Source: Oscillospiraceae bacterium
GTDB lineage: Bacteria; Bacillota; Clostridia; Oscillospirales; Ruminococcaceae
Length of the DNA: 64,000 nucleotides
NCBI GenBank assembly: GCA_021201235.1
Contig: JAJQFI010000027.1
Coordinates: 62,001-126,000, forward strand
Direction of reading: 5' to 3'
The stretch's first letter is position 1. Each line of letters starts with the position of its first letter. Both the position numbers and the translations under genes were made by a program. Shown one piece after another: positions 1-64,000 of this stretch. The notes beneath the pieces were generated by a model. That model searched no databases and was not told where the DNA came from. It saw nothing but the letters and a program-made list of their open reading frames with translations.

Positions 1-208
1 CCTCCGAAAGGCGACGGAAGCTCTTGACTTCGACCCGGTTGAAGCCCTTCGCACCGAGCTCGTTATAGAGCATCTTGTCGAACTCAAAAGAAAACTGGTC
101 GGGGATGACGCACAGGACGTCCTTGCCATCCTGCAAAAGTGTCCTGATTTCTTTAGCGTACATGACCATTTTTTCGTCCGGATATCCGCCGGTTACAATT
201 CTCAGCAT
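1..208 (-). CDS. addB: AddB-like helicase/nuclease subunit, N-terminal fragment
   Basis: The gene runs off the left edge, so only about 69 N-terminal residues are visible. AddB is the second subunit of the AddAB helicase-nuclease that resects double-strand breaks for RecA. The segment VIPDQFSFEFD followed by VKSFRRLSE is the usual start of AddB. The family normally has a GxSGSGKT P-loop after the first strand; here that stretch reads TGGYPDEKM, so the P-loop looks lost. Start chosen at the ATG preceded by AAGGGAG; an in-frame ATG 18 bases upstream overlaps that ribosome site. Family assignment is by recognition of a short fragment. Confidence 0.7.
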   Translation of the reverse strand, partial: MLRIVTGGYPDEKMVMYAKEIRTLLQDGKDVLCVIPDQFSFEFDKMLYNELGAKGFNRVEVKSFRRLSE

Positions 209-270
209 GGTTCTCGCTCCCTTCATGATATTTATATTTTACAGCATAAGCAGAATAAAGTCAATAATGA

Positions 271-873
271 CTATGTTCCCACAAGACTTTTGCTGTCGCT
301 AAAGAAACTCTTGACTTTCTGCCAGAGTTCATAGCAGAAGAGCTTGTACTTCACTTTTTCCGGCTCGCTGATGATTGTCAGATCATCGTCGTCGAGGGCT
401 TCACAATCATCTATGGAAATCGCTCCCGAGATGCAAAGAGACGGATAGAGGACGCACCACCAGTTCTTGCCCTCTGCTTCGCCGATGAAGACACAGAGGG
501 CGTCATAGTAGCCTTCGGGAAGGATGAAATCGTCGTATTCCCGTCTGTCCACAAGAACATTTTCATACGAAACGGTGACTCTGAGGCTTGTCACGGATCT
601 GGCAACCTCGGCAATTTCTTCGATATGCGAGGTTATTAAGCCAACGGCTTCGGACTTGGATTCTGCTTCGGCTGTGAGCTCCGAAACATAAGCCAATACC
701 GCATCCCGGACTTCGAGCTTTTCCGACTGATCCTCCTCGCTGTCGGAATTGGCGACGACATGGAGGCGAACGAGCTTCGAGGTGGTGTTTTCTACTTCGA
801 CCACACCCGTCACTCCACGGGTTATCAGTGAAAGTATCAGCGCCAGAAGTATGCTTATCGTGATTTTTTGCAT
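271..873 (-). CDS. spoIIR: Stage II sporulation protein R
   Basis: 200 residues with an N-terminal hydrophobic signal/anchor (residues 5-24), so it is exported. SpoIIR is made in the forespore and signals across the septum to activate SpoIIGA, which processes pro-sigma-E in the mother cell. Family hallmarks visible are VANSDSEEDQ near residue 40, LPEGYYDALCVFIGE near 118, and GKNWWCVLYPSLC near 135. It lies between the MreB-family gene and addB, all on the minus strand. Its presence indicates an endospore former. Start is the ATG after an AGGCGG ribosome site. Confidence 0.92.
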   Translation of the reverse strand: MQKITISILLALILSLITRGVTGVVEVENTTSKLVRLHVVANSDSEEDQSEKLEVRDAVLAYVSELTAEAESKSEAVGLITSHIEEIAEVARSVTSLRVTVSYENVLVDRREYDDFILPEGYYDALCVFIGEAEGKNWWCVLYPSLCISGAISIDDCEALDDDDLTIISEPEKVKYKLFCYELWQKVKSFFSDSKSLVGT

Positions 874-930
874 GTCAGTGTTATCCCGCCTTTCGGAAAG
901 AATTATTGGCAGGAAATGGAATTAATATTC

Positions 931-965
931 AATAAAAATTGACCCACATTCAGATGGGTCAATTT
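931..965 (-). terminator. Intrinsic terminator after mreB-family gene
   Basis: An 11-bp stem, AAATTGACCCA pairing with TGGGTCAATTT around an 8-base loop, is followed on the minus strand by a T-rich run. It sits 20 bases past the stop codon of the MreB-family gene and separates it from spoIIR. Confidence 0.85.
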
Positions 966-984
966 CAGAAAACACAGTTTACTT

Positions 985-1992
985 TCAGTAAACTGAAACT
1001 TTTTCGAAGCCGTTGCGGAGTTTGTCCTGAATCGAGAAGACGCGGTAGGTTCCCCTTGCGACACAGCCGAGAGGGTCGTCGGCGATGCGGCACTTGACTC
1101 CGGTTTCACGGGTTATGTAGAGGTCGATGTTACGGATGAGGGCTCCCCCGCCGGTCAGAATAATTCCCGACTCCATTATGTCCCCGGCAAGCTCGGGAGG
1201 AGTTTTCTCGAATACGGACATGATGGCGGAAATTATCGTGTCGATGTTTTCCTGAATCGCGGCTGTAATGTCGAGCTCACTTACTTCCACCGATGCCGGA
1301 AGACCGTTTATAAGGCTTCTGCCGGTGACGGTAGCAGTCGGTTCATCAGACGACCAGAATACGTTTGCCGTGCTGATTTTCAGCTCCTCGGCGGCTCGCT
1401 CTCCTATCAGAAGGCGATATTTGTCGCCGATATACTTCACTATCGACTTATCAAGGACGTTTCCGGCGCACTTTACCGATGCGGATGCGACTACTCCCCC
1501 GAGAGAGGTCACGGCAATGTCGGTCGTACCGCCGCCGATATCAACAACCATCTGTCCATAGGGCTTGAGGATGTCTGCGCCTGCTCCAAGTAGCGCCGCT
1601 ACCGGCTCCTCGATGAGATAGACGGTTCTGGCACCCGCCGAAACCGCGCTTTCGACGACGGCTTTTCTCTCAACCGTGGTTATACCCGACGGGACGCACA
1701 TTACAATCCGGGGATTGATAAGGCGATGCCCGATAACCTTCAGGATGCAGAGGCGGATAAGCTCCTGCACCATGTCGTTGTTCGAGATTACGCCGTCCTT
1801 GAGAGGTCGGATAACTGCGATGTGTGGGGGATTTCTGCCTATCATCTTATAGGCTTCCTCACCGAAGGCAACAACTTCCTCGGTGTTTCTGTTGAATGCT
1901 ATTACCGTCGGCTCGTTCAGGACTGCCTTGCCGCCGGTCATGATTATTATATTTGCTGTCCCGAGATCTATTCCCAAATCAAGCCTCGACAC
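985..1992 (-). CDS. mreB: MreB/Mbl-family rod shape protein
   Basis: 335 residues of the actin fold: phosphate-1 loop LGIDLGTANI at the N terminus, the MreB signature RIVMCVPSGITTVERKAV (about 94-111), phosphate-2 VVDIGGGTTDIAV (about 150-162), and adenosine motif GIILTGGGALI (about 287). MreB-family filaments sit under the membrane and position cell-wall synthesis enzymes. The gene starts at GTG, with GGAGGTG four bases upstream. It is not next to mreC/mreD, so it may be a paralogue such as Mbl or MreBH; the sequence does not settle which. It lies downstream of comFC with a 21-base gap. Confidence 0.9.
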   Translation of the reverse strand: MSRLDLGIDLGTANIIIMTGGKAVLNEPTVIAFNRNTEEVVAFGEEAYKMIGRNPPHIAVIRPLKDGVISNNDMVQELIRLCILKVIGHRLINPRIVMCVPSGITTVERKAVVESAVSAGARTVYLIEEPVAALLGAGADILKPYGQMVVDIGGGTTDIAVTSLGGVVASASVKCAGNVLDKSIVKYIGDKYRLLIGERAAEELKISTANVFWSSDEPTATVTGRSLINGLPASVEVSELDITAAIQENIDTIISAIMSVFEKTPPELAGDIMESGIILTGGGALIRNIDLYITRETGVKCRIADDPLGCVARGTYRVFSIQDKLRNGFEKVSVY

Positions 1993-2013
1993 TTGGCACC
2001 TCCTGTATTATTT

Positions 2014-2697
2014 CTAATCGCTTAACTGAGCTAAGACGGCGCAGTAGACCTTTTCGGCTCCCCTGTCCTTGAGCACCCTTGCACATTTGGAAAGCGTGCT
2101 TCCGCTCGTCACTATGTCGTCGCAGAGAAGCACCGTCTTGCCGGTTATATCCATACTGTTTCTTCCGGTTTTATAGACCTTCGACGCAAGGATTTTTCTT
2201 TGCTCCAAAGATTGTTCATGCTGAGCCTTGCGGGTGTGCTTCTTTTTGATGAGATTCTTAGCGACCGGTATTCCCAGCTCTTTTGAAAGAAGATTTGCGA
2301 TAATCTCCGCCTGGTTGTAGCCGAGCTTGTTCTTGCGGGTCAGAGTCATCGGCACAAAGGTAATCATATCGCACTGCGAGACGACGCCTGCACGGTAAAG
2401 ATTGTCCCGAAGCTTCGGAGTCAGGTATTTTGCGGCGTTCTCGCCGTAGTGATATTTGAGCCGGAGCACTCCGTCGCGGATGACTCCGTCATAGCTTCCC
2501 GCCGCACAGCAACCGGAGAAGTTCACCTCACCGACGCTAAGATAGAGCGGAAAGCGGTTTTTGGACTCTTCGATTTCGGTCTCGACTCTGCCGGCGCACC
2601 TTGCACAGACAAGCTTGTCGTGCTCGATGACCGCTCCGCAGAAGCCGCACCTGTTCGGATAGACAAAACTTAATAGCCTTGAAAACGCCTTAATCAT
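2014..2697 (-). CDS. comFC: ComF-family phosphoribosyltransferase-like protein
   Basis: 227 residues. It has an N-terminal zinc-binding segment NRCGFCG...CARCAG and a C-terminal PRPP-binding loop VLLCDDIVTSGST, the standard ComFC architecture. In competent bacteria ComFC helps move incoming single-stranded DNA; elsewhere its role is unclear. The start is placed at the ATG with GGAGGGTG seven bases upstream; this overlaps the recD2 stop by eight bases and implies translational coupling. The reading frame is open for 18 codons further upstream, but no ribosome site supports those starts. Confidence 0.88.
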   Translation of the reverse strand: MIKAFSRLLSFVYPNRCGFCGAVIEHDKLVCARCAGRVETEIEESKNRFPLYLSVGEVNFSGCCAAGSYDGVIRDGVLRLKYHYGENAAKYLTPKLRDNLYRAGVVSQCDMITFVPMTLTRKNKLGYNQAEIIANLLSKELGIPVAKNLIKKKHTRKAQHEQSLEQRKILASKVYKTGRNSMDITGKTVLLCDDIVTSGSTLSKCARVLKDRGAEKVYCAVLAQLSD

Positions 2698-4936
2698 CCG
2701 CTTCACCCTCCGGGACTTCTTTGAAGCTGTCATTACGGAGCATGTCCTCAAGGCAGGTGTAACGGTTCATTCTTATGTTGTTATTTATCATAAATTCAAG
2801 CCTCTTGGCTGAGCCGACAATTACGAGGAGCTTTTTCGCCCTCGTGACGGCTGTATATAGCAGATTTCTGAAATAGAGACGGTCATAGCCGCCCAAAATC
2901 GGGATTATGACGGCGTCAAACTCACAGCCCTGACTCTTATGTACGGTTGCGGCATAAGACAATTCCAGATTATCGAGATTCTTTGTGTCGTACTTGCAGA
3001 TTCTGCCGTCAAAGTCGATTTCCATGATGCCCAGGATTCCGTTCAATTTCGTTATGACGCCGATGTCGCCGTTGAAGATGCCGGAGCCTTCCTCTTTGTC
3101 CTTCTTCCACTCGAGGTCATAGTCATTCTTGACCTGCATGACCTTGTCGCCGAGGCGGAAGGTATAGAGTGGAGTTTTTATCTCCGACTTTTCGTATGAC
3201 GGCGGATTCAGCTCGGCTTGAAGAAGCTTGTTGAGCTCGACCGTGCCGAGGGGTCCCTTTCTTGTGGGCGTTAATACCTGGATATCGTCAATCGGCGAAA
3301 AGCCGTAGGTTTTCGGGAGGCGATTGAGGCAGAGGTCAACCGTCAGCTCGGCACAGGACTGGAAATCGAGGCGTTGTATGAAGAAGAAATCGCTGTTGTT
3401 GCGGCTGAGGTCCGGCATTTCGCCACGGACAATCTTGTGGGCGTTGGTGACGATTGCGCTTTCGCTCGCCTGCCGGAAAATCTCGGTCAGGGCGATTACC
3501 GGCACGGTGCCGCTCCTGATGATATCGTGCAGAAGGTTTCCCGCACCGACACTCGGGAGCTGGTCGCTGTCGCCGACCATTATGAGCTTGCAGTTAATCT
3601 TGATTGCGCGGAGAAGCGACTCGAAGAGAAGCACATCGACCATCGACATCTCGTCAACGACGAGAGCGTCGCAATCAAGAAGGTTCTCCTCGTCGTGCTC
3701 GAACCGGAACTGGTCTCCGTCGGACGGGATTACCCCCAGAAGTCGGTGGATGGTCTTGGCTTCCCGACCGGTGAGCTCAGACGCACGCTTTGCGGCTCTG
3801 CCGGTCGGCGCACAGATGAAGACCTTCTGCCCCTGCTGTTCGAGAAGGGAGATGATGCCGTTGAGGGTCGTCGTCTTGCCGGTGCCGGGACCGCCCGTCA
3901 GAATCATGAAGCCCTTTGAGAGAGCCGTATTGATGGCAAAGCGCTGTTTTTCCTCATAGGTGATGTCAAACTCTTCCTCGGCAAGGTCTATTACTTCATC
4001 ATAGTTGATTCCGGTGTCGAATGCAAGCGAATTCATGATTGAAAGCCGGCGGGAGATATAATTCTCAGCGGTGAAATACTCCTTCAGCATGACATACTGC
4101 TTGCCTTTTTTTATGTAGATGTATAAGTACTCTTCCTCGGCTTCGGAGACAATCGTCTTGTTTATAAGCTCTTTGCCGCATTTAAGGAAATTCGAGGCGA
4201 TGTCGATGAGCTTGTCCTTCGGGAGGCAGGTATGCCCCGATAAGGCGTTTTCGTTCAGTACATACTTGATTCCTGCGGAAAGTCGGAGATAGTTGTCGGG
4301 GGCTATGCCCTTGTCCTTGGCTATCTCCTCGGCGGTCATGAACGGGAGCTCAACGCTGTTGCCGCAGAGGATATACGGGTTATGCTCGATTAAAGAGATG
4401 GTCTTGTCGCCGTATTTTTTCCACGCTTTGACGCCGTACATCGTGGGAGTGCCGAGCTTCGAAAAATAGCCGATGACGTTGCGGAAGCCGATTACCTTTT
4501 GGAACTCCTCCGCATATTTCTTCGCCTTTGTTTCGGTGATGCCGTTTACTTCCGTCAGGCGTTCGGGGTGGTTTTCGAGAATATCGAGGGTCTCCTCACC
4601 AAATTTCTTGACGAGAGCTTTTGCGGCGACGGGACCGATGCCCTTGACGACGCCGCTCGCAAGATAACGCTGAATTGCCGAGACCTCGACGGGAAGGGAG
4701 CGGATACAGCTTGATACCTTGAACTGATGCCCAAATTTCGGGTGCTCGGAGAAGGAGCCGGTGAGTTCCAGCTCTTCTCCCTCATCGACATTCCCAAGGT
4801 CGCCGACAACAGTCAGAAGCTCATCGCCCAGGTCGAGGGTGATGACGGCAAAGCCATTATTGTCGTTACGATAAGTCACGCTGTCGACCGTGCCCGATAT
4901 TTTAACTTCCTCAGTCTTTGCCGATGACTTCGCCAT
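2690..4936 (-). CDS. recD2: ATP-dependent DNA helicase RecD2
   Basis: 748 residues, the usual length. The N-terminal part carries an OB-like segment and tandem helix-hairpin-helix motifs (IGPVAAKALVKKFG and the region after it, about 100-190). The superfamily 1B motor follows: Walker A LTGGPGTGKTT (about 350), motif Ia CAPTGRAAKRASE, DEMSMVD Walker B, GDSDQLPSVG motif III, and a C-terminal YAATVHKSQGCEFD motif V and VTRAK motif VI. RecD2 unwinds 5' to 3' without RecBC partners and works in repair and replication stress. It heads comFC in a minus-strand operon. Confidence 0.95.
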   Translation of the reverse strand: MAKSSAKTEEVKISGTVDSVTYRNDNNGFAVITLDLGDELLTVVGDLGNVDEGEELELTGSFSEHPKFGHQFKVSSCIRSLPVEVSAIQRYLASGVVKGIGPVAAKALVKKFGEETLDILENHPERLTEVNGITETKAKKYAEEFQKVIGFRNVIGYFSKLGTPTMYGVKAWKKYGDKTISLIEHNPYILCGNSVELPFMTAEEIAKDKGIAPDNYLRLSAGIKYVLNENALSGHTCLPKDKLIDIASNFLKCGKELINKTIVSEAEEEYLYIYIKKGKQYVMLKEYFTAENYISRRLSIMNSLAFDTGINYDEVIDLAEEEFDITYEEKQRFAINTALSKGFMILTGGPGTGKTTTLNGIISLLEQQGQKVFICAPTGRAAKRASELTGREAKTIHRLLGVIPSDGDQFRFEHDEENLLDCDALVVDEMSMVDVLLFESLLRAIKINCKLIMVGDSDQLPSVGAGNLLHDIIRSGTVPVIALTEIFRQASESAIVTNAHKIVRGEMPDLSRNNSDFFFIQRLDFQSCAELTVDLCLNRLPKTYGFSPIDDIQVLTPTRKGPLGTVELNKLLQAELNPPSYEKSEIKTPLYTFRLGDKVMQVKNDYDLEWKKDKEEGSGIFNGDIGVITKLNGILGIMEIDFDGRICKYDTKNLDNLELSYAATVHKSQGCEFDAVIIPILGGYDRLYFRNLLYTAVTRAKKLLVIVGSAKRLEFMINNNIRMNRYTCLEDMLRNDSFKEVPEGEADD

Positions 4937-4948
4937 TCTGTCACTTCC

Positions 4949-5251
4949 CTATTCAATCTCAAATGCGTTTCCCATCTTTTTCTGCAGGCTTTCAAGCCAC
5001 TTGCGGGATTCGTCCGTTTTGACGGAATCCACGACAATGAGCCGAGCCTTGCAGTCACGGACGGCTCCCGATTCTTTCAGCTTTTCCACAAGCCATTCAA
5101 AGCATTCACAATCGCTTTCGAAATATATTCTGATTTCGGCTTGGGGCTTCATGGTCGTTTCCTTGCGGCAGAAGTGCTCGTTTATGAGCTCCACCGCCAG
5201 AAACACCGCCAAAACAAACAAAAGCCCTATCGCTAATTTTATAAGTACCAT
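4949..5251 (-). CDS. Small membrane-anchored protein of unknown function
   Basis: 100 residues. One N-terminal membrane segment (about 4-21, LIKLAIGLLFVLAVFLAV) is followed by a soluble domain with alternating strands and helices (AEIRIYFESDCECFEWLVEKL ... ARLIVVDSV). The soluble part has a thioredoxin-like pattern but no CxxC, so I do not assign a fold. Start chosen at the ATG five bases after GGAGGAG rather than an ATG 18 bases upstream. It ends 12 bases before recD2 and is probably cotranscribed. Confidence 0.75.
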   Translation of the reverse strand: MVLIKLAIGLLFVLAVFLAVELINEHFCRKETTMKPQAEIRIYFESDCECFEWLVEKLKESGAVRDCKARLIVVDSVKTDESRKWLESLQKKMGNAFEIE

Positions 5252-5346
5252 TCTGACTCCTCCGTACACTTTGTTATTTTCAAAGTATGCCGAGTCGTCA
5301 GAACACGTTACACTGAGATTATACTACTTTGGCGTCCCGTTTGCAA

Positions 5347-5526
5347 TCATTTTTTGTTGGCGTCTACTTCATCACGGGCGAGAAGTATATTCTCCTCCGA
5401 GCGGTTATAGACCCTGCCGTTTTCGTCGGTATAGTTATCAACTATCGTGTTTTCCTCGAAGACGGGGATTACCTCGCCCTTCGGTCTGTAAATGCGGATA
5501 TTCTCGCCTTTTTTGATTTTCTTCAT
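5347..5526 (-). CDS. Small charged protein, 59 residues
   Basis: An open frame starting MKKIKKGENIRIYRPKGE and ending in VDANKK, preceded by CGGAGG at seven bases. It is soluble and rich in Lys, Glu and Asn. No family recognised. It is the most upstream member of the recD2-comFC strand run. The good ribosome site and lack of any competing frame support it as a real gene. Confidence 0.65.
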   Translation of the reverse strand: MKKIKKGENIRIYRPKGEVIPVFEENTIVDNYTDENGRVYNRSEENILLARDEVDANKK

Positions 5527-5588
5527 GCTTAAGCCTCCGTTTCTCGGACTATTTTGCCCAAACGGGACAGAAAAATTCTATTTTTGGA

Positions 5589-5617
5589 TTGTACTTTCTC
5601 CGAAAATGATATATAAT
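5589..5617 (+). promoter_or_regulatory. Sigma-A type promoter for the membrane protein at 5653
   Basis: TTGTAC and TATAAT separated by exactly 17 bases, about 35 bases upstream of the start codon. Confidence 0.8.
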
Positions 5618-5652
5618 GTAAGTACGTTTTTCTCAAGGAGGATGAATCCATC

Positions 5653-6219
5653 ATGAATAAACCAAAACTGCTTGCCCAATCGGTGCTCTATCTCATAGTC
5701 TGCGAGCTTGCCGCGTTTGTAATCGTTATGTTCTTCCCGATGGCTTATCAGAGCATCGGAGTGAGCATGAGCATTGTTTTCGGAATCTGCTCGACCGGTG
5801 CCTGCGTCTGTCTCTATGGAGATTTCGCTTGGAAAGCCGGAAAGAAAGCCGGTGTCAAGGATGCAAGGCTCGAAGGAGTTGACAATTCCTATTTCGGATT
5901 TATGATGGGGCTTATCCCGACCGGGATCAACTATATCTTTGTGATACTCGTTTATCTCTCGAAGTTCAGGGTTATTTCGTATGACTTCTATCCGCTCTAT
6001 AAGACTCTTACATTCTACTTCATGCCGTGGACATACTTATTTGCTCCGAACACGATGGTTGACGGTGTGAGCACCACTATGGCGGCGGTGGATTTGCCGT
6101 GGTACGGACTGCTTATCATAACTATCCTGCCGCTTACTTTCCTCGCTACATGCTATATTGCGTTCTATATCGGGTACAAGAACTACGATATGAAGGCGAA
6201 GATTGTTTACGGGAAATAA
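5653..6219 (+). CDS. Four-helix integral membrane protein, unknown function
   Basis: 188 residues with four hydrophobic segments (about 7-30, 38-55, 85-106, 155-176). A long loop with several aromatic residues lies between helices three and four (about 107-150). The start codon follows AAGGAGG. It has its own consensus promoter and stands alone upstream of cwlD. No family recognised and no catalytic motif seen. Confidence 0.8.
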   Translation: MNKPKLLAQSVLYLIVCELAAFVIVMFFPMAYQSIGVSMSIVFGICSTGACVCLYGDFAWKAGKKAGVKDARLEGVDNSYFGFMMGLIPTGINYIFVILVYLSKFRVISYDFYPLYKTLTFYFMPWTYLFAPNTMVDGVSTTMAAVDLPWYGLLIITILPLTFLATCYIAFYIGYKNYDMKAKIVYGK

Positions 6220-6252
6220 CCCGTTCGGAATAATTCATAAGACAACCTCATA

Positions 6253-6264
6253 GTTTGTACAAAC
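6253..6264. promoter_or_regulatory. Perfect 12-bp palindrome upstream of cwlD
   Basis: GTTTGTACAAAC is self-complementary and lies 35 bases before the cwlD start codon. It could be a regulator site; no convincing -35/-10 pair was found around it. Confidence 0.35.
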
Positions 6265-6298
6265 AAGTTTTGTAAAAACAGATTTCGGAGGTTTTCTT

Positions 6299-7036
6299 AT
6301 GTTGAAGAAGCTTTGGACCAACCGGGTCGGTGCGCTTATTCTTATGCTGTGCGCATTCCTGTTGGTTTTTGGGTTCATAAATACGGCTGACGAGCCGATT
6401 GCGGTTATTCCTGTCGATGCCGAAGCGGAAAGCGTCTACCCGACCATAATCCTTGATGCCGGTCACGGCGGAATCGACAGCGGATGCGTGAGCATTAACG
6501 GCGTCGAAGAGAAGGACATAAATTTAAGCATTATGTTAAAGCTTCAGGGAATGCTCGAGGCGGCGGGGTTTGAGACCATAGTCACGAGGAGCACAGACAC
6601 TTCGATTCATGACCCGGGCGTTACGGGCTTGGGAAATCAGAAGAAATCGGACATGGAGAACCGACTTGCTATCGTGAACTCGGTCGACAACGCGATTTTT
6701 GTCTCGGTTCATCAGAACACCTATACCGATTCGCAATACTCGGGAGCGCAGATGTTCTATACTGCCGAAAGCTCGGAGAGCGCGAAGCTTGCGGGGATTC
6801 TGCAGAGCAGCTTCGTGAAGTACCTACAGCCCGACAACGAGCGTGAGACGAAGCCGGTCGGAAGCGAGATATATCTTCTGCATTTTGCAAACTGCCCCGC
6901 AGTGATGGCGGAATGCGGCTTCCTTTCGAGTCAGGAGGAAGCGGATAAACTGGAAACGGAAGAATACCAGAGCGAAGTGGCGTTCACGCTCTTCTCAGGT
7001 ATATGCGAATATGTTTTCTCGGACTACGGAGTTTAA
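6299..7036 (+). CDS. cwlD: N-acetylmuramoyl-L-alanine amidase, CwlD type
   Basis: 245 residues: an N-terminal membrane anchor (about 11-27) and an Amidase_3 domain. Visible zinc ligands are the His of ILDAGHGGIDSG (about 55), the Glu of NGVEEKD (about 70) and the His of VSVHQNT (about 140), with the catalytic Glu in AECGFLSS (about 204). CwlD-type enzymes strip peptides from muramic acid so that muramic-delta-lactam can form in spore cortex. The small size, single anchor and absence of wall-binding repeats fit CwlD in a spore former; a general wall amidase remains possible. Confidence 0.88.
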   Translation: MLKKLWTNRVGALILMLCAFLLVFGFINTADEPIAVIPVDAEAESVYPTIILDAGHGGIDSGCVSINGVEEKDINLSIMLKLQGMLEAAGFETIVTRSTDTSIHDPGVTGLGNQKKSDMENRLAIVNSVDNAIFVSVHQNTYTDSQYSGAQMFYTAESSESAKLAGILQSSFVKYLQPDNERETKPVGSEIYLLHFANCPAVMAECGFLSSQEEADKLETEEYQSEVAFTLFSGICEYVFSDYGV

Positions 7037-7065
7037 GAGTCCGGGAATCGAAAGGATTGTTTAAA

Positions 7066-8442
7066 TTGGCGAAATCAAGCACTGCCTATGTCTGCCGCGA
7101 ATGCGGTGCGGAAACTCCGAAATGGAACGGAAAATGCCCGAACTGCGGGGCGTGGAACTCTCTTGAAGAAGTGATGCTCACGCCCGCCGTGAAGTCGTCG
7201 GGCTTTTCGAAAGGCTCCGGCGGAGTGGATTTAGCCGACAGGATTGTGAACCTTTCTGACCCCATCGACAAGGAGAACGAGACGAGATACCACACGGGAA
7301 TCTCGGAGCTCGACAGGGTCCTGGGCGGCGGGCTTGTGAAGGGCTCGGTCGTACTTATAGGCGGCGAGCCGGGCATCGGAAAGTCGACACTCCTGCTTCA
7401 GATTTGCGAATATATGGGACGTGACAAAGAGATTCTTTACGTCTCGGGAGAGGAATCCGTAAGGCAGATTAAGCTGAGAGCTTCGAGGCTCGGGGTTACG
7501 ACCGAAAATCTCTATCTCTTAGCGGAGTCGGATGCAAGGTCCATCTGCGAGACGATTTCCAAAAACAAGCCGGACATCGTCATCATAGATTCGATCCAGA
7601 CGATGTCGATCAATGATTTGAACTCGTCGGCGGGGTCTATAACACAGGTCAGGGAGTGCACCTTCCTCTTCATGAGGACAGCGAAGAACGAGGAAATACC
7701 GTTCTTCATCGTCGGGCACGTCAACAAGGACGGAGCAATCGCCGGTCCGAAGGTCATGGAGCATATCGTCGATGCGGTGCTCTATTTCGAGGGCGAGAGG
7801 ACACTGTCATATCGAATCCTAAGAGCCGCTAAAAACAGATTTGGCTCCACAAACGAAATCGGCATGTTCGACATGCAGAACTCTGGGCTCATAGAAGTCA
7901 AAAACCCTTCGCAGATGCTTCTTGAGGGGCGACCGACGGGAGTTTCCGGGTGCTGTGTTGCCTGCGTTATGGAGGGTTCGCGCCCGATACTTGCTGAGGT
8001 TCAAGCACTTGTCACGAAGTCGGGACTACAGGTTCCGAGGCGGTCGGCGTCGGGATTTGACTATAACCGTGTGTGGCTGATTACGGCTGTTCTTGAAAAG
8101 CGAGTCGGGTTCTATTTCGGAAACCTCGACATATATGTCAACGTGGTCGGAGGGCTCAAGATAAACGAGCCTGCGGCGGACCTGCCTGTGGCATTGGCAC
8201 TATACTCTTCGCTCAAAGACAAGCCCATCGGTGACGACGTTATCGCCTTCGGCGAAATCGGACTCGGCGGTGAGCTGAGAAGCGTGTCGCATTTGGAGCA
8301 AAGGATTAAAGAGGCTGAAAGGCTTGGATTCGAAAAGTGCATTGTGCCGAGAAGCGGAATGTCGGGCATTCAAGACGGACACGAAATTCAGATTGTCCCG
8401 GTTTCGAACCTCCGGCAAGCGTTCAGTGCGGCTTTGGACTGA
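7066..8442 (+). CDS. radA: DNA repair protein RadA
   Basis: 458 residues. A four-cysteine zinc finger (YVCRECG...CPNCGAW) opens the protein, followed by a RecA-like ATPase with Walker A GGEPGIGKSTLL (about 92-103), the RadA-specific motif KNRFGSTNE (about 255), and a C-terminal Lon-protease-like domain. RadA extends D-loops by branch migration. The start is the TTG encoding MAKSSTAYVCRE, which matches the family N terminus and has AAAGGA upstream. It begins 30 bases after cwlD, so the two are probably cotranscribed. Confidence 0.95.
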   Translation: MAKSSTAYVCRECGAETPKWNGKCPNCGAWNSLEEVMLTPAVKSSGFSKGSGGVDLADRIVNLSDPIDKENETRYHTGISELDRVLGGGLVKGSVVLIGGEPGIGKSTLLLQICEYMGRDKEILYVSGEESVRQIKLRASRLGVTTENLYLLAESDARSICETISKNKPDIVIIDSIQTMSINDLNSSAGSITQVRECTFLFMRTAKNEEIPFFIVGHVNKDGAIAGPKVMEHIVDAVLYFEGERTLSYRILRAAKNRFGSTNEIGMFDMQNSGLIEVKNPSQMLLEGRPTGVSGCCVACVMEGSRPILAEVQALVTKSGLQVPRRSASGFDYNRVWLITAVLEKRVGFYFGNLDIYVNVVGGLKINEPAADLPVALALYSSLKDKPIGDDVIAFGEIGLGGELRSVSHLEQRIKEAERLGFEKCIVPRSGMSGIQDGHEIQIVPVSNLRQAFSAALD

Positions 8443-8450
8443 TATATTTT

Positions 8451-10778
8451 TCATGCGGAAACGGTGAGGCTTCTTCTGAAAAGAACCTTGCCGTTACTTA
8501 TTTCGCACATAAGCTCTCCCCTCCTGCCGATTGACAGCTCATAGGCAAGAGGGTTTTCTATCTCCGAGGTGATGACGCGCTTTATCTCGCGGGCTCCGAA
8601 TTCAGAGGTGTCGGACTTCGAAAGAATAAAATCCTCGATTTCGTCGGCGTAGCTCAGGCGAATACCGGCTGAAGCGGCACGCTTATTAAGCTGTAAAAGC
8701 AGTTGCTTTGTCAATTCCTCGCAGGAAGCTCTCGAAAGTCGGCTGAAACTGCAGATTGCATCAATACGGTTCAGGAGTTCGCTTGAGAACTGTCTCGATA
8801 GAGTGCTACGGTCTGAAACTTCGTTTGGGATAAAGCCGCAAGAAACGGATTTTGAAGCAACGATATTGGTCGTCATGATTACGACGGTATTACGGAACGA
8901 AACGTGTCTGCCCTGCGAATTGGTGAGACTGCCGTTGTCGCAGATCTGAAGCAAAATTGAGATAACGTCACGGTCAGCCTTTTCGAGCTCGTCGAAGAGG
9001 ACGACGCTGTAGGGCGACTTGCGGACACACTCCGTGAGCTCGCCGCCGTTTTCGCTCCCGACATAGCCGGGTGGTGAACCGATGAGGCGGGACAGCGAAT
9101 ACTTCTCCGAGAACTCAGACATATCAAGTCTTATCAGCTTGCCGTCGCTCCCGAACAGCGCTTCGCATACCGCTTTGGCGAGAGATGTCTTGCCGACGCC
9201 GGTCGGTCCCGAGAAGAGAAGAGTCGAGATGGGACGGCTCTTGTCACGAAGTCCCGAGCCGGAACGACGGAGAGCGTTTATAATTTCTTCTATGGCTTCG
9301 TTCTGACCGATTACACGGGTTCTGAGAATGCTTTCAATATGCGGGATGTTGCGGATGAGCTCATGCTCGTCTGGAACCGATGTCTGTAAAGCTATACACC
9401 TTGCAATATCTGTGCCGGTGACCGTGGGAGTGAGGAAATTATTGCTGAGTTGGCTGAGATAGTGCTCCTTGAGCCCTTCGGCGGTTATTCCGGACAGACT
9501 GCTCTCAAGCTTCTTCATGTTCTGCCGCTTTGTAAAGTTATTGAGTTTTACAGATGAACAGGCTTCGTCCAAAATATCTATAGCCTTGTCGGGGAGATAT
9601 CTGTCGGGAATAGAGCGGCTCGAGAGCTCGACAGCCTTTCTTATCGCTTTGTCGGTAATTCTGACATGATGATGGGATTCATACTTTGGCTTTAAACGCA
9701 TGAGCATGCCGATTGTTGTCTCTTCGTCCGGCTCGTTTATGCGGACTATTGAAAAGCGCCTGTCGAGCGCCTTGTCTTTTTCGATTGTCTTGCGGTATTC
9801 GTCGTAGGTTGTGGCACCTATCACTCTTATCTCGCCTCGGGCAAGCATGGGCTTTAAGATATTTGCGGCGTCGATTGCTCCTTCTGCCGCTCCTGCACCG
9901 ATAAGCATGTGAATCTCGTCGATGAAGAGGATTATGCCGTCGATGGTTGCCGCCTCGTCGATGCAATATTTGAGCCGTTCCTCGAAGTCGCCTCTATATT
10001 TCGCACCCGCCAGTAATTGCGTCAGGCTGAGGGAGTATATTCTCACGTTCAGAAGCTGTTCGGGGACATTTCCCTCGGCTATCTTTCCGGCAAGGGCTTT
10101 AACAACGGCGGTCTTGCCGACGCCCGCTTCGCCCACGAGACAGGGATTGTTTTTCTGGCGCCTCAAAAGAATTCCGATTATACGCTCGATTTCCTGCTCA
10201 CGCATGGCGCATGGGTCGAATTCACCGAGTGAAGCCTTCCTGACCATGTCGAAGCCGAATTTTTCGAGATTCGGGGCTTTTGGCTGTGAGTGATAAGTCG
10301 TCCCCACCCTGCTGTCGTGCTCGATTATTTCGGCTGTTGCGGCAAAGATTCGCGAGGAATTGCCGGTGAGCTCGCCCAGAACGCAACCGGCGGTCGAATT
10401 CTGCTGACCGAGGATTGCATACAGGATATGCTCGGTTCCGGCTTTCTGAGCGCCGCGATCGGTCGCTGTTTTCTTGGCGAATTTGAGGCAACGCTTGGCG
10501 GCGGGAGTGAAGGCGTCTACGTCAAGGTTCGTTTTCTTCGAGCCCTTGCCCGCCATTTCGCATATTTTCCCGCTGACGGCTTGGTAGCTGACTCCGAAGC
10601 TTGAAAGAATCTCACCGGCGGCGTGGGCGGCTCCGTCCCTGAGAAAGCCTAAAAGAAGATGCTCGGTGCCGACATAGGTGTGCCCCAATTCCATGGCACA
10701 CTTCATCGCCTGCTTTATCGTGCTTATAGCCTTGTCCGTATAGTCGGAGCTCGGGTATACTCTATCAAAATCAATCAC
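8451..10778 (-). CDS. clpC: ClpC-type AAA+ unfoldase
   Basis: 775 residues. Two Clp N repeats (about 1-150), AAA-1 with Walker A GEAGVGKTA (about 218) and IDEIHMLIG, a short middle segment, and AAA-2 with GPTGVGKTS (about 519). A CGF tripeptide sits where the ClpP-docking loop lies. ClpC unfolds substrates for ClpP. The middle domain is shorter than in Bacillus ClpC and no clear UVR motif is seen, so adaptor use may differ. The initiator is GTG with only a weak GAGG upstream. No mcsA, mcsB or ctsR lies beside it, unlike the Bacillus operon. Confidence 0.92.
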   Translation of the reverse strand: MIDFDRVYPSSDYTDKAISTIKQAMKCAMELGHTYVGTEHLLLGFLRDGAAHAAGEILSSFGVSYQAVSGKICEMAGKGSKKTNLDVDAFTPAAKRCLKFAKKTATDRGAQKAGTEHILYAILGQQNSTAGCVLGELTGNSSRIFAATAEIIEHDSRVGTTYHSQPKAPNLEKFGFDMVRKASLGEFDPCAMREQEIERIIGILLRRQKNNPCLVGEAGVGKTAVVKALAGKIAEGNVPEQLLNVRIYSLSLTQLLAGAKYRGDFEERLKYCIDEAATIDGIILFIDEIHMLIGAGAAEGAIDAANILKPMLARGEIRVIGATTYDEYRKTIEKDKALDRRFSIVRINEPDEETTIGMLMRLKPKYESHHHVRITDKAIRKAVELSSRSIPDRYLPDKAIDILDEACSSVKLNNFTKRQNMKKLESSLSGITAEGLKEHYLSQLSNNFLTPTVTGTDIARCIALQTSVPDEHELIRNIPHIESILRTRVIGQNEAIEEIINALRRSGSGLRDKSRPISTLLFSGPTGVGKTSLAKAVCEALFGSDGKLIRLDMSEFSEKYSLSRLIGSPPGYVGSENGGELTECVRKSPYSVVLFDELEKADRDVISILLQICDNGSLTNSQGRHVSFRNTVVIMTTNIVASKSVSCGFIPNEVSDRSTLSRQFSSELLNRIDAICSFSRLSRASCEELTKQLLLQLNKRAASAGIRLSYADEIEDFILSKSDTSEFGAREIKRVITSEIENPLAYELSIGRRGELMCEISNGKVLFRRSLTVSA

Positions 10779-10854
10779 TGTTACTTGACCTCGCTATCAC
10801 TGATATTTACATTTCAAGCTTTGACAGTTTTTTCTTGAATATTCATTTGCCGTC

Positions 10855-10890
10855 GGCGATTCACGGCGCTATAAGTCTCACGCCGCGAAT
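10855..10890. other. Imperfect inverted repeat upstream of clpC
   Basis: ATTCACGGCG and CGCCGCGAAT form a 10-bp stem with one mismatch around a 12-base loop. It lies in the 234-base gap between clpC and the small peptide gene at 11013. It may be an operator or leader hairpin for clpC. Otherwise the gap shows no gene. Confidence 0.35.
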
Positions 10891-11012
10891 ACATAACCGA
10901 CATTTTAAGCTTATGCCGGCGGGACAATAAACAGTAACATATTTTGAGCGCCCGAATAAACTGAACTATAAGCAAGACGCTTGCTTTAATACTTCTTAAA
11001 GGAGACAGATTT

Positions 11013-11135
11013 ATGAACTTCAGTGGATACTGGTGGATTATCATCCTCATTCTCATCATCCTCTTCGCCTTTAACGGCAACTGCGGATGCTCGAGTTGCG
11101 ACAGCTGCAGTAGCTGCAACCGCTGCGGTTGCTGA
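11013..11135 (+). CDS. 40-residue membrane peptide with Cys-rich tail
   Basis: ATG follows AAAGGAG at a good distance. Residues 7-20 form one very hydrophobic helix (WWIIILILIILFAF). The tail, residues 21-40, has eight cysteines in short CxC and CxxC steps (CGCSSCDSC and CNRCGC). A hairpin and an intrinsic terminator follow at once, so it has a self-contained transcript end. The plan of one short helix plus a small tail recalls tiny sporulation proteins of the YjcZ type, but the cysteine tail is different; metal binding or disulfide chemistry is inference only. Confidence 0.72.
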   Translation: MNFSGYWWIIILILIILFAFNGNCGCSSCDSCSSCNRCGC

Positions 11136-11158
11136 CACTTTGACTTCCGTCAAAGTGA

Positions 11159-11195
11159 AAAAACGTCCCACTTATCAGACAGTGGGACGTTTTTG
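11159..11195 (+). terminator. Intrinsic terminator after the Cys-rich peptide gene
   Basis: AACGTCCCACT pairs with AGTGGGACGTT, followed by a T run; A-rich on the left arm, so it may act both ways. A separate perfect 9-bp hairpin with a TTCC loop (11136-11157) precedes it directly after the stop codon. Confidence 0.88.
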
Positions 11196-11209
11196 CTGTA
11201 CGAATTAAC

Positions 11210-11238
11210 TTGACAAAATGCTCGGAATAGACGATAAT
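11210..11238 (+). promoter_or_regulatory. Promoter for the membrane protein at 11279
   Basis: TTGACA and GATAAT separated by 17 bases, 40 bases upstream of the start codon. Confidence 0.8.
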
Positions 11239-11278
11239 ATAAATGTGAGAATTTGTCACCTGTTCAGGAGGATGTTAT

Positions 11279-11809
11279 ATGGAAAGAGATTCCCTTAAGG
11301 ATTTATTATACTGCCTCAGCCGGTTCGGGCTGTTCTGGGCGATAACCGTGTTCGGAATTATCATCGGCAAGACAGCCGTTCTGGGAGTTATCGGGACGAT
11401 TATTCCGAGGCTTCGGCTTTATGACAATACAGAGCTTCTGAGCCTTCTGTCCTGCATCATTCCGGCGATTATGCTCATAATGCTTTTTGCCGACGATGCA
11501 AAGCGGCACACGGCTTACAAGGCGTACAGACCGCTGTTCGTAACAATCGTGATGCTCGTTACCGGGATTGTCTATTACATCCCTGCAATCATTGCGGGAT
11601 ATCTGACGGAAGAACGTGCGGTTGACGCCATCACCGAGCTTTACTTCACGAGCTATTGGCTGACGTTTGTGAGCGACAAGCTTGAGGTATATGCGCTTCT
11701 GGGAACAATATTCTGGGTTGCGCTGTGCATTCTCACCTATGTTATTGCGAGAAGGGTTTATCTCCACAAGTTCGAGAACGGTGAATATGAATATGAGGTT
11801 CAGGGATAA
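11279..11809 (+). CDS. Four-helix membrane protein, unknown function
   Basis: 176 residues with hydrophobic segments at about 17-40, 53-70, 85-107 and 136-157 and a charged C terminus rich in Glu and Tyr. The start follows CAGGAGG. It has a consensus promoter and a terminator of its own, so it is a single-gene unit. Size and helix spacing resemble the membrane protein at 5653, but similarity is not evident by eye. No family recognised. Confidence 0.8.
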   Translation: MERDSLKDLLYCLSRFGLFWAITVFGIIIGKTAVLGVIGTIIPRLRLYDNTELLSLLSCIIPAIMLIMLFADDAKRHTAYKAYRPLFVTIVMLVTGIVYYIPAIIAGYLTEERAVDAITELYFTSYWLTFVSDKLEVYALLGTIFWVALCILTYVIARRVYLHKFENGEYEYEVQG

Positions 11810-11825
11810 CCGGGACAAACAAAAA

Positions 11826-11855
11826 CGTCGGGCGTTGAAACCCGACGATTTTTTT
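11826..11855. terminator. Bidirectional intrinsic terminator
   Basis: CGTCGGG pairs with CCCGACG around an 8-base loop; a T run lies on the right and an A run on the left. It serves both the plus-strand gene at 11279 and the minus-strand folT, whose stop overlaps the T run. Confidence 0.85.
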
Positions 11856-12636
11856 ATTCCTCCGTGACCGGTTTTTCGATTTCGAGCATTTCGTAGAGAT
11901 AGTCGATTTCCTCCTGCTGGGCTTCGATTGTGTCGCTCTGGTCGTCGTACTTGTTCTTCAGGTACTGTGCGGCGATTCCGGTGCAACCGATGAGAAGGAT
12001 TAAAAGGCAGACGACATAGGTCATTCCGTGGATGAAGTTCTCGTCGCTGAAAATCAGGTTTTCGTCAATCGTCCTTGCACCCTTGAAGGCACTTGTGTAG
12101 GCTTTGAGAACCAAAGGCAGGAAGATTGAAAGAAGTATTACGTCGACCGGGAACTGCGCCAGATTCTTAATGATTCTTGCGGGAAGAATCGCCATGAAGC
12201 CGCTTCCGTAGATGGCGGATATCGCCCAGTTCGTCAGAAGCAGGTTGCATATCACGATTACCGTTGCCTTTGCGGAAACGATTCTGACGATGAGCCACTT
12301 GTCGTTCTTGGCGTTATACAGGAACAGTCCATAGAGAAGTCCGCCGAGAGCCTCGATAAGAGTGAACCGGATGTCGAATGCGCCGTCGGGCTTGATGATG
12401 TAGCCCAGAATGTCGGTTATCATTCCGGCGGTGAAGCCGACCGTCGGTCCGTAGAGCATGCCAATCGCCGCCATCGCTATGAAGGCGAACGAGATTGTCA
12501 TGTAATTGGAGACTTTGATGCTTATCGTCAGTTTGAGTACCAAATCGAGGGCGATAAGCATCGCGATTACGCACAGGTTGCGGACGCTTTTCAGTTCCTT
12601 TGCGGAACGGGCGAACAGATTGAAAAATCCTTTCAT
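11854..12636 (-). CDS. folT: Folate-specific ECF transporter S component (FolT family)
   Basis: 260 residues. The N-terminal part matches FolT-type S components: ARSAKELKSVRNLCVIAMLIALD, then ISFAFIAMAAIGMLYGP and the FTLIEALGGLLYGLFL segment, in six hydrophobic helices. FolT binds folate and docks on a shared EcfT/EcfA module that is encoded elsewhere. A tetrahydrofolate riboswitch lies upstream, which independently supports folate as substrate. Typical family members are near 170-180 residues; this one has an additional C-terminal helix (about 196-220) and an acidic coiled-coil-like tail rich in Glu and Gln. Start follows AGGAGG. Confidence 0.9.
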   Translation of the reverse strand: MKGFFNLFARSAKELKSVRNLCVIAMLIALDLVLKLTISIKVSNYMTISFAFIAMAAIGMLYGPTVGFTAGMITDILGYIIKPDGAFDIRFTLIEALGGLLYGLFLYNAKNDKWLIVRIVSAKATVIVICNLLLTNWAISAIYGSGFMAILPARIIKNLAQFPVDVILLSIFLPLVLKAYTSAFKGARTIDENLIFSDENFIHGMTYVVCLLILLIGCTGIAAQYLKNKYDDQSDTIEAQQEEIDYLYEMLEIEKPVTEE

Positions 12637-12725
12637 AATAAAATCCTCCTACACAAGTTGACTTATAGTGCAGAAGGATTATTTGTATCTGCCAGTCCTC
12701 AAGTTCGCTAGCAAAACTCACTCCG

Positions 12726-12767
12726 GCAAGTTCGTTTACGAACTTGCGTAGCTTTGCTTGCAAAGCT
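12726..12767 (-). repeat. Two adjacent perfect palindromes between riboswitch and folT
   Basis: The first is 22 bases (12726-12747, arms GCAAGTTCGT/ACGAACTTGC); the second is 18 bases (12750-12767, arms AGCTTTGC/GCAAAGCT). They lie two bases apart in the folT leader, directly 3' of the THF aptamer in the transcript. Neither is followed by a T run, so they are not classical terminators. They may be part of the expression platform or an inserted palindromic repeat. Confidence 0.7.
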
Positions 12768-12776
12768 ATTTGCACA

Positions 12777-12878
12777 AATAAGTGGGATGCGAAAACCGAA
12801 CCGCAGGGTCAAACCGTTTCGTCCGCAGGACAACTCCCCGTTCCCGTGGCACTATAACGCTCGGTTTTCTACTCTTTT
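12777..12878 (-). promoter_or_regulatory. Tetrahydrofolate (THF) riboswitch in the folT leader
   Basis: On the minus strand the sequence follows the THF aptamer consensus in order: GAGTAGA, a P2 arm GAAAACCGA (12861-12869), CGTTA, AGTG, a GGGA/GGGGAGTTG core, ACGAAACG, GCGG, the matching P2 arm TCGGTTTTC (12791-12799), and GCATCC. The nine-base P2 helix is perfect. THF riboswitches sense reduced folates and usually control folT, which is the next gene. The mechanism is unclear; no terminator follows, so translational control is more likely. Confidence 0.92.
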
Positions 12879-12905
12879 GATGTTGCGAATATTTGCCCGT
12901 CGAAA

Positions 12906-13868
12906 TTACAGGGCGAGGTCGCTCAGGAGATTATGTAGATGCTCGTCGTAATTCTTTCTCATGCCGAGAGCTTCTACTATATCGTAATCCACGAGGTGAC
13001 CGTTCTTAAGGGCAACGACTCTGTTTGTGAGACCGTTTGCAAGAAGGTCGACCGCATAGCAACCCATTCTTGCCGCCATGACTCTGTCGGTGCAGGTGGG
13101 GGCTCCGCCTCTCTGGACGTGACCGAGAATCGTTACTCTTGTCTCGATTCCGGTGTGCTCCTGAATATAGGCACCGATGTCCTCGGAATGTCCGACACCT
13201 TCGGCAACTACTATTTCAAAGTGAGTCTTGCCGGTAGCCTTCTGCTCGAGCATCTTCTGGCAGATTTCGGAAAGGTTGAACTCCTTCTCGACAGTGATTA
13301 CTTCGGTAGCTCCGGTTGCAACGCCGACGTTTACGGCGATATGACCGGCTCTTCTGCCCATTACCTCAACTACGGAGCAACGGCTGTGGGACATTTCGGT
13401 GTCCTTGATTTTATCAATCATGCCGAGTGCGGTGTTGAGAGCGGTGTCGAAGCCGATTGTGTAATCGGTACAGGCGATATCGTTGTCGATTGTGCCGGGG
13501 ATTCCGATGCACTTTACGCCCTTCTTCGAGATGTCGAGGGCACCTCTGAAGGTTCCGTCGCCGCCGATACAGACCAAGCTGTCGATTCCGAACTTGTCGC
13601 AGTTCTCCTTGGCTATGTTAAGACCTTCCTCGGTCATGAACATTTTGCTTCTTGCAGTGTAGAGAATGGTGCCGCCTCTCTGGACGATATCCGAAACGTC
13701 TCTTGCGTTCATTTCGTACATATCGCCGTCGATAAGACCCTGATATCCTCTCCTGATGCCGACGGCTTTGAAGCCCTTGGCTATGGAAGCTCTTACTACC
13801 GCTCTGATTGCGGCGTTCATTCCGGGAGCGTCTCCTCCGCTTGTAAGTATTCCGATTGTTCTTGACAT
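12906..13868 (-). CDS. pfkA: 6-phosphofructokinase, ATP type
   Basis: 320 residues. It phosphorylates fructose 6-phosphate in glycolysis. Seen are the nucleotide loop LTSGGDAPGMNAAIRA (about 8-23), GGDGTFRGA (about 102), GIPGTIDNDI with the catalytic Asp (about 124), MGRRAGHIA (about 169) and LGHVQRGG (about 248). Glycine rather than Asp in the GGDGT position indicates the ATP-dependent rather than pyrophosphate-dependent form. Start is the ATG six bases after GGAGGT; an in-frame extension of eight residues upstream lacks a ribosome site. A long leader separates it from its promoter. Confidence 0.96.
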   Translation of the reverse strand: MSRTIGILTSGGDAPGMNAAIRAVVRASIAKGFKAVGIRRGYQGLIDGDMYEMNARDVSDIVQRGGTILYTARSKMFMTEEGLNIAKENCDKFGIDSLVCIGGDGTFRGALDISKKGVKCIGIPGTIDNDIACTDYTIGFDTALNTALGMIDKIKDTEMSHSRCSVVEVMGRRAGHIAVNVGVATGATEVITVEKEFNLSEICQKMLEQKATGKTHFEIVVAEGVGHSEDIGAYIQEHTGIETRVTILGHVQRGGAPTCTDRVMAARMGCYAVDLLANGLTNRVVALKNGHLVDYDIVEALGMRKNYDEHLHNLLSDLAL

Positions 13869-13940
13869 ACAAGTACCTCCAAAACAATTCAAAAAACAAA
13901 TTTATATTTGACAGTGCGGATTTAGCATTGGGAAAACCGG

Positions 13941-13971
13941 CGAAAATATTTATATCATCATAATATTTTCG
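13941..13971 (-). promoter_or_regulatory. AT-rich hairpin in the pfkA leader
   Basis: CGAAAATATT and AATATTTTCG can pair over 10 bp with an 11-base loop, within the about 165-base leader predicted between the pfkA promoter and start codon. Function unknown; it lacks a T run on the minus strand. Confidence 0.5.
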
Positions 13972-14041
13972 AAAAATAACGACCCGCATTGCCTCTGACA
14001 GTCGCAAGAGCAACCGAGCTACTTTGAACCGTCTACCTTAT

Positions 14042-14070
14042 AGAATAGCATTTTACGAGCAAGATGTCAA
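14042..14070 (-). promoter_or_regulatory. Promoter for pfkA
   Basis: On the minus strand TTGACA and TATTCT are separated by 17 bases. The predicted transcript start lies about 165 bases before the pfkA start codon. Confidence 0.78.
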
Positions 14071-14084
14071 TCTTTTTACGCCAA

Positions 14085-14111
14085 AATACGCACCAAAAAA
14101 AGGTGCGTATT
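14085..14111 (-). terminator. Terminator-like hairpin downstream of the kinase-like gene
   Basis: AATACGCACC pairs with GGTGCGTATT around a loop of seven A bases (T on the minus strand). A short T-rich stretch follows on the minus strand. It lies 93 bases past the stop of the kinase-like gene. Confidence 0.65.
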
Positions 14112-14203
14112 AAGCCGATTATCTGTACAAAATCATATTTCCTGCGGGATTTTTTTCGCTTTTTGTCTGCAATTTCAAACTATACTGCAAGTAATTTCGG
14201 GTA

Positions 14204-15973
14204 CTATCCCACCACATCAACCGTAGGTGAAAATACCGATATGTCGACATAGAGAGTGTTGCCGTTCTTGACGTTTATCTCGCCGCCGACGCCTTCGCCG
14301 GTCTGTGCACAATAGACATCCATGACGTAGCCGGAAAGCGTGTCGGGAGTCTCGACGTCCCTGCACTCATACTTTATGTTGAGGTCGTCAAGAAGCGCGA
14401 CATACTCTTCCTTCGTCATTCTGGTGCCGTCCTCGTTCATATAGTCGGGAATTTCAACGACTGCGAGACCCTGACTTACATAGAGCTTGACTTTAGTGAC
14501 GGGATAAAGGTCGGTTCCCTCGGGGATATCCTGATCGTAGATATATCCACGCTCGTACTCGTCGGAATAATCATAGATTGCCTCGAACTCGAGTCTGCCC
14601 TTCCATGTGTCGCTGTCGACAACGGAGGTATACTTCTTGCCTATGAGGTTGGGCATTACGAAGAGAGTTCCGCTTGTAGCGGTGGTGGTTTCGGTTTCGT
14701 CGGAGGAAACCGTTGTCGACTCAGCGGCTTCCGTTTCGGTGGTCGCGGCAGTCGTCACGGGCGCCGCAGTGGTCGCCGAGGTTGAGGCTGTGGTGGTCTC
14801 GGTGTCGCCGGAGGTGTCCGGCAGGAGCATCGAGATGAGCGCCAGAAACGCCGCAACAACGATCACAACGAGGAGGACTGCGCCGATTATCATTGCGATA
14901 TTGCCGGCGTTTGACTTCTTCTTTTTCTTCTTTTTTGTGTCCTGACGCTTTTCCTTCGGGTCCTGAATCGGGATTGTCTGGGTGGCGCCCCTGGGGAGCT
15001 GAGTCATATAGCTTGGCTGATCGAACAGCTTCGTCACGAAGTCGGTTATATTCTGGATTCTCTGCTCACAGGAAAGGCGCATAGCCTGAGTTATGACCTT
15101 TGAAACGTTCGCCGGGACGTGGGGATTAATCTTGTTCGGTTCCATCAACGAGTCGTTACCGATTCTCGACATCGGCTCGGGAGGCATACACCCGGTGAGA
15201 AGCCGATACATTACCGCCGCAACAGCATAGACATCCGTCCAAGTGCCCTCCCACTCGCTTGCAGAATACTGCTCGGGAGCAGAGAAGCCGTCGTAGAGCT
15301 CAGGCGCCAGGTCAGTATTGGCGGTCCTTATCTCGGGGATTGCAAAGCCGGTGAGCATGAGCTCGCTTTTATCTGTAACTATGATGTTGTCAAGACAGAT
15401 TCCACGATGCAGGATTCCGGCGTTATGTATGCACGCCAGAGTCGTCAGAAGCGGCGGGAAGAGCTTTTTGACCTGATCCCAGCTCAGTTCTCCCGCATTA
15501 TCCTGAAGATATTGGCGGAGAGTTATCCCCTCAACCTCCGGGAAGACTGCATAAACGGTGTTATTCGCGGTAAACATATCCGTCGGCGCGACGATATGGG
15601 ACATTGTTCTGAGCCTTGCCAGAGACTTATTGAGCTCAGCAAACTCGGACATATAATTCTTATATTGAACAACATAATTCTGGTCGACGATGAGCTCACT
15701 GCCGTCTTTGGCTCTCTGACAGAGGACATCCGGCATATACTCCTTTATCGTGACCTTCCGGGACTCAGTGTTGTCATAGCCGATATAGGTGGCTGATTCA
15801 CCGTTGCTCTTTATGAGCTTTCCTACGATATATCTTGAATCCAAAACTGTCTTGGGCTGGAGGTAAGAGGGCAGATTTCCGGCATTGACGCTCAGTCCGC
15901 AATTCGGACAGACATCCTGACCCTCGCTCAAAGGCTCCATACAGCCCATGCACAGCATTTTATATTCACTCAT
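14204..15973 (-). CDS. Zinc-ribbon/kinase-like/PASTA membrane protein, predicted pseudokinase
   Basis: 589 residues: zinc ribbon (C8, C11, C22, C25), a Ser/Thr kinase fold (about 45-320), a Lys-rich stretch (342-353), one membrane helix (357-384), a Thr-rich linker (388-445) and an extracellular part with two PASTA-like repeats. The overall plan matches PknB-type receptors. The ATP lysine (VTIK, K77) and the APE motif (SAPEQY) are kept. The catalytic loop reads HRG instead of HRD (189-191), and the DFG position reads TGF (208-210), so both catalytic aspartates are gone. It is probably a signalling scaffold and not an active kinase. Start chosen at MSEYKMLC after AAAGGA. Confidence 0.85.
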   Translation of the reverse strand: MSEYKMLCMGCMEPLSEGQDVCPNCGLSVNAGNLPSYLQPKTVLDSRYIVGKLIKSNGESATYIGYDNTESRKVTIKEYMPDVLCQRAKDGSELIVDQNYVVQYKNYMSEFAELNKSLARLRTMSHIVAPTDMFTANNTVYAVFPEVEGITLRQYLQDNAGELSWDQVKKLFPPLLTTLACIHNAGILHRGICLDNIIVTDKSELMLTGFAIPEIRTANTDLAPELYDGFSAPEQYSASEWEGTWTDVYAVAAVMYRLLTGCMPPEPMSRIGNDSLMEPNKINPHVPANVSKVITQAMRLSCEQRIQNITDFVTKLFDQPSYMTQLPRGATQTIPIQDPKEKRQDTKKKKKKKSNAGNIAMIIGAVLLVVIVVAAFLALISMLLPDTSGDTETTTASTSATTAAPVTTAATTETEAAESTTVSSDETETTTATSGTLFVMPNLIGKKYTSVVDSDTWKGRLEFEAIYDYSDEYERGYIYDQDIPEGTDLYPVTKVKLYVSQGLAVVEIPDYMNEDGTRMTKEEYVALLDDLNIKYECRDVETPDTLSGYVMDVYCAQTGEGVGGEINVKNGNTLYVDISVFSPTVDVVG

Positions 15974-16141
15974 CAACTGATTCGTTCCTTTCAGATTTCC
16001 ATACAGAAATCCACAATGATACATGATATTATTTTACCAACAGAATCCCGACTTGTCAATGAGGTTTTTTAAACTGTCACTCAGTTGTAACCGAGTTGTA
16101 ACTATTTCACCACCCTTGAGACATTGTCCCTTCCCATGGGG

Positions 16142-16170
16142 TTGAAATTGATAATATTTTGGTGTATAAT
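16142..16170 (+). promoter_or_regulatory. Promoter for cardiolipin synthase
   Basis: TTGAAA and TATAAT separated by 17 bases, 33 bases before the start codon. Just upstream (about 16083-16102) an AGTTGTAAC motif occurs twice in tandem, possibly a regulator site. Confidence 0.82.
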
Positions 16171-16202
16171 GGTAGGAAGTATTTTTACTAAGGGGTGAAA
16201 TC

Positions 16203-17729
16203 ATGCGGAAGCTCGCAAAACTATTTCAATCCAAAATATTCGTTGCAGGATTCCTGGTGCTCCTGCAATTAGCTGTCATTCTGTTCTTCGTCAACTATCT
16301 TGCAAACAAGTTTGTATGGTACTACGCGTTGTCTATCGTGCTTGCGATTATAGTAGCTCTCGATATCACAAACGCGAATATGAACACGTCATTCAAATTG
16401 GCGTGGATGATAACGGTGCTTATCTTCCCTATAGTCGGGACGCCGCTTTATCTCATATTTTCAAAATCAAGAAACAACAGACGAATCGGCAAAAGATTCA
16501 AGAATTATCGGGAGATGATGCGGCACACAATGCCGTCCGATCAGGATAACATCTCAGAAATCGCCGAGGAAGACCCCGAGATTGCGAAAAACCTAAGATA
16601 TATCGAGAAGACGGCTTTTGCACCTGTATATAAAAACACGTCTACGAAATACTTCTCCGTCGGAGAGGAATATTACACTCAGCTCCTCAGGGAGCTCAAC
16701 AGGGCTGAAAGATTCATACTTATAGAGTACTTCATTATCGAGCCCGGGAAAATGCTGAATTCGGTCATAGATATACTGAAAGAGAAGGTCTCCGAGGGCG
16801 TTGAAGTGAGATTCATGTATGACGACCTCGGCTCGGCTTCGAAGATTCCGAAGGATTACGAGAAGTATCTCCAGTCGCTCGGGTTCAGCGTTTCGGTCTT
16901 CAATAGAATCAGACCGTCGCCGGACACGTTCCTTAACTACAGAGACCACCGCAAGATTGTCGTCATCGACGGGAACACCGCCTTCACAGGCGGCATCAAC
17001 CTTGCGGATGAGTATATAAACGAAGTCCAGCGCTTCGGGCACTGGAAGGACACCGGCATCATGATCAAGGGCGACGCCGTCACCAAGATGACCGAGACTT
17101 TCCTGCAGCTCTGGCACTACTCAAGAGGCGAATCCTGTGTTGACTACGCCGACTATCAGAGCACCGAGAAATGCGAATCGGACGGCTATGTCCAACCTTT
17201 TGCGGACGGACCTTCGTCGGACGACCTGACGGTTGAGCTATGCTACATGGGCATGATAAACTGCGCCACGAAGAACCTGTATGTCATGACGCCCTATCTG
17301 ATTCTTGACGGCGAGATGACGACGGCGTTGTGTCATGCCGCAAAGAGCGGTGTCGACGTGAGAATCATAACGCCAAAGATTCCCGACAAGAAGCTTGTCT
17401 TTGCCGTTACACGTTCGAACTACCGCACGCTTCTTGACTCCGGCGTCAGAATCTACGAATACACCCCCGGCTTCATCCACGCGAAAACCGTCTGCGCCGA
17501 CGGCAAGATGTGCGTCGTAGGCACCGCCAACTTCGACTTCCGGAGCTTCTATCTCCACTTCGAGAATTGCGTCCTGACCTACAAATCGAGCTGTGTAAAA
17601 GACGCTGAGGCGGACTTCATCGAGACGATGAACAAGAGCGAAGAGGTCACCGTCGAGTGGCTCAACAAACGCGGCGCGCCGTACAAGCTTCTGCAAGCAG
17701 TGCTGAAGGTGTTCTCGCCTCTAATGTAA
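16203..17729 (+). CDS. cls: Cardiolipin synthase
   Basis: 508 residues. Two N-terminal membrane helices (about 12-31 and 36-56, plus a third at 65-85) precede two phospholipase D domains. The HKD motifs are intact: HRKIVVID (about 249-256) and HAKTVCAD (about 424-431). The enzyme joins two phosphatidylglycerols to cardiolipin in the membrane. Length and domain order are typical. Start follows AAGGGGTG. Confidence 0.94.
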   Translation: MRKLAKLFQSKIFVAGFLVLLQLAVILFFVNYLANKFVWYYALSIVLAIIVALDITNANMNTSFKLAWMITVLIFPIVGTPLYLIFSKSRNNRRIGKRFKNYREMMRHTMPSDQDNISEIAEEDPEIAKNLRYIEKTAFAPVYKNTSTKYFSVGEEYYTQLLRELNRAERFILIEYFIIEPGKMLNSVIDILKEKVSEGVEVRFMYDDLGSASKIPKDYEKYLQSLGFSVSVFNRIRPSPDTFLNYRDHRKIVVIDGNTAFTGGINLADEYINEVQRFGHWKDTGIMIKGDAVTKMTETFLQLWHYSRGESCVDYADYQSTEKCESDGYVQPFADGPSSDDLTVELCYMGMINCATKNLYVMTPYLILDGEMTTALCHAAKSGVDVRIITPKIPDKKLVFAVTRSNYRTLLDSGVRIYEYTPGFIHAKTVCADGKMCVVGTANFDFRSFYLHFENCVLTYKSSCVKDAEADFIETMNKSEEVTVEWLNKRGAPYKLLQAVLKVFSPLM

Positions 17730-17767
17730 ACTACTTGCTTCGCAAATAAATTGCTCAGCAAGTAGAA

Positions 17768-17794
17768 AAGAACGACCTTAACGGTCGTTCTTTC
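17768..17794 (+). terminator. Terminator after cls
   Basis: AAAGAACGACC pairs with GGTCGTTCTTT around TTAAC. The T run after the stem is short. A second inverted repeat, CTACTTGC/GCAAGTAG, lies just upstream (17730-17765). Confidence 0.75.
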
Positions 17795-17826
17795 AGTTTG
17801 AATACCAGATAGTAAAGGTGATATAT

Positions 17827-18270
17827 ATGAATGTTACTATAAGAAAAATGGAATATGGTGACAGGAACGAAGTGCTCGGGATGATGCGGGTGTTTTATCG
17901 TTCGGCGGCTGTCTATACAAACGGCTCGGAGGAGATTTTTGCAAACGATTTCGACAACTGCGTCAGCGACTGCCCGTATCTTGAGGGATACATCTTTTTG
18001 TCGGACGGAGAAGTCTGCGGATATTCCATGATTGCAAAAAGCTTTTCAACCGAGTTCGGCAAGCCGTGCATCTGGGTCGAGGATTTGTACCTGAAAGAAG
18101 CCCAAAGAGGCTTGGGCATCGGAAGTCGGTTCTTTGACTATCTTGAAGAGCAGTATGCAAACCAAGACGTCATCTTCCGACTGGAAGTGGAGAAAGAGAA
18201 TGAGGCGGCTGTGCATCTGTACAAGAAAAAGGGGTATGGCGAGCTGCCGTATCTTGAGATGAAGAAATAA
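17827..18270 (+). CDS. GNAT-family N-acetyltransferase
   Basis: 147 residues with the GNAT core: VEDLYLKEAQRGLGIGSRFF (motif A, acetyl-CoA pyrophosphate loop RGLGIG at about 98) and LEVEKENEAAVHLYKKKGYGE (motif B, about 120-140). Substrate cannot be told. The start is the ATG seven bases after AGGTG; an in-frame GTG nine bases upstream lacks support. It stands alone between two terminators. Confidence 0.85.
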   Translation: MNVTIRKMEYGDRNEVLGMMRVFYRSAAVYTNGSEEIFANDFDNCVSDCPYLEGYIFLSDGEVCGYSMIAKSFSTEFGKPCIWVEDLYLKEAQRGLGIGSRFFDYLEEQYANQDVIFRLEVEKENEAAVHLYKKKGYGELPYLEMKK

Positions 18271-18273
18271 TGT

Positions 18274-18304
18274 AAGAGCGACCTTTTTGAGGGTCGCTCT
18301 TTTG
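18274..18304. terminator. Terminator, GAGCGACC family
   Basis: AAGAGCGACC pairs with GGGTCGCTCTT around a T-rich loop, followed by TTTT. It can serve the plus-strand GNAT and the minus-strand ABC gene. Similar arms recur at 20828, 41796 and 42631. Confidence 0.82.
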
Positions 18305-18317
18305 TATCTGTATGTAA

Positions 18318-20098
18318 TCACCCTCTGACGTAATTCTCCGCCTGTTTGGTGAACATTCCGCAGTAGTGACTGCCCATATCCATCAGTTCGTCGTGGGTGC
18401 CGGATTCGACTATTTTGCCGTGGTCGAAGACGTATATCTTGTCGGCATCACGGATGGTCGAAAGACGGTGGGCGATGATGATTGTGGTCGCTTTGTTGGC
18501 GGCACTGAGGATTGCTTCGCTCATCTTGTACTCGGCAATCGGGTCGAGTGCGGAGGATGGTTCGTCCAGAAGAAGCAGGCTGAAATCCCGGCTCATGACT
18601 CTTGCAAGGGCTACCTTCTGGGCTTCGCCACCAGAGAGGAGGATTCCGTCATCATAAAACTCACGGGTAAGCTCAGCGTTATAGTCGGTCTTGTTCTTCT
18701 TTATGACCTCATCAAGCCCAAGCTTTTCGGCGGTCTCAATCATCGACTTCTCGGAAATATTCCCGTAAAGCGAGATATTATCGGCAAGGCTCATGGCATA
18801 GATATTGGTGTTCTGGAATGCAACGCCTATCTGTTGGCGGAGAGCGTGGATGTCGTAGCCCTTGATAGATTTGCCGTTTATCAGGATTTCGCCGTCTTTA
18901 ACGTCATAGAGCCTCAGAAGGAGCTTGACAAAGGTGGACTTCCCTGCTCCGTTCTCGCCGACTATAACAATCTTTTCGCCGGGGTCAATCTTAAGATTCA
19001 AGCCGGAAAGCGCAAACTCCGAATTTTCATAGGAGAAGCCGACATCTTTGAGCTCGACAGAGAAATTACCGGTTTCGGGCTTTGCTTTCGCTTCGTCCTG
19101 AACCTCTATTTCCGACTTCATGTTGAAGAAGTTGCGGATTTTCTCAACGTTCATTGAGAGGACATTGGCATCACTCAGAACGAACGTGAGGTTGTGGATT
19201 CGAGTGTCAAGTCGGTAGAACGAGAGCATCAGGGTCATATACATACCGACCTCGGCGATTCTGCCGGAGATGATGCTTCTGACGATGTACAGAACGACTA
19301 TAAGCTCGGTGACGGAGAAAACAAGCTCCTGACAGTTATAGAGCATCTCTATTTTCCAGGCATAGGAGCCGACGACTTTTACTTTCTTTTCTCCGGTTTT
19401 GCGATGTTCGGCGAGGACTTTTTCTCCGAGAGGTGTTGACTTGACATCAGCGGCATAGTCCTTCATATAGAAAAGCCTGTGGAAATAGCCGAGCCTTCGC
19501 TCAACTGGAACGAGTTCGTCTTTCTCACGAATCTGCATCTTGTTCGCCAAAACATTGATTCTTGAGATAAGGAACATCTCAAGTATTTCTGCAAGGAGAA
19601 TCCAAGGTCCAAGCGTTGCGATTATCGAGACGAGGACCACAAGACTGAGGACGCACTGGAAGAAGTCGATAAGAAGCTGGCGTGCGGCTTCCATTTGGTT
19701 TGAATACTCGTCGACTGCCCAAGCGTAGTTGTCGTAATACTCAGGTGAGTCGATATAACGGTAGTCAAGCTTCATCGCCTTGCGATAGATTTCCTGATTT
19801 GCCTGAACCTCGACTCCGGCTTTTCTCTTGTTGAAGTAAGCCCTCGCAAGCTTTCTGACGGCATTGTTTAAGAAAGACGCCCCGCAGATAAGAGCGGCGA
19901 CAACCGCAATAGCTGAAAATGCCCGCCCGGCATTCAGCATATTGATGATTATCTCAGGAAACCGGACATAAATCAGGTCGTCAATCGGCGTGTAGATGGC
20001 TGAAATGCAGACCGAAAGTATGATATAGAGCTTCCCATACTTCCAGAACGGTTTGCAGATCCAGACGATGTTGCCGACGGCGGTTTTAGGTTTTTCAT
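18318..20098 (-). CDS. ABC exporter (fused membrane and ATPase domains) with a one-base frameshift near its start
   Basis: A half-transporter: membrane domain (about 1-320) then ATPase with Walker A GENGAGKST, signature LSGGEAQK, Walker B LLLLDEPSSALD and H-loop IIAHRLST. The best start is the ATG at 20098 after AAGGAAGG, but from there the frame ends after 63 codons. Adding one A to the A5 run just after the start codon gives MKKPKTAVGNIVWICKPFW and joins the 540-residue downstream frame (18318-19940), for about 593 residues. Inference: a deleted A in a homopolymer, by mutation, slippage or sequencing error. It has a consensus promoter and an operator-like palindrome. Substrate unknown. Confidence 0.82.
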
Positions 20099-20201
20099 TT
20101 TGATTCCTTCCTTTGTATGGCTATACTCCCATAGAGATATTCGGACTACTCTATAGAAAACCATACCGTAAAATATTTACGCAGGAACCGACACAGAATT
20201 T

Positions 20202-20229
20202 TTGTTATATTTTTGCAACAATATAGCAA
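20202..20229. promoter_or_regulatory. Operator-like inverted repeat at the ABC gene transcript start
   Basis: TTGTTATATT and AATATAGCAA form a 10-bp repeat with one mismatch around eight bases, directly downstream of the -10 box of the minus-strand promoter. A second partial repeat (TAGAG...CTCTA) lies further into the leader. This placement fits a repressor site. Confidence 0.5.
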
Positions 20230-20234
20230 AAATC

Positions 20235-20263
20235 AGTATAACATAGAATTTAGTGGCTGTCAA
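20235..20263 (-). promoter_or_regulatory. Promoter for the ABC exporter
   Basis: On the minus strand TTGACA and TATACT are separated by 17 bases, about 135 bases before the ATG at 20098. Confidence 0.8.
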
Positions 20264-20295
20264 GCAATGTATAACGTCTTTTTACGGATGATTTC

Positions 20296-20324
20296 TTGCT
20301 TTTCTTGTTCTGATATGATATACT
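20296..20324 (+). promoter_or_regulatory. Promoter for the GNAT gene at 20353
   Basis: TTGCTT and TATACT with a 17-base spacer, ending 28 bases before the start codon. It diverges from the ABC exporter promoter about 30 bases away. Confidence 0.75.
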
Positions 20325-20352
20325 GTCTCTTGGAAGGGGGCGAAGAGTTGCA

Positions 20353-20809
20353 ATGGCTGAAATAAGGGCAGGCACAGAAAAAAGATGTATCAAGAATCGC
20401 AGAAATCCTTGTTTATTCCAAAAGATTGAATTTCCGTCCAATTTTTCAGGATGACAGCTACTCGTTTGGCGAATTGCAAGTGTTATCTGTTGCAAACGAA
20501 TATCTTGCAAATAAAAATCCTCTTGAAGAAACGTGGGTGTATGAGGATGGCTTTGTTAAAGGGCTTATCCAAATCTGCGGTCAAGAGGTTAAAACACTAT
20601 ATGTAGACAGCTTCTTCACAAATGATGGAATAGGCGGAAAGCTTTTAGATTTTGCAATAGAAAAATTTGATGTCCGATATTTGTGGGTCTTGGAGAAAAA
20701 TATGCGAGCGATTGCTTTCTACAGTCGTCACGGCTTTGAACTAACAAACACATGGCAGTATGAAGAAGGAACAACGGAGCGGCTACTGAGAATGGAACGC
20801 CGAGCTTAA
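20353..20809 (+). CDS. GNAT-family acetyltransferase with a one-base frameshift near its start
   Basis: From the ATG at 20353 the protein begins MAEIRAGTEK and then leaves frame. Removing one A from the A6 run at 20378-20383 gives GTEKDVSRIAEILVYSKRLN and joins a continuous GNAT domain to the stop at 20809 (about 152 residues). The domain has the usual YVDSFFTNDGIGGKLLDFA motif A and MRAIAFYSRHGFEL motif B. Without the correction, only an internal TTG start at 20426 gives a product. Either an extra A arose in the run or the base is a sequencing error; the divergent neighbour has the mirror case. Confidence 0.75.
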
Positions 20810-20827
20810 CATAGTAATAATATCAGG

Positions 20828-20854
20828 GAGCAACCTTTTGAGGGTCGCTCTTTT
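20828..20854 (+). terminator. Terminator, GAGCGACC family, imperfect
   Basis: GAGCAACC and GGGTCGCTC pair with one mismatch around TTTTGA, then TTTT. Confidence 0.65.
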
Positions 20855-20960
20855 CCTCCCCTACTTTCATCCTTAAAGTTTCGCCCTCTCCGCTTTAGTC
20901 AAATTCTCTAAAAGATTCCTCAAAAATCGGGGCTGTGATGATTTATTTTGAAATTTCTGA

Positions 20961-22379
<1,419 letters not shown>

Positions 22380-22400
22380 TTAAGCTGAATAGGCAAAATA

Positions 22401-22436
22401 AAAGGCGGTTCCACAGGCGTGGGACTGCCTTTTTTG
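22401..22436 (+). terminator. Terminator after gdhA
   Basis: AAGGCGGTTCCAC and GTGGGACTGCCTT pair with two mismatches around AGGC, followed by a T run. Confidence 0.85.
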
Positions 22437-22441
22437 TTTGC

Positions 22442-22471
22442 TTGACTTCCCTGCCCTGTTCATGCTATAAT
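22442..22471 (+). promoter_or_regulatory. Promoter for dtd
   Basis: TTGACT and TATAAT with an 18-base spacer, 30 bases before the dtd start codon. Confidence 0.75.
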
Positions 22472-22501
22472 TGTCTCAGCAAATTGGGTGGAGGAAGTAG
22501 T

Positions 22502-22933
22502 ATGAAAGTTGTTATACAAAGAGTGAATCACGCATCAGTAACGGTTGATGGCGAGATTAAGGGGCGTATCGGGAAGGGATTTTTGATACTTTTCGGTGCG
22601 GAGCCTGACGATAACGACGAGGGCTGTGCGAAGCTTGCCGAGAAGATTTCGAAGCTTCGGATTTTTGAGGACGGGAACGGCAAGACGAATCTTTCGATAA
22701 AAGATGTCAGCGGAGATATTCTCTCGGTGTCGCAGTTTACGCTTCTTGCGGACTGCTCCCACGGGAACCGTCCGAGCTTCATAGGAGCCGCCAAGCCCGA
22801 TGAGGCAAATCGGCTTTACGAAAGGTTCAACTCTGAGCTTCGGGCTCGGGGCATCAAAGTCGAGACGGGAGTTTTCGGGGCGCACATGACCGTAGATCTT
22901 GAGAACGACGGACCGTTCACGATAGTTTTGTAG
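22502..22933 (+). CDS. dtd: D-aminoacyl-tRNA deacylase
   Basis: 143 residues. It removes D-amino acids (and glycine from tRNA-Ala) mischarged on tRNA. Signature segments are [18 protein letters not shown] at the N terminus, the [11 protein letters not shown] motif (about 78-88) and the NDGPFTIVL end carrying the Gly-Pro that builds the partner active site. Start follows GGAGGAAG. It shares a transcript with the ArsC-like gene 14 bases downstream. Confidence 0.94.
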
Positions 22934-22947
22934 GAGGAGTGGAAGAC

Positions 22948-23289
22948 ATGAACATTCAGATTTTCTACAAATCCAAGTGCTTCGACTCAAAGAAAGCGGA
23001 GCGATGGTTCAAGGAGCGCGGCATAAAGGCGCAGATGATTGACCTGAACAGTAAAGGCATGAGTCGGGGCGAGCTTACGAATGTCCTGAAGGCAGTAGGC
23101 TCACTCGACGCCCTCATCGACGACAAGAACAAGTCGCAGGATGCGGTTCTACTCAAATATCTTGCCAGAGACGAGGACAAGATTGAGAAGCTTCTTGAGA
23201 ATCCAAGTCTCATAAAAAGTCCCGTTGTGAGAAACGGGAAGCTTGCGACGGTTGGATATCAACCGGATGTGTGGGCTAAATGGGAATAA
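22948..23289 (+). CDS. ArsC/Spx-family thioredoxin-like protein
   Basis: 113 residues in the arsenate-reductase-like fold: MNIQIFYKSKCFDSKKAERWFKERG with one N-terminal cysteine (residue 11), and KSPVVRNGKLATVGYQPDVW near the end, which is the conserved cis-Pro and C-terminal region. The CxxC of Spx is absent. Real arsenate reductases have further cysteines not seen here, so a redox or regulatory role is as likely as arsenate reduction. Start follows GGAGGAG. Confidence 0.82.
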   Translation: MNIQIFYKSKCFDSKKAERWFKERGIKAQMIDLNSKGMSRGELTNVLKAVGSLDALIDDKNKSQDAVLLKYLARDEDKIEKLLENPSLIKSPVVRNGKLATVGYQPDVWAKWE

Positions 23290-23317
23290 AAATGTCGGCA
23301 TAAAGCCGACATTTTTT
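23288..23317. terminator. Bidirectional terminator
   Basis: ATGTCGGC pairs with GCCGACAT around ATAAA, with an A run left and a T run right. It lies between convergent genes. Confidence 0.87.
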
Positions 23318-23741
23318 ATGCTATCCAGATTCCGTTATAAATCAATACGTTTTTGACCACAAAGTTGATTAGAATCAGTGCGATTGAGACATAAAAATAT
23401 ATCGGGCGGAGCTTGAAGTAGCCGATTTTGCCTTTTGAAATCAGTGAGACAGTATAGCTCACTATGAATATCGCGGCGATTATGGCGACGTATGGGACGA
23501 AGGGGTGGTAGATGAAGCTCTGGATTATGTTCAGGTGCAGGAGGCTTATCACAGCCCTTGTGCCTCCGCAACCGGGGCAATAGTAGCCGGTGAGCTGATT
23601 GAAGATGCAGGGACGGATGAAGTCCGTGGGGCTTACTCCCAGAAAATAGCACACCAAACAGACTGCCGCAGACAGCAAAATTGCCGCCAGCGACAGAATG
23701 TAAAATATCTTCTGATATTTATGGGCGAACGGGGTCATCAT
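23316..23741 (-). CDS. DUF2752 membrane protein
   Basis: 141 residues, four hydrophobic helices. The DUF2752 hallmark CPGCGGTRA lies near residue 56, between helices one and two. The function of the family is unknown; the conserved cysteines suggest a redox or metal role. Its ATG overlaps the TGA of the upstream gene (TGATG), so translation is coupled to it. Confidence 0.85.
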   Translation of the reverse strand: MMTPFAHKYQKIFYILSLAAILLSAAVCLVCYFLGVSPTDFIRPCIFNQLTGYYCPGCGGTRAVISLLHLNIIQSFIYHPFVPYVAIIAAIFIVSYTVSLISKGKIGYFKLRPIYFYVSIALILINFVVKNVLIYNGIWIA

Positions 23742-24172
23742 CAATACCAGCCGTAGCCAAGTTCAGCCATTCCCCAAAGACCATAGAGAATGCCGTACAA
23801 GATGGACGATATAATCGCCACGAGAATCGCCACGCCGGAGCAAGCGATACCTGCGATTGCCATTGCCTTACTGCCATTGTGCTTGACTATGACATAAATG
23901 CCCAGAACACAGCTTACTATTGCAAGAATAAACGAAAATGTGCCGGCACAGCAGGAAAGCACGAGCGAGCAGATACCGGTTACCATCGAAGCGATAGCCA
24001 GACCGTTGCCGGCTCCGAGCAGGTCGCCGCTATTCGGGTTGCCCGCATGTTGACCCTTGTAGCCGCCGTTCTCTTCGTCCTGAACTACATATTCATTATG
24101 AACCTTTTCCCCGCAAGCCGAGCAGAAGGACGCACCCTCGGGGATTTCATTTCCGCAATTTGTACATTTCAT
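23741..24172 (-). CDS. Zinc-ribbon protein with DUF4190-like membrane domain
   Basis: 143 residues. An N-terminal zinc ribbon (MKCTNCGNEIPEGASFCSACG, cysteines 3, 6, 17, 20) is followed by a short linker and two long hydrophobic segments (about 58-97 and 103-135) with the GLAIASMVTGI start typical of DUF4190. Such proteins pair a cytoplasmic zinc ribbon with a membrane anchor; role unknown. Start follows AAGGAGA. It forms a two-gene operon with the DUF2752 gene. Confidence 0.82.
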   Translation of the reverse strand: MKCTNCGNEIPEGASFCSACGEKVHNEYVVQDEENGGYKGQHAGNPNSGDLLGAGNGLAIASMVTGICSLVLSCCAGTFSFILAIVSCVLGIYVIVKHNGSKAMAIAGIACSGVAILVAIISSILYGILYGLWGMAELGYGWY

Positions 24173-24274
24173 AATTCTATCTCCTTATCGTGAAACCAAA
24201 ATGCCGATTGCCTTTTAGATCATTATACCCTTAAACCCGGGTTCTGTCAATACTCATAAGTCAACATTTTTGGA

Positions 24275-24312
24275 AAGCTTGCCCTCCGTACCGCAAAAGC
24301 ACGGAGGGTAAA
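24275..24312 (-). terminator. Terminator after the FN3-type gene
   Basis: CCCTCCGT and ACGGAGGG pair around an 11-base loop, with partial extension of the stem (AAG...CTT). It lies 36 bases past the second stop codon of the interrupted gene. Confidence 0.6.
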
Positions 24313-24347
24313 CTTGTATAGATATTTCTCCTTCTGTCTGACTTTGA

Positions 24348-25055
24348 TTATGGTGCCGTTATAGTGGCAACCTCGGAATCCTCGCCGCAGATTTCAACCT
24401 TGAAATCATAGCTCACGCCCGACTTAAGACCGACGATGTTTACTCTATTCCCGGCGACAGTGCCGGCAACCTTCCACTCATCCGAAGATGAACGCTTTCA
24501 GTAAACAGTATAGTTCTCGTCTGAGATGTTTGCCCAAGAAAGCTTGACCTTACCGTCGGAGACAGTGGCATCGAGGTTTTGGGGAAGACCGGCGAAGACG
24601 TTCCATGCCGGGAAGAAATCACCGTTATCATCGCACCAATCAGGGATGAGAGATTCAATTTCACCTAAAGTGTCGACATGGTCTACGACGTAAACTTTTG
24701 TGGTCCCCAGTATCTGTGCGGGATAGCTTTCCAAGACATCACCGGTATAGGTCATGGCAATTATGTCTCCCATCGAGATGTCTTCCATAGTGATTTCACC
24801 GTCGGCATTGAGAAGCTCTGTGTCTGCCTTTACCGTAGCAGTGCAAAGCCCACGATGATTGATGTCGTTGACATTAAGCTCGCATAGTTGAAGATGGTTG
24901 TAGTCTGTACTTGCGTCTATGACAAGAGCATAAACCGTTGTCCCCTCTTCGGGTGCGATTTCCGAAATGTCGGGAAGTTCCAAGCCGAAAGCCGCCACCG
25001 ACATCACCGTCACGAGCATAAGTCCTGCCAAAAGCATTGCGAATAATTTTTTCAT
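24348..25055 (-). pseudogene. Secreted FN3-type protein interrupted by an in-frame TGA
   Basis: From the ATG after GGAGG the protein has a signal peptide (MKKLFAMLLAGLMLVTVM...) and a beta-rich region, and reaches the start of a fibronectin type III-like domain (VKLSWANISDENYTVY). The frame then hits TGA at 24498-24500. Reading past it, the same frame continues KRSSSDEWKVAGTV...LKSGVSYDFKVEI to a TAA at 24348, completing the FN3 domain. The stop probably replaced a Trp or Cys codon. Neighbouring genes end in TGA, so recoding of the whole genome is excluded. The truncated 185-residue form may still be secreted. Confidence 0.75.
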
Positions 25056-25258
25056 TGTGATTCCTCCTTGAAAAAGCATTTTCTACTTATAAAACACATT
25101 GAGAATGCGAATTATTGCACTCCTCCAAAAAAATTTTTGAGAAATTTTAAGCGTGGCATGAAAACGAAACAAGCTGAATATGATATAGCAAACGTACGAG
25201 TTACGCACTTTTCAATTTGCGGGTTCGTGGGAAAACAGTGCCCGCTCAGGAGGAGATT

Positions 25259-26791
25259 ATGGATTACAAAGTTACAAAAGAAAACTTCACCGTACCGAGT
25301 CGCTTAGGCGGCGGGGTCAGTCAGCAGTCGGTGGAGCTTGACTACATACTGCCCGACTATTATCCCGAGATTTTCAAGGTCCTGAACCTTAGAATCCTGC
25401 CGAGCATTTTCGCAAGGACTTTGAACGGCACAAGGCTTGAATATGAGCTGTCGGCGAAAATCAGGCTCACTTATGTTTCCGAGTCAGGAGAGATGTGTGC
25501 GGCGGAACAGGTGCTCACCTATAACCGCTCGGCGGAGCTTTCGGGGGCGGCAAAGTCGCCGAAGATAAGCATCATGCCATATACCGAGAGTGCAAGCTGT
25601 CGGGTCTCGGGCAAGAGAAGAGCGGACATAAGAGGGATTATTTCCATTTCCGTCACGGCGACCGCAGACGAAGCAAGGCAGGCGGTTTCGGAGGCTTCGG
25701 GCGACGGGTTACAGCTCAGAAAATCGCTCGTAACTTATCCGTCAAAGAGAATCGCCGTTACGAAGAGAATCACGGTTGTGGACGAAGTGGATTTGGGGCA
25801 GTCAAAACCGGCGGTAAAAACGGTGATACGAGCCGACGCCGCAGTCATCACTGCCGACAAGAAGATTCTTTCGGGGAAGCTTCTGACGAAGGGCGAAGCG
25901 GAGATCTCGCTTCTGTATGTCCCGGAGGACAACTCGAACAAAGCCGAAAGCATTCGCTTCGCTGTCCCCTTCTCGCAGATTTCGGACGTTGAGGGGCTGG
26001 ACGAAAGATATGACGTGATGATTTCGGCGAACGTTTCCGACTGCGAGATAAAGCCGACGGCGAAGAACGGCAACAACACGGTCAGCTGCGAGCTCAATAT
26101 CGAGATCAGCTGTCTTGCGATGAGGTTCGAAAGCGTGCTGATTGCGACGGACGCCTATTCGACCGTCTATGAATCAAGCCTTGAGATGAGTGAGGAGGAT
26201 ATCGAATGCGTGCCGCAGGAAATTTCAGAAAGCTGTAAAACGAAGGCGTCGCTCACCTACTACGATGGTGAAATAGTTTCCGTTATGTGCGCAGGTGCGG
26301 AGGTCGGGAAGCTTGATGCGGTGACAGATTCGGACAGGAGCGTTTCGGTTCGAGGTAGAATCACCTATTTTGCCTATGCCGAGAACGAATCCGGAATGCC
26401 GATTTATCTTGAAGGCACGGACGAATTCGAGAAGAAGCTCCCGGAAGAGGCTTCGAGCTGTTCGATCGACGCTCATGCGACGGTCGCCCAGACAGCTTTT
26501 AAACTGACTTCGTCGAATGCGATGGAGATTACCGCCGACATAAGGCTCAAGGGCTATCTCTTCGGGTGCAAGTCCCATAAGTTCATCAACGGCATAACCG
26601 TCGACGAGGCGAGCCCGCTCGAGAAGGACTGCGACATTGCGATGAAGCTCTACTACGCCGAGAAGGGCGAGGAGCCCTGGGACATCGCAAAGAGGACGCA
26701 CACAACCTTGTCGGCTATCACCGAAGAAAACGACATCGGCGAGGAAGTCCTTACGGAGCCGAAGATGATACTCATACCGATTGTAGATTAG
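25259..26791 (+). CDS. SPOCS (DUF3794) and LysM spore coat-type protein
   Basis: 510 residues. Repeated beta-rich DUF3794/SPOCS modules (conserved phrases such as VTKRITVVDEVDLG and EISLLYVPEDN) are followed by a C-terminal LysM-like peptidoglycan-binding segment (KGEEPWDIAKRTHTTLSAITEENDI). Such proteins are typically made in the mother cell and assemble on the spore surface, like SpoVID or its clostridial counterparts. The gene lies nine bases before spoIVA, whose product anchors the coat base layer; SpoVID binds SpoIVA in Bacillus, so the pairing makes sense. Start follows CAGGAGGAG. Confidence 0.88.
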   Translation: MDYKVTKENFTVPSRLGGGVSQQSVELDYILPDYYPEIFKVLNLRILPSIFARTLNGTRLEYELSAKIRLTYVSESGEMCAAEQVLTYNRSAELSGAAKSPKISIMPYTESASCRVSGKRRADIRGIISISVTATADEARQAVSEASGDGLQLRKSLVTYPSKRIAVTKRITVVDEVDLGQSKPAVKTVIRADAAVITADKKILSGKLLTKGEAEISLLYVPEDNSNKAESIRFAVPFSQISDVEGLDERYDVMISANVSDCEIKPTAKNGNNTVSCELNIEISCLAMRFESVLIATDAYSTVYESSLEMSEEDIECVPQEISESCKTKASLTYYDGEIVSVMCAGAEVGKLDAVTDSDRSVSVRGRITYFAYAENESGMPIYLEGTDEFEKKLPEEASSCSIDAHATVAQTAFKLTSSNAMEITADIRLKGYLFGCKSHKFINGITVDEASPLEKDCDIAMKLYYAEKGEEPWDIAKRTHTTLSAITEENDIGEEVLTEPKMILIPIVD

Positions 26792-26800
26792 GAGAATATG

Positions 26801-28279
26801 ATGACTACCGATAAACTTTATCAAAGTATTTCAGAAAGAACCGGCGGCGACATCTACATCGGTGTCGTCGGACCGGTGAGAAGCGGAAAATCGACATTCA
26901 TACGGCGGTTCATGGAGAGCCTCGTCATTCCGAACATCAAGGAAGGGTATCTCAAAGACCGCACTGTCGACGAGCTTCCGCAGGCTTCTGCCGGGAAGAT
27001 GATCATGACCACCGAGCCGAAATTCATCCCGGAGGAGGCTGTGCAGGTTACGCTCGGGGACGTGGCAAGCATGAGCCTTCGGATGATAGACTGCGTTGGG
27101 TATGTGATTCCGAGCGCCGTCGGGTATATCGAAAACGACTCACCGAGAATGGTGCGAACGCCGTGGTTTGAGTCGGAGATTCCCTTTAACATGGCGGCGG
27201 AAATCGGGACGCAGAAGGTCATCACCGAGCATTCGACCGTCGGGATTGTGATAACCTCCGACGGCAGTGTATCTGATCTTCCGAGGGACGAATACGAAGA
27301 GTGCGAAGAGAGGGTTATAAGCGAGCTATGTGACCTTGGGAAGCCGTTTGTCGTGCTGATGAACATCCAGAACGAGCAAAGCGTTGAGGCGATTTCGTTA
27401 TGCTCAGAGATGAGCGAAAAGTACGGAGTGCCGGTGTTGCCGATTAACGTTTTGACGATGACTAAGGAAGACATCGAGAGCATTCTCACCGAGCTTCTGT
27501 ATGCCTTCCCTGTCAAGGAGATAAACGTAGTTATGCCGAAGTGGGTCAGTTCTCTTAAAAAGGGGCACTGGCTCAAGGCGGAGCTTTACGACTCGATAAG
27601 AAAGGCCGCCCCGGAGCTCAGGTATATCAGGGATATAAAGAAGCTTTCGGAGACGGTCGGGTGCTGTGAGGATGTGTTGAGCTCCGAGATTACGAAGGTC
27701 GACCTTGGGAACGGCACCGCCCGGCTCGGGGTGACGCTCGACAATCGGCTGTTCTATCAGATTCTGAGTGAGGAAACCGGGCTTGAACTAAATTCAGAAG
27801 ACGAACTGATGCCGAAAATCTTAGAGCTTGTCAACTTCAGGCAAAGGCTCGAGAAATTCTCGGAGGCGCTCGAGCAGGTCGAGCAGACGGGCTATGGAAT
27901 CGTGATGCCGACAGAAAGCGAGCTTACGGCATTCGAGCCGGAGATAATCAGACAGGGCGGCAAGTACGGCGTCCGTTTCACTGCAAGTGCACCGTCGATT
28001 CACCTCATCAAGGCGGACATCGCCGCAGAGGTCGCGCCCATCGTCGGGACCGAAAAGCAGTCGGAGGAGCTGATACAGTATCTCATGACCGACTACGAGA
28101 CCGACCCGCTCAAGATATGGGAAACGAACATCTTCGGCAAGTCAGTTTCGGAGCTTGTCGAGGAAGGGCTCGAGCAGAAGTTTGCAAGGCTCCCGGACGA
28201 CGCGAGGGAAAAGCTCAGGGAAGCAGTTGAGCGAATAGTCAACGAGGGCTGTTCGGGACTGATATGCCTGTTGGTATAA
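26801..28279 (+). CDS. spoIVA: Stage IV sporulation protein A
   Basis: 492 residues. SpoIVA is an ATPase that polymerises on the outer forespore membrane as the coat foundation. Near the N terminus is ERTGGDIYIGVVGPVRSGKSTF with the Walker A, followed by the conserved VDELPQASAGK and TTEPKFIPEEAV. The C-terminal region contains the PxxGTEKQSEELI and WETNIFGKS segments of the family. Two adjacent ATG codons exist; the second (26801) is six bases from AGGAG and is preferred, the first is only three bases away. Operon with the upstream SPOCS gene. Confidence 0.96.
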   Translation: MTTDKLYQSISERTGGDIYIGVVGPVRSGKSTFIRRFMESLVIPNIKEGYLKDRTVDELPQASAGKMIMTTEPKFIPEEAVQVTLGDVASMSLRMIDCVGYVIPSAVGYIENDSPRMVRTPWFESEIPFNMAAEIGTQKVITEHSTVGIVITSDGSVSDLPRDEYEECEERVISELCDLGKPFVVLMNIQNEQSVEAISLCSEMSEKYGVPVLPINVLTMTKEDIESILTELLYAFPVKEINVVMPKWVSSLKKGHWLKAELYDSIRKAAPELRYIRDIKKLSETVGCCEDVLSSEITKVDLGNGTARLGVTLDNRLFYQILSEETGLELNSEDELMPKILELVNFRQRLEKFSEALEQVEQTGYGIVMPTESELTAFEPEIIRQGGKYGVRFTASAPSIHLIKADIAAEVAPIVGTEKQSEELIQYLMTDYETDPLKIWETNIFGKSVSELVEEGLEQKFARLPDDAREKLREAVERIVNEGCSGLICLLV

Positions 28280-28285
28280 AAAATC

Positions 28286-28314
28286 ACCCACCGAGTGAAA
28301 TCGGTGGGTTTTAT
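28286..28314 (+). terminator. Terminator after spoIVA
   Basis: ACCCACCGA pairs with TCGGTGGGT around GTGAAA, followed by TTTATTTT. Confidence 0.88.
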
Positions 28315-28324
28315 TTTATGCTTT

Positions 28325-29560
28325 TTATTCTTCTATCATTGCCATGTCGTAGCCCATAAGCTCGATTGCTGAAAGCAGGTCACCGGTTATCTTACAGCCG
28401 GTTATCTTCGGGATTACGGTTACTCCCGTACCCTCCAATGACTCTTCAACGAGATTGAAAACCGTCCTGAAAAGATAGGCGGTGTTGAGCCCTTCAAATG
28501 AGACTTCTGTGCCGTCGGCTCTTGATATTCTGGTGCCGATGCTGTCGGGGTTGAAATTAACGTAGATTACGCTTGTGCAAAGAGAGTCCGGGTCCGTTAA
28601 GATTTCGGCGTCGCCGGAGATGATGTCCTCGGCGTCGACCTCGATATAGAACTCCTTGGCGGAGCCGAAGCTGTTATAGACCGTTTCTGCAAGCGAAATT
28701 AGGGTCTGGTATCTCGTCGATGACGCCACATCGGTGCCGGAGAAGTAGTTACGGATATCGGAGCTTCTGAACGGCGGGAACTCAATCTCACCGGCTACCA
28801 GCCCGACAAAGCCGGCATCGGAAATCTCTGAGACGAGGCTTTCGATATACTCTGTAGCCGTCGAGCTGTACGGCGAAATCCACGGTTTGCCGCCGTTGGC
28901 GGTGTTGTCGTCGTACCAACGGGTGTCGGTGCCGGTTATCATGTAGGCGAGGGTTTTGTCGTAGGTCGACGCGATATTGTCAGAAAGAGTCGAGATTCGG
29001 GCATATGCCGTGAGCCCCGAATCTGTGATAGTCGAAACCAATGCGGATAAATCGGATATTCCGCCGGTTACTACTGCGCCTGCTTCAATAGCAGTGGTGT
29101 TGGCGGACGAATAGGTTACCGCTCCGCCCTCGGCGATAAGCTCGACGCAGACGCCGCTATAGCCGTTCTCCGAGGCGTATTCCACAGCCGAATAAACATA
29201 GCTCTCATAGTCGGCAATATCGCTTGAGTAAGAGATATAATAGATGTTGTTTGTAACAGCGACGGTCGGCTCTGGCTCCTCGGTCGTGGCTTCGGTAGTC
29301 GCAGAAGTTGCGGCGGTTGTAGTGTTCTCCGTCGTTTCAGACGTGTCACTTGAGGATTCCGTGCCGGAATTCGCGGGCGTATCACGCTCCCCCGACAGGA
29401 ACTCAACAATCGGCTTGCCGACGCTGTAGCCGACGAAGACGAGCGCCGCAAGAAGTATAATCATAAATATAATACCCAGAACCGAATTGCCCTTTTTGCG
29501 CTTTTGCTTGAACATCGGTTTGGAAGAGTGTTTTACTTTGTATTTCCTGGAGTTTGCCAT
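28325..29560 (-). CDS. Membrane-anchored DUF4015-type putative glycoside hydrolase
   Basis: 411 residues: a basic N terminus, one membrane helix (about 27-47), a Ser/Thr-rich linker (60-98), then a TIM-barrel-like domain (NIYYISYSSDIADYESYVYSAVEYASENGYSGV...) that resembles DUF4015, a putative glycoside hydrolase family. No catalytic residues can be named with certainty. It lies outside the membrane, attached to the cell surface. It is the last gene of the rpe-rnfDEA operon, with nine bases to rnfA; the link to Rnf is unexplained. Start follows TAGGAGAG. Confidence 0.75.
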   Translation of the reverse strand: MANSRKYKVKHSSKPMFKQKRKKGNSVLGIIFMIILLAALVFVGYSVGKPIVEFLSGERDTPANSGTESSSDTSETTENTTTAATSATTEATTEEPEPTVAVTNNIYYISYSSDIADYESYVYSAVEYASENGYSGVCVELIAEGGAVTYSSANTTAIEAGAVVTGGISDLSALVSTITDSGLTAYARISTLSDNIASTYDKTLAYMITGTDTRWYDDNTANGGKPWISPYSSTATEYIESLVSEISDAGFVGLVAGEIEFPPFRSSDIRNYFSGTDVASSTRYQTLISLAETVYNSFGSAKEFYIEVDAEDIISGDAEILTDPDSLCTSVIYVNFNPDSIGTRISRADGTEVSFEGLNTAYLFRTVFNLVEESLEGTGVTVIPKITGCKITGDLLSAIELMGYDMAMIEE

Positions 29561-29569
29561 AGAACTCTC

Positions 29570-30148
29570 CTACCTTCCCAGTGCATAGACCACCATGGAG
29601 ACGATGCCTATATATAGTACATGTATCGGAAAGCCCGAAAATGAGGCGGGAACCTCATCCGAGTTGAGCTTTTCGTAATTTACGGAAAGAATATATGCGG
29701 CGAGTGCGAAGCCGATTCCGACTTCGAGTCCGAAAAGGACTCTTTCCCCCAGACCGCCGCCGATGAGGGTGTCGTTGAAAAGCACGCTTAAGACAGTGCA
29801 GTTGAATGCCGACAGATGAATATATCTTTTGACTTTATTGAACGCCTTTTTTGAGACGAACCAGATAACAAGAAGCGTGGCGATATAAACCAGCCCAAGT
29901 GATATTATATACAGTGTCGGCAAAAATCTTGCCGAAATATCGCTCTTAAGCATCAAGCCTTCGAAGACGTATGCTATCATGCTCGATAAGACCGAGAATT
30001 CGGTTATGAAGAGACCGCAGAAGAAAATCTGACCGTCGCGTTTGGAAAGGCTGATTAATGTGCTCGTTCCGAACGCTGTAGTGAATATTACGTTTTCAAC
30101 GATGATGGCGAGCAGTGCCGCTCCGATTGTCTCGAAGAAGACAGCCAT
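29570..30148 (-). CDS. rnfA: RnfA-type membrane subunit
   Basis: 192 residues, six hydrophobic helices, of the RnfA/RnfE/NqrD/NqrE family (AALLAIIVENVIFTTAFGTSTLI, followed by ...FNDTLIGGGLGERVLFGLEVGIGFALA). In Rnf complexes two such proteins face each other and hold a [2Fe-2S] cluster or ion path between ferredoxin and the sodium/proton route. The characteristic helix with a VEN motif is present, but the sequence is divergent from standard RnfA. Encoded after rnfE. Confidence 0.8.
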   Translation of the reverse strand: MAVFFETIGAALLAIIVENVIFTTAFGTSTLISLSKRDGQIFFCGLFITEFSVLSSMIAYVFEGLMLKSDISARFLPTLYIISLGLVYIATLLVIWFVSKKAFNKVKRYIHLSAFNCTVLSVLFNDTLIGGGLGERVLFGLEVGIGFALAAYILSVNYEKLNSDEVPASFSGFPIHVLYIGIVSMVVYALGR

Positions 30149-30181
30149 TCATGTACACACCCTTTCCTTTGATTTCCGAAA

Positions 30182-30862
30182 TCAGCTATCCTTGTTTTTG
30201 GTGGAAAGCCTGAGAATCCACCTGTATGCGGCAGAGGTGAGCGCAAGAAGGATAAATCCGCCATAGACCGTCCCGGCAGAGGGAATACTGAGCGGCAGGA
30301 ACTGCACTCCGAAAAGACCGCCGTTTGTCAAGAGCTCGCGCATGAAGCCGAGGAACAGTAATGCTAAATCATAGCCGATGATATAGAAGCCGCAGAGCTC
30401 CGCCATGAAGCCTCGCTTGAGACGGTAGAACTTCGATTCGGTCTTCATCGTGATGAATGAGTTTGTGATTAAGAGCGGCGCATATACTCCGAGCGCCGAG
30501 AACTGAGCCGGCATGATGTTCTCCATAAGTATCGCGACAGGGACATATACGAGCGACGCCACAAAAGTATAAACTATTATTCTGACAGTATAGACGAGCT
30601 TTCTCGGGACGAAGGAGCAGATTAAAACCGTTATAAACGTCACGAGGCTGAACACGATGCAGAGCGCCAGTGCGTTCTGGAAGCTTGTTGCGACAACCAC
30701 TGCCGGAGCGATTATCGAGCCGGTTGAAAGGAGGGCGTTCGACGTTAAGACCGCTTCCTTGCCTGCGGTGCTCGCCTGAGAAGGAACGAGACCGTGGAGG
30801 TCGCTTATGTCGGAGACGGAAGCGTTTTCACGTTCCGAAGACCTGAAGCCGTTAATCTTCAT
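30182..30862 (-). CDS. rnfE: RnfE-type membrane subunit
   Basis: 226 residues. The long N terminus (about 35 residues) leads into six hydrophobic helices of the RnfE/NqrD type (GSIIAPAVVVATSFQNALALCI; LGVYAPLLITNSFITMKTES; GFMRELLTNGGLFGVQFLP). The GMGFTLAL-type segment is degenerate. Start is the ATG after GGAC, overlapping the rnfD stop by eleven bases; the frame is open much further upstream but that part is shadow of rnfD. Confidence 0.82.
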   Translation of the reverse strand: MKINGFRSSERENASVSDISDLHGLVPSQASTAGKEAVLTSNALLSTGSIIAPAVVVATSFQNALALCIVFSLVTFITVLICSFVPRKLVYTVRIIVYTFVASLVYVPVAILMENIMPAQFSALGVYAPLLITNSFITMKTESKFYRLKRGFMAELCGFYIIGYDLALLFLGFMRELLTNGGLFGVQFLPLSIPSAGTVYGGFILLALTSAAYRWILRLSTKNKDS

Positions 30863-31952
30863 CCGAGTCGCCGTCCTTTCCGGTATTCTCTTCCGTTTCA
30901 GGAGCCGGCTCGTGAGCCGTTTCCTCGTTATCGGGAAGATTCTCGTATTTCTTGAATCTGCGATAGATATAGTAGTCTTCGATTTTCGTGACGGCATAAT
31001 CGCGGAATTTATCGAGACTGTCGGTAACAAAGATTGCGAACCGGTCGAACTCGGACGGGAAGATGGAAACAACCATCAAAGCCAGGACGGAGCTGTCCTC
31101 GTAGCCGGAGAACTTTCTGAGGAGAAACGCCGTAAGTCCGTAGGCAAAACCATAGAGCACCTGCCCGAAGCCGTTTAACGGCGTGAAGCACGGGTCGCAA
31201 ACCATGAACGTGAGAACGTACATATATGAGCCGGTGACAATAGAATAGAGCGCCGCCTGCCAGCCGGTTGCGGAAATCGGGAACAGGATGAACAGAAGCA
31301 CTTCGGTCGCGATTCCCGAGAAGAGCAACGGTGCGGGGATGTCCCTGAAGCAATAAAGAGCAATCGTGACGATGAGAATCAGTATTACACAGCTCGTGCC
31401 CATCGGTCCGGCAAGCTTGCCCCAGAGGATGTCGAGCCAGCTTGAGGAGCTGAGAGAAACGTCGACATAGTGGGTGAACGAACGGTCCAATGCGTCGGTC
31501 AGGCTCTCGGAAAGCGAGAGATTGCCGAAAACAGCCGGTGTCGGGTATCTTAATACGCTTGAAGGCCAACAGAGCGCCGACAGGAGATACGCCGTTGCGA
31601 CAGGATGGAAAATCCGGTTATGATGCCCGCCGAAAGCATATTTCATTACCGACGACATAAAGGCGCTTGCGAAAATCATGACGCCATACGGAACGGATGC
31701 GGGCATAAGAAGCGCCAGCATGATTCCGTTTGCATAGGGCGACGGGTCGCGCCAGTCGTATTTTCTGCGCATCAGCGCTGTGCATAGATATTCGGTCAGG
31801 AGGCTTGTGGCGACGGAAATGGCAACAACAATCAAAGCCCTCAGCCCGTAATAGTAATAGGGCAGGACGCAAAGTGTCAATAAGAAGCAACAGAGTCTTA
31901 AATATCTGTGCCTTTCTGTTTTTCCGATTGATGTTACGACTGTGTCTGAAAT
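30852..31952 (-). CDS. rnfD: RnfD/NqrB-type membrane subunit, divergent, start uncertain
   Basis: About 340-366 residues with eight to ten helices and an acidic C-terminal tail (NEETAHEPAPETEEN...). Recognisable RnfD parts are YYGLRALIVVAISVATSLLTEYL, the GGHHNRIFHP turn, and FMVCDPCFTPLNGFGQVLYGFAYG. RnfD/NqrB normally carries FMN on a Thr in an S-G-A-T motif; the matching region here (LSLSESLTDALDR) lacks it. The family N terminus appears to extend upstream of the first common start (TTG at 31880). The only start with a ribosome site (AGGACGG, nine bases) is ATT at 31952, giving ISDTVVTSIGKTERHRYLRL. Confidence 0.75.
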   Translation of the reverse strand: MSDTVVTSIGKTERHRYLRLCCFLLTLCVLPYYYYGLRALIVVAISVATSLLTEYLCTALMRRKYDWRDPSPYANGIMLALLMPASVPYGVMIFASAFMSSVMKYAFGGHHNRIFHPVATAYLLSALCWPSSVLRYPTPAVFGNLSLSESLTDALDRSFTHYVDVSLSSSSWLDILWGKLAGPMGTSCVILILIVTIALYCFRDIPAPLLFSGIATEVLLFILFPISATGWQAALYSIVTGSYMYVLTFMVCDPCFTPLNGFGQVLYGFAYGLTAFLLRKFSGYEDSSVLALMVVSIFPSEFDRFAIFVTDSLDKFRDYAVTKIEDYYIYRRFKKYENLPDNEETAHEPAPETEENTGKDGDSDED

Positions 31953-31973
31953 GGTGGTATACCGTCCTTGTGT

Positions 31974-32621
31974 TTAGTCTTTCAGAAGCTTGCAGTTTGA
32001 AGCCATGTCGGCGGCTCGGAACAGGTATGAGCCGGAAACCAGGACATTTGCTCCCGCTTCTCTTACGAGGTGAGCTGTTTTGTCGGAAATGCCGCCGTCG
32101 ACTTCGATATCGAGGTCTGTGCTCTTTGAGTCGGCATATTCACGAAGCGATTTTATTTTGTCAAGGGTTTCATAGATGAAGCCCTGACCGTCGAATCCGG
32201 GCTCGACCGTCATTATAAGAGCCATGTCCATTATTCCGACGAGAGGATATAAAAGGCTCACATCGGTTTTCGGCTTGACGGAAACGCCCGCCTTGAGCCC
32301 GAGAGAATGGATTTTATCTATAATCCCGACGGGATTCGCGGTTGCTTCGAGATGAAACGTGATTCCGTCAGCACCGGCTTTTGCGAACGGCTCGATATAG
32401 GCGTTCGGGTCGCTTATCATAAGATGAACGTCGAATGGGAGCCCGGAATACTTCCTGATTGATTTAAGAACCGGCACGCCGTAGCTGATATTCGGGACGA
32501 AGTGACCGTCCATAACGTCGAAATGTATCATATCGCATCCGGATTCTTCGGCTCGCAGGAGCTCGTCTGAAAGGTGACCGAAGTCCGCCGAAAGAATTGA
32601 TGCTGAAACTAAAGTCTTCAT
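31974..32621 (-). CDS. rpe: Ribulose-phosphate 3-epimerase
   Basis: 215 residues, a TIM barrel. It interconverts ribulose 5-phosphate and xylulose 5-phosphate in the pentose phosphate pathway. Conserved segments: SASILSADFGHL, the metal and catalytic motif FDVMDGHFVPNISYG (about 33-47), LPFDVHLMI, MTVEPGFDGQGF, and IEVDGGISDKTA (about 172). Start follows GGGAGG. It heads the operon that continues with rnfD, and has a consensus promoter 40 bases upstream. Confidence 0.95.
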   Translation of the reverse strand: MKTLVSASILSADFGHLSDELLRAEESGCDMIHFDVMDGHFVPNISYGVPVLKSIRKYSGLPFDVHLMISDPNAYIEPFAKAGADGITFHLEATANPVGIIDKIHSLGLKAGVSVKPKTDVSLLYPLVGIMDMALIMTVEPGFDGQGFIYETLDKIKSLREYADSKSTDLDIEVDGGISDKTAHLVREAGANVLVSGSYLFRAADMASNCKLLKD

Positions 32622-32658
32622 TTCTTTCCTCCCTGATAGTACCTGACTATCCACCATC

Positions 32659-32688
32659 ATTATACAGCAAGTACACGTCGGTTGTCAA
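32659..32688 (-). promoter_or_regulatory. Promoter for the rpe-rnfDEA operon
   Basis: On the minus strand TTGACA and TATAAT separated by 18 bases, about 38 bases before the rpe start codon. Confidence 0.85.
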
Positions 32689-32786
32689 ACAATCTTTGGT
32701 TACAAAACGGTTACTAAAAAGCAAAATATTGCCGACTATTCAGCACCGATATCGGTCAAATTGACAAAGACAGAGCTTCAAATCCG

Positions 32787-32886
32787 AAAAGCCGCCATTT
32801 CCGGCGGCTGTTATATAATCGGCAGGGATTCATGGCTCTTCTCTCCCCTTCTGAAACCAATTTTGTGAGCCTCCTGCCGTTAATTT
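32787..32886 (-). ncRNA. Candidate small structured RNA of about 100 nt with terminator
   Basis: On the minus strand CGGCAGG (32873-32879) pairs with CCTGCCG (32820-32826), and inside it GGCTC pairs with GAGCC, closing a purine-rich internal loop. Eleven bases later comes a perfect 7-bp terminator hairpin AGCCGCC/GGCGGCT (32790-32809) with a short T run. No open frame or ribosome site is evident. An AT-rich -10-like stretch lies just upstream. I do not recognise a known RNA family. Confidence 0.5.
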
Positions 32887-32930
32887 ATATTATTCGGGAG
32901 TCGTCCGAACGGTTACAAAAACCGCAAACC

Positions 32931-32955
32931 AAAAAGGGAGCGGATAACCGCTCCC
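32931..32955 (-). terminator. Terminator of the 0.7-kb RNA unit
   Basis: GGGAGCGG pairs with CCGCTCCC around a 4-base loop, followed on the minus strand by TTTTT. Confidence 0.88.
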
Positions 32956-33458
32956 TCATTATATCAATTTATCACCATATGCTGTGCGCCTAAGACGTAT
33001 CGTCAGCGCTTTGTCGCCTTGGTATCAGGTTTTAACTTAGCTTACTTCATCACGTCCAGGCTATTAAATAAACCTCACGCATGAACCATGTTATCGTCAA
33101 AGCTTGGTATCGTCAGATATTATCACTGATGCGACTACAGCCAATTTAAAGTCTTTGTTGGACTCACCCTCTCACTGCTAGATTTTGATTTCCTTCTTGT
33201 GAAACAGTTTCATGGTGCATCAAATCCTTTCGGGCTTTAAACCTTTTTGATTCGGATTTTCTTGATTTATGTTGGGCAAGATATTTTCTTGCTGTTACAG
33301 AATCAATTTCATAGCTTTTATCTTTTATCTTGAGAAATTGGTTTCGTACCTAAGAGAACATCTCGTAATGTGTCAAGTATAAAGATTCTATTACTTTTGA
33401 ATCTGTGAGTCGGTAAGAGTTATGCTGAGAATGCCGGACTCACCTCTTTCGTTTTATT

Positions 33459-33500
33459 TCAGTCGTAAATTCCGCTTCTTGCTACTCTTAATACTTTCAT
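33459..33500 (-). CDS. 13-codon open frame inside the long RNA
   Basis: MKVLRVARSGIYD, with AAAGGAG nine bases before the ATG, which is as good as the ribosome sites of the real genes here. It is followed by the GTGAGTCC hairpin. It could be a leader peptide or a chance frame; nothing else supports translation. Confidence 0.35.
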   Translation of the reverse strand: MKVLRVARSGIYD

Positions 33501-33632
33501 AACAATCGCTCCTTTGCTTTTAAGACGCGGTGTTACTTGCCTGTGATTCTGAAGATTTGTTACCTCTTCATCGGAACCCTCTCCCTTTTAGATTTCAGTG
33601 ACTTTTTTTATTTATCTCTCTTCTGTGATTGT

Positions 33633-33661
33633 ATTATAACACACCCGGATTCAAATGTCAA
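33633..33661 (-). promoter_or_regulatory. Perfect consensus promoter for the 0.7-kb RNA unit
   Basis: On the minus strand TTGACA and TATAAT with exactly 17 bases between them. It diverges from the DUF1292 promoter about 100 bases away. Confidence 0.88.
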
Positions 33662-33762
33662 TAGGTTTTTCAAACTTTTTTCAAATTTTTTTGTGAAATT
33701 TTCTGAAGAGCTCGTGTTATCTTTTGAATATAAATTTGAGTGGTTTCTACACAAAAGTACCA

Positions 33763-33791
33763 TTGACAAATCCGCAAGTTTTCACTATAAT
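33763..33791 (+). promoter_or_regulatory. Perfect consensus promoter for the DUF1292 gene
   Basis: TTGACA and TATAAT separated by 17 bases; start codon 35 bases downstream. Confidence 0.9.
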
Positions 33792-33825
33792 AGAATCAAA
33801 TCTATTTGCAAAGGAGATTACCACC

Positions 33826-34188
33826 ATGGATGAAAACGAATATATGCCCGAAATCTATACCCTTGAGGACGAAGAGGGCAATGTCGGCAACTATGAGCTT
33901 ATAGACATTTATGACGAAGGTGACAACACCTATTATGCACTTGCTCCCTACTATGAGAATCCCGAGGATCTCGTGAACGACAACGGCGAGTTCATCATTC
34001 TGAAAGTAGAGGACACCGGCGACGAGATTACCCTTGTTTCCATCGAGAGCGAAGAGGAGTATGACAGACTGGGACAGATCTTCATCGACAGATTCGACAA
34101 CTGGGACGACGAGTGTGAGTGCGACTGCGAAGATGACGACTGCGATTGCGACGACGAGGATTGCCAGTGTCATCATCACGAAGAGTAA
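33826..34188 (+). CDS. DUF1292 protein with Cys/Asp/His-rich tail
   Basis: 120 residues, very acidic. The first 95 residues are DUF1292 (YTLEDEEGNVGNYELIDIYD; NTYYALAPYYEN; EFIILKVEDTGDEITLVSIE; EEYDRLGQIFIDRFD), a short domain of unknown function common in Firmicutes next to ruvX and mutS2. The last 25 residues add a tail with six cysteines in CxC and DxC steps (ECECDCEDDDCDC, then DCQCHHHEE), which is not part of the family and looks metal-binding. Start follows AAGGAG. Strong promoter. Confidence 0.88.
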   Translation: MDENEYMPEIYTLEDEEGNVGNYELIDIYDEGDNTYYALAPYYENPEDLVNDNGEFIILKVEDTGDEITLVSIESEEEYDRLGQIFIDRFDNWDDECECDCEDDDCDCDDEDCQCHHHEE

Positions 34189-34244
34189 AAACTTCGCATA
34201 GAATAGCTCAGGTGAGTTATACTAACCTTAGAATCCATTCTGCC

Positions 34245-34272
34245 TTGCTCGATTAAGCATGGTTTTTATAAT
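34245..34272 (+). promoter_or_regulatory. Promoter for the RNA at 34279
   Basis: TTGCTC and TATAAT separated by 16 bases. Confidence 0.7.
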
Positions 34273-34278
34273 CCAACA

Positions 34279-34504
34279 CATATATTTAGGGAATCTCGCT
34301 CCGGGCGCGGGGATGCAGACCTCCCAAAGTACGCACGGTTGATGCCCCCGCACGACCCTGTTCAAGTACTGAGGACGAAGGGAGCACGAAACGTCAGGGC
34401 TGATACCCACCTGCTTCGTGCGGGTTTTATGTATCATGTGGCGACAAGGCGGAAGCCCCCCAAAAATTAACGGCTGATACTCAAACAGTACCAGCCGCTT
34501 TTTT
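34279..34504 (+). ncRNA. Candidate structured noncoding RNA of about 225 nt
   Basis: A promoter and an intrinsic terminator frame a GC-rich stretch without a credible frame. Helices seen: GCGGGG with CCCCGC (about 34300 and 34348), CCCGCACGA with TCGTGCGGG (about 34349 and 34416), CCCTG with CAGGG inside it, and a possible end-to-end pairing of CACAT with ATGTG. GGCTGATAC occurs twice (about 34396 and 34472). Its length and paired ends are compatible with a 6S-like RNA, but I cannot match a consensus, so identity is open. Confidence 0.55.
34471..34504. terminator. Bidirectional terminator
   Basis: CGGCTGATACT pairs with AGTACCAGCCG with one mismatch, followed by CTTTTTT; the minus side also ends T-rich. 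It ends the RNA at 34279 and the minus-strand HTH gene. Confidence 0.85.
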
Positions 34505-34514
34505 CATGCTTATT

Positions 34515-35093
34515 TTAAACAGATGCGAATATCGCCGCTATGAAGCATCCGAGGACAACAATAGCACAGATTGCGATAATGATTGCCGTCATTTTCTTTG
34601 AGAGCTTGCCGCTTTGCTTCGCTTTTGAAAGAATATCTATTGTGTAGAGGAACGATACCAACAGAGCGCTGAACGCCAAGCCAAGTGTAGCTCCCATAAA
34701 GAAGTCTACGACCGGAAGATGGTCGGAGTCGTCGGTCACCATAACTATGAAGCATATTACAACCGCAATAATGCCCACTATGCTCGTTGTTCTGACACGT
34801 TTTAAGAGTGTTGCCTTGTCCTCTTTGGCATATTCGGCGACCGCCTTGAGGGTTTTCTTTTCTTCTTCGTTCATGTTCTCGCTTTTCCTTTCTCCGTTAA
34901 TGATTTCACGGATGTCGCAGTTATAGAAGTCCGCAAGCTCGATAAGTGTACTTATGTCCGGCAGGTTGCTTCCCGTCTCCCAACGTGAAACCGTCCTGTT
35001 CGATACATAGAACTTCTCGGCAAGCTGTTCCTGCGTGAGCCCCTTTTCTTTTCGGAGCTCTTTTAGAAAATCGCCAATTTTCTTCTGATTCAT
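34515..35093 (-). CDS. XRE-family HTH regulator with membrane domain
   Basis: 192 residues. Residues 5-60 are a Cro/CI helix-turn-helix (LKELRKEKGLTQEQLAEKF, VSNRTVSRWETGSNLPD). After a charged linker come three hydrophobic segments (about 103-119, 128-150, 168-190). Such membrane-tethered XRE proteins are common in Clostridia and sense envelope or extracellular signals, but target genes are unknown. Start follows AAGGAGG. Confidence 0.88.
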   Translation of the reverse strand: MNQKKIGDFLKELRKEKGLTQEQLAEKFYVSNRTVSRWETGSNLPDISTLIELADFYNCDIREIINGERKSENMNEEEKKTLKAVAEYAKEDKATLLKRVRTTSIVGIIAVVICFIVMVTDDSDHLPVVDFFMGATLGLAFSALLVSFLYTIDILSKAKQSGKLSKKMTAIIIAICAIVVLGCFIAAIFASV

Positions 35094-35194
35094 GTTTTCC
35101 CTCCTTTCCTGCCACTAAGAATATCACTTCGGGCAGAAAAATAACACGACATAAAGCGAGAAATGCCATGTTATTGATAACTTTTCAATGTCTA

Positions 35195-35767
35195 TCAGTC
35201 CGCCGCTCGGGTTTTATTCGCCTTTTTCGTGAACCTGACAAGTTTTGCCCTGTCCAAAGCGACCATTATGGCGGGGATGAGGATGAGCTGGATGATGATT
35301 CCGGGGATTGCTTCAAGAACTGCACCTGAAATAAAGGCACTCCATGTGAATCTGTTGCCTCTGATGCCGAGAAGGATTATCTCGGCGACGCCCCAGACAA
35401 GTCTTCCGGCAATCATGGCGGCTATCAGACTGCGATACAGCGAAACTATGCACTTCCACTTGGATGCGGCATAGAGAATGCCGATTACTGCGCCATAGGT
35501 TGCAAGCTCAAATGCCATTGCAATAGCCGAAGGATAGAGCACCGGTCTGCCAAAAAGCAGGCTTCGGAGAAGCGGGGTTATAAAGCCGACAGCAAGCCCG
35601 TGCTTCCAGTCGCAAATAAGCCCGCAGAGAAGCACCGGAATGTGCATCGGAAGAAGCATGTTGCCAATCTCGGGAATCTGCCCGGTCAGGAACGGGAGAA
35701 GTAGTCCTATTGCTAAGAACATGGCGGATAGGGTCAGGTTGATGAGGCTTTTGTGGGATTTTGTCAT
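35195..35767 (-). CDS. ECF transporter S component, substrate unknown
   Basis: 190 residues, six hydrophobic helices. The pattern LINLTLSAMFLAIGLLLPFLT, then MHIPVLLCGLICDWKHGLAVGFITPLLRSLLF and AMAFELATYGAVIGILY fits S components of energy-coupling factor transporters. These bind a vitamin or similar substrate and use a shared ATPase module. No riboswitch is seen to give the substrate. Start follows AAGGAG. It is the last gene of the pepF-glcK-ruvX-GNAT operon. Confidence 0.85.
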   Translation of the reverse strand: MTKSHKSLINLTLSAMFLAIGLLLPFLTGQIPEIGNMLLPMHIPVLLCGLICDWKHGLAVGFITPLLRSLLFGRPVLYPSAIAMAFELATYGAVIGILYAASKWKCIVSLYRSLIAAMIAGRLVWGVAEIILLGIRGNRFTWSAFISGAVLEAIPGIIIQLILIPAIMVALDRAKLVRFTKKANKTRAAD

Positions 35768-35775
35768 TGGTGGGG

Positions 35776-36552
35776 TTACTCCTTATTCATATTGTCTACT
35801 ATTTCTGAAGGTTTGGCGGTCATTTCGACCCACGATGGGGCGAAACCGCTTCGGATGGCGTTCCTTGCCGACGGGATGTTTGACCAGGCACAGCAGTAGA
35901 ACGGGACTTTGTCCATCGCCAGAATTTCAACTGCGAGCCTCGAAGTCAAAGCTGAGGCAACGCCTTGACGGCGATATTCAGGGAGAACGTCAATACCTAT
36001 CTGCCACATGCTGTCGCAGTCGGCGGAACAGCCTGCCAGAGCGACAAGCTCGCCTTTATCATAGGCTCCGACTCCCAAAACATCGAGCTCACGCCTCTTC
36101 TCACATAAGGCATTACGCCACTTATCAATATAAAGGTTCCGAAAATCCTCAGAAACGAGAATTCTTGTCTCGAACTTGCAGGACAAGGCTTTGAGCCTAT
36201 TTACATCCGGAAGAAAGTACTCCGCCATAAAGCAGATTTTGGCATCAAGAGGTTTCAGGCTATCGCTCAGAATGTGCATGTTGGGCGTTTCAAAACAGCT
36301 GTGGAAATTGTCCCGACTGCTGACATAATTGCTGACGACTTCTCGGCTTTCCGGCTTGACCATAGCAACGACGTTGTTGCCGTAGGAGACGAGATTACAA
36401 ACTATCGGCTCACTGTAATATTTCCTCGCCTGTTCACCCATTGCGGATTCAACTATCACCGGCTCGGCTTTGAGAAAATCATCCGGTTCACAGCCGACAT
36501 CCATAGCCGATTGTCGCATGGCGATATTCAGGATTTCTGAATTGGTGAGCAT
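35776..36552 (-). CDS. GNAT-family acetyltransferase, two-part
   Basis: 258 residues. The N-terminal half is a GNAT-like accessory region (…CEPDDFLKAEPVIVESAMGEQARKYY). The C-terminal half has the acetyl-CoA motif IGIDVLPEYRRQGVASALTSRLA (about 189-211) and NIPSARNAIRSGFAPSW motif B. The substrate is unknown. The ATG follows directly on the ruvX TAA, with AAAGGG as ribosome site. Confidence 0.85.
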   Translation of the reverse strand: MLTNSEILNIAMRQSAMDVGCEPDDFLKAEPVIVESAMGEQARKYYSEPIVCNLVSYGNNVVAMVKPESREVVSNYVSSRDNFHSCFETPNMHILSDSLKPLDAKICFMAEYFLPDVNRLKALSCKFETRILVSEDFRNLYIDKWRNALCEKRRELDVLGVGAYDKGELVALAGCSADCDSMWQIGIDVLPEYRRQGVASALTSRLAVEILAMDKVPFYCCAWSNIPSARNAIRSGFAPSWVEMTAKPSEIVDNMNKE

Positions 36553-36978
36553 TTACACCAGCCCTTTCTTCTTCCTGTACTCAAGATAGTTCTCAAGAAT
36601 GAGGGTTGCGGCGACGGTGTCGATGACGGCTTTGCGCTTTTTGCCACGGACGTTGGTTTCGTTCAGAATGCCGATGGCTTCAACGGTGGTGATGCGCTCG
36701 TCCCAGAGGGCGGTTTCGATTTCCGAAAGTTCCGAAAGCTCACGGGCGAACTCACGGCACTTGTCTGCTCTTTCGCCTTCGGAGCCGTCCATGTTTTTAG
36801 GCAATCCGACGACTATAAGCTCAGTGCCGAGTTCGTGCGCCTTGTCAGAAATCTTTTGAAGAAGCTTCTCACGGTTCCATTCTGAGATAGTCCCGACTGG
36901 AGAGGCGATGGATTCGCTCTTATCGCAGGAAGCAAGACCGGTTCTTGCATCTCCGTAGTCAACGGCTAAAATTTTCAT
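36553..36978 (-). CDS. ruvX: RuvX/YqgF-family nuclease
   Basis: 141 residues, RNase-H fold. Conserved parts are AVDYGDARTGLASCD (about 5-19, first catalytic Asp), GLPKNMDGSEGERA (about 58), WDERITTVEA (about 94-103, second Asp/Glu) and VIDTVAATLILENYL with the last Asp (about 121). The family includes a putative Holliday-junction resolvase and a pre-16S rRNA 5' end processor. Coupled to glcK upstream (11 bases) and the GNAT downstream. Confidence 0.94.
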   Translation of the reverse strand: MKILAVDYGDARTGLASCDKSESIASPVGTISEWNREKLLQKISDKAHELGTELIVVGLPKNMDGSEGERADKCREFARELSELSEIETALWDERITTVEAIGILNETNVRGKKRKAVIDTVAATLILENYLEYRKKKGLV

Positions 36979-36989
36979 CCTGAACAGTC

Positions 36990-37940
36990 CTACTTTCTGC
37001 TTCTGCCGAGGAATGCCGCGCCGATGATTCCGGCGTCGTTTCCAAGAGATGCACGAACGATTTCGGTATTGCGGGAGCCACGCTTGGTGTAGACCTCGTT
37101 TGCGACACGTTCCTTGAGAGGCACAAGAAGAGCGTCACCCTCGTTGCAGACGCCTCCGCCGATGCAGAGAACCTCCGGCTGGAAGATGTTGATGACGTTT
37201 GCAATGCCGGTGGCAAGATATTTGATATACTTGTCGACGACCTCCTTCGCCGCCTCGTCGCCTGCTCTCATCGCGTTGAAGGCAAGACGTCCGGAGACGT
37301 GGTCGCCCATCATTTCGTGCATTTTCGATTCGGGATGTTCAGCCATTGCCTCTTTCGTCATGCGGATAAGACCCGTTGCGGACGAGTAAATCTCGAAGCA
37401 ACCGTGTCTGCCGCAGGTGCACAAGGGACCGTCGACCTCGATGACGGTGTGACCGAGCTCGGCGCCGGCATAGTTGAAGCCGGAGTAGATTTTGCCGTCG
37501 ATTACGACTCCTCCGCCTACACCAGTTCCGAGAGTTATGCAGACTGCGCTGTTGGCGTTCTTTGCGCTTCCGGCAACGTATTCGCCGTATGCCGCCGCAT
37601 TGGCGTCGTTCTCGGCGTAGATGGGCTTTCCGAGCTCGTTATAAAGAAGCTCGCCGACGGGGATGTCGTAGAAGTCGAGGTTGTTCGAATATTCGATCAT
37701 TCCCCTGTCGCTGTCGATGGTTCCGGGGGAGCCCAAGCCGACCGATTCGATATCGTCCATCGAAAGACCGGCGTTCTCGACAGCCTCGTGGGAGACCTTC
37801 GCCATGTCTTTTATAATATTTTCTGCAGGACGTGGGCAGTTGGTGCGTGTGGTGGCACGGGCGATTATTTCGTAATTTTCATTTACGACACCGGCGACGA
37901 TGTTTGTGCCGCCGAGGTCGATTCCAATATAATATTTCAT
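36990..37940 (-). CDS. glcK: ROK-family glucokinase
   Basis: 316 residues. The ATP phosphate loop IGIDLGGTNIVAGVV opens the protein; ENDANAAAYGEY (about 104-115) holds the catalytic Asp; LGTGVGGGVVIDG and GAELGHTVIE follow; and the ROK zinc motif CTCGRHGCFEIYSS lies near residue 171. The enzyme phosphorylates glucose (or a related sugar) on entry to glycolysis. Start is the ATG 11 bases after AGGAG; an 18-codon extension overlaps pepF and is not supported. Confidence 0.93.
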   Translation of the reverse strand: MKYYIGIDLGGTNIVAGVVNENYEIIARATTRTNCPRPAENIIKDMAKVSHEAVENAGLSMDDIESVGLGSPGTIDSDRGMIEYSNNLDFYDIPVGELLYNELGKPIYAENDANAAAYGEYVAGSAKNANSAVCITLGTGVGGGVVIDGKIYSGFNYAGAELGHTVIEVDGPLCTCGRHGCFEIYSSATGLIRMTKEAMAEHPESKMHEMMGDHVSGRLAFNAMRAGDEAAKEVVDKYIKYLATGIANVINIFQPEVLCIGGGVCNEGDALLVPLKERVANEVYTKRGSRNTEIVRASLGNDAGIIGAAFLGRSRK

Positions 37941-37965
37941 TCTTAGATTGCTCCTGTTAAAATAG

Positions 37966-39768
37966 TTATCCCAAAAGCTCGTCGAGCTCGTCAATCAGGT
38001 CGCCGAACATCTTAAGAGCGTCGTTAATCGGCTCGGGAGAGTTCATGTCGACTCCGGCAATCTTGAGGAGGCTTATCGGGTCGGTGATCGAACCGCACGA
38101 AAGGAACTTAAGATAGTTCTTCACCGCAGACTCTCCTTCCTTAATAATCTTCTGGGAAAGAGCTATAGCAGCGGAGAAGCCGGTGGCGTACTGATAGACG
38201 TAATAATTATAGTAGAAGTGAGGGATTCGCTCCCACTCGAAGGCGATTTCAGGGTCAACGGTGATGTCGTCGCCATAGTACTGCTTGTTGAGCTTGTAGT
38301 AGAGGTCGCAGAGATAGTCGGCGTTGAGGGTTTCTCCCCTTTCGGCGGCTTCCTTCGTCAGAAGCTCGAACTCGGCGAACATCGTCTGGCGGTAGAGGGT
38401 CGTTCTGAACTGCTCCAAGAAGTAGTTAATCAGATATGCACGTTCCTTCTTGTCAGTCGTCTTCGACAGAAGGTACTGCATCAGAAGAGCTTCGTTACAG
38501 GTTGATGCGACCTCGGCTACGAATATGACATAGTCGCTGTAGCAAACGGGCTGGTTCTTCTGGGAAAGATATGAATGGAGGGAGTGACCCATCTCGTGGA
38601 CGAGGGTGAATTCGCTGTCGAGGTTCTCCTTGTGATTCATAAGAACATAGGGATGGGGTCTTGCTCCGGCAGAATAGGCTCCCGAGCGCTTGCCTTCGTT
38701 CTCATAGACGTCAACCCAGCGGTTGTCGAAGCCCTCCTTGAGCATCGAGACATAATCGTCGCCAAGAATCTGCATTGCGTCCAAAATATCTTTCTTCGAG
38801 TCCTCATAGGTGACCTTTGCGTCGGCATCGGGGACGAGGGTTGTATACAAATCGTACATGTGGAGCTCGTCGACGCCCATAAGCTTCTTGCGGAGGCTCA
38901 TATACTTGTGCATGTAGCCCATGTTCGAGTGGACGGCGTCGATGAGATTATGATATACCGAAGTCGGGACCTCGTTAGCGGAAAGCGCCATCTCGAGGGT
39001 GGAATTGTACTTCTTTGTCCTGCACATGAACATCGACTGCTTGACCTCGCCGAAGTAGAGAGAAGCAAAGGTGTTCTTGAACTGCTCATAGGTGCCGTAA
39101 AGCTTCTTGAAGGCATCTTTACGGAGCTCCCTGTCGGGATTCTCGACAAGTGCTACATAGGAGCCGTTTGTCAGAGGATGCTCGTTGCCTTCGCTATCGA
39201 CGGCTGAGGGGAACTTCAGATCGGTGCTCTCAAGAGTGCCATAGACATCGTCGGGGACTCCCCTTACCTGCTGGCTCATGGCGAGGATTGCCTCCTCAGC
39301 CGCTGAGAGAACGTGGTCCTTTTCGATTCTGATTCTGTTGATCGAGATTCTGTAGAGCTCAAGATCGGGGCAGGTCTTGTAGAAGCTATCTAATGTCTCA
39401 TCCGGAATCGAGATAATTTCGGGGACTGCATAGGCGCAGGAAGCTCCGATGTCCTGATAGAGCATCATCATCTTCGAGTAGAAGTCCTGATACTTCGGCT
39501 CGGCGGTGTCCTGGTCGTATTTGCGCATTGCGTAGTTGGCGAGGCGGTTAAGCTCAAGAGTTATTTCGTCGTCGAGTCTGAAATACTCAAGTAATGTTTC
39601 GGCGCTTGCGGCAAGCTTGCCCTCGTAAGAGGCTAACTTTTCGGGGATGGACTTCGCCTTCTCCAAAGCTTCGAGCCACTTGTCGTCGGTTTCATACAAA
39701 TCACAGAGATTCCATGTGAATTCCTCCGGAACCTCGCTTCTTTTCGGCACGCTTCTTACTTCTGCCAT
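37966..39768 (-). CDS. pepF: Oligoendopeptidase F
   Basis: 600 residues, M3 metallopeptidase. The zinc motif LVHEMGHSLHSYLSQ lies near residue 385 with the third ligand in the EVASTCNEALLM segment 25 residues later. It cleaves short peptides in the cytoplasm. The N-terminal helical domain (KRSEVPEEFTWNLCDLYETD) is typical and length is standard. Start follows AGGAGG. It is the first gene of the operon that continues with glcK, ruvX, GNAT and the ECF S component. Confidence 0.95.
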   Translation of the reverse strand: MAEVRSVPKRSEVPEEFTWNLCDLYETDDKWLEALEKAKSIPEKLASYEGKLAASAETLLEYFRLDDEITLELNRLANYAMRKYDQDTAEPKYQDFYSKMMMLYQDIGASCAYAVPEIISIPDETLDSFYKTCPDLELYRISINRIRIEKDHVLSAAEEAILAMSQQVRGVPDDVYGTLESTDLKFPSAVDSEGNEHPLTNGSYVALVENPDRELRKDAFKKLYGTYEQFKNTFASLYFGEVKQSMFMCRTKKYNSTLEMALSANEVPTSVYHNLIDAVHSNMGYMHKYMSLRKKLMGVDELHMYDLYTTLVPDADAKVTYEDSKKDILDAMQILGDDYVSMLKEGFDNRWVDVYENEGKRSGAYSAGARPHPYVLMNHKENLDSEFTLVHEMGHSLHSYLSQKNQPVCYSDYVIFVAEVASTCNEALLMQYLLSKTTDKKERAYLINYFLEQFRTTLYRQTMFAEFELLTKEAAERGETLNADYLCDLYYKLNKQYYGDDITVDPEIAFEWERIPHFYYNYYVYQYATGFSAAIALSQKIIKEGESAVKNYLKFLSCGSITDPISLLKIAGVDMNSPEPINDALKMFGDLIDELDELLG

Positions 39769-39879
39769 GGTGCATTCCTCCTGAAAAATATAATTTCGCC
39801 CAAGGGCGGTTAATGTCCGAAGGATATTTTACCACATATGCGATAAAAAATCAACCGTTGAAACGGGGGTCTTCAAAAT

Positions 39880-39950
39880 TGAAATGAAAATCGAGAATCG
39901 AAGAAATATCGAAAGAAATCAAGAGAAATCGAAAGAAAACGGGATATATT
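39880..39950. other. Low-complexity A/G-rich stretch upstream of rplM
   Basis: Within the 313-base gap between pepF and rplM the segment repeats ATCGAAAGAAA-like units. No gene is seen in the gap apart from the rplM promoter and leader. Confidence 0.5.
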
Positions 39951-39972
39951 TAAAAAAAGTTCTCAAAAGGGC

Positions 39973-40001
39973 TTGACAATCGAAAATTCAAGTACTATAA
40001 T
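39973..40001 (+). promoter_or_regulatory. Promoter of rplM-rpsI
   Basis: TTGACA and TATAAT separated by 17 bases, about 80 bases before the rplM start codon. Confidence 0.9.
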
Positions 40002-40007
40002 ACGAAA

Positions 40008-40070
40008 CGTCGCTTGAAAAGCAAGGCTTTGTGCCCCGTTTCAAGGCGCAGAGTTTATTAATTCCAATAG
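40008..40070 (+). promoter_or_regulatory. Candidate L13 leader in the rplM 5' UTR
   Basis: Two short helices are possible between promoter and ribosome site (GCTTG/CAAGG and TTGTGCC/GGCGCAG). Position and size fit the autoregulatory L13 leader known from Firmicutes rplM transcripts. Identity rests on context; I did not match the consensus base by base. Confidence 0.45.
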
Positions 40071-40081
40071 GAGGAAATTAA

Positions 40082-40510
40082 ATGTCAACATTTATGGAAA
40101 AGCCGCAGAATGTTGAGCGTAAGTGGTATGTAATTGATGCCGCCGGCAAGCCTCTCGGAAGAGTTGCCGCCGCAGCCGCTACCATTCTTAATGGTAAGAA
40201 CAAGCCCACCTATACCCCTCACGTTGATTGCGGAGACCACGTTATCATCATCAACTGCGCACAGGCAGTTCTCACAGGAAACAAGATCAACAAGAAGGTC
40301 CTCAGATGGCACACCGGTTGGATCGGACACCTCAAGGAATACAAGTATTCCGACATGATGGAGAAGGAGCCGGAGAGAGCTATGAAGATAGCTGTCGAGG
40401 GTATGCTCCCCCACAATACCATCGGTGCCAACTCCGCCAAGAGACTTCGCGTTTACAAGGGTTCGGAGCATCCTCATGCCGCTCAGCAGCCCGAAACCAT
40501 CGAGCTTTAA
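40082..40510 (+). CDS. rplM: Ribosomal protein uL13
   Basis: 142 residues: KWYVIDAAGKPLGRVAAAAATILNGKNKPTYTPHVDCGDHV at the N terminus and the conserved KIAVEGMLPHNTIG and RLRVYKGSEHPHAAQQPE near the end. Part of the large subunit. Start follows AGGAGGA. Cotranscribed with rpsI 15 bases downstream. Confidence 0.98.
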   Translation: MSTFMEKPQNVERKWYVIDAAGKPLGRVAAAAATILNGKNKPTYTPHVDCGDHVIIINCAQAVLTGNKINKKVLRWHTGWIGHLKEYKYSDMMEKEPERAMKIAVEGMLPHNTIGANSAKRLRVYKGSEHPHAAQQPETIEL

Positions 40511-40525
40511 GAAGGAGGATGAAAC

Positions 40526-40927
40526 ATGTACGAATCTAAATCAGCATACTTCTATGGAACCGGCAGAAGAAAGAGTTCTGTCGCCAGAGTAAGACTTTAT
40601 CAGGGTACCGGCAAGGTCACCATCAACGGTAGAGACATCGACGATTACTTCGGTCTCGAAACCTTGAAGCTTATCGTCCGTCAGCCTCTCAAGCTCGTCG
40701 GAGCAGAAGAAACCTTCGACGTTGTCTGCACCGTTGCAGGCGGCGGAGTTACCGGTCAGGCAGGCGCCATCAGACACGGTATCTCAAGAGCTTTGCTCCA
40801 GTATAACAACGAGCTCCGTCCTCAGCTCAAGGCAGCCGGCTTCCTCACAAGAGATCCTCGTATGAAGGAAAGAAAGAAGTACGGTCTCAAAGCTGCAAGA
40901 CGTGCTCCGCAGTTCTCGAAGAGATAA
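40526..40927 (+). CDS. rpsI: Ribosomal protein uS9
   Basis: 133 residues: [15 protein letters not shown] near the N terminus, [21 protein letters not shown] in the middle, and the decoding-site tail ending RRAPQFSKR. Part of the small subunit. Start follows AAGGAGG. Confidence 0.98.
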
Positions 40928-40940
40928 TTTTTTCACAAAT

Positions 40941-40975
40941 CTAAACCTCAGGCACTTTGCTTGGGGTTTATTTTT
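40941..40975 (+). terminator. Terminator after rpsI
   Basis: AAACCTCAGGCA and TGCTTGGGGTTT pair imperfectly and run into TTTATTTTTAT. Confidence 0.75.
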
Positions 40976-40988
40976 ATCACCACAGGTC

Positions 40989-41017
40989 TTGCAGTTCCCT
41001 CAAAAAAGTGCTATTAT
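40989..41017 (+). promoter_or_regulatory. Promoter for the HAD-like gene
   Basis: TTGCAG and TATTAT separated by 17 bases. Confidence 0.65.
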
Positions 41018-41052
41018 AAGACGTACAAAATTGAGATTCGGGAGACAATAAG

Positions 41053-41420
41053 ATGGCTAATATTATTGCGGTTATATGGGATTTTGACAAGACGCTTGTG
41101 AGCGAGTATATGCAGACGCCGATTTTTGAGGACAATGGTGTGGATGGGAGCGAGTTCTGGAAGGAAGTCGACGCGTTCGCCGAGAATATCAAGAAGACCG
41201 GTGTTCGGGTCAATGCGGACACATGCTACTTAAACTTTCTTATAAAGTATGCCCAAGACGGAAGGTTCAAGGATTTATCGAATGCAAAGCTCCGCGAATA
41301 CGGGCAGAGGCTCAGGTTCTACAACGGCGTGCCGGAAATTTTCGACAACATAAAGAACGTCGTCGCGAATGAGCCGAAGTATCAGGAATACGGCATCAAG
41401 GTCGAGCACTACATCAACCC
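41053..41420 (+). pseudogene. HAD-family hydrolase, N-terminal fragment
   Basis: From the ATG after GGGAGA the protein begins MANIIAVIWDFDKTLVSEYM, with the HAD nucleophile motif DFDKT, and runs as a good HAD sequence to about GIKVEHYI (residue 121). Beyond that the frame leaves the family and ends at 41610 in unrelated residues, because the DNA now encodes a YjbR protein in another frame. The C-terminal half with the lysine and acidic motifs is missing. A deletion that joined two neighbouring genes explains this best. Confidence 0.78.
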
Positions 41421-41792
41421 TCTGTTTTCAAAAATCCTCAGACGCTCCGGCTCATTGAGCATGTCTCGGAAACATACGGCGATAAGCTTGAATTTCTTTG
41501 GGAAAAGTTTCCCGACAACGCCGTCTGGCGTAGAAAAGATACCGGGAAATGGTACGGAGCCATCCTTACAGTCGCCAAAAACAAGCTCGTTGGTTCCTCG
41601 AGTTATGTAGCAGAGATAGTAGACCTGCGGGTTCAGCCGGAAAAGCTGAACGAGCTTCTCGACAAAGAGCACTACTACCCCGGCTGGCACATGAACAAGA
41701 AAAGCTGGTACACCGTCATCTTAGAGGACGAAATCCCCGACGAAGAGCTTTTTCAGCGCGTCAGGGAGAGCTTTGAGCTGGCGGTGAAGTGA
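41421..41792 (+). pseudogene. MmcQ/YjbR-family protein, C-terminal fragment
   Basis: In the frame starting near 41421 the DNA reads SVFKNPQTLRLIEHVSETYG, then LEFLWEKFPDNAVWRRKDTG, KWYGAILTV, IVDLRVQPEKL and YYPGWHMNKKSWYTVILED, ending at TGA 41792. This is the C-terminal part of an MmcQ/YjbR-like domain. It has no start codon or ribosome site of its own and lies out of frame with the HAD fragment it is fused to. Confidence 0.78.
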
Positions 41793-41795
41793 TTA

Positions 41796-41828
41796 AAGAG
41801 CGACTGTGGGGTCGCTCTTGCTTTTTTC
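41796..41828 (+). terminator. Terminator, GAGCGAC family
   Basis: AAGAGCGAC pairs with GTCGCTCTT around six bases, then GCTTTTTT. The 3' arm overlaps the -35 box of the next promoter. Confidence 0.85.
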
Positions 41829-41846
41829 TTTGCCATATGCTATAAT
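41818..41846 (+). promoter_or_regulatory. Promoter for the MNT-HEPN pair
   Basis: TTGCTT and TATAAT separated by 17 bases, about 45 bases before the start codon. Confidence 0.78.
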
Positions 41847-41890
41847 CTTATCAGAAAGGTTTTTAAACTGTTTAAAAAGGCGGTGATAAT

Positions 41891-42232
41891 ATGTGTTCAA
41901 GGCATGATTTGGATATAATTCTTGACGAGGTTGCGAAGTCATATAGAAAAACCTATGGGAATAACATCACCAAAATTTTCCTCTATGGCTCCTATGCGCG
42001 AGGAGACTATCATGATGATTCGGATATTGACATTGTGGCTATCGTGAAGGGAGACAGGCTCGAGCTTCAGAATGAGCTCAAAAAAGTCTGGGATGTTTCG
42101 AACGACTTGGGACTTGAATACGAAGTTATCGTCTCCCCGACTGTCATTCCGTATGACGAGTTTGAAGAATGGAAGGAAGACCTTCCATACTATAGAAATA
42201 TTGAAAAAGAAGGGATTGTTGTCGGTGGATGA
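41891..42232 (+). CDS. MNT-type minimal nucleotidyltransferase (probable antitoxin)
   Basis: 113 residues. The nucleotidyltransferase core LYGSYARGDYHDDSDIDIVAI (about 36-56) shows GSx10DxD. MntA proteins of HEPN-MNT modules modify the partner HEPN RNase with AMP and so neutralise it. The next gene is a HEPN protein overlapping by eight bases, which supports that pairing. Start follows GGCGGTG. Confidence 0.85.
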   Translation: MCSRHDLDIILDEVAKSYRKTYGNNITKIFLYGSYARGDYHDDSDIDIVAIVKGDRLELQNELKKVWDVSNDLGLEYEVIVSPTVIPYDEFEEWKEDLPYYRNIEKEGIVVGG

Positions 42233-42623
42233 GTCGCATAGAAAAAGTTTGTCTGATTATCGCTTAAAATCAGCCGAAGAACATCTGATGTCTTCAAATC
42301 TTCTTTTGGAAAACGGTCTTTTCAAGGACTCCATCGGTCGTTCCTATTATGCGATGTTCGCTTCAGCAAGAGCGATTCTTGCTCTTGACGGTAAGGATTT
42401 TTCAAAGCACGCCGGGGTCATTTCCTATTTTCAGAGAGAATACATCAAGACGCAAAAGTTCGACGTCAAATTTTCAAAATATCTGACATCGGCTTTTCAG
42501 GTCAGAAATCATGCAGACTATGATGACTACTATATTGTTTCAAAAGATGAAGCTGTTGAACAGTACGAAAAAGCCAAGGAGTTTTTAGAGGCTGTCAAGA
42601 CTTATCTCGATAATATTGAATAA
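42225..42623 (+). CDS. HEPN-domain protein (probable RNase toxin)
   Basis: 132 residues, helical: SAEEHLMSSNLLLENGLFKDS, then IGRSYYAMFASARAILALDG and a FQVRNHADYDDYYI motif that corresponds to the R-x-x-A-D-Y type signature of UPF0332/HEPN (PF05168) proteins. HEPN toxins are metal-independent RNases; the R and H of RNH are candidates for the active site. The start is unclear: GTG at 42225 is used because it sits about 10 bases after AAGGG; two TTG codons just upstream are alternatives. Overlaps the MNT gene. Confidence 0.8.
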   Translation: MDESHRKSLSDYRLKSAEEHLMSSNLLLENGLFKDSIGRSYYAMFASARAILALDGKDFSKHAGVISYFQREYIKTQKFDVKFSKYLTSAFQVRNHADYDDYYIVSKDEAVEQYEKAKEFLEAVKTYLDNIE

Positions 42624-42630
42624 AAATTGT

Positions 42631-42660
42631 AAGAGCGACTTACGGGGCGCTCTTGCTTTT
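42631..42660 (+). terminator. Terminator, GAGCGAC family
   Basis: AAGAGCG pairs with CGCTCTT around 10 bases, followed by GCTTTT. Confidence 0.75.
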
Positions 42661-42709
42661 GTTTTGGGAGTATGGTATACTGAGTCAAAACGAGCTTGGA
42701 TGTGATTGG

Positions 42710-43171
42710 ATGGAACTTGTAAAGCCGGAAACCAAAGATTTGTGGTTCAGAAAAGAGCTCTTGGCGGATGAGGAGACCATGTCGTTCAACTTAAGATGGG
42801 GCGGAGCTATTGAGTTCGGCGAGGACAGGTGGAAGGACTGGTATACCAGATGGATTGGCAATGCTGATAGCAATTTTTTATACCGTTATGTCAGAAACGA
42901 TGAGGGACAATTCGTCGGAGAATGTGGTTATCACTACGATTCGGACGAGGATAAGTACCTCGTAGATGTGATAATCATGGACAAATTCAGAGGCAATGGC
43001 TACGGCAGGTATGCCTTGGACGAACTGTGCAAAGAAGCTAAACTGAACGGAATTACGAAAGTCTATGACAACATCGCTATCGGTAATCCCGCTGTAAGGC
43101 TTTTTGAAAAATGCGGGTTTAAGGAAGAATACAGGACAGATGAGTTTGTTATGGTGGGAAGAGAACTATAA
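42710..43171 (+). CDS. GNAT-family acetyltransferase (RimJ/RimL-like)
   Basis: 153 residues. Motif A reads VDVIIMDKFRGNGYGRYALDELC (about 84-106, acetyl-CoA loop RGNGYG), motif B NPAVRLFEKCGFKEEYR (about 126-142). Start chosen at the ATG of MELVKPETKDLWF; the frame upstream overlaps the promoter zone. A TATACT -10-like box lies at 42676. Substrate unknown. Confidence 0.82.
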   Translation: MELVKPETKDLWFRKELLADEETMSFNLRWGGAIEFGEDRWKDWYTRWIGNADSNFLYRYVRNDEGQFVGECGYHYDSDEDKYLVDVIIMDKFRGNGYGRYALDELCKEAKLNGITKVYDNIAIGNPAVRLFEKCGFKEEYRTDEFVMVGREL

Positions 43172-43181
43172 GGGGCGATGA

Positions 43182-43994
43182 TTGGTGATAAAGCAGGTTT
43201 TCGATTTAGATGAGTATCTTGGGTTTTGCGAGTCTTTCAAAGACGATTTGAAGTACTCCGACTCACATTTTATCTATTCGCCGGATACTTTGTACTCAGC
43301 TTTCAGCCGAAGCGACCGCAGTGTTTACGTCGTTTTTGATGAAGACAGTATTATCGGGCTGTTTGTTTTGCTCATCCTTCCCGAAGACAGATATGCCGAG
43401 ATGCTGACAGGATTCTCGAAAGAAGAAAAAGCCTATCATGAATTGGTCGAGATGATGAAAAAGAAATATGCCGGGTTTACAATGGATTTTGTTTTCAATC
43501 CGGCAAATCGGGCAATCAGAGAATTTCTTGGGAAGAAAGGCGCCTTGTTCTATCCCGAGCAGGTCAGAATGTTGGCAAAAGCTCCATCGCCCTATCAGGC
43601 AAGGCACAGAGTGGAGTTGCTTTCGGATAAGTATGAGGAACAATACCGTAGGATGCATACAAAAGATACATACTGGACAGCAGAAAGAGTGTTGTCCGCT
43701 AAGGACAGGTTTTGGGTGTTTGTGGCGCTTTCAGGCGATGAGATTGTCGGGTATCTCGATGTGACCTATTGCTTCCCGGAAAATGAGCCATATGATTTCA
43801 AGGTGAAAAAGTCTCACGAAAACGAGATGATTGAGGCGGATTTGCTGTCCTATGCACTCAGGCAGAATCTGCCGAACAAGATGATGTACCTCGTTGATGC
43901 CAACAATGAAGCGGAAATTGCGGTTTTAGAAGCTGTGGGGTTTGAACGGGTTGAGAAGCAGAATAGCGTGACGGGGACGATTGGGAGGTTGTGA
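43182..43994 (+). CDS. GNAT-family acetyltransferase, two-domain
   Basis: 270 residues. The N-terminal domain is GNAT-like (VYVVFDEDSIIGLFVLLILPED; FVFNPANRAIREFLGKKGALFYPEQ), and the C-terminal domain repeats the fold (VALSGDEIVGYLDVTYCF; LVDANNEAEIAVLEAVGFERV). The initiator is TTG or the next GTG, after AAGGGG; both are non-ATG, so the exact start is open. It follows the previous GNAT by 10 bases. Confidence 0.78.
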   Translation: MVIKQVFDLDEYLGFCESFKDDLKYSDSHFIYSPDTLYSAFSRSDRSVYVVFDEDSIIGLFVLLILPEDRYAEMLTGFSKEEKAYHELVEMMKKKYAGFTMDFVFNPANRAIREFLGKKGALFYPEQVRMLAKAPSPYQARHRVELLSDKYEEQYRRMHTKDTYWTAERVLSAKDRFWVFVALSGDEIVGYLDVTYCFPENEPYDFKVKKSHENEMIEADLLSYALRQNLPNKMMYLVDANNEAEIAVLEAVGFERVEKQNSVTGTIGRL

Positions 43995-44000
43995 GGTTTC

Positions 44001-44040
44001 CCCGCAAACCTCTTCCCCAAAAAATCGCAAAAAACTGAAA
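44001..44040 (+). repeat. Direct repeat, left copy, about 40 bp
   Basis: Matches 44393-44431 in nearly all positions (shared core CTTCCCCAAAAAAT then GCAAAAAACTGAA). The two copies flank the truncated peptidase-E-like gene. Confidence 0.75.
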
Positions 44041-44056
44041 AGGATTCGTAAAAACA

Positions 44057-44362
44057 ATGATTAATATTTTACTTGAAGGCTATGACATTGACGTGCCGTG
44101 GCTGTTTGATGAATTGAAAGCATATATCAAGCCGAACCACGAGGTTGCGGTTATCGCTCTTGCCTACCGGGATAACCGTGTGAAGAGCCCGGAGGATTGG
44201 AATGCTCTCTACGGCAAGGACAACGGTAAATATTACGACGGTATCGTTGGTGGCTTGACTGCATATGGTATTTCCGAGGATAGCATCGATTTCTTAAACT
44301 ATTTTACCGACAGTAAAGAAACTGCAAAACAAAAAATCGAAAATACCAAAAGTATAACATAA
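44057..44362 (+). pseudogene. Peptidase-E-like (class I glutamine amidotransferase fold) protein, N-terminal fragment
   Basis: 101 residues beginning MINILLEGYDIDVPWLFDEL and containing VAVIALAYRDNRVKSPEDW and FTDSKETAKQKIEN, the N-terminal part of the peptidase S51-like family. Full members exceed 200 residues; this one stops just where the conserved IYFLGG segment should begin. The catalytic Ser and His are therefore missing. The ribosome site is weak (AAAAAGG). It lies between 40-bp direct repeats. Confidence 0.65.
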
Positions 44363-44392
44363 CTTTCGGAGTTTGACAAGATGAATCGGATG

Positions 44393-44431
44393 CCCGCAAA
44401 TCCCTTCCCCAAAAAATTGCAAAAAACTGAA
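44393..44431 (+). repeat. Direct repeat, right copy
   Basis: Second copy of the 44001 repeat. It overlaps the region immediately upstream of the tRNA-Pro promoter. Confidence 0.75.
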
Positions 44432-44439
44432 ATTAGGGC

Positions 44440-44468
44440 TTGCTTTTTTTGGCGGGGTGTGATATAAT
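44440..44468 (+). promoter_or_regulatory. Promoter for tRNA-Pro
   Basis: TTGCTT and TATAAT separated by 17 bases, 16 bases before the tRNA 5' end. Confidence 0.85.
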
Positions 44469-44484
44469 ATCAAGCGTTGTGAAT

Positions 44485-44561
44485 CTGGGTGTAGCTCAGC
44501 TTGGTAGAGCGCTACCTTGGGGTGGTAGAGGCCGTGGGTTCAAGTCCCGTCACTCAGACCA
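44485..44561 (+). tRNA. tRNA-Pro (anticodon GGG)
   Basis: A complete cloverleaf: acceptor CTGGGTG/CACTCAG, D-arm with GTAGCTCAG and TTGGTAGAG, anticodon stem CTACC/GGTAG with loop TTGGGGT (anticodon GGG), T-arm with GGTTCAAGTCC, and an encoded CCA end. A consensus promoter precedes it. Confidence 0.95.
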
Positions 44562-44626
44562 ATAATTTTAAACCTCGCAGACTGGCTTGTTTGCGAGGTT
44601 TCTTTGTATAAGGAGACAATAAATAG

Positions 44627-45117
44627 TTGAAAGATTCTAAAATTGAAATCAAAAATGTAACATCGAACGACGCCGAATTCCTATATCTTCTCATGAACAA
44701 TGATGTAATTCTTGAGAGGCTGAATGAGGTTCCGACGACTATAGACGACTGGAAAGAAGCGGTTGAGGTCTGGAGTGGCGATCCTGACGAGGAAAACTAC
44801 ATAGTCTGGCTAAACGTCGATAGAATTGGTTGGTTTTCGATCAACAACCTTCAGTCCGATGACAGGGTTACATATCTGAAGATGGCGGTACTCCTGCCGG
44901 AATATCAGCATCACGGAGTCGGAAGCATAGTACTCAAAGGCTTCTCAAGGATTTAAAAGACAGAGGATATAGTACTGTGATGCTTTACACCAACGCCGAC
45001 AATGTAAATGCTCGGAAGTGCTATCAAAAGTGCGGTTTTGCGGTTGTTGAGGAGTTCCGGGATGTGATGGCGGATGGGAGTTGTGTAGGGAGATATAAGA
45101 TGAGGCGAGAGTTGTAA
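44627..45117 (+). pseudogene. GNAT-family acetyltransferase with a one-base deletion
   Basis: Starting at TTG after GGAG, the frame gives a normal GNAT N-terminal part up to LLPEYQHHGVGSIVLKG (about residue 105), then stops at 44956. One base further along, the next frame continues LLKDLKDRGYSTVMLYTNA, then NVNARKCYQKCGFAVVEEF and MRREL to TAA at 45117. Adding one base near 44940 restores about 163 residues. Either the gene is inactive or the base is a sequencing error. Confidence 0.75.
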
Positions 45118-45137
45118 CGATTTCACGCTGATAGCAT

Positions 45138-45166
45138 AGAAAAAGTCTCATTACGAGCCTTTTTCT
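45138..45166 (-). terminator. Terminator for the gene at 45179
   Basis: On the minus strand GAAAAAGGCTC and GAGACTTTTTC pair with one mismatch around GTAAT, ending T-rich. Confidence 0.7.
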
Positions 45167-45178
45167 TTTGCCTTAATC

Positions 45179-45913
45179 TCAATAGATTTTCGCGATAAGT
45201 GCCTCTGCGGCTTCGGGGTCGGCAAGAGACTCATCAAGCGGAATCTCGAACAGGGTTGCAACTCCATCATAGCCTTCAACCACCGAGATGGTGCCATCAT
45301 CGTTCAGAGTGTACTTGTTCGAAGTTGGAGCGAGTGTTCCGCTATAGGCGGCGATGTAGACCGTGTGGTCGGCGAAAACGGTGACGTTGGTCGTCTCCAC
45401 GAGGAAGTACTCGACGCCATCCTGAATGAACTTGTGCCTTGAGCCGTTATTGAGGGTAAAGATGTTCACGAGCCATGGCTCATATCCGGAGATGACCGGG
45501 CTTACCATGATGTCGGTGTAGTCGGTGATGGCTTCGCCGTCAGCTCTCTCAATCGAACCGACAACGTATGTCTTGTCGAGACCGATTTCCTCATCGTAGG
45601 TGCTGAGGTCGTCGCCCAATGCGATTCCCAAAATGGTGATGGTGTAGCCACCACTGGTCTGAGACTCGATGCTCCATGATTCGCTCTCGAAATGCTCTGC
45701 AAGGGTCGTTTCCCCTGCTCTGTTCGCAATATCCGAGGCAGTGAGGAGTCCTCCTGCGGCGAACGCCGAGACGGTGAGGATTACTGCCGCTACAACTGCG
45801 GCTATAACTCTTGGGCGGCGGGCTCTGTGAGCTACAGACTGGTAATCCGATGCCTGCTCGACATAGGTGGGGTTTATGTCAGTGATTGCGTCTGAAATCA
45901 AATTTTTCTTCAT
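45179..45913 (-). CDS. Membrane-anchored DUF4179-like surface protein
   Basis: 244 residues. A cytoplasmic N terminus of about 35 residues, one membrane helix (about 36-54), and an extracellular beta-rich domain. The organisation resembles DUF4179-type proteins that are normally encoded directly after an ECF sigma factor and act as its anti-sigma or sensor. No sigma gene precedes it; the mobile region begins immediately upstream. No clear ribosome site is seen before the ATG. Confidence 0.65.
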   Translation of the reverse strand: MKKNLISDAITDINPTYVEQASDYQSVAHRARRPRVIAAVVAAVILTVSAFAAGGLLTASDIANRAGETTLAEHFESESWSIESQTSGGYTITILGIALGDDLSTYDEEIGLDKTYVVGSIERADGEAITDYTDIMVSPVISGYEPWLVNIFTLNNGSRHKFIQDGVEYFLVETTNVTVFADHTVYIAAYSGTLAPTSNKYTLNDDGTISVVEGYDGVATLFEIPLDESLADPEAAEALIAKIY

Positions 45914-45931
45914 ACTTTATTTTTAGTAACA

Positions 45932-45975
45932 AAAAAGAAGCCTCCGACACTCATGCAAGTGCCAGAGACTTCTCA
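45932..45975 (-). terminator. Terminator at the left edge of the mobile region
   Basis: On the minus strand GAAGTCTCTGGCACT and AGTGTCGGAGGCTTC pair with few mismatches, followed by TTTTTTG. A 19-codon frame (45924-45983) runs across it. Confidence 0.8.
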
Positions 45976-46060
45976 TTTTCATTTACGCTTTGTCAATCAA
46001 ATATCCGAGTTTGAAGGCAAACACACCTCCTGTTGTCAAGTAAGGGACAAAAATTTTTGC

Positions 46061-46096
46061 AAAAAAAGAGCCTCTGATTTCTCAGAAGCTCTTTTT
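46061..46096. terminator. Bidirectional terminator
   Basis: GAGCCTCTGA and TCAGAAGCTC pair with one mismatch around TTTC; A7 lies left and T5 right. Confidence 0.82.
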
Positions 46097-46156
46097 CAAT
46101 TTATAATATTAAGTTTTTTTAGTTCAACCGAGCCAAGTGAAAAGGAAAATTTATCC

Positions 46157-46561
46157 TTATTCACTGTGTTTGCTACTTGTCGTTACATTTCTAAAGTCAA
46201 ATATAAGGGCGTTACGGTTTTCAAAATACCATCCCTGAACTGTGTAGGTTCCCTGCAGAGCAAGACCATTCCTTTTGAGCAACGTATCTGTGAACGCCTT
46301 GCTCCGAAATTCCATTTTCTTATTTGGCTCAGATAAAATTCCGCTCGGCACCTTGAAAGATAAGTAGTCTTTGTCAGCGCAGGGCATTATCAGAACGGAG
46401 TTCCACCCTGCATTTACTCTGATACAAATATAGTTTGGCACACCAAGAATACGGATTACATCTTTGGTAAAAAAGATTCTCTCCCGTTTACCGTAGATAG
46501 TCATCCACAAATTAACTCGATTCGTTCTTATCCTCCGCTCATCACGGCTTTCTTCTACCAC
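46157..46561 (-). CDS. Unknown protein of mobile element A
   Basis: 134 residues, basic, no membrane helix. Segments such as KDVIRILGVPNYICIRVNAGWNS and FRSKAFTDTLLKRNGLALQGTYTVQGWYFENR suggest a small beta-rich domain. Not recognised. It overlaps the upstream gene by seven bases and ends the operon of the large serine recombinase, so it may be an accessory factor of recombination. Confidence 0.7.
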   Translation of the reverse strand: MVEESRDERRIRTNRVNLWMTIYGKRERIFFTKDVIRILGVPNYICIRVNAGWNSVLIMPCADKDYLSFKVPSGILSEPNKKMEFRSKAFTDTLLKRNGLALQGTYTVQGWYFENRNALIFDFRNVTTSSKHSE

Positions 46562-47424
46562 GGGTCACTCCTTTGACCGTATGATGATGGTCGTTCCAGT
46601 TGTGATTCATGATTATTGCCCGTCATATAAGTTTCAGGTCTTATAGCATCATTCTCCGTTTCAGCTTCAATTATTGGAGCTGTTTGTTCTTCTATCTTCT
46701 TATCTGGTTCCTCTGTATAGTCGGAATACGTCTTGTCTGAGTATTGTTCGAAGTCCTCAAACATACTCATCTGTCTGGTCTCCATGTAGTCGGTGTATGA
46801 CCTTCCAATTCTGTTCTTGTAATAATCAGGATAGTATTTCACCTGACGTTTCTTCACTTCACCGGTTTCCTTATCAACGTATTCTTCCGGCTTTGAAGCA
46901 AACATGATAGCCTCCTCCAACTCAAATACAAGTACCAAGCCACGAACAGAGTTTGCCACATGACCAAGAACTTTGTATCTGCATTCTTCGTTCCAGTTCA
47001 TCATCCTGAACAGATTATACACAAAGTCAGGTGAGCTGATGTCTTTGTTTACCCAAACACCATCTTTTTGCCTTCTTCTTGCCCACGGAACCGATGCACT
47101 TTCTTCTTCCGTACACATAATTATGGTCAGCTTTTTCTTCTCGTAGTGAACGATAGGCAGAATGAACTCAACGCCTTCAAAGAGGCGTATGCAAGCCATA
47201 TTAAAAGTCAGTTTTCCTCTTTTGATGCTTACAGCAGGCTTTTTCAGCATAGAAAACTGAGTGCGAGGTGGCATTTCGTAACCGTCCAAATCTTCAAACT
47301 CCAGTGTGCTATTCTGCTCCTGTCTAGACTTAACAAGAAGACGAATCAGTTCCTGATCACTGTAGTTGTACGATTCACCGTTTCCCATATTGTTTTGCAC
47401 TGCATTGTTTTCCATGTTGTTCAT
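46555..47424 (-). CDS. Unknown protein of mobile element A
   Basis: 289 residues. The first 190 look like one folded domain (LIRLLVKSRQEQNSTLEFEDLDGYEM... FNMACIRLFEGVEFILPIVHYEKKKLTIIMC); the remainder is acidic and probably unstructured (YSDYTEEPDKKIEEQTAPI). Not recognised. It lies 13 bases after the large serine recombinase; such a tight link suggests a directionality or accessory role, which is inference. Confidence 0.72.
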   Translation of the reverse strand: MNNMENNAVQNNMGNGESYNYSDQELIRLLVKSRQEQNSTLEFEDLDGYEMPPRTQFSMLKKPAVSIKRGKLTFNMACIRLFEGVEFILPIVHYEKKKLTIIMCTEEESASVPWARRRQKDGVWVNKDISSPDFVYNLFRMMNWNEECRYKVLGHVANSVRGLVLVFELEEAIMFASKPEEYVDKETGEVKKRQVKYYPDYYKNRIGRSYTDYMETRQMSMFEDFEQYSDKTYSDYTEEPDKKIEEQTAPIIEAETENDAIRPETYMTGNNHESQLERPSSYGQRSDPW

Positions 47425-47437
47425 CTTGCAATCCTTT

Positions 47438-49387
47438 CTAAAGCGAGGCTAATAACTTCTCCAATTCATCCTCAAGCTGCTCTCTTGACGGAATCGAACC
47501 GATTAAGGGGTTATCCACGATAACTCCGGCTTCAGCTACATCCTGTGCGGATAAAGAATCTATCAGTTTGTCTCTCTGCTTACGCATAAAGTAAAGCTTT
47601 CCATTTCTGCGGTGTCTCCACTCGCCAACCTGACCTGAATCTAAATTCAACTCGGATTTTCTTATAGGGATATATCTTGACGGCATCCCCTTCCGTTCAT
47701 CTTTCACAGCTTCCGCTACTATTTTCACTTCTTTTGAGGGGACAATCTGAGGTTCATCGAGGAAAAAGACCATTATTTTTCTGTCGCCACGTTTTCTTGC
47801 TATGCCCCTAAAGCGCAATGAATAGGTCTCTATCCAGTCCATTTCTTCATAAACTGCCTTACAAAACGCTCTGGCAAAGATAGAGTTCATCAGCTTTCCA
47901 TTATCTGAACTCCATAAGAAGCCGTTTGAATCATCACATTCCCGTAGGATAATTGCTTGTAGCAAGGGGTGATACAATAACTCTACACGACGGCACCAAT
48001 CCATTGCTTCTCCGCATTTCTTATTGAACTTCAAACTGCTTATACTAATCGTAAGTGTCGGCGTGTTCCTGTTTATGAAGTAGGCACTATAGGGGACATA
48101 GTAGCCGGAAAACTCTGTACTCATATTTTTGCTATGCTCATCTCCGCAAATAATCCTTGATTTCCGCTCTAACGTCTTATATTCGTTATCATCATAGGCA
48201 CTGCGAGACACGGCGATTAAGGTTTCCCTGTCTATTCCATTGAAAACAGGGTTTATGCTTACAAATCCTTTCAGTCCGCCTCTTTGAATTACCGAGATTG
48301 ACGGAACGCCGTTCAGCCTGCCTCTGTTTCCAGACAGCATATGTACAGCCCTCGCTATCTCAGGTGTGACAATTCCTTCGTGGTGTCCTTTTGAATATGC
48401 TGCAACTCTATCACCATCGTTCTTCTTCGACTTATGCTCAACATAGTCAATAACAATAGTCTTTCGTGCTTCCAAATCGCCCCATCTACGTTCATTGTAA
48501 AGAACACTCCTGACCATAGAGGCGTTCCAGTCTGTACGCCCTCTTAACGTCGGGCGTTCTTTTTCTGTGAGAATTTCAGCAATGGTATCATAGCTGTAAC
48601 CATACATAGCTGCCAAGAACACAAATCTGACTGTTTTAGCTTCTTCGGGAACAATAATAAGCTCTCCGTCCTTGGTATGACGGTATCCAAGCAAATCAGC
48701 AACAGGAAACTGTTGCATTATAATTCTCTGGTCGTAAGAAAGAATCATACGACTGCTCTTATTTGCCGATTCCCAGTCTGCGAGCATAGCATGAATAGAC
48801 AAACTGGTCTTGTAGTCAGAATCCAATGTGTATATGTTCTCGGTCTCAAAGTAAACTCCAACAGGATGAGACGGATTCATGCTTTTCAGCTTTCTGACCA
48901 GTGTCATGCAATCCGACATATTGCGAGCAAATCTTGAAACACTGGCGCAAAGTATTAGGTCAATCTTCTTGTCGGCGGCATCCTGAAGCATACGGTTGAA
49001 CTCAGTCCTATGCTGTGTGGACGTTCCCGACTTTCCTTCATCGCTGTATATCTCCTGAAGATTCCAGTTTGGAGTTTCTTCAACTTTTTTCGTGTAGTAG
49101 AGTGTCTGATTCTCAATAGAAGAAACCTGATTGGTGCTTTTTGTACTTACTCTCGCATAAACAGCAACATTCATCTCCCGTGGATCGGAGATAGTGGGCT
49201 TCGGTCTTGCAGGGATAATTACAGAATCCCTTGACCTCGTTTTCCTTACCCGATTACGAATAAGCTCTTTCTGAGCTTCAATTTCCTCATGCCGTTGTTG
49301 CCAATCGCTGATTTCAGTGTTTTCATTCAATTCAACAGACACTTCTGCTACTTCCTCGAAATCGTTTTCGGTACTTTGATTATACAC
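47438..49387 (-). CDS. Large serine recombinase of mobile element A
   Basis: 649 residues. After an unusual about 70-residue N-terminal extension comes the catalytic domain: VAVYARVSTKS with the nucleophilic Ser (about 81), YSDEGKSGTS, FNRMLQDAADKKIDLILC and SVSRFARN. A recombinase domain follows. Unlike TndX-type enzymes no CxxC zinc ribbon is visible in the C-terminal half. Large serine recombinases integrate and excise elements at short att sites. It is in one operon with a catalytically degraded paralogue. Confidence 0.92.
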   Translation of the reverse strand: MYNQSTENDFEEVAEVSVELNENTEISDWQQRHEEIEAQKELIRNRVRKTRSRDSVIIPARPKPTISDPREMNVAVYARVSTKSTNQVSSIENQTLYYTKKVEETPNWNLQEIYSDEGKSGTSTQHRTEFNRMLQDAADKKIDLILCASVSRFARNMSDCMTLVRKLKSMNPSHPVGVYFETENIYTLDSDYKTSLSIHAMLADWESANKSSRMILSYDQRIIMQQFPVADLLGYRHTKDGELIIVPEEAKTVRFVFLAAMYGYSYDTIAEILTEKERPTLRGRTDWNASMVRSVLYNERRWGDLEARKTIVIDYVEHKSKKNDGDRVAAYSKGHHEGIVTPEIARAVHMLSGNRGRLNGVPSISVIQRGGLKGFVSINPVFNGIDRETLIAVSRSAYDDNEYKTLERKSRIICGDEHSKNMSTEFSGYYVPYSAYFINRNTPTLTISISSLKFNKKCGEAMDWCRRVELLYHPLLQAIILRECDDSNGFLWSSDNGKLMNSIFARAFCKAVYEEMDWIETYSLRFRGIARKRGDRKIMVFFLDEPQIVPSKEVKIVAEAVKDERKGMPSRYIPIRKSELNLDSGQVGEWRHRRNGKLYFMRKQRDKLIDSLSAQDVAEAGVIVDNPLIGSIPSREQLEDELEKLLASL

Positions 49388-49419
49388 TTCAGGTCGCTTT
49401 TCTCCTTTGCTCTAATGGC

Positions 49420-49908
49420 TTATTGTAATGTACTGATCTCATCAAGCACTTTCTGCTTCCAGTCCTGATATGTTTCACTGTCAAGTTCCACATAATCATC
49501 TGCCATCTTCTTTAATGCCGACTTTTGGTCATCAGGGTTCTCTATCGTATCTATTCTGTATGTACTATCCTCCGTAATCAGCTCTATATCGTAGGGCAAG
49601 TCAAATATAAACTTAAGAAGATAGCAAAGCTCCTGCGTGTTCGCCGCAAAATAGCCTTTTGTCTGAGCAGCAATACAGTCTACTTTTCCTGCCATGCAGT
49701 CTTTGAGTAGCCGTACCATCTCACTTCTTTTATAAATCTCTTTCTGACCGGTGATGTCTATATACACATCACAAAGAATCATTTTCTCATCTGCTGCGAA
49801 CTTGTCCACATAGTATTTCTTGTGATATTTCCTTGCCTGCTCGGAATGCTTCTCCCACAGTTTTGCTAACTTCACATATCCGGCAACACGATAAAACTTC
49901 TCACCCAT
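49420..49908 (-). CDS. Degenerate serine-recombinase-like protein, probably inactive
   Basis: 162 residues. The segment MVRLLKDCMAGKVDCIAAQT followed by KGYFAANTQELCYLLKFIF aligns by eye with the catalytic-domain helix of serine recombinases (FNRMLQDA..KIDLI...SRFARN...), but SRFARN is replaced by KGYFAAN and the N-terminal RVS motif is absent (it reads VAGYVKLAK). It thus appears to keep the fold without the active site. It lies between the ATPase and the large serine recombinase in one operon and may regulate or heteromerise with that enzyme. Confidence 0.7.
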   Translation of the reverse strand: MGEKFYRVAGYVKLAKLWEKHSEQARKYHKKYYVDKFAADEKMILCDVYIDITGQKEIYKRSEMVRLLKDCMAGKVDCIAAQTKGYFAANTQELCYLLKFIFDLPYDIELITEDSTYRIDTIENPDDQKSALKKMADDYVELDSETYQDWKQKVLDEISTLQ

Positions 49909-49914
49909 CTTGTT

Positions 49915-50913
49915 TTACTCGCCACTGCTGTCCTTTCCCATATGCCAATACCAGGCATTATCCTTTCGGTACGCATACACACCGATTTCCTTTACAGCAC
50001 TTCTTACCGTTCTCTCGCTAATGCCCATTTTCTTCATCTTCGCTATAACATCCTTGCTTGCACCATCATCAACCGAAAGCATAAGTCTGAGATATTCTTT
50101 CGCTTGTTCCATTTTGGACTTTCTTCGCACATAGTCCACATTAGAGAAGTAATCATCGCTGTTCCCTACTCCCAAGCACTTTCCAAGCCACTGGAATCCG
50201 ACTTCAGGGTGCATAACAAATGCAAATGGATCGCCTTCCGGTGCGAGACTATTCTTGATTTGTGACAAGTACCGAATCTCAGGATTCTCCTTATCCCGTG
50301 AAATCATCAAAACACTTCTTGCAACTGCGGCAATATCTATACTGCCTAATCCACGGTATAGGCTTTTCCCTGAATTTGATTTCGTCATATGACCTATCAG
50401 AACAACAGCACAGTGGTGCTTTTCTGCAACAATTCCGAGCTGTCTCAAAACAGCCCTCATTTTTGCCGCATTTTGCATATCCGCATCTTGGGGTATAAAC
50501 GCCTGAACAGGATCTAAAATCAACAGCCTTGCATTCAAACTTTGAATTGTATCTTCAATTCTCCCGTCGTTAAGTGATAACTCTGCTATCTCGTCTGTAA
50601 TAAAGGCTACTTTATCGCAGTCAGCTCCTGCCTGCACAAGCCTTGGCTTGATAGTATCACTTGCGTTGTCTTCCGCACACTGATAAATTACCATTTGCGG
50701 ATTTGCAACCATCTCCCCGCTTGGTAATAATCTGCCAGAAGAAAGCGTAGCCGCAATGTTAATCATACAGGTCGATTTCCCGTCTCCTGGGTCGCCTTGA
50801 AGCAAAGTTATTTTTCCGTATGCAATATACGGATACCATAACCATTCCACATCCTGTTGAGAAACCGAAGAATACAACTGGTATGTCTGTACATCATCCA
50901 TGTTGTCAATCAT
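49915..50913 (-). CDS. RecA/RepA-like AAA ATPase
   Basis: About 332 residues. Walker A LLQGDPGDGKSTCMINIAATL (about 37-57 from this start), Walker B RLLILDPVQAFIP, and GHMTKSNSGKSLYRGLGSIDIAAVARS identify the AAA_25/RepA helicase-like family found in plasmids and mobile elements. A C-terminal winged-helix-like part (KDVIAKMKKMGISERTVRSAVKEIG) follows. It may act in element replication. The start is uncertain: ATG at 50913 overlaps the end of the XRE gene; no strong ribosome site distinguishes it from a start 12 codons upstream. Confidence 0.85.
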   Translation of the reverse strand: MIDNMDDVQTYQLYSSVSQQDVEWLWYPYIAYGKITLLQGDPGDGKSTCMINIAATLSSGRLLPSGEMVANPQMVIYQCAEDNASDTIKPRLVQAGADCDKVAFITDEIAELSLNDGRIEDTIQSLNARLLILDPVQAFIPQDADMQNAAKMRAVLRQLGIVAEKHHCAVVLIGHMTKSNSGKSLYRGLGSIDIAAVARSVLMISRDKENPEIRYLSQIKNSLAPEGDPFAFVMHPEVGFQWLGKCLGVGNSDDYFSNVDYVRRKSKMEQAKEYLRLMLSVDDGASKDVIAKMKKMGISERTVRSAVKEIGVYAYRKDNAWYWHMGKDSSGE

Positions 50914-50917
50914 ACAC

Positions 50918-51235
50918 TCAGCCAATATTATATTCCTCCAAAATCTCATTCTTTGATGTCATATCATCTACCAAGTCAGTAATCAGCGCTATCTCAGTCG
51001 GGGTTAAGCCGGAAACATCAATGCTTTTATTTACCTGACACCCAAGTAGATAATCGGTACTGACACGATATATAGTTGCTATACGGATAAGTATGTCATA
51101 AGACGGCTGTCTGGTGTTATTCTCGTATGCGCTGACCTGACGTTTATTAACTCCTATCAGAGCTGCAAGTTGTTCCTGCCTCAGTCTCTTGTCAAGTCTC
51201 AGTTGCTTTAGTCTGCTTCCCATCGAATCGGTCAT
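50918..51235 (-). CDS. XRE-family regulator of mobile element A
   Basis: 105 residues. A Cro/CI helix-turn-helix (SRLKQLRLDKRLRQEQLAALIGVNKRQVSAYENNTRQPS) occupies the first 60 residues. It is the first gene of the ATPase-recombinase operon and probably represses it. Start is the ATG seven bases after AAAGGCAGG. Confidence 0.88.
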   Translation of the reverse strand: MTDSMGSRLKQLRLDKRLRQEQLAALIGVNKRQVSAYENNTRQPSYDILIRIATIYRVSTDYLLGCQVNKSIDVSGLTPTEIALITDLVDDMTSKNEILEEYNIG

Positions 51236-51298
51236 GTTCCTGCCTTTCCGCACCATGATAGCTATGTATTCTTACCTATTTATAATATAGCAGAAATT

Positions 51299-51317
51299 AG
51301 TCCGCATTTGGCGGACT
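51299..51317. promoter_or_regulatory. Inverted repeat upstream of the XRE gene
   Basis: AGTCCGC and GCGGACT are a perfect repeat around ATTTG, 65 bases before the XRE start codon. Candidate operator. Confidence 0.5.
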
Positions 51318-51329
51318 TGATTCGCCTTT

Positions 51330-51517
51330 TTGCAGACTTTTGTATTTTTTATCTACATGATGCACCTGTACTGATAAAATAATTCGTATGGACATCTGAA
51401 CATAGCGTTACAAATTTTGCAGTCTTGCAACCTTGCAGTCTTACACTCAAAACCCGCAATAAATCAAGGTTTTAGAACTCTGAGAACAACAGGCTTTCTA
51501 AAAAGCTTTGCAGTCTT
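51330..51517 (+). repeat. Iteron-like repeats TTGCAGTCTT
   Basis: TTGCAGWCTT occurs at 51330, 51417, 51433 and 51508, all on the same strand, in a 428-base AT-rich gap with no gene. Proximity to a RepA-like ATPase gene fits an origin or regulator binding region. Confidence 0.5.
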
Positions 51518-51600
51518 GACTGAACTTTTGCAAACCTCAGTGATGCTGAATATTTGAAAACACCAAATCATCAAGTCCAACTAAGACCATTATACATTAT

Positions 51601-51620
51601 ATGGTGATAATCTTCACCAT
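51601..51620. promoter_or_regulatory. Palindrome upstream of the small HTH gene
   Basis: ATGGTGA and TCACCAT flank six bases, 23 bases before a TATAAT box (51643). Candidate operator for an XRE protein. Confidence 0.5.
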
Positions 51621-51684
51621 ATCTTTTTTGAAAAGTCTTCATTATAATTGAATCAACAGGACTAAATGCAAGGAGGCGTACAGA

Positions 51685-51891
51685 TTGTTTGACTATTCTC
51701 CACTTTGGGCAACAATGAAGTCAAAGAACATATCACAATATGACCTCCTCAATTTGGGAGTAGATAAGCATATGCTTGACAAGTTAAGGCATAATCAGAA
51801 TATAACGGTTCTGACACTCGCAAAACTTTGCACGATACTTGACTGTACGCCCAACGACATACTTCACATAAATAAAGACACCGATAAATAA
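51685..51891 (+). CDS. Small Cro/CI-type HTH protein
   Basis: 68 residues, almost only a helix-turn-helix (LWATMKSKNISQYDLLNLGVDKHMLDKLRHNQNITVLTLAKLC). Initiator is TTG eight bases after AGGAGG. It is divergent from the XRE-ATPase-recombinase operon and could form a regulatory switch with it. A 3' remnant of a second copy lies at about 53088-53110. Confidence 0.82.
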   Translation: MFDYSPLWATMKSKNISQYDLLNLGVDKHMLDKLRHNQNITVLTLAKLCTILDCTPNDILHINKDTDK

Positions 51892-51937
51892 TCACTGGCT
51901 CTGGGTTAAGATGCCCAAGAACCAGTGATTTTTCTTT
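51874..51937 (+). repeat. Direct repeat with terminator, left copy
   Basis: About 65 bp covering the last codons of the HTH gene (KDTDK and stop) and its terminator AATCACTGG/CCAGTGATT. The right copy is at 53096-53162; the two enclose the Rpn-type nuclease gene. Confidence 0.82.
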
Positions 51938-52046
51938 AACCTCGCTTATACCATAGCTCTGCGATATTTTTAAAAATTCCCTCTTGAACAAGAGGCAATT
52001 TTATGGTACAATATAGGTGCAAGTAGGAATAGAAGGATGTGAGCGG

Positions 52047-52856
52047 ATGATAAATCAGGAACTCCTGCGTCAGCAAAATCTGGAGATAATAAAAAATATC
52101 AAAATCTTCGATGACGATTTCCTGAGATTGATTTTCGATGGGGACCCAGAAGCAACAGCGTTACTATTGAACGTAGTCTTCGATAGAAACGACATGGTCG
52201 TTACAATGGTAATTGGTCAACGTGAAATAAAGGGCATAGAAGGTCATTCGGTTAAGCTCGACATAATGGCAACCGATGGCGAAGGTAACGCTTACGACAT
52301 TGAGGTTCAGCGTCAGGATAAAGGTAACTTGCCACTTAGAGCGAGGTACAACAGTAGCATGATGGATACTGTTCTGCTACCTGCAGGTGAGGATTACTCA
52401 AAGCTTGTTCCAACCTATGTTATTTTCTTTACTGAGAAGGACACAATCGGCGACAATGAGCCTTTACACCATTACATGATGCAAGACATCAAGACCGGTC
52501 ACATTTTAGGCGACGAGAAGCATATAATTTTTGTAAACGGAGAAAATAAAGACGAATCGACACGCTTGGGGCAATTAATGCACGACTTCAAATGCACCTC
52601 GGCAGATGATATGTATTTCGATGTCCTTGCTAAACGTGTCAGACACTTCAAAGAAGCTGAAGGAGGTATCACTCAAATGTGCAAACTGATAGAAGACATG
52701 AGAAACGAAGCTGCATTAGACGCAGCCATTACATCGGCAGTCGATACAGCAAGACGTTATGGAGTTTCTGAAGAGGCAATTCTCGCTGATATTATGAAAC
52801 AGTTTAAATTGTCTGAAGCAGAGGCTAAGGACTATATGCTCAAGAAATCTGCATAA
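52047..52856 (+). CDS. Rpn-family recombination-promoting nuclease (PD-(D/E)XK)
   Basis: 269 residues. N-terminal YhgA/Rpn-like nuclease domain: KIFDDDFLRLIFDGDPEATALLLNVVF, KLDIMATDGEGNAYDIEVQRQDKG (catalytic D...ExQ, about 76-100), and RARYNSSMMDTVLLPAGEDY. The C-terminal part is helical (DTARRYGVSEEAILADIMKQFKLSEAEAKDY). Rpn proteins are DNA endonucleases linked to RecA-independent transfer of DNA and phage defence. Start is the ATG after GGATG. Its insertion between direct repeats suggests recent arrival. Confidence 0.88.
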   Translation: MINQELLRQQNLEIIKNIKIFDDDFLRLIFDGDPEATALLLNVVFDRNDMVVTMVIGQREIKGIEGHSVKLDIMATDGEGNAYDIEVQRQDKGNLPLRARYNSSMMDTVLLPAGEDYSKLVPTYVIFFTEKDTIGDNEPLHHYMMQDIKTGHILGDEKHIIFVNGENKDESTRLGQLMHDFKCTSADDMYFDVLAKRVRHFKEAEGGITQMCKLIEDMRNEAALDAAITSAVDTARRYGVSEEAILADIMKQFKLSEAEAKDYMLKKSA

Positions 52857-52878
52857 TCTTTCGAAGATATTCAATCAA

Positions 52879-53052
52879 ATGAGCAAGATTATGGATGATT
52901 TTCTGAAAGAAGTCACTGTGATGACGGCGATTGATATATGGGGAGAACTCGAACTTTCTGAAGATAAAATCCTCAATAAGCTCATGAACAAATATGACCT
53001 TAATAGGATTGAAGCCGAGGCTTATCTTGCGAAAAGCAAAATAAGTGCCTAA
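52879..53052 (+). pseudogene. C-terminal remnant of an Rpn-like protein
   Basis: 57 residues, MSKIMDDFLKEVTVMTAIDI, then ELELSEDKILNKLMNKYDLNRIEAEAYLAKSK. The last part resembles the C-terminal tail of the intact Rpn protein directly upstream. No ribosome site. Most likely the end of a degraded relative, though translation as a small protein is possible. Confidence 0.5.
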
Positions 53053-53095
53053 ATTTCATTGAATCACTCAAATGGAAGTTTTCATCCCCATAGCA

Positions 53096-53162
53096 AAAGA
53101 CACTGATAAATAAATCACTGGCTCTGAGTTGTAGACACTCAAGAACCAGTGATTTTTTCTTT
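53096..53162 (+). repeat. Direct repeat with terminator, right copy
   Basis: Repeats 51874-51937, including the codons for KDTDK and the AATCACTGG/CCAGTGATT hairpin. It also ends the minus-strand recombinase. Confidence 0.82.
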
Positions 53163-54828
53163 ATTCCTCATCCAGCGACGGATAAAGCCATTTTCCATCT
53201 TCGCCCTTAGTCATTCCGGAGTCCAACATATATTTTTCAAGAGCTTTCTGAAATAAATCTTCACTCTTGAATACAATTTTCATGCTATCACCGTTCAGAT
53301 AAACCGCTTCTACAAATGACTCCACCAACTCCCGTGACAATCCGTTTATTCGTGGACGTTCACGAGCTTCTTTTGTGACTTTCTGAACACAGTCCATGGG
53401 CTCATTTTCTACACGAAACCACTCTCTTATTTCTTGGATTTTGCCCTCCAAGGCTTCAATCTTTTCTGAAAGTTCTTGTTTCTTTTTGAGATATGCGGTT
53501 TTATCTATTACGCCATCGGCATAAACTTCATACTGTCGCATTTTCTCCGCTTTCAGAATATCCAAATCGCTTAACAACTTTTCTTCCGACTCAGGCAGTC
53601 CAATCTGAACGGTACTCTTTGATTCTTTTTTCTGAATCTTATCCTGTAGAAAAAGTGCTGACTCGATTACATTCTGAATAGCATAAGCTACTGCCGTATT
53701 TATAGTTGACTCTCTGTAAAAGTCACTGTAGCATTTAGAAAAACTACCTACTGACCTTTTAGTACTACAGACAAAACTGCCTTCACCGTGTCTAATCGAA
53801 TATGACAGTAATCTGTTGCAGTTTCCACAGCGAACAATTCCCTTTAAAGGATACTCGCACGGTGTCTTGTATGACATCGGACTTATTGTACGAACTGCTC
53901 TTTGTGCATTATAGAACTCCTCATGTGTCACTATCGCTTCATGAGCGTTCTCTGCTATAGTCCTGTCTTCCATAGGTACAGTTCTGTGAGTGCTACTTCC
54001 TAACGCTATTTTTCGGTACTTTCCCATGACCAATGCTCCTGTATACTCGTATTTTCTGAGCATACCACTTACAATAGGAGGCTTCCATAGCATTTCACTT
54101 TCAGGTGCCATATACACCGATTTCCCAAGTGTCTTTTTCGTCATCTTAGCATACAGTCCCGGCGTAGGAATCTGTGCTCTATTCATTTCTGCGGCAATCT
54201 GCTTGGTATTCTTCCCTTCAAGCGCAAGGTCAAATACTTTTCTCACATACTTGGATGCAACGGGGTCGATTACCCAACGCTGTTTGCTGCTGCTATCCCA
54301 TGTATAACCGAACGGCACTACAGAAGAAGTAGCACATCCTTGCTTCCATTTTGTCTCAAGGGATGAACGAACCTTTTTAGAGACATCACGGCTGTACAAG
54401 CTGTTTATGAGGTTGCTCACTGCAAAGTCAAGACCTGCTGTCGTCCCAAGATAATTAGAGCTATCGAAATTATTGTTTACGGCAATGAATCGGATACCGA
54501 GCATAGGAAATATCTGCTCAATGTAGTCTCCGACACCGATATAATCCCTGCCAAGTCGTGAAAGATCTTTGACAAGAATACAATCTATCTCACCGCTTTG
54601 AGCGTCTTTCATCATGCGCTGAAATCCGGGTCGGTTGAAGTTTGTTCCCGTATACCCGTCATCAATATATTCCCTTGTGCCACAAAGAAAATCGTCCTTG
54701 CCATCAATATAGCTCAGCAGTAATTCCCTCTGATTTTCAATGCTGTTACTCTCGTCCTTGTTATCCTTTCCCAAGTCGCCATCCGACATTGAAAGGCGTA
54801 AGTACAGCGCAATAGCTTTATCTTTCAT
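53161..54828 (-). CDS. TndX/TnpX-type large serine recombinase
   Basis: 555 residues. Catalytic domain AIALYLRLSMSDGDLGKDN (nucleophile S), YIDDGYTGTNFNRPGFQRM, LVKDLSRLGRDYIGVGDYIE; recombinase domain VPFGYTWDSSSKQRW; zinc ribbon PLKGIVRCGNCNRLLSYS...FVC; coiled coil (about 420-480). Its own start is the ATG eight bases after GGAGG. The frame is open upstream and joins in frame with a RepA_N fragment (to 55770, 869 residues in all), so a fusion protein could also be made. Confidence 0.9.
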   Translation of the reverse strand: MKDKAIALYLRLSMSDGDLGKDNKDESNSIENQRELLLSYIDGKDDFLCGTREYIDDGYTGTNFNRPGFQRMMKDAQSGEIDCILVKDLSRLGRDYIGVGDYIEQIFPMLGIRFIAVNNNFDSSNYLGTTAGLDFAVSNLINSLYSRDVSKKVRSSLETKWKQGCATSSVVPFGYTWDSSSKQRWVIDPVASKYVRKVFDLALEGKNTKQIAAEMNRAQIPTPGLYAKMTKKTLGKSVYMAPESEMLWKPPIVSGMLRKYEYTGALVMGKYRKIALGSSTHRTVPMEDRTIAENAHEAIVTHEEFYNAQRAVRTISPMSYKTPCEYPLKGIVRCGNCNRLLSYSIRHGEGSFVCSTKRSVGSFSKCYSDFYRESTINTAVAYAIQNVIESALFLQDKIQKKESKSTVQIGLPESEEKLLSDLDILKAEKMRQYEVYADGVIDKTAYLKKKQELSEKIEALEGKIQEIREWFRVENEPMDCVQKVTKEARERPRINGLSRELVESFVEAVYLNGDSMKIVFKSEDLFQKALEKYMLDSGMTKGEDGKWLYPSLDEE

Positions 54829-54931
54829 TTTCATCACCTCCGACACAATCCAACCACTGCTTATATACATCATTACATTTGAAGCGAATCTCGATTGAAT
54901 TATCCATACCGACATATATAGCATCCTCGTC
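54818..54931 (-). pseudogene. C-terminal remnant of a second serine recombinase
   Basis: In a different frame from the fusion, the DNA reads DEDAIYVGMDNSIEIRFKCN and VYKQWLDCVGGDENER then TAA. This is the typical end of a TndX-type recombinase (compare EAVYLNGDSMKIVFKSEDLF in the intact one). Its stop overlaps the intact recombinase start, as in tandem recombinase pairs of conjugative elements. The body of that gene is gone. Confidence 0.72.
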
Positions 54932-55719
54932 GTGTTCTCTTTCAAGCAAGACATGACGAACCGTATATGTTCACTGTCAAGCTTCAAGAGCTGACTTTTC
55001 ACTATCTCAGAGGGCTTGTCGTCGCCGGAGATTCGGATTGTCTTTCGTCTTGAACATACCGTTTCAACCAGTAAATCTAAGATTTCGTTAAGCTGTTCTT
55101 GGTCATAAGGGTATTCTGCAAGTAAAGAATCGAAATCGAGCTGACTCAAGAAATACTCCCTATAGCTCGAATATTCATCTATTCTTTCGACTCTGTTCCC
55201 AGACTCGTCGGAATGAATGATAGACTCAATATCGCTAAAATCAGTATTATTCTTATCAGTATTATTACTGTTTGATTTTCGTGATTCTGGAATCATGATT
55301 TCCATGAACCCAGAATCATGATTTTCATGATTCTTGATTTCTGATTTTCGCAGTACCCCGTCGAACTTCTTGACATAAATCTTTGTAGGCTTTCCCTGCC
55401 CTGGATTCTTCCGCTCAATCAAGCCTTTTGCCTCAAGCTCCACTAGCAGTTTTGTTGCTTTTTGGTTTGCACACCTTAAATCTCTTTGTATGTATTTCAG
55501 TGTGTAGTAGATAAACGCTTTGCCGTCTTCATCAAACCACCCGTTTCGCATTGACAAAGTCATTCTGTCAAGCATCAAACTGTAAAGGACTTTGGCAGTA
55601 ACCGATAAGTCGTCGAAGCACCGTTCCGTGAACAAGACCTTTGGCATTCGGAAAAACGTATACTGGTCTGCCTCATTTCCGTAAAAATACGGAAGGTCAA
55701 GGTGTTCCATCTCGTTCAT
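54925..55719 (-). pseudogene. RepA_N replication initiator, N-terminal fragment
   Basis: 265 residues. LPYFYGNEADQYTFFRMPKVLF, the segment LSVTAKVLYSLMLDRMTLSM and the winged-helix part YTLKYIQRDLRCANQKATKLL are the RepA_N (PF06970) domain of plasmids and ICEs. After SCLKENTTR the family sequence stops and frame-shifted recombinase DNA follows, so the last 30-50 residues of a normal RepA are missing. The start overlaps the stop of the upstream gene (ATGA), with GAAGG seven bases away. Confidence 0.8.
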
Positions 55720-55940
55720 TGCCATACCTTCGTTTCTTTGACGATTTCTCTTAAGCAGTAGCCGATGCACGGATAGAATCTTCCGTAGGGACAGTCGTTA
55801 CAGCTTTCGCCATCTGCTTCCTTGACTTTTTCAAGGTAGTAGCAGACTTTTAGTCTGCATCCGCCTCTCCTTTTCCAGAAATAACAGTAGGCGCAGTCTT
55901 TAGGCTTGTCCTCAGAATATCTCTCCTTGACTTCACCCAT
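55716..55940 (-). CDS. Cys-rich small protein of element B
   Basis: 74 residues with nine cysteines (CAYCYF, GGCRLKVCYY, SCNDCPYG, CIGYCL), no signal or helix. The cysteine spacing suggests zinc or iron-sulfur binding. It overlaps repA by four bases at the 3' end and the small membrane gene at its 5' end, so it is translationally coupled to both. Function unknown. Confidence 0.78.
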   Translation of the reverse strand: MGEVKERYSEDKPKDCAYCYFWKRRGGCRLKVCYYLEKVKEADGESCNDCPYGRFYPCIGYCLREIVKETKVWQ

Positions 55941-56076
55941 CGTCTGCTGTCTCCTGTTCTTTTTCTTCTGTCAACACTTCCATCCGACGGTCAGCCATTG
56001 CACCGACTCGCATACAGCAGTAGACAATAGCGACTGCCATAAGTGCCGCCGCTACAACCAAGCATTTTACTACCAT
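55933..56076 (-). CDS. 47-residue single-helix membrane protein
   Basis: ATG eight bases after GGAAGG. It starts MVVKCLVVAAALMAVAIVYC, one membrane helix, then a charged tail ending EQETADDG. Its stop overlaps the start of the Cys-rich gene by eight bases. Unknown function. Confidence 0.65.
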   Translation of the reverse strand: MVVKCLVVAAALMAVAIVYCCMRVGAMADRRMEVLTEEKEQETADDG

Positions 56077-56108
56077 CCGTACCACCTTCCTTTCCGGCTA
56101 TTTCTAAC

Positions 56109-56207
56109 CTACTTCTTCTTTTTATTGTTTCTGTGGTCTATGAAGCATACAATGCAAATCGCCATCAGAATTACAACTGCCATCGCAAGTATAAAGCGAA
56201 GCATCAT
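56109..56207 (-). CDS. 32-residue single-helix membrane protein
   Basis: Starts MMLRFILAMAVVILMAICIV after AAGGTG, one helix, and ends in HRNNKKKK. It lies 32 bases before the next small membrane gene. The repeat of the same plan in two consecutive genes argues that both are translated. Confidence 0.6.
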   Translation of the reverse strand: MMLRFILAMAVVILMAICIVCFIDHRNNKKKK

Positions 56208-56447
56208 ATTGCATCACCTTCTTTCAGATTATCTGAAGTTTTTTCTTTATTTGAGTGTTTGCCTGTGTTCCCCTTAGAGCCGTTCCTATCCTTTGTTCAG
56301 GACGTATTGCTTTGGCAAGACGTGCGGGAATGCACATTCAGTACCAAGTATCTATCTAAGCAGGCTGTTCAGTTTTCAAGCTACAATGAGAAGGATTTTT
56401 TGTCCTTTCACTAACACAGACAAGGTATAAGTCTGGACAAGCTGTTT

Positions 56448-57092
56448 TTAAAAAATTTTTTCTTTCTTTTTCTCCAGATACTTTCTCATCCGACGCAAAG
56501 CTTTTTCAGCCGTATCCCTTACCGCCTGACGGGTAATTCCTAAATCTTCCGCGATCTCCTTGTACGAAACTCCGTTAAGGAAATGCTCTGTTATAACGTA
56601 ACGCTGCTTTTTCGTCAGAACATCCATAGCATCCAATGCAATCTTCTTGTTTCTTTCCGCAAAATATATGTCCTCTGCGGAACCGACCGGATCTTTCAGC
56701 TCTTTCCATTCTTCCGAGTAGTCTCCGTACAAAATTACTCTGTAGTAAAAGCGATTGTCGGCGTTATGCCTAAGTCTGTCTTCACCCTCAAGGATGAGGC
56801 GGAAATACCATCCCATATCGTCAAAGTCTGAACCTTTTATGTATGCGGTTCTCATTCCGCAAGAACTTTTGTATTGGAACGATTTCTTTTTTGGAAAAGG
56901 AAACACGGTTGCACGTTCCTCGTCCTGATACACAACGTATCCGTTAGCATATACAGTGACCTCTGAACCCTTTTCACCGTATTTTGCTATTACTTTCTCG
57001 CCGGACTCCACAAGTCTTTTATAGCTTGGTGCCTTTTCATCCTTTTCCGGCAGTTCCCCGATTTCTTTTCTCAATTCATTCAATGTAAGCAC
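56448..57092 (-). CDS. Sigma-70 region 4 protein of element B
   Basis: 214 residues. The C-terminal HTH (LTKKQRYVITEHFLNGVSYKEIAEDLGITRQAVRDTAEKALRRM) is sigma region 4; the N-terminal part (about 1-110) is specific to mobile-element proteins of this type. It may direct RNA polymerase to element promoters or act as a plain regulator. The start is placed at GTG six bases after AGGAG; the ATG six codons upstream has no ribosome site. Confidence 0.82.
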   Translation of the reverse strand: MLTLNELRKEIGELPEKDEKAPSYKRLVESGEKVIAKYGEKGSEVTVYANGYVVYQDEERATVFPFPKKKSFQYKSSCGMRTAYIKGSDFDDMGWYFRLILEGEDRLRHNADNRFYYRVILYGDYSEEWKELKDPVGSAEDIYFAERNKKIALDAMDVLTKKQRYVITEHFLNGVSYKEIAEDLGITRQAVRDTAEKALRRMRKYLEKKKEKIF

Positions 57093-57153
57093 TACTACTC
57101 TCCTATCCATCTCGTAAAACGAGCGGTAGGAGATGCCTGTACATACAAAAATA

Positions 57154-57221
57154 GCAGCAGGAAAAGGTCGCAGACCAGCCCGTTTTTTTTTAAAACGGAA
57201 GTCTGTGACTTCCCCTGCTGC
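57154..57221 (-). terminator. Long hairpin and terminator upstream of the sigma-like gene
   Basis: GCAGCAGG pairs with CCTGCTGC, with further pairing AAGTCACAGAC/GTCTGCGACC and an inner CCGTTTT/AAAACGG. On the minus strand a TATTTTTG run follows. It separates the gene at 57255 from the sigma-like gene and could be an attenuator for it. Confidence 0.7.
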
Positions 57222-57254
57222 TTTCGCAGTTGACTCTTTTAAATTACGTTCGGC

Positions 57255-57674
57255 TTATTCGCCGATTACTTTCCACTTGGAAATATTGCAAACAGGAATC
57301 TCCAGAAATTCATTCGATTCTGTATACATCATGTACCTTACCGGAATATTGTTCATATTTGCTATCTCCACATCTCTGAGAATTTCATCTGTAAGTATGC
57401 CTCCAAATACCCACATCTCATCTGATTGAGTCAGCCACTCATGCGACAACATCTCATAATCTTCCCGTCTTAAACGGTTAGATACTGCTACCATACTGCT
57501 AAAGTAGATCTGTGGAATAAGCGGCAAGTATCCAAATTTAATAAGCTTAATCCCTGTGAGGCAAGCGAGTTCAAATGTAGAATTAAACTTTGGATTCGCT
57601 TCTCCTTTATTTTTCCAATCAATGCCGTTCGGAAAACTCACATACACCTTCGTCAATGGTTTCTTATTTTTCAT
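57255..57674 (-). CDS. Unknown cytoplasmic protein (DUF4406-like)
   Basis: 139 residues. VYVSFPNGIDWKNKGEANPK, FELACLTGIKLIKFGYLPLIPQIYFS and SHEWLTQSDEMWVFGGILTDEI recall the nucleoside-deoxyribosyltransferase-like DUF4406 fold (N-terminal strand, LIPH-type loop, late DE segment). Assignment is tentative. Start follows AAGGAG. Confidence 0.62.
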   Translation of the reverse strand: MKNKKPLTKVYVSFPNGIDWKNKGEANPKFNSTFELACLTGIKLIKFGYLPLIPQIYFSSMVAVSNRLRREDYEMLSHEWLTQSDEMWVFGGILTDEILRDVEIANMNNIPVRYMMYTESNEFLEIPVCNISKWKVIGE

Positions 57675-57837
57675 GAAAATCGCTCCTTAATTTTATATAG
57701 TCAAACTGGACTTGTCCCGTTTGCTATCTATATTCTACAGGAAATCGAATTTAATCTCGCCCTCATATTTGTTGCAATTTCTGATGAGTCTGTCAACAAA
57801 TATGTTGACAGGGTTTGTCATGACACTCTTGAATGAA

Positions 57838-57875
57838 AAAAGCCACATCATTTCCAAAGAAACAATGTGGCGTTA
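57838..57875 (-). terminator. Terminator after the XRE gene
   Basis: On the minus strand GCCACAT and ATGTGGC pair around an 18-base loop, followed by TTTTTT. Confidence 0.8.
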
Positions 57876-58280
57876 AGCTGTTTTGCGACCTACTTTCAAG
57901 CCCTTGATAGTAATGTCTGCTATTTTGTAGAACTCCTCCAATTCCTCCTGCGACAAATCGCCTATTCTTTCAAGTAACATTTTCGCCTTGAAATCTGCAT
58001 TTTCAGCCTCTTTATATCGTTTATGTTGCTCCTCATCCTGGCGGAACTTATCTGGAACAAGGTCACTAACAGATATATGTAGTACAGAGGATATTTCAGC
58101 AGCTCTGATTAATGACATTGTGTTTTCACCGGTTTCATACCTGTGGACAACGTTCCTCTCAACGCCAAGCTCAAGTGCAAGCTGATGCTGAGATAAACCT
58201 GCAGTCTCTCGCCATCTTCTTAAGTTATTGCCTACTTCACGCTTTTCTCTATCCTTTTCAGTTTCTACGAATCTCGGCAC
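57873..58280 (-). CDS. XRE-family regulator of element B
   Basis: 135 residues. HTH at about 15-70 (NNLRRWRETAGLSQHQLALELGVERNVVHRYETGENTMS) and a C-terminal helical part (LLERIGDLSQEELEEFYKIADI). Start is the GTG eight bases after GGGAGG; another GTG three codons upstream lies inside the ribosome site. It has its own promoter with a pair of palindromes just upstream of it. Confidence 0.85.
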   Translation of the reverse strand: MPRFVETEKDREKREVGNNLRRWRETAGLSQHQLALELGVERNVVHRYETGENTMSLIRAAEISSVLHISVSDLVPDKFRQDEEQHKRYKEAENADFKAKMLLERIGDLSQEELEEFYKIADITIKGLKVGRKTA

Positions 58281-58324
58281 GCTGTCCACCTCCCTTATCT
58301 CTTTTTTGTCGACTTCTAAGTCCG

Positions 58325-58353
58325 ATTATACACCACTAAACTGTGCTTGTCAG
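58325..58353 (-). promoter_or_regulatory. Promoter of the XRE gene
   Basis: On the minus strand CTGACA and TATAAT separated by 17 bases, 45 bases before the GTG start. Confidence 0.7.
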
Positions 58354-58358
58354 GCAAA

Positions 58359-58395
58359 CGGAAAATCTTTCCGGACGTGTGGAAAACTTTTCCGT
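58359..58395. promoter_or_regulatory. Two palindromic operators 21 bp apart
   Basis: CGGAAAATCTTTCCGG (58359-58374) and TGGAAAACTTTTCCGT (58380-58395) share GGAAAA-n-TTTCC symmetry. Their centres are 21 bp apart, two helical turns, directly upstream of the -35 box. Such pairs are bound by two dimers on one DNA face. Confidence 0.65.
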
Positions 58396-58404
58396 ATTTC
58401 GTAA

Positions 58405-58510
58405 TAAAAAATAGCCGGAATAGAAACATACTTAAGCTGAGAGGAACCCTCTTATCCTGATTGGATACAGTAATCCTGTCTCTTGCTTTGATGTTTCTAC
58501 CCCGGCTGTG
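58405..58510 (-). ncRNA. Candidate branched structured RNA with terminator
   Basis: On the minus strand AGCCGG-n2-TAGAAACAT (58507-58491) pairs with ATGTTTCTA-n2-CCGGCT (58428-58412), closing two inner hairpins (GGAT/ATCC and AGAGG/CCTCT). A TTTTTTATT run follows at once. This forms a three-way junction of about 100 nt in a 306-base gap without a gene. It may be a regulatory RNA or attenuator. No known family recognised. Confidence 0.55.
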
Positions 58511-58586
58511 CTCGTATACATTGAATCCGGCTACGCTCGGCATTTGATGTAGAAATACCTATTTTGTTTTTGTAATCTTGCGATAG

Positions 58587-58814
58587 TTATCCGTTCGCTA
58601 CATTCTCTGTTTGGCTTGTGGGCTTATACACGATATGATCGACTTTTCTGCCACTGATACATTCAACTATTATTTCCGGCGACAAGTCCTCATATTTCTT
58701 AATACCTTTATGCCGTAGCATCCATTCACCGTTTACAATAACCCTCTCGCCTAAGTTCATACCTCCCGGCGTCCTTGCATATGTGCATATTCTTTTCTCC
58801 TGTTTTTCATTCAT
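58587..58814 (-). CDS. Small protein of element B, unknown
   Basis: 75 residues, charged (KRICTYARTPGGMNLGERVIVNGEW, then VECISGRKVDHIVYKPTSQ). Probably a small beta-rich domain. Start follows GGAGGAG. Divergent from the immR-like gene, and may be under its control. Confidence 0.68.
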   Translation of the reverse strand: MNEKQEKRICTYARTPGGMNLGERVIVNGEWMLRHKGIKKYEDLSPEIIVECISGRKVDHIVYKPTSQTENVANG

Positions 58815-59046
58815 CTATACTAACTCCTCCTTACGATGAATCGGCTGCTTTTCCTGCAAGTTGCACCTTGCAAAAATATATTTCGTGTTTTCCGCAACTT
58901 TTTTCTTAAAACCTCTTGACAAAGTTCTTATTATGCGTTATTATATTTGTGAAAGTTGCATTACGAGTTCATTATACACGCTAAATTGCATAATGTCAAG
59001 ACGCAACATCAAAATATTTAAAAATTTTTCAAGGAGGACAAGGCAC
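58815..59046. promoter_or_regulatory. Divergent control region with repeated TTGCA motifs
   Basis: TTGCA or its complement TGCAA/GCAAC occurs at least six times between the small gene and the immR-like gene (for example CTGCAAGTTGCACCTTGCAA at 58853). The plus-strand promoter TTGACA-17-TATTAT (58916-58944) lies in the middle. This is a likely operator array for the ImmR-like repressor. Confidence 0.6.
58916..58944 (+). promoter_or_regulatory. Promoter of the immR-like gene
   Basis: TTGACA and TATTAT separated by 17 bases. Confidence 0.78.
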
Positions 59047-59481
59047 ATGACGTTCGGAGAAAAGGTTAGAACTGCGAGAGTTCATGCAGACCTTTCACAA
59101 CAAGATTTAGCAAGGATGACAGGTATGTCTTTAAGGACGATTCAAAATTATGAATCCGGCGAGAGGTTACCTAAGAAACGTTCAACCTACACTGTTTTGG
59201 CAAAGGAGCTTCACGTTGACGAGGGAGCATTGTTGGATGACAATGCCGAATTTATACTTTCCGCCGCTGAACAATATGGCTACAAAGGAAAGAAACAGGC
59301 TTTAAAGCTAACTGAGGAGGTTGCCGGGCTTTATGCCGGTGGCTCACTCGAAGAAGAAGATATGGATGCAATGATGAAAGCTATCCAGGAAGCGTACTGG
59401 AGAGCAAAGGAGATCAACAAGAAATACACTCCTAAAAAGTATCTTAATAACGGGAACGAGGAGGAATCCCCGACAGAGTAA
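59047..59481 (+). CDS. ImmR-like XRE repressor
   Basis: 144 residues. HTH at about 3-60 (GEKVRTARVHADLSQQDLARMTGMSLRTIQNYESGERLP) and a helical C terminus. Next comes an ImmA-like metallopeptidase gene, as in ICEBs1-type elements where ImmA cleaves ImmR to start excision. Start follows AAGGAGG. The long frame upstream of this ATG is noncoding control DNA. Confidence 0.85.
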   Translation: MTFGEKVRTARVHADLSQQDLARMTGMSLRTIQNYESGERLPKKRSTYTVLAKELHVDEGALLDDNAEFILSAAEQYGYKGKKQALKLTEEVAGLYAGGSLEEEDMDAMMKAIQEAYWRAKEINKKYTPKKYLNNGNEEESPTE

Positions 59482-59510
59482 ACAATACTCTCCGGGTGCA
59501 TACAACATAA

Positions 59511-60056
59511 ATGGATGATATGCAAACCGTATCTGTTGCACGGCAACTTGTCCACAAATACAAGATACGAAATCCTGAAGAAATTGCTGAAGCTCTTGGT
59601 ATTCAGATAATGAGGGTGTTCGATTTCAAACGTCAGAAGGGCACTTTCAAGCTCATACTTAACGTTCCATTTATCTTCGTGAACGGCAATCTCTCCAACC
59701 AAATGCAACGAATGGTCATTGCTCATGAGTTGGGGCACGCCATTCTTCACAGAGATATTTGTTTGGAAACCGGTGGAATGTTGGAGTTTGAACTATTCGA
59801 CATGGTAAACCACACGGAATACGATGCCAATGTATTTTAAGCCACCCTACTCATTGACGAAAAAGAGTTCCTGGGCTACCTGCAAGAAGGGTACGACCTT
59901 GTCGCCGTCGCTAAACTGATGGATGTCAACGTGAATCTTTTGCTGTTAAAGTCGGAGCTGATGAACAAGGAAAATTCTGAGTACAACTTCAATTTACCTT
60001 ACGTTCCTCGCAGAGATTTTCTCGGAAAGATTGAAGATAATGCAGGAGAGTTATAA
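59511..60056 (+). pseudogene. ImmA-like metallopeptidase with premature stop
   Basis: From 59511 the protein has the zinc motif MVIAHELGHAILHRD (about residue 75) of ImmA/IrrE peptidases and reads to EYDANVF, then TAA at 59838-59840. The same frame continues ATLLIDEKEFLGYLQEGYDL, then VAKLMDVNVNLLLLKSELM and YNFNLPYVPRRDFLGKIED to TAA at 60056, which is the normal C-terminal part. So a nonsense codon cuts the protein in two. The N-terminal 109 residues keep the HELGH motif, but lose the helices that follow. Confidence 0.8.
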
Positions 60057-60121
60057 CCACAGTCAAATTTTTAACTGCTTAACAGCGCACAATTAATTAT
60101 TACAAAGGAGGCAACACTATA

Positions 60122-60655
60122 ATGACATACTACAAAGCATTCGACCCTGACTTCCGTGATGAATGTGACATTCAATATGCTATTGGAAAGGAAACAATAG
60201 TAGAGAATCCTTATCAGCCAGATTTCATTTACGCTTGGGGAAGATGTGACACCAAACTTGAGGCTTGTGTTCGTGACTTGCCTATGCTCATGGGATACTG
60301 TAGATTTGATGCCAAGCCACACATATGTGAAGTAGAACCCAACGGCAAAATGGTTCAGAGGGATGATATAGTTATGCGAAAGCAAATTTCTTATTACTTA
60401 ACCAATCGGATTACTGTTACCCGTGAGTTGACTGTTGATGAGACAATGCAACGCCTTTGGGATGAAGGAGCTAACTTTAACTCTTTTATAACTGCTCATG
60501 CACCTTTTGAGGAGCTTATGAAGCTTAAGGAGCATTTTAACAATATTGATACTGTAAGAAGGATACTCAGTCTTCCATATCTGACTGATAAACAGTTCAG
60601 AGAATTGCTTCCCCAAAAATATCACAAGTACATAGACGATTGGTACTGGATTTAA
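60122..60655 (+). CDS. Unknown protein of element B
   Basis: 177 residues, no membrane helix. MTYYKAFDPDFRDECDIQYAIG at the start and LLPQKYHKYIDDWYWI at the end. A central part (FIYAWGRCDTKLEACVRDLPMLM) is Cys-containing. Not recognised. Strong AAGGAGG ribosome site. It lies upstream of the polymerase operon and might belong to an SOS-type cargo. Confidence 0.75.
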   Translation: MTYYKAFDPDFRDECDIQYAIGKETIVENPYQPDFIYAWGRCDTKLEACVRDLPMLMGYCRFDAKPHICEVEPNGKMVQRDDIVMRKQISYYLTNRITVTRELTVDETMQRLWDEGANFNSFITAHAPFEELMKLKEHFNNIDTVRRILSLPYLTDKQFRELLPQKYHKYIDDWYWI

Positions 60656-60699
60656 ACTCACCATTTGATACGCCATCACTATAAAAGGAGGTGACTGGC

Positions 60700-60993
60700 A
60701 TGAACGCAACTGCAAGAGCATTGCATCCTATAAAAGAAAAAGTTTATGTGTCGGTCACTTCGGAAATTGATACGACGGGGTTCATGCACCCGAAAGCTGT
60801 CGAGTGGACGAACGGGCGGATGTACAAAATTGACGAGGTTCGGGATTTCCGTCCGGCTGATACCGTCGGATTCGGATTCCCCGGCGACTGCTACACTGTG
60901 GTCATCAAAGGCGAAGAAAAACGGTTATTCTTTGAACACGCACAGTTTCCACCACGGTTAGGACGATGGTTTGTTGAGGTTATTGCGAGCTAA
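60700..60993 (+). CDS. Small unknown protein upstream of the Y-family polymerase
   Basis: 97 residues, beta-rich (KEKVYVSVTSEIDTTGFMHPKAVEW, then YKIDEVRDFRPADTVGFGFPGDCYTV). Start is the ATG after AAGGAGGTG. Ends 23 bases before the polymerase start, so probably cotranscribed. Comparable small genes precede polymerase genes in many Clostridial mobile elements; function unknown. Confidence 0.75.
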   Translation: MNATARALHPIKEKVYVSVTSEIDTTGFMHPKAVEWTNGRMYKIDEVRDFRPADTVGFGFPGDCYTVVIKGEEKRLFFEHAQFPPRLGRWFVEVIAS

Positions 60994-61016
60994 AATACTT
61001 GAAGGGAGAATCAACG

Positions 61017-62462
61017 ATGGATAAGCAACGCACATATTTTGCTATAGACCTGAAATCGTTTTATGCCAGTTGCGAGTGCGCGGACAGGCATCTCGATCCA
61101 CTCACGACCAATCTCGTGGTTGCAGACCAAAGCCGTACAGAGAAAACTATCTGCTTGGCGGTCTCCCCTTCTCTCAAGGCTTACGGAATTCCGGGCAGGG
61201 CAAGGCTCTTTGAAGTCGTGCAGAAAGTGCAAGAAGTAAATGCGGGGCGGCTTCGCAAAGCTCCCGGACACAGGTTTACAACGGAGTGTTTTGATTCAAT
61301 AGGTCTCTCGGAAGACCCAAATCTTAAATTATCCTACATCGTCGCTCCGCCTCGCATGGCAAGATACGTTGAAGTTTCGGCGCAGATTTATTCAATCTAC
61401 TTGAAATACATCGCGCCGGAGGATATTTTTGCGTATTCTATTGATGAAGTCTTTATTGATGCCACCGATTACTTGCACGCCTACGGTATGACTGCTCACG
61501 AGTTGTGCATGACTCTTATTCGTGAAGTTCTTTATGCGACGGGAATCACTGCCACCGGCGGAATCGGCACAAATATGTACCTTGCGAAGATTGCAATGGA
61601 CATCGTGGCGAAGCACGTTCCTGCCGACAAGGATGGAGTGAGAATTGCGGAGCTTGACGAACGTTCTTATCGTGAGAAATTATGGAATCATACTCCTCTT
61701 ACCGACTTCTGGAGAATTGGTGCGGGCACTGCGAGGAAGCTCGAAAAGCGTTATATCTTCACTATGGGTCAACTGGCGTTTGCGTCAACCTATGACCAAG
61801 AGTGGTTCTACAAAGAATTTGGCATTGATGCCGAGATACTAATCGACCACGCTTGGGGAGTCGAACCAACGACAATGGAACTGGTGAAGTCCTACAAAGC
61901 GGATACGAACAGTCTTTCCGAAGGGCAGGTTCTCTCTGAACCATATCCATATGAAAAAGCAAGAATCATTGTGCACGAGATGACCGACAGTCTGATGTTG
62001 CAGTTGACCACGAAGGGGTTAGTTTCCGACTCGTTCACGCTCGACATCGGGTATGACAGAGAGAATTGCGACAAGGGCAACTATTCTGGCAACACGAAGA
62101 CTGACCACTATGGGCGAACAGTTCCTAAGCCTGCTCACGGAAGCACACGAATTGATAGTCCAACAAACATAGGCAGTCAACTCCAAAAAGCTATTGTGGG
62201 GCTGTTTGACAGGATTGTTGACAGAAATTTGACTGTGAGGAGAATTACCGTCACTGCGAATAGAGTCGTGCAGGATGGAGGTGTCGCACAAATGAATATG
62301 TTCACCGACACCGAAAAGCTTGAAAAAGAAAAAAGCCTGCAAAACGCCATTGTTGGCATCAAGCAGAGGTTTGGAAAGAATGCTGTTCTCAAGGGTACAA
62401 ATTTCCTTGAGGGTGCGACAATGAGAGAACGAAACGGGCAGATTGGTGGGCATAAAGCCTGA
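61017..62462 (+). CDS. Y-family DNA polymerase (DinB/UmuC type)
   Basis: 481 residues. Palm motif YFAIDLKSFYASCECADRH (metal Asp and steric-gate region, about 7-25), FAYSIDEVFIDATDYL with the SIDE acidic pair (about 138-153), HhH region IGTNMYLAKIAMDIVAKH and a little-finger domain. It synthesises DNA across lesions. Start is the ATG after GAAGGGAG. It is followed by a YolD-like gene, the usual pair on Firmicute mobile elements. Confidence 0.93.
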   Translation: MDKQRTYFAIDLKSFYASCECADRHLDPLTTNLVVADQSRTEKTICLAVSPSLKAYGIPGRARLFEVVQKVQEVNAGRLRKAPGHRFTTECFDSIGLSEDPNLKLSYIVAPPRMARYVEVSAQIYSIYLKYIAPEDIFAYSIDEVFIDATDYLHAYGMTAHELCMTLIREVLYATGITATGGIGTNMYLAKIAMDIVAKHVPADKDGVRIAELDERSYREKLWNHTPLTDFWRIGAGTARKLEKRYIFTMGQLAFASTYDQEWFYKEFGIDAEILIDHAWGVEPTTMELVKSYKADTNSLSEGQVLSEPYPYEKARIIVHEMTDSLMLQLTTKGLVSDSFTLDIGYDRENCDKGNYSGNTKTDHYGRTVPKPAHGSTRIDSPTNIGSQLQKAIVGLFDRIVDRNLTVRRITVTANRVVQDGGVAQMNMFTDTEKLEKEKSLQNAIVGIKQRFGKNAVLKGTNFLEGATMRERNGQIGGHKA

Positions 62463-62480
62463 GATAAAGAGGTGCGAATT

Positions 62481-63038
62481 GTGGACAAAAATGACAACTT
62501 TGATGAGATCATAGATATGGAAAGACCCTGGACGGAAGAGACACTGAAAAAGCATCCGAAGATGTCGCCGCAAGACAGGGCGAAGATATTTGCGCCTTTT
62601 GCTGCTCTTAGAGGACATTCTGAGAGACTTGGTGAGGAAGATGTAAAAATGTTGCGGAGTGAACGGATGGAGTTGTCTGAGGATGAGGCCGCAATGCTCT
62701 CCGATAAATTACTGCAGGTCAAAAAAGGCATGACGATAACTGTGGTCTACTTCCAACCGGACAGCGAGAACGGAGATATCGGATATAATGTGACTGCTAC
62801 CGGCACTGTAAGCAATATTGATCCAGTCTATAGAATTCTGAAAATTGACACAGGTCGGACGAATGAAAAAGGATCTGTGGACGAGGTTATAAAGTTTGAT
62901 GATCTGCTGGATGTGAGCGGTTCGGAGATAGTAGATATAGATAAATATCTGGGGACTGAAGATTTCCCGGATGAATACGGCGAATACGGCGAATACGGCG
63001 AATACAGCGAAAACAGCGAATACCCCAAACACGAATAA
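62481..63038 (+). CDS. YolD-like protein
   Basis: 185 residues. YolD core: PWTEETLKKHPKMSPQDRAKIFAPFAALRGHSE, then ELSEDEAAMLSDKLLQVKKGMTITVVYF and VIKFDDLLDVSG. YolD proteins go with UmuC-type polymerases and may act like UmuD. The C terminus has tandem EYG repeats from a 9-base DNA repeat. Start is the GTG eight bases after AGAGG; another GTG three codons upstream is possible. Confidence 0.87.
   Translation: MDKNDNFDEIIDMERPWTEETLKKHPKMSPQDRAKIFAPFAALRGHSERLGEEDVKMLRSERMELSEDEAAMLSDKLLQVKKGMTITVVYFQPDSENGDIGYNVTATGTVSNIDPVYRILKIDTGRTNEKGSVDEVIKFDDLLDVSGSEIVDIDKYLGTEDFPDEYGEYGEYGEYSENSEYPKHE
62973..63023 (+). repeat. 9-bp tandem repeat in the yolD 3' end
   Basis: GAATACGGC repeats three times exactly and then twice with changes. 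It encodes the EYGEYGEYSENSEY end and could expand or contract in frame. Confidence 0.8.
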
Positions 63039-63092
63039 CCCCCTTGCCCAGGAAGACAACCACAGTCATCCCAAGCAGGGGTTATTTTCAGT
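63038..63092 (+). terminator. Terminator after the polymerase-yolD operon
   Basis: AATAACCCCCTTG pairs with CAAGCAGGGGTTATT with one bulge over a loop of about 27 bases, followed by TTTC. Confidence 0.72.
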
Positions 63093-63158
63093 AAGCTATA
63101 TGAACTTCTCATATTTCAGGCTATCAGCTCCGAATAGTGCATTCGTGCTATAGCTTAC
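63091..63158. repeat. Inverted repeat at the right end of the mobile region
   Basis: GTAAGCTATA (63091-63100) and TATAGCTTAC (63149-63158) match perfectly around a 48-base spacer. It lies between the last element gene and the chromosomal SDR gene; possibly an end site or an old insertion footprint. Confidence 0.5.
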
Positions 63159-63210
63159 CATAGAAGTTTTGCACATATCCAGCAGGGTCAGCTTGGTTCG
63201 AAAAAAACGC

Positions 63211-64000
63211 CTAATCCAAGTAGTGAAGTCCAGTTAATGTTTCAGAAGCTTCCCACAGCTTTTTTGCTGTATCCAGATTATGCGACGCTTTATTGGATTT
63301 GACCACATCAGGCATCCTGCCCTTGGATGGTCCGAAGTATTCGCCTCCTCTGACAGTTTTATCTGTAGCCGCGCGAATCAACGGCATTGCATCATAGATG
63401 GTAGGCTTCAGAAAGCTTGCCACAAACGTCAGGAATCCTTTAGTGAAAGCGTTATTCGCCTGAGCCGGCATGATGTTTGTCTGTGCTATTCCGGGATGTG
63501 CAGCAAGTGAGATTGTAGACTTGCCTGTGCGTGTAAGACGCCGTTGCATTTCATACGCAAACAAAAGCATTTCCATTTTGGAGCGTCCGTATGCTCTCCA
63601 TTTGCCGAAGCCCTTTTTATTTTTATAGTACAGATTATCAAAATCTATCTTGTTTCCGAAAAAGTATGCAAGACTGCTGACACTGACAACTCTTGCGCCA
63701 GGAGTTGCCTCCAACAGGTCGAATAATCTTCCTGTCAGAGCAAAGTGACCGAGATAGTTCGTTGCAAAGTGATTTTCAAAGCCATCAACGGTTTCAGAAT
63801 ACGGCGCAGCCATAATTTCCGCATTATTGACGAGAACATCGAGGCGACTGTATTTCTGCTTGAATTGATCTGCAAAATCCGCAACACTTTTTTGGCTGGC
63901 AAGGTCTAAGTGCATAGCATCCAAATCCGCATCCGGAACATCGTCCCGAATCTTTTGCATGGCGGCATCCGCCTTTTTCGGATTACGGCAGGCCATCACA
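63211..64000 (-). CDS. Short-chain dehydrogenase/reductase, N terminus beyond the window
   Basis: At least 263 residues, cut at the right edge. Rossmann-type SDR: DLDAMHLDLASQKSV, LVNNAEIMAAPY (NNAG equivalent), VVSVSSLAYFF with the catalytic Ser, and YGRSKMEMLLFAYE with YxxxK. The TGxxxGxG cofactor loop lies outside the window. The WRAYGRSK arrangement resembles retinol-dehydrogenase-like SDRs; substrate unknown. It lies outside the mobile region proper. Confidence 0.88.
   Translation of the reverse strand, partial: VMACRNPKKADAAMQKIRDDVPDADLDAMHLDLASQKSVADFADQFKQKYSRLDVLVNNAEIMAAPYSETVDGFENHFATNYLGHFALTGRLFDLLEATPGARVVSVSSLAYFFGNKIDFDNLYYKNKKGFGKWRAYGRSKMEMLLFAYEMQRRLTRTGKSTISLAAHPGIAQTNIMPAQANNAFTKGFLTFVASFLKPTIYDAMPLIRAATDKTVRGGEYFGPSKGRMPDVVKSNKASHNLDTAKKLWEASETLTGLHYLD

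Follow-up and report, generated by a model that had tools for sequence, protein, structure and literature searches.

A conserved clostridial RNA gene that probably carries an array of translated micro-ORFs

A minus-strand stretch of about 0.7 kb, lying between yrzB and rpe in an Oscillospiraceae genome, is very probably an RNA gene carrying an array of translated micro-ORFs. Within the window (the whole 64,000-nucleotide stretch of DNA analyzed here), this unit extends from a TTGACA-17-TATAAT promoter (33661-33633; score 12/12, with a TG before the -10 element) to an intrinsic terminator with a stem of ten pairs and a T tail (32957-32934), and both ends agree with the promoter-to-terminator unit delimited by an initial annotation of the DNA. 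That annotation's statement that the stretch holds no real gene was also borne out: minus-strand ORFs of at least 60 aa are absent between 32660 and 33802, and a 98-aa plus-strand ORF (33537-33833) has no match to any Pfam family. The repeats it listed are likewise present, with GGTGAGTCC occurring twice (33444-33436 and 33168-33160) and TGACGATA three times (33115-33108, 33099-33092, and 33005-32998). As three promoter-like sites scoring 12/12 lie within the 5 kb examined, a perfect score is by itself no rarity in this region; it is the conservation of the unit in 29 of the 31 genomes of its genus that exceeds chance.

This conservation was determined by DNA search, in which G007 and G015 were the two genus genomes without a match, the window's own genome had a single copy, and the first sample gave no match in any of 16 genomes from other families. 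The genus includes Candidatus Faeciplasma pullistercoris, which NCBI places in the Oscillospiraceae, Eubacteriales. A TTGACA-type promoter was detected by pattern in 26 of the 29 units and by eye in two more. The shortest units measure about 0.4 kb and the longest perhaps 1.9 kb, some ends being uncertain (L037, L039, L040, and some others may extend beyond the true unit end); a weak second match in G019 (L049) was excluded as a unit. The unit matches no Rfam model, and the proposal of a hitherto undescribed RNA with a promoter and a terminator to itself is upheld. We found no description of an RNA of such design in the open-access literature searched.

The units are built from modules, each consisting of an extended Shine-Dalgarno (SD) site of the AAAGGnGTGA[GT]TCC type, which fits most of the 3' tail of 16S rRNA, followed by a micro-ORF; a conserved spacer, TGATTCC or TGAGTCC, stands ahead of the micro-ORF in the genus units. 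Module 1 of the window (33586-33560, minus strand, as are all modules) comprises AGGGAGAGGGTTCCG and the micro-ORF MKR, and all 29 units have a three- or seven-codon ORF in this module (MKR, MKN, MYR, MKM, MRN, or the seven-codon MKRHLNQ type). Module 2 (33516-33459) comprises AAAGGAGCGATTGTT and MKVLRVARSGIYD, with an ORF of the ARS/ARN/PRS type again present in 29 of 29 units (MKLARSWI, MKVLRVARSGIYD, and relatives). The latter is the 13-codon frame (33500-33459), preceded by AAAGGAG as ribosome site, that had been singled out initially; the frame does matter, but it is not single, being one of a recurring series of ribosome site/micro-ORF modules found across genera. Module 5 (33229-33178), with AAGGATTTGATGCACC, encodes MKLFHKKEIKI (33213-33178), which is open at the same position in all 11 close relatives that form the window group, with the pattern MKL[FS][HY]K[KV]EI[KR]I. 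Two further modules with GTGAGTCC lack an ATG: module 3 (33450-33420; GAAAGAG ahead of GTGAGTCC, GTG frame VSPAFSA) and module 6 (33176-33135; GAGAGG ahead of GTGAGTCC, GTG frame VSPTKTLNWL); in both, the GTG frame closes early and its start is uncertain. Short-form units contain the additional ORFs MNVNKHKIL and MNRCxTA, long units contain MKLFRRCMEI, MKIFRRYIKT, and others, and in L046 and L030 modules 1 and 2 are duplicated in tandem. Window-group units also include long conserved blocks that contain no module, at 33120-32960 and in other stretches; CGTGATGAAGTAAGCTAAGTTAAAACCTGATACC is one example.

Some of these micro-ORFs vary as coding sequences do. Among the 12 short-form units, MKLARSWI shows seven distinct changes, all seven of which are synonymous or stop-to-stop, a result equaled by none of 20,000 random draws; the regular expression used permitted changes at listed places only, but no short-form unit was omitted by it, since 12 of 12 matched. 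For MNVNKHKIL, 8 of 13 changes in 11 units are synonymous (p 0.0008), while for MNRCxTA the proportion is 7 of 22 in 12 units, which is not significant (p 0.095). Because some micro-ORFs vary synonymously, and because the 13-codon frame belongs to a cross-genus series, the unit is not strictly noncoding. A long protein across the unit is contradicted by the window group, in which, of 101 indel runs relative to the window, only 12 are multiples of three. Two further ideas on the micro-ORFs were abandoned. A C-terminal isoleucine arrest motif is not claimed, as isoleucine ends peptides no more often than glycine does (11 of 47 distinct peptides each), and readthrough from a micro-ORF stop into the next GTG was dropped when the window and several units proved to be out of frame.

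The fit of the modules to the ribosome can be expressed as pairing energy with the 16S tail, which in the window's genome ends GGATCACCTCCTTTCT. The median is -14.7 kcal/mol for 140 genus modules and -13.3 kcal/mol for 67 sister modules, whereas 37 window genes, each given its best start, have a median of -10.3 kcal/mol; this contrast is partly built in, because the modules were chosen by a motif that contains the SD letters. In an unpicked scan, SD-like sites on the RNA strand, on the other strand, and in shuffles numbered 275, 67, and 163 for the genus and 204, 88, and 147 for the sister genera. The window's assembly also contains a second, differing 16S rRNA fragment (L052), perhaps a contamination.

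The divergent neighbor of the unit encodes a yrzB-like DUF1292 protein (33826-34188, plus strand; Pfam PF06949, E 1.8e-12), and this gene was used as a landmark in sister genera. In a family sample of 61 genomes, 53 have DUF1292, and the divergent side was taken for 51 of these, the two of the window's genus being left out. In 22 of the 51 regions, at least 581 nt pass before the next 100-aa ORF, and the exact motif GTGA[GT]TCC occurs in 13 of these 22 but in none of the 29 others, with 29 copies compared with about 0.6 expected. A looser module pattern matches all 22 long-gap regions, and 21 of them have a frame shorter than 30 codons, the exception being L149, which has a 192-codon frame only. 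By these features, 21 of the 22 long-gap sister regions appear to carry an RNA of the same kind. Module matches in the 22 regions (22.6 kb) number 55 on the RNA strand and zero on the other; outside, 11 matches were found in 96.9 kb, or 0.11 per kb. In the 29 regions without a long gap, where the RNA is therefore absent or located elsewhere, module-like matches number 18 versus 5 in 84 kb per strand.

In the sister modules, the early stop is specific to strand and frame. Of 55 matches, 27 meet an in-frame stop within three codons, whereas the two alternative frames do so in 8 of 53 and 16 of 54. Start-stop or two-codon ORFs account for 21 of the 55, with MY-stop and MK-stop the most common, though a bare start-stop also occurs. 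Across the 22 regions, the RNA strand has 31 instances of an SD followed by a start, zero or one codon, and a stop, and the opposite strand has one; when the SD is ignored, the counts are 68 and 25. The first ORF is longer in the sister genera, at about 13-30 codons, and in 18 of 26 collected examples its fifth codon specifies glutamate, via both GAA and GAG.

The pattern GGNGTGAGTCCNATG occurs 39 times in 394 genomes of the order, compared with four occurrences of the reversed pattern; of 30 such loci, 24 open a frame of at most 30 codons and 5 a frame of more than 50, so that the site serves mainly micro-ORFs. Three of the loci, from three genera of a second family, adjoin a divergently oriented DUF1292 gene (Pfam E 1e-14) and have 6S RNA close by; others do not lie at such a place. 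When a profile of the first 254 positions (R1) was searched against the same 394 genomes, 91 matched at E 0.01, but matches with E below 1e-10 were confined to the six sampled genus members; DUF1292 was beside none of 14 weaker loci checked by a motif, and one weak match, in G396, adjoins DUF1292. A class-wide pattern, AAGGRGTGAGTCCNATG, was found in 5 of 391 genomes and in none of the 18 order members of that sample. Among named genomes, the module-3 pattern was recovered in 32 stretches, of which 27 are Clostridia-type gut records and 5, about the chance level, belong to other phyla; it is also present on one viral contig. In another family (L195-L202, around position 1500), first micropeptides recur as the types MVTEETSxxFAGLAA and MVSEIEQQFRTARLAGAH. 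In other families (L218 and L210, around 1500), a promoter is followed by GTGAGTCC, an ATG-Gly-stop minigene, and then a longer coding-like frame; minigenes may therefore also sit in ordinary 5' leaders.

Among the explanations considered, we favor, at a probability of roughly 40%, that the unit is a stand-alone RNA acting through ribosome loading, either as a decoy or to buffer initiation capacity. Such an RNA would be abundant, and 30S subunits would bind its module sites strongly, since most of the 16S 3' tail is able to pair with them. Translation would end at once, after a few codons, so that ribosomes and initiation factors would be taken up and then released, and the RNA could buffer initiation capacity somewhat as 6S RNA acts toward RNA polymerase. 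The comparison of genera shows a design that ranges from the start-stop and two-codon minigenes of the sister genera to ORFs of about 20 codons. Several points speak against a decoy: some micro-ORFs are kept at the peptide level, for which a pure decoy would have no use, though MNRCxTA is not significant; the start-stop minigenes come from the sister genera, while the window's ORFs have at least three codons; the ATG-less modules have no clear start; 29 sister regions show no long gap; and window-group units contain the conserved module-free blocks.

Known systems offer partial parallels to buffering of this sort. The bar gene of phage lambda is a two-codon minigene. The mg2 minigene, likewise of two codons, is described in the axe-txe leader (PMC8708949). 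With these the modules share an SD, an ATG, one codon, and a stop, a combination that engages a ribosome without making a protein; the same arrangement, with at most one codon after the start, is found in the 22 sister regions, the shortest micro-ORF of the window having three codons. However, mg2 and bar lie inside another mRNA, while here several minigenes would be combined with longer conserved micro-ORFs in a single RNA that has a promoter and a terminator to itself. Like the present RNA as proposed, 6S RNA stands alone and occupies a core machine, and it is encoded just beyond yrzB; it mimics a promoter by structure, however, and the present RNA would mimic mRNA starts by sequence. Sponges of the CsrB/CrcZ type bear repeated GGA sites, and a short GGA-rich motif is similarly repeated here; the copies, however, precede an in-frame start and an early stop, and the fitting partner is 16S rRNA.

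Next in order, though rather unlikely, is a ribosome-gated sensor, in which ribosomes that pause, terminate, or fail to start on the micro-ORFs would choose between hairpins, and the folded form would regulate in trans, much like a series of leader peptides with no gene after them. It would account for the peptide-level conservation of micro-ORFs and for the position of their stop codons, which often lie 7-16 nt ahead of the next GTGAGTCC module. It would also suit a hairpin that covers the module-3 motif, GTGAGTC (33443-33437) with GACTCAC (33411-33405): pairing is kept in 96.4% of cells in 16 sequences and in at most 48% when the pairing is slid, but only one-sided G-U/G-C changes are seen and a shuffle control fails to separate it (392 of 500). 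Secondary structure of the unit is in fact weakly supported overall. Of the checks proposed by the initial annotation, conservation in relatives was found, but there is little covariation, pairs with two-sided change in the consensus folds numbering 3 of 47 for the short form and 5 of 149 for the window group, and a sensing peptide hardly fits two-codon minigenes. Leader-peptide attenuators and arrest peptides such as TnaC also have short conserved ORFs, good ribosome sites, and nearby hairpins; the unit has such ORFs with SD sites, but several in series, and, judged from the DNA, no downstream gene under control in the same transcript.

It is improbable that the RNA is instead a polycistronic mRNA for micropeptides, for instance fMKLARSWI and a first peptide of the MVSEIEQQF type, serving as signals or antimicrobials. 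The synonymous variation fits, as do related first peptides in other genera (e.g., MVSEIEQQFRTARLAGAH and MVTEIEQQFRTARLAGAH), but many of the ORFs are one to three codons long, and in the window's genus the first ORF is reduced to MKR.

A large structured noncoding RNA with incidental ORFs, the class to which OLE, ROOL, GOLLD, and raiA belong, is a more distant prospect still. Those are also long bacterial RNAs with their own promoter, and the module-free blocks of the window group and a fold modestly better than chance (z -2.3 against 20 shuffles, terminator included) would agree with it. However, when the whole window was searched against Rfam, the unit had no gathering-level match, and a search of 32850-33720 up to E 10 gave seven matches, all below gathering and none to these four RNAs; the best two, Termite-leu and BSnc120, fall on the terminator hairpin and were rejected. 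Membership in this class, as first suggested, is not supported, with no model matched and few two-sided changes, and the synonymous variation and the strand- and frame-specific micro-ORFs also argue against it. The candidate structured RNAs described in PMC8040213 are 27-219 bp long.

A decayed protein gene or the leader of a neighboring gene, a leader-peptide RNA having been the other initial suggestion, is the least credible explanation despite the short open frames and the location between yrzB and rpe: the indel runs and the Pfam-negative plus-strand frame oppose the former, and a leader is unlikely by sequence because the terminator ends the unit, rpe has a promoter-like site of its own, and the next gene differs among relatives.

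Returning to the unit, we note that its neighborhood recurs. Beyond yrzB, outside the unit, lies a probable 6S RNA (34234-34459, plus strand; RF00013, 38.2 bits, gathering 46.4); this match is below gathering, but 6S RNA was found at gathering beyond DUF1292 in 7 of 10 relatives searched, so that RNA, yrzB, and 6S form a recurrent block. 6S was the sole Rfam match in the relatives, and the unit itself has no RF00013 match up to E 10. As a tentative proposal, the RNA may represent a new ribosome-engaging class, present in two or more families within a single clostridial order, in which extended SD sites lie in tandem, each with a start-stop or micro-ORF, and which would act as an initiation-capacity buffer or sensor beside yrzB and 6S RNA. 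If so, there would be bacterial RNAs in which translation starts are themselves the working parts. They would provide a natural setting in which to study the sensing or buffering of free ribosomes, the retention of start-stop ORFs, and the selection of micro-ORFs only one to three codons long. Being neither ordinary genes nor strongly structured, such RNAs are missed both by gene finders and by searches of the Rfam type. Elsewhere in the window, a THF riboswitch was identified at 12778-12878 (minus strand; 80.1 bits).
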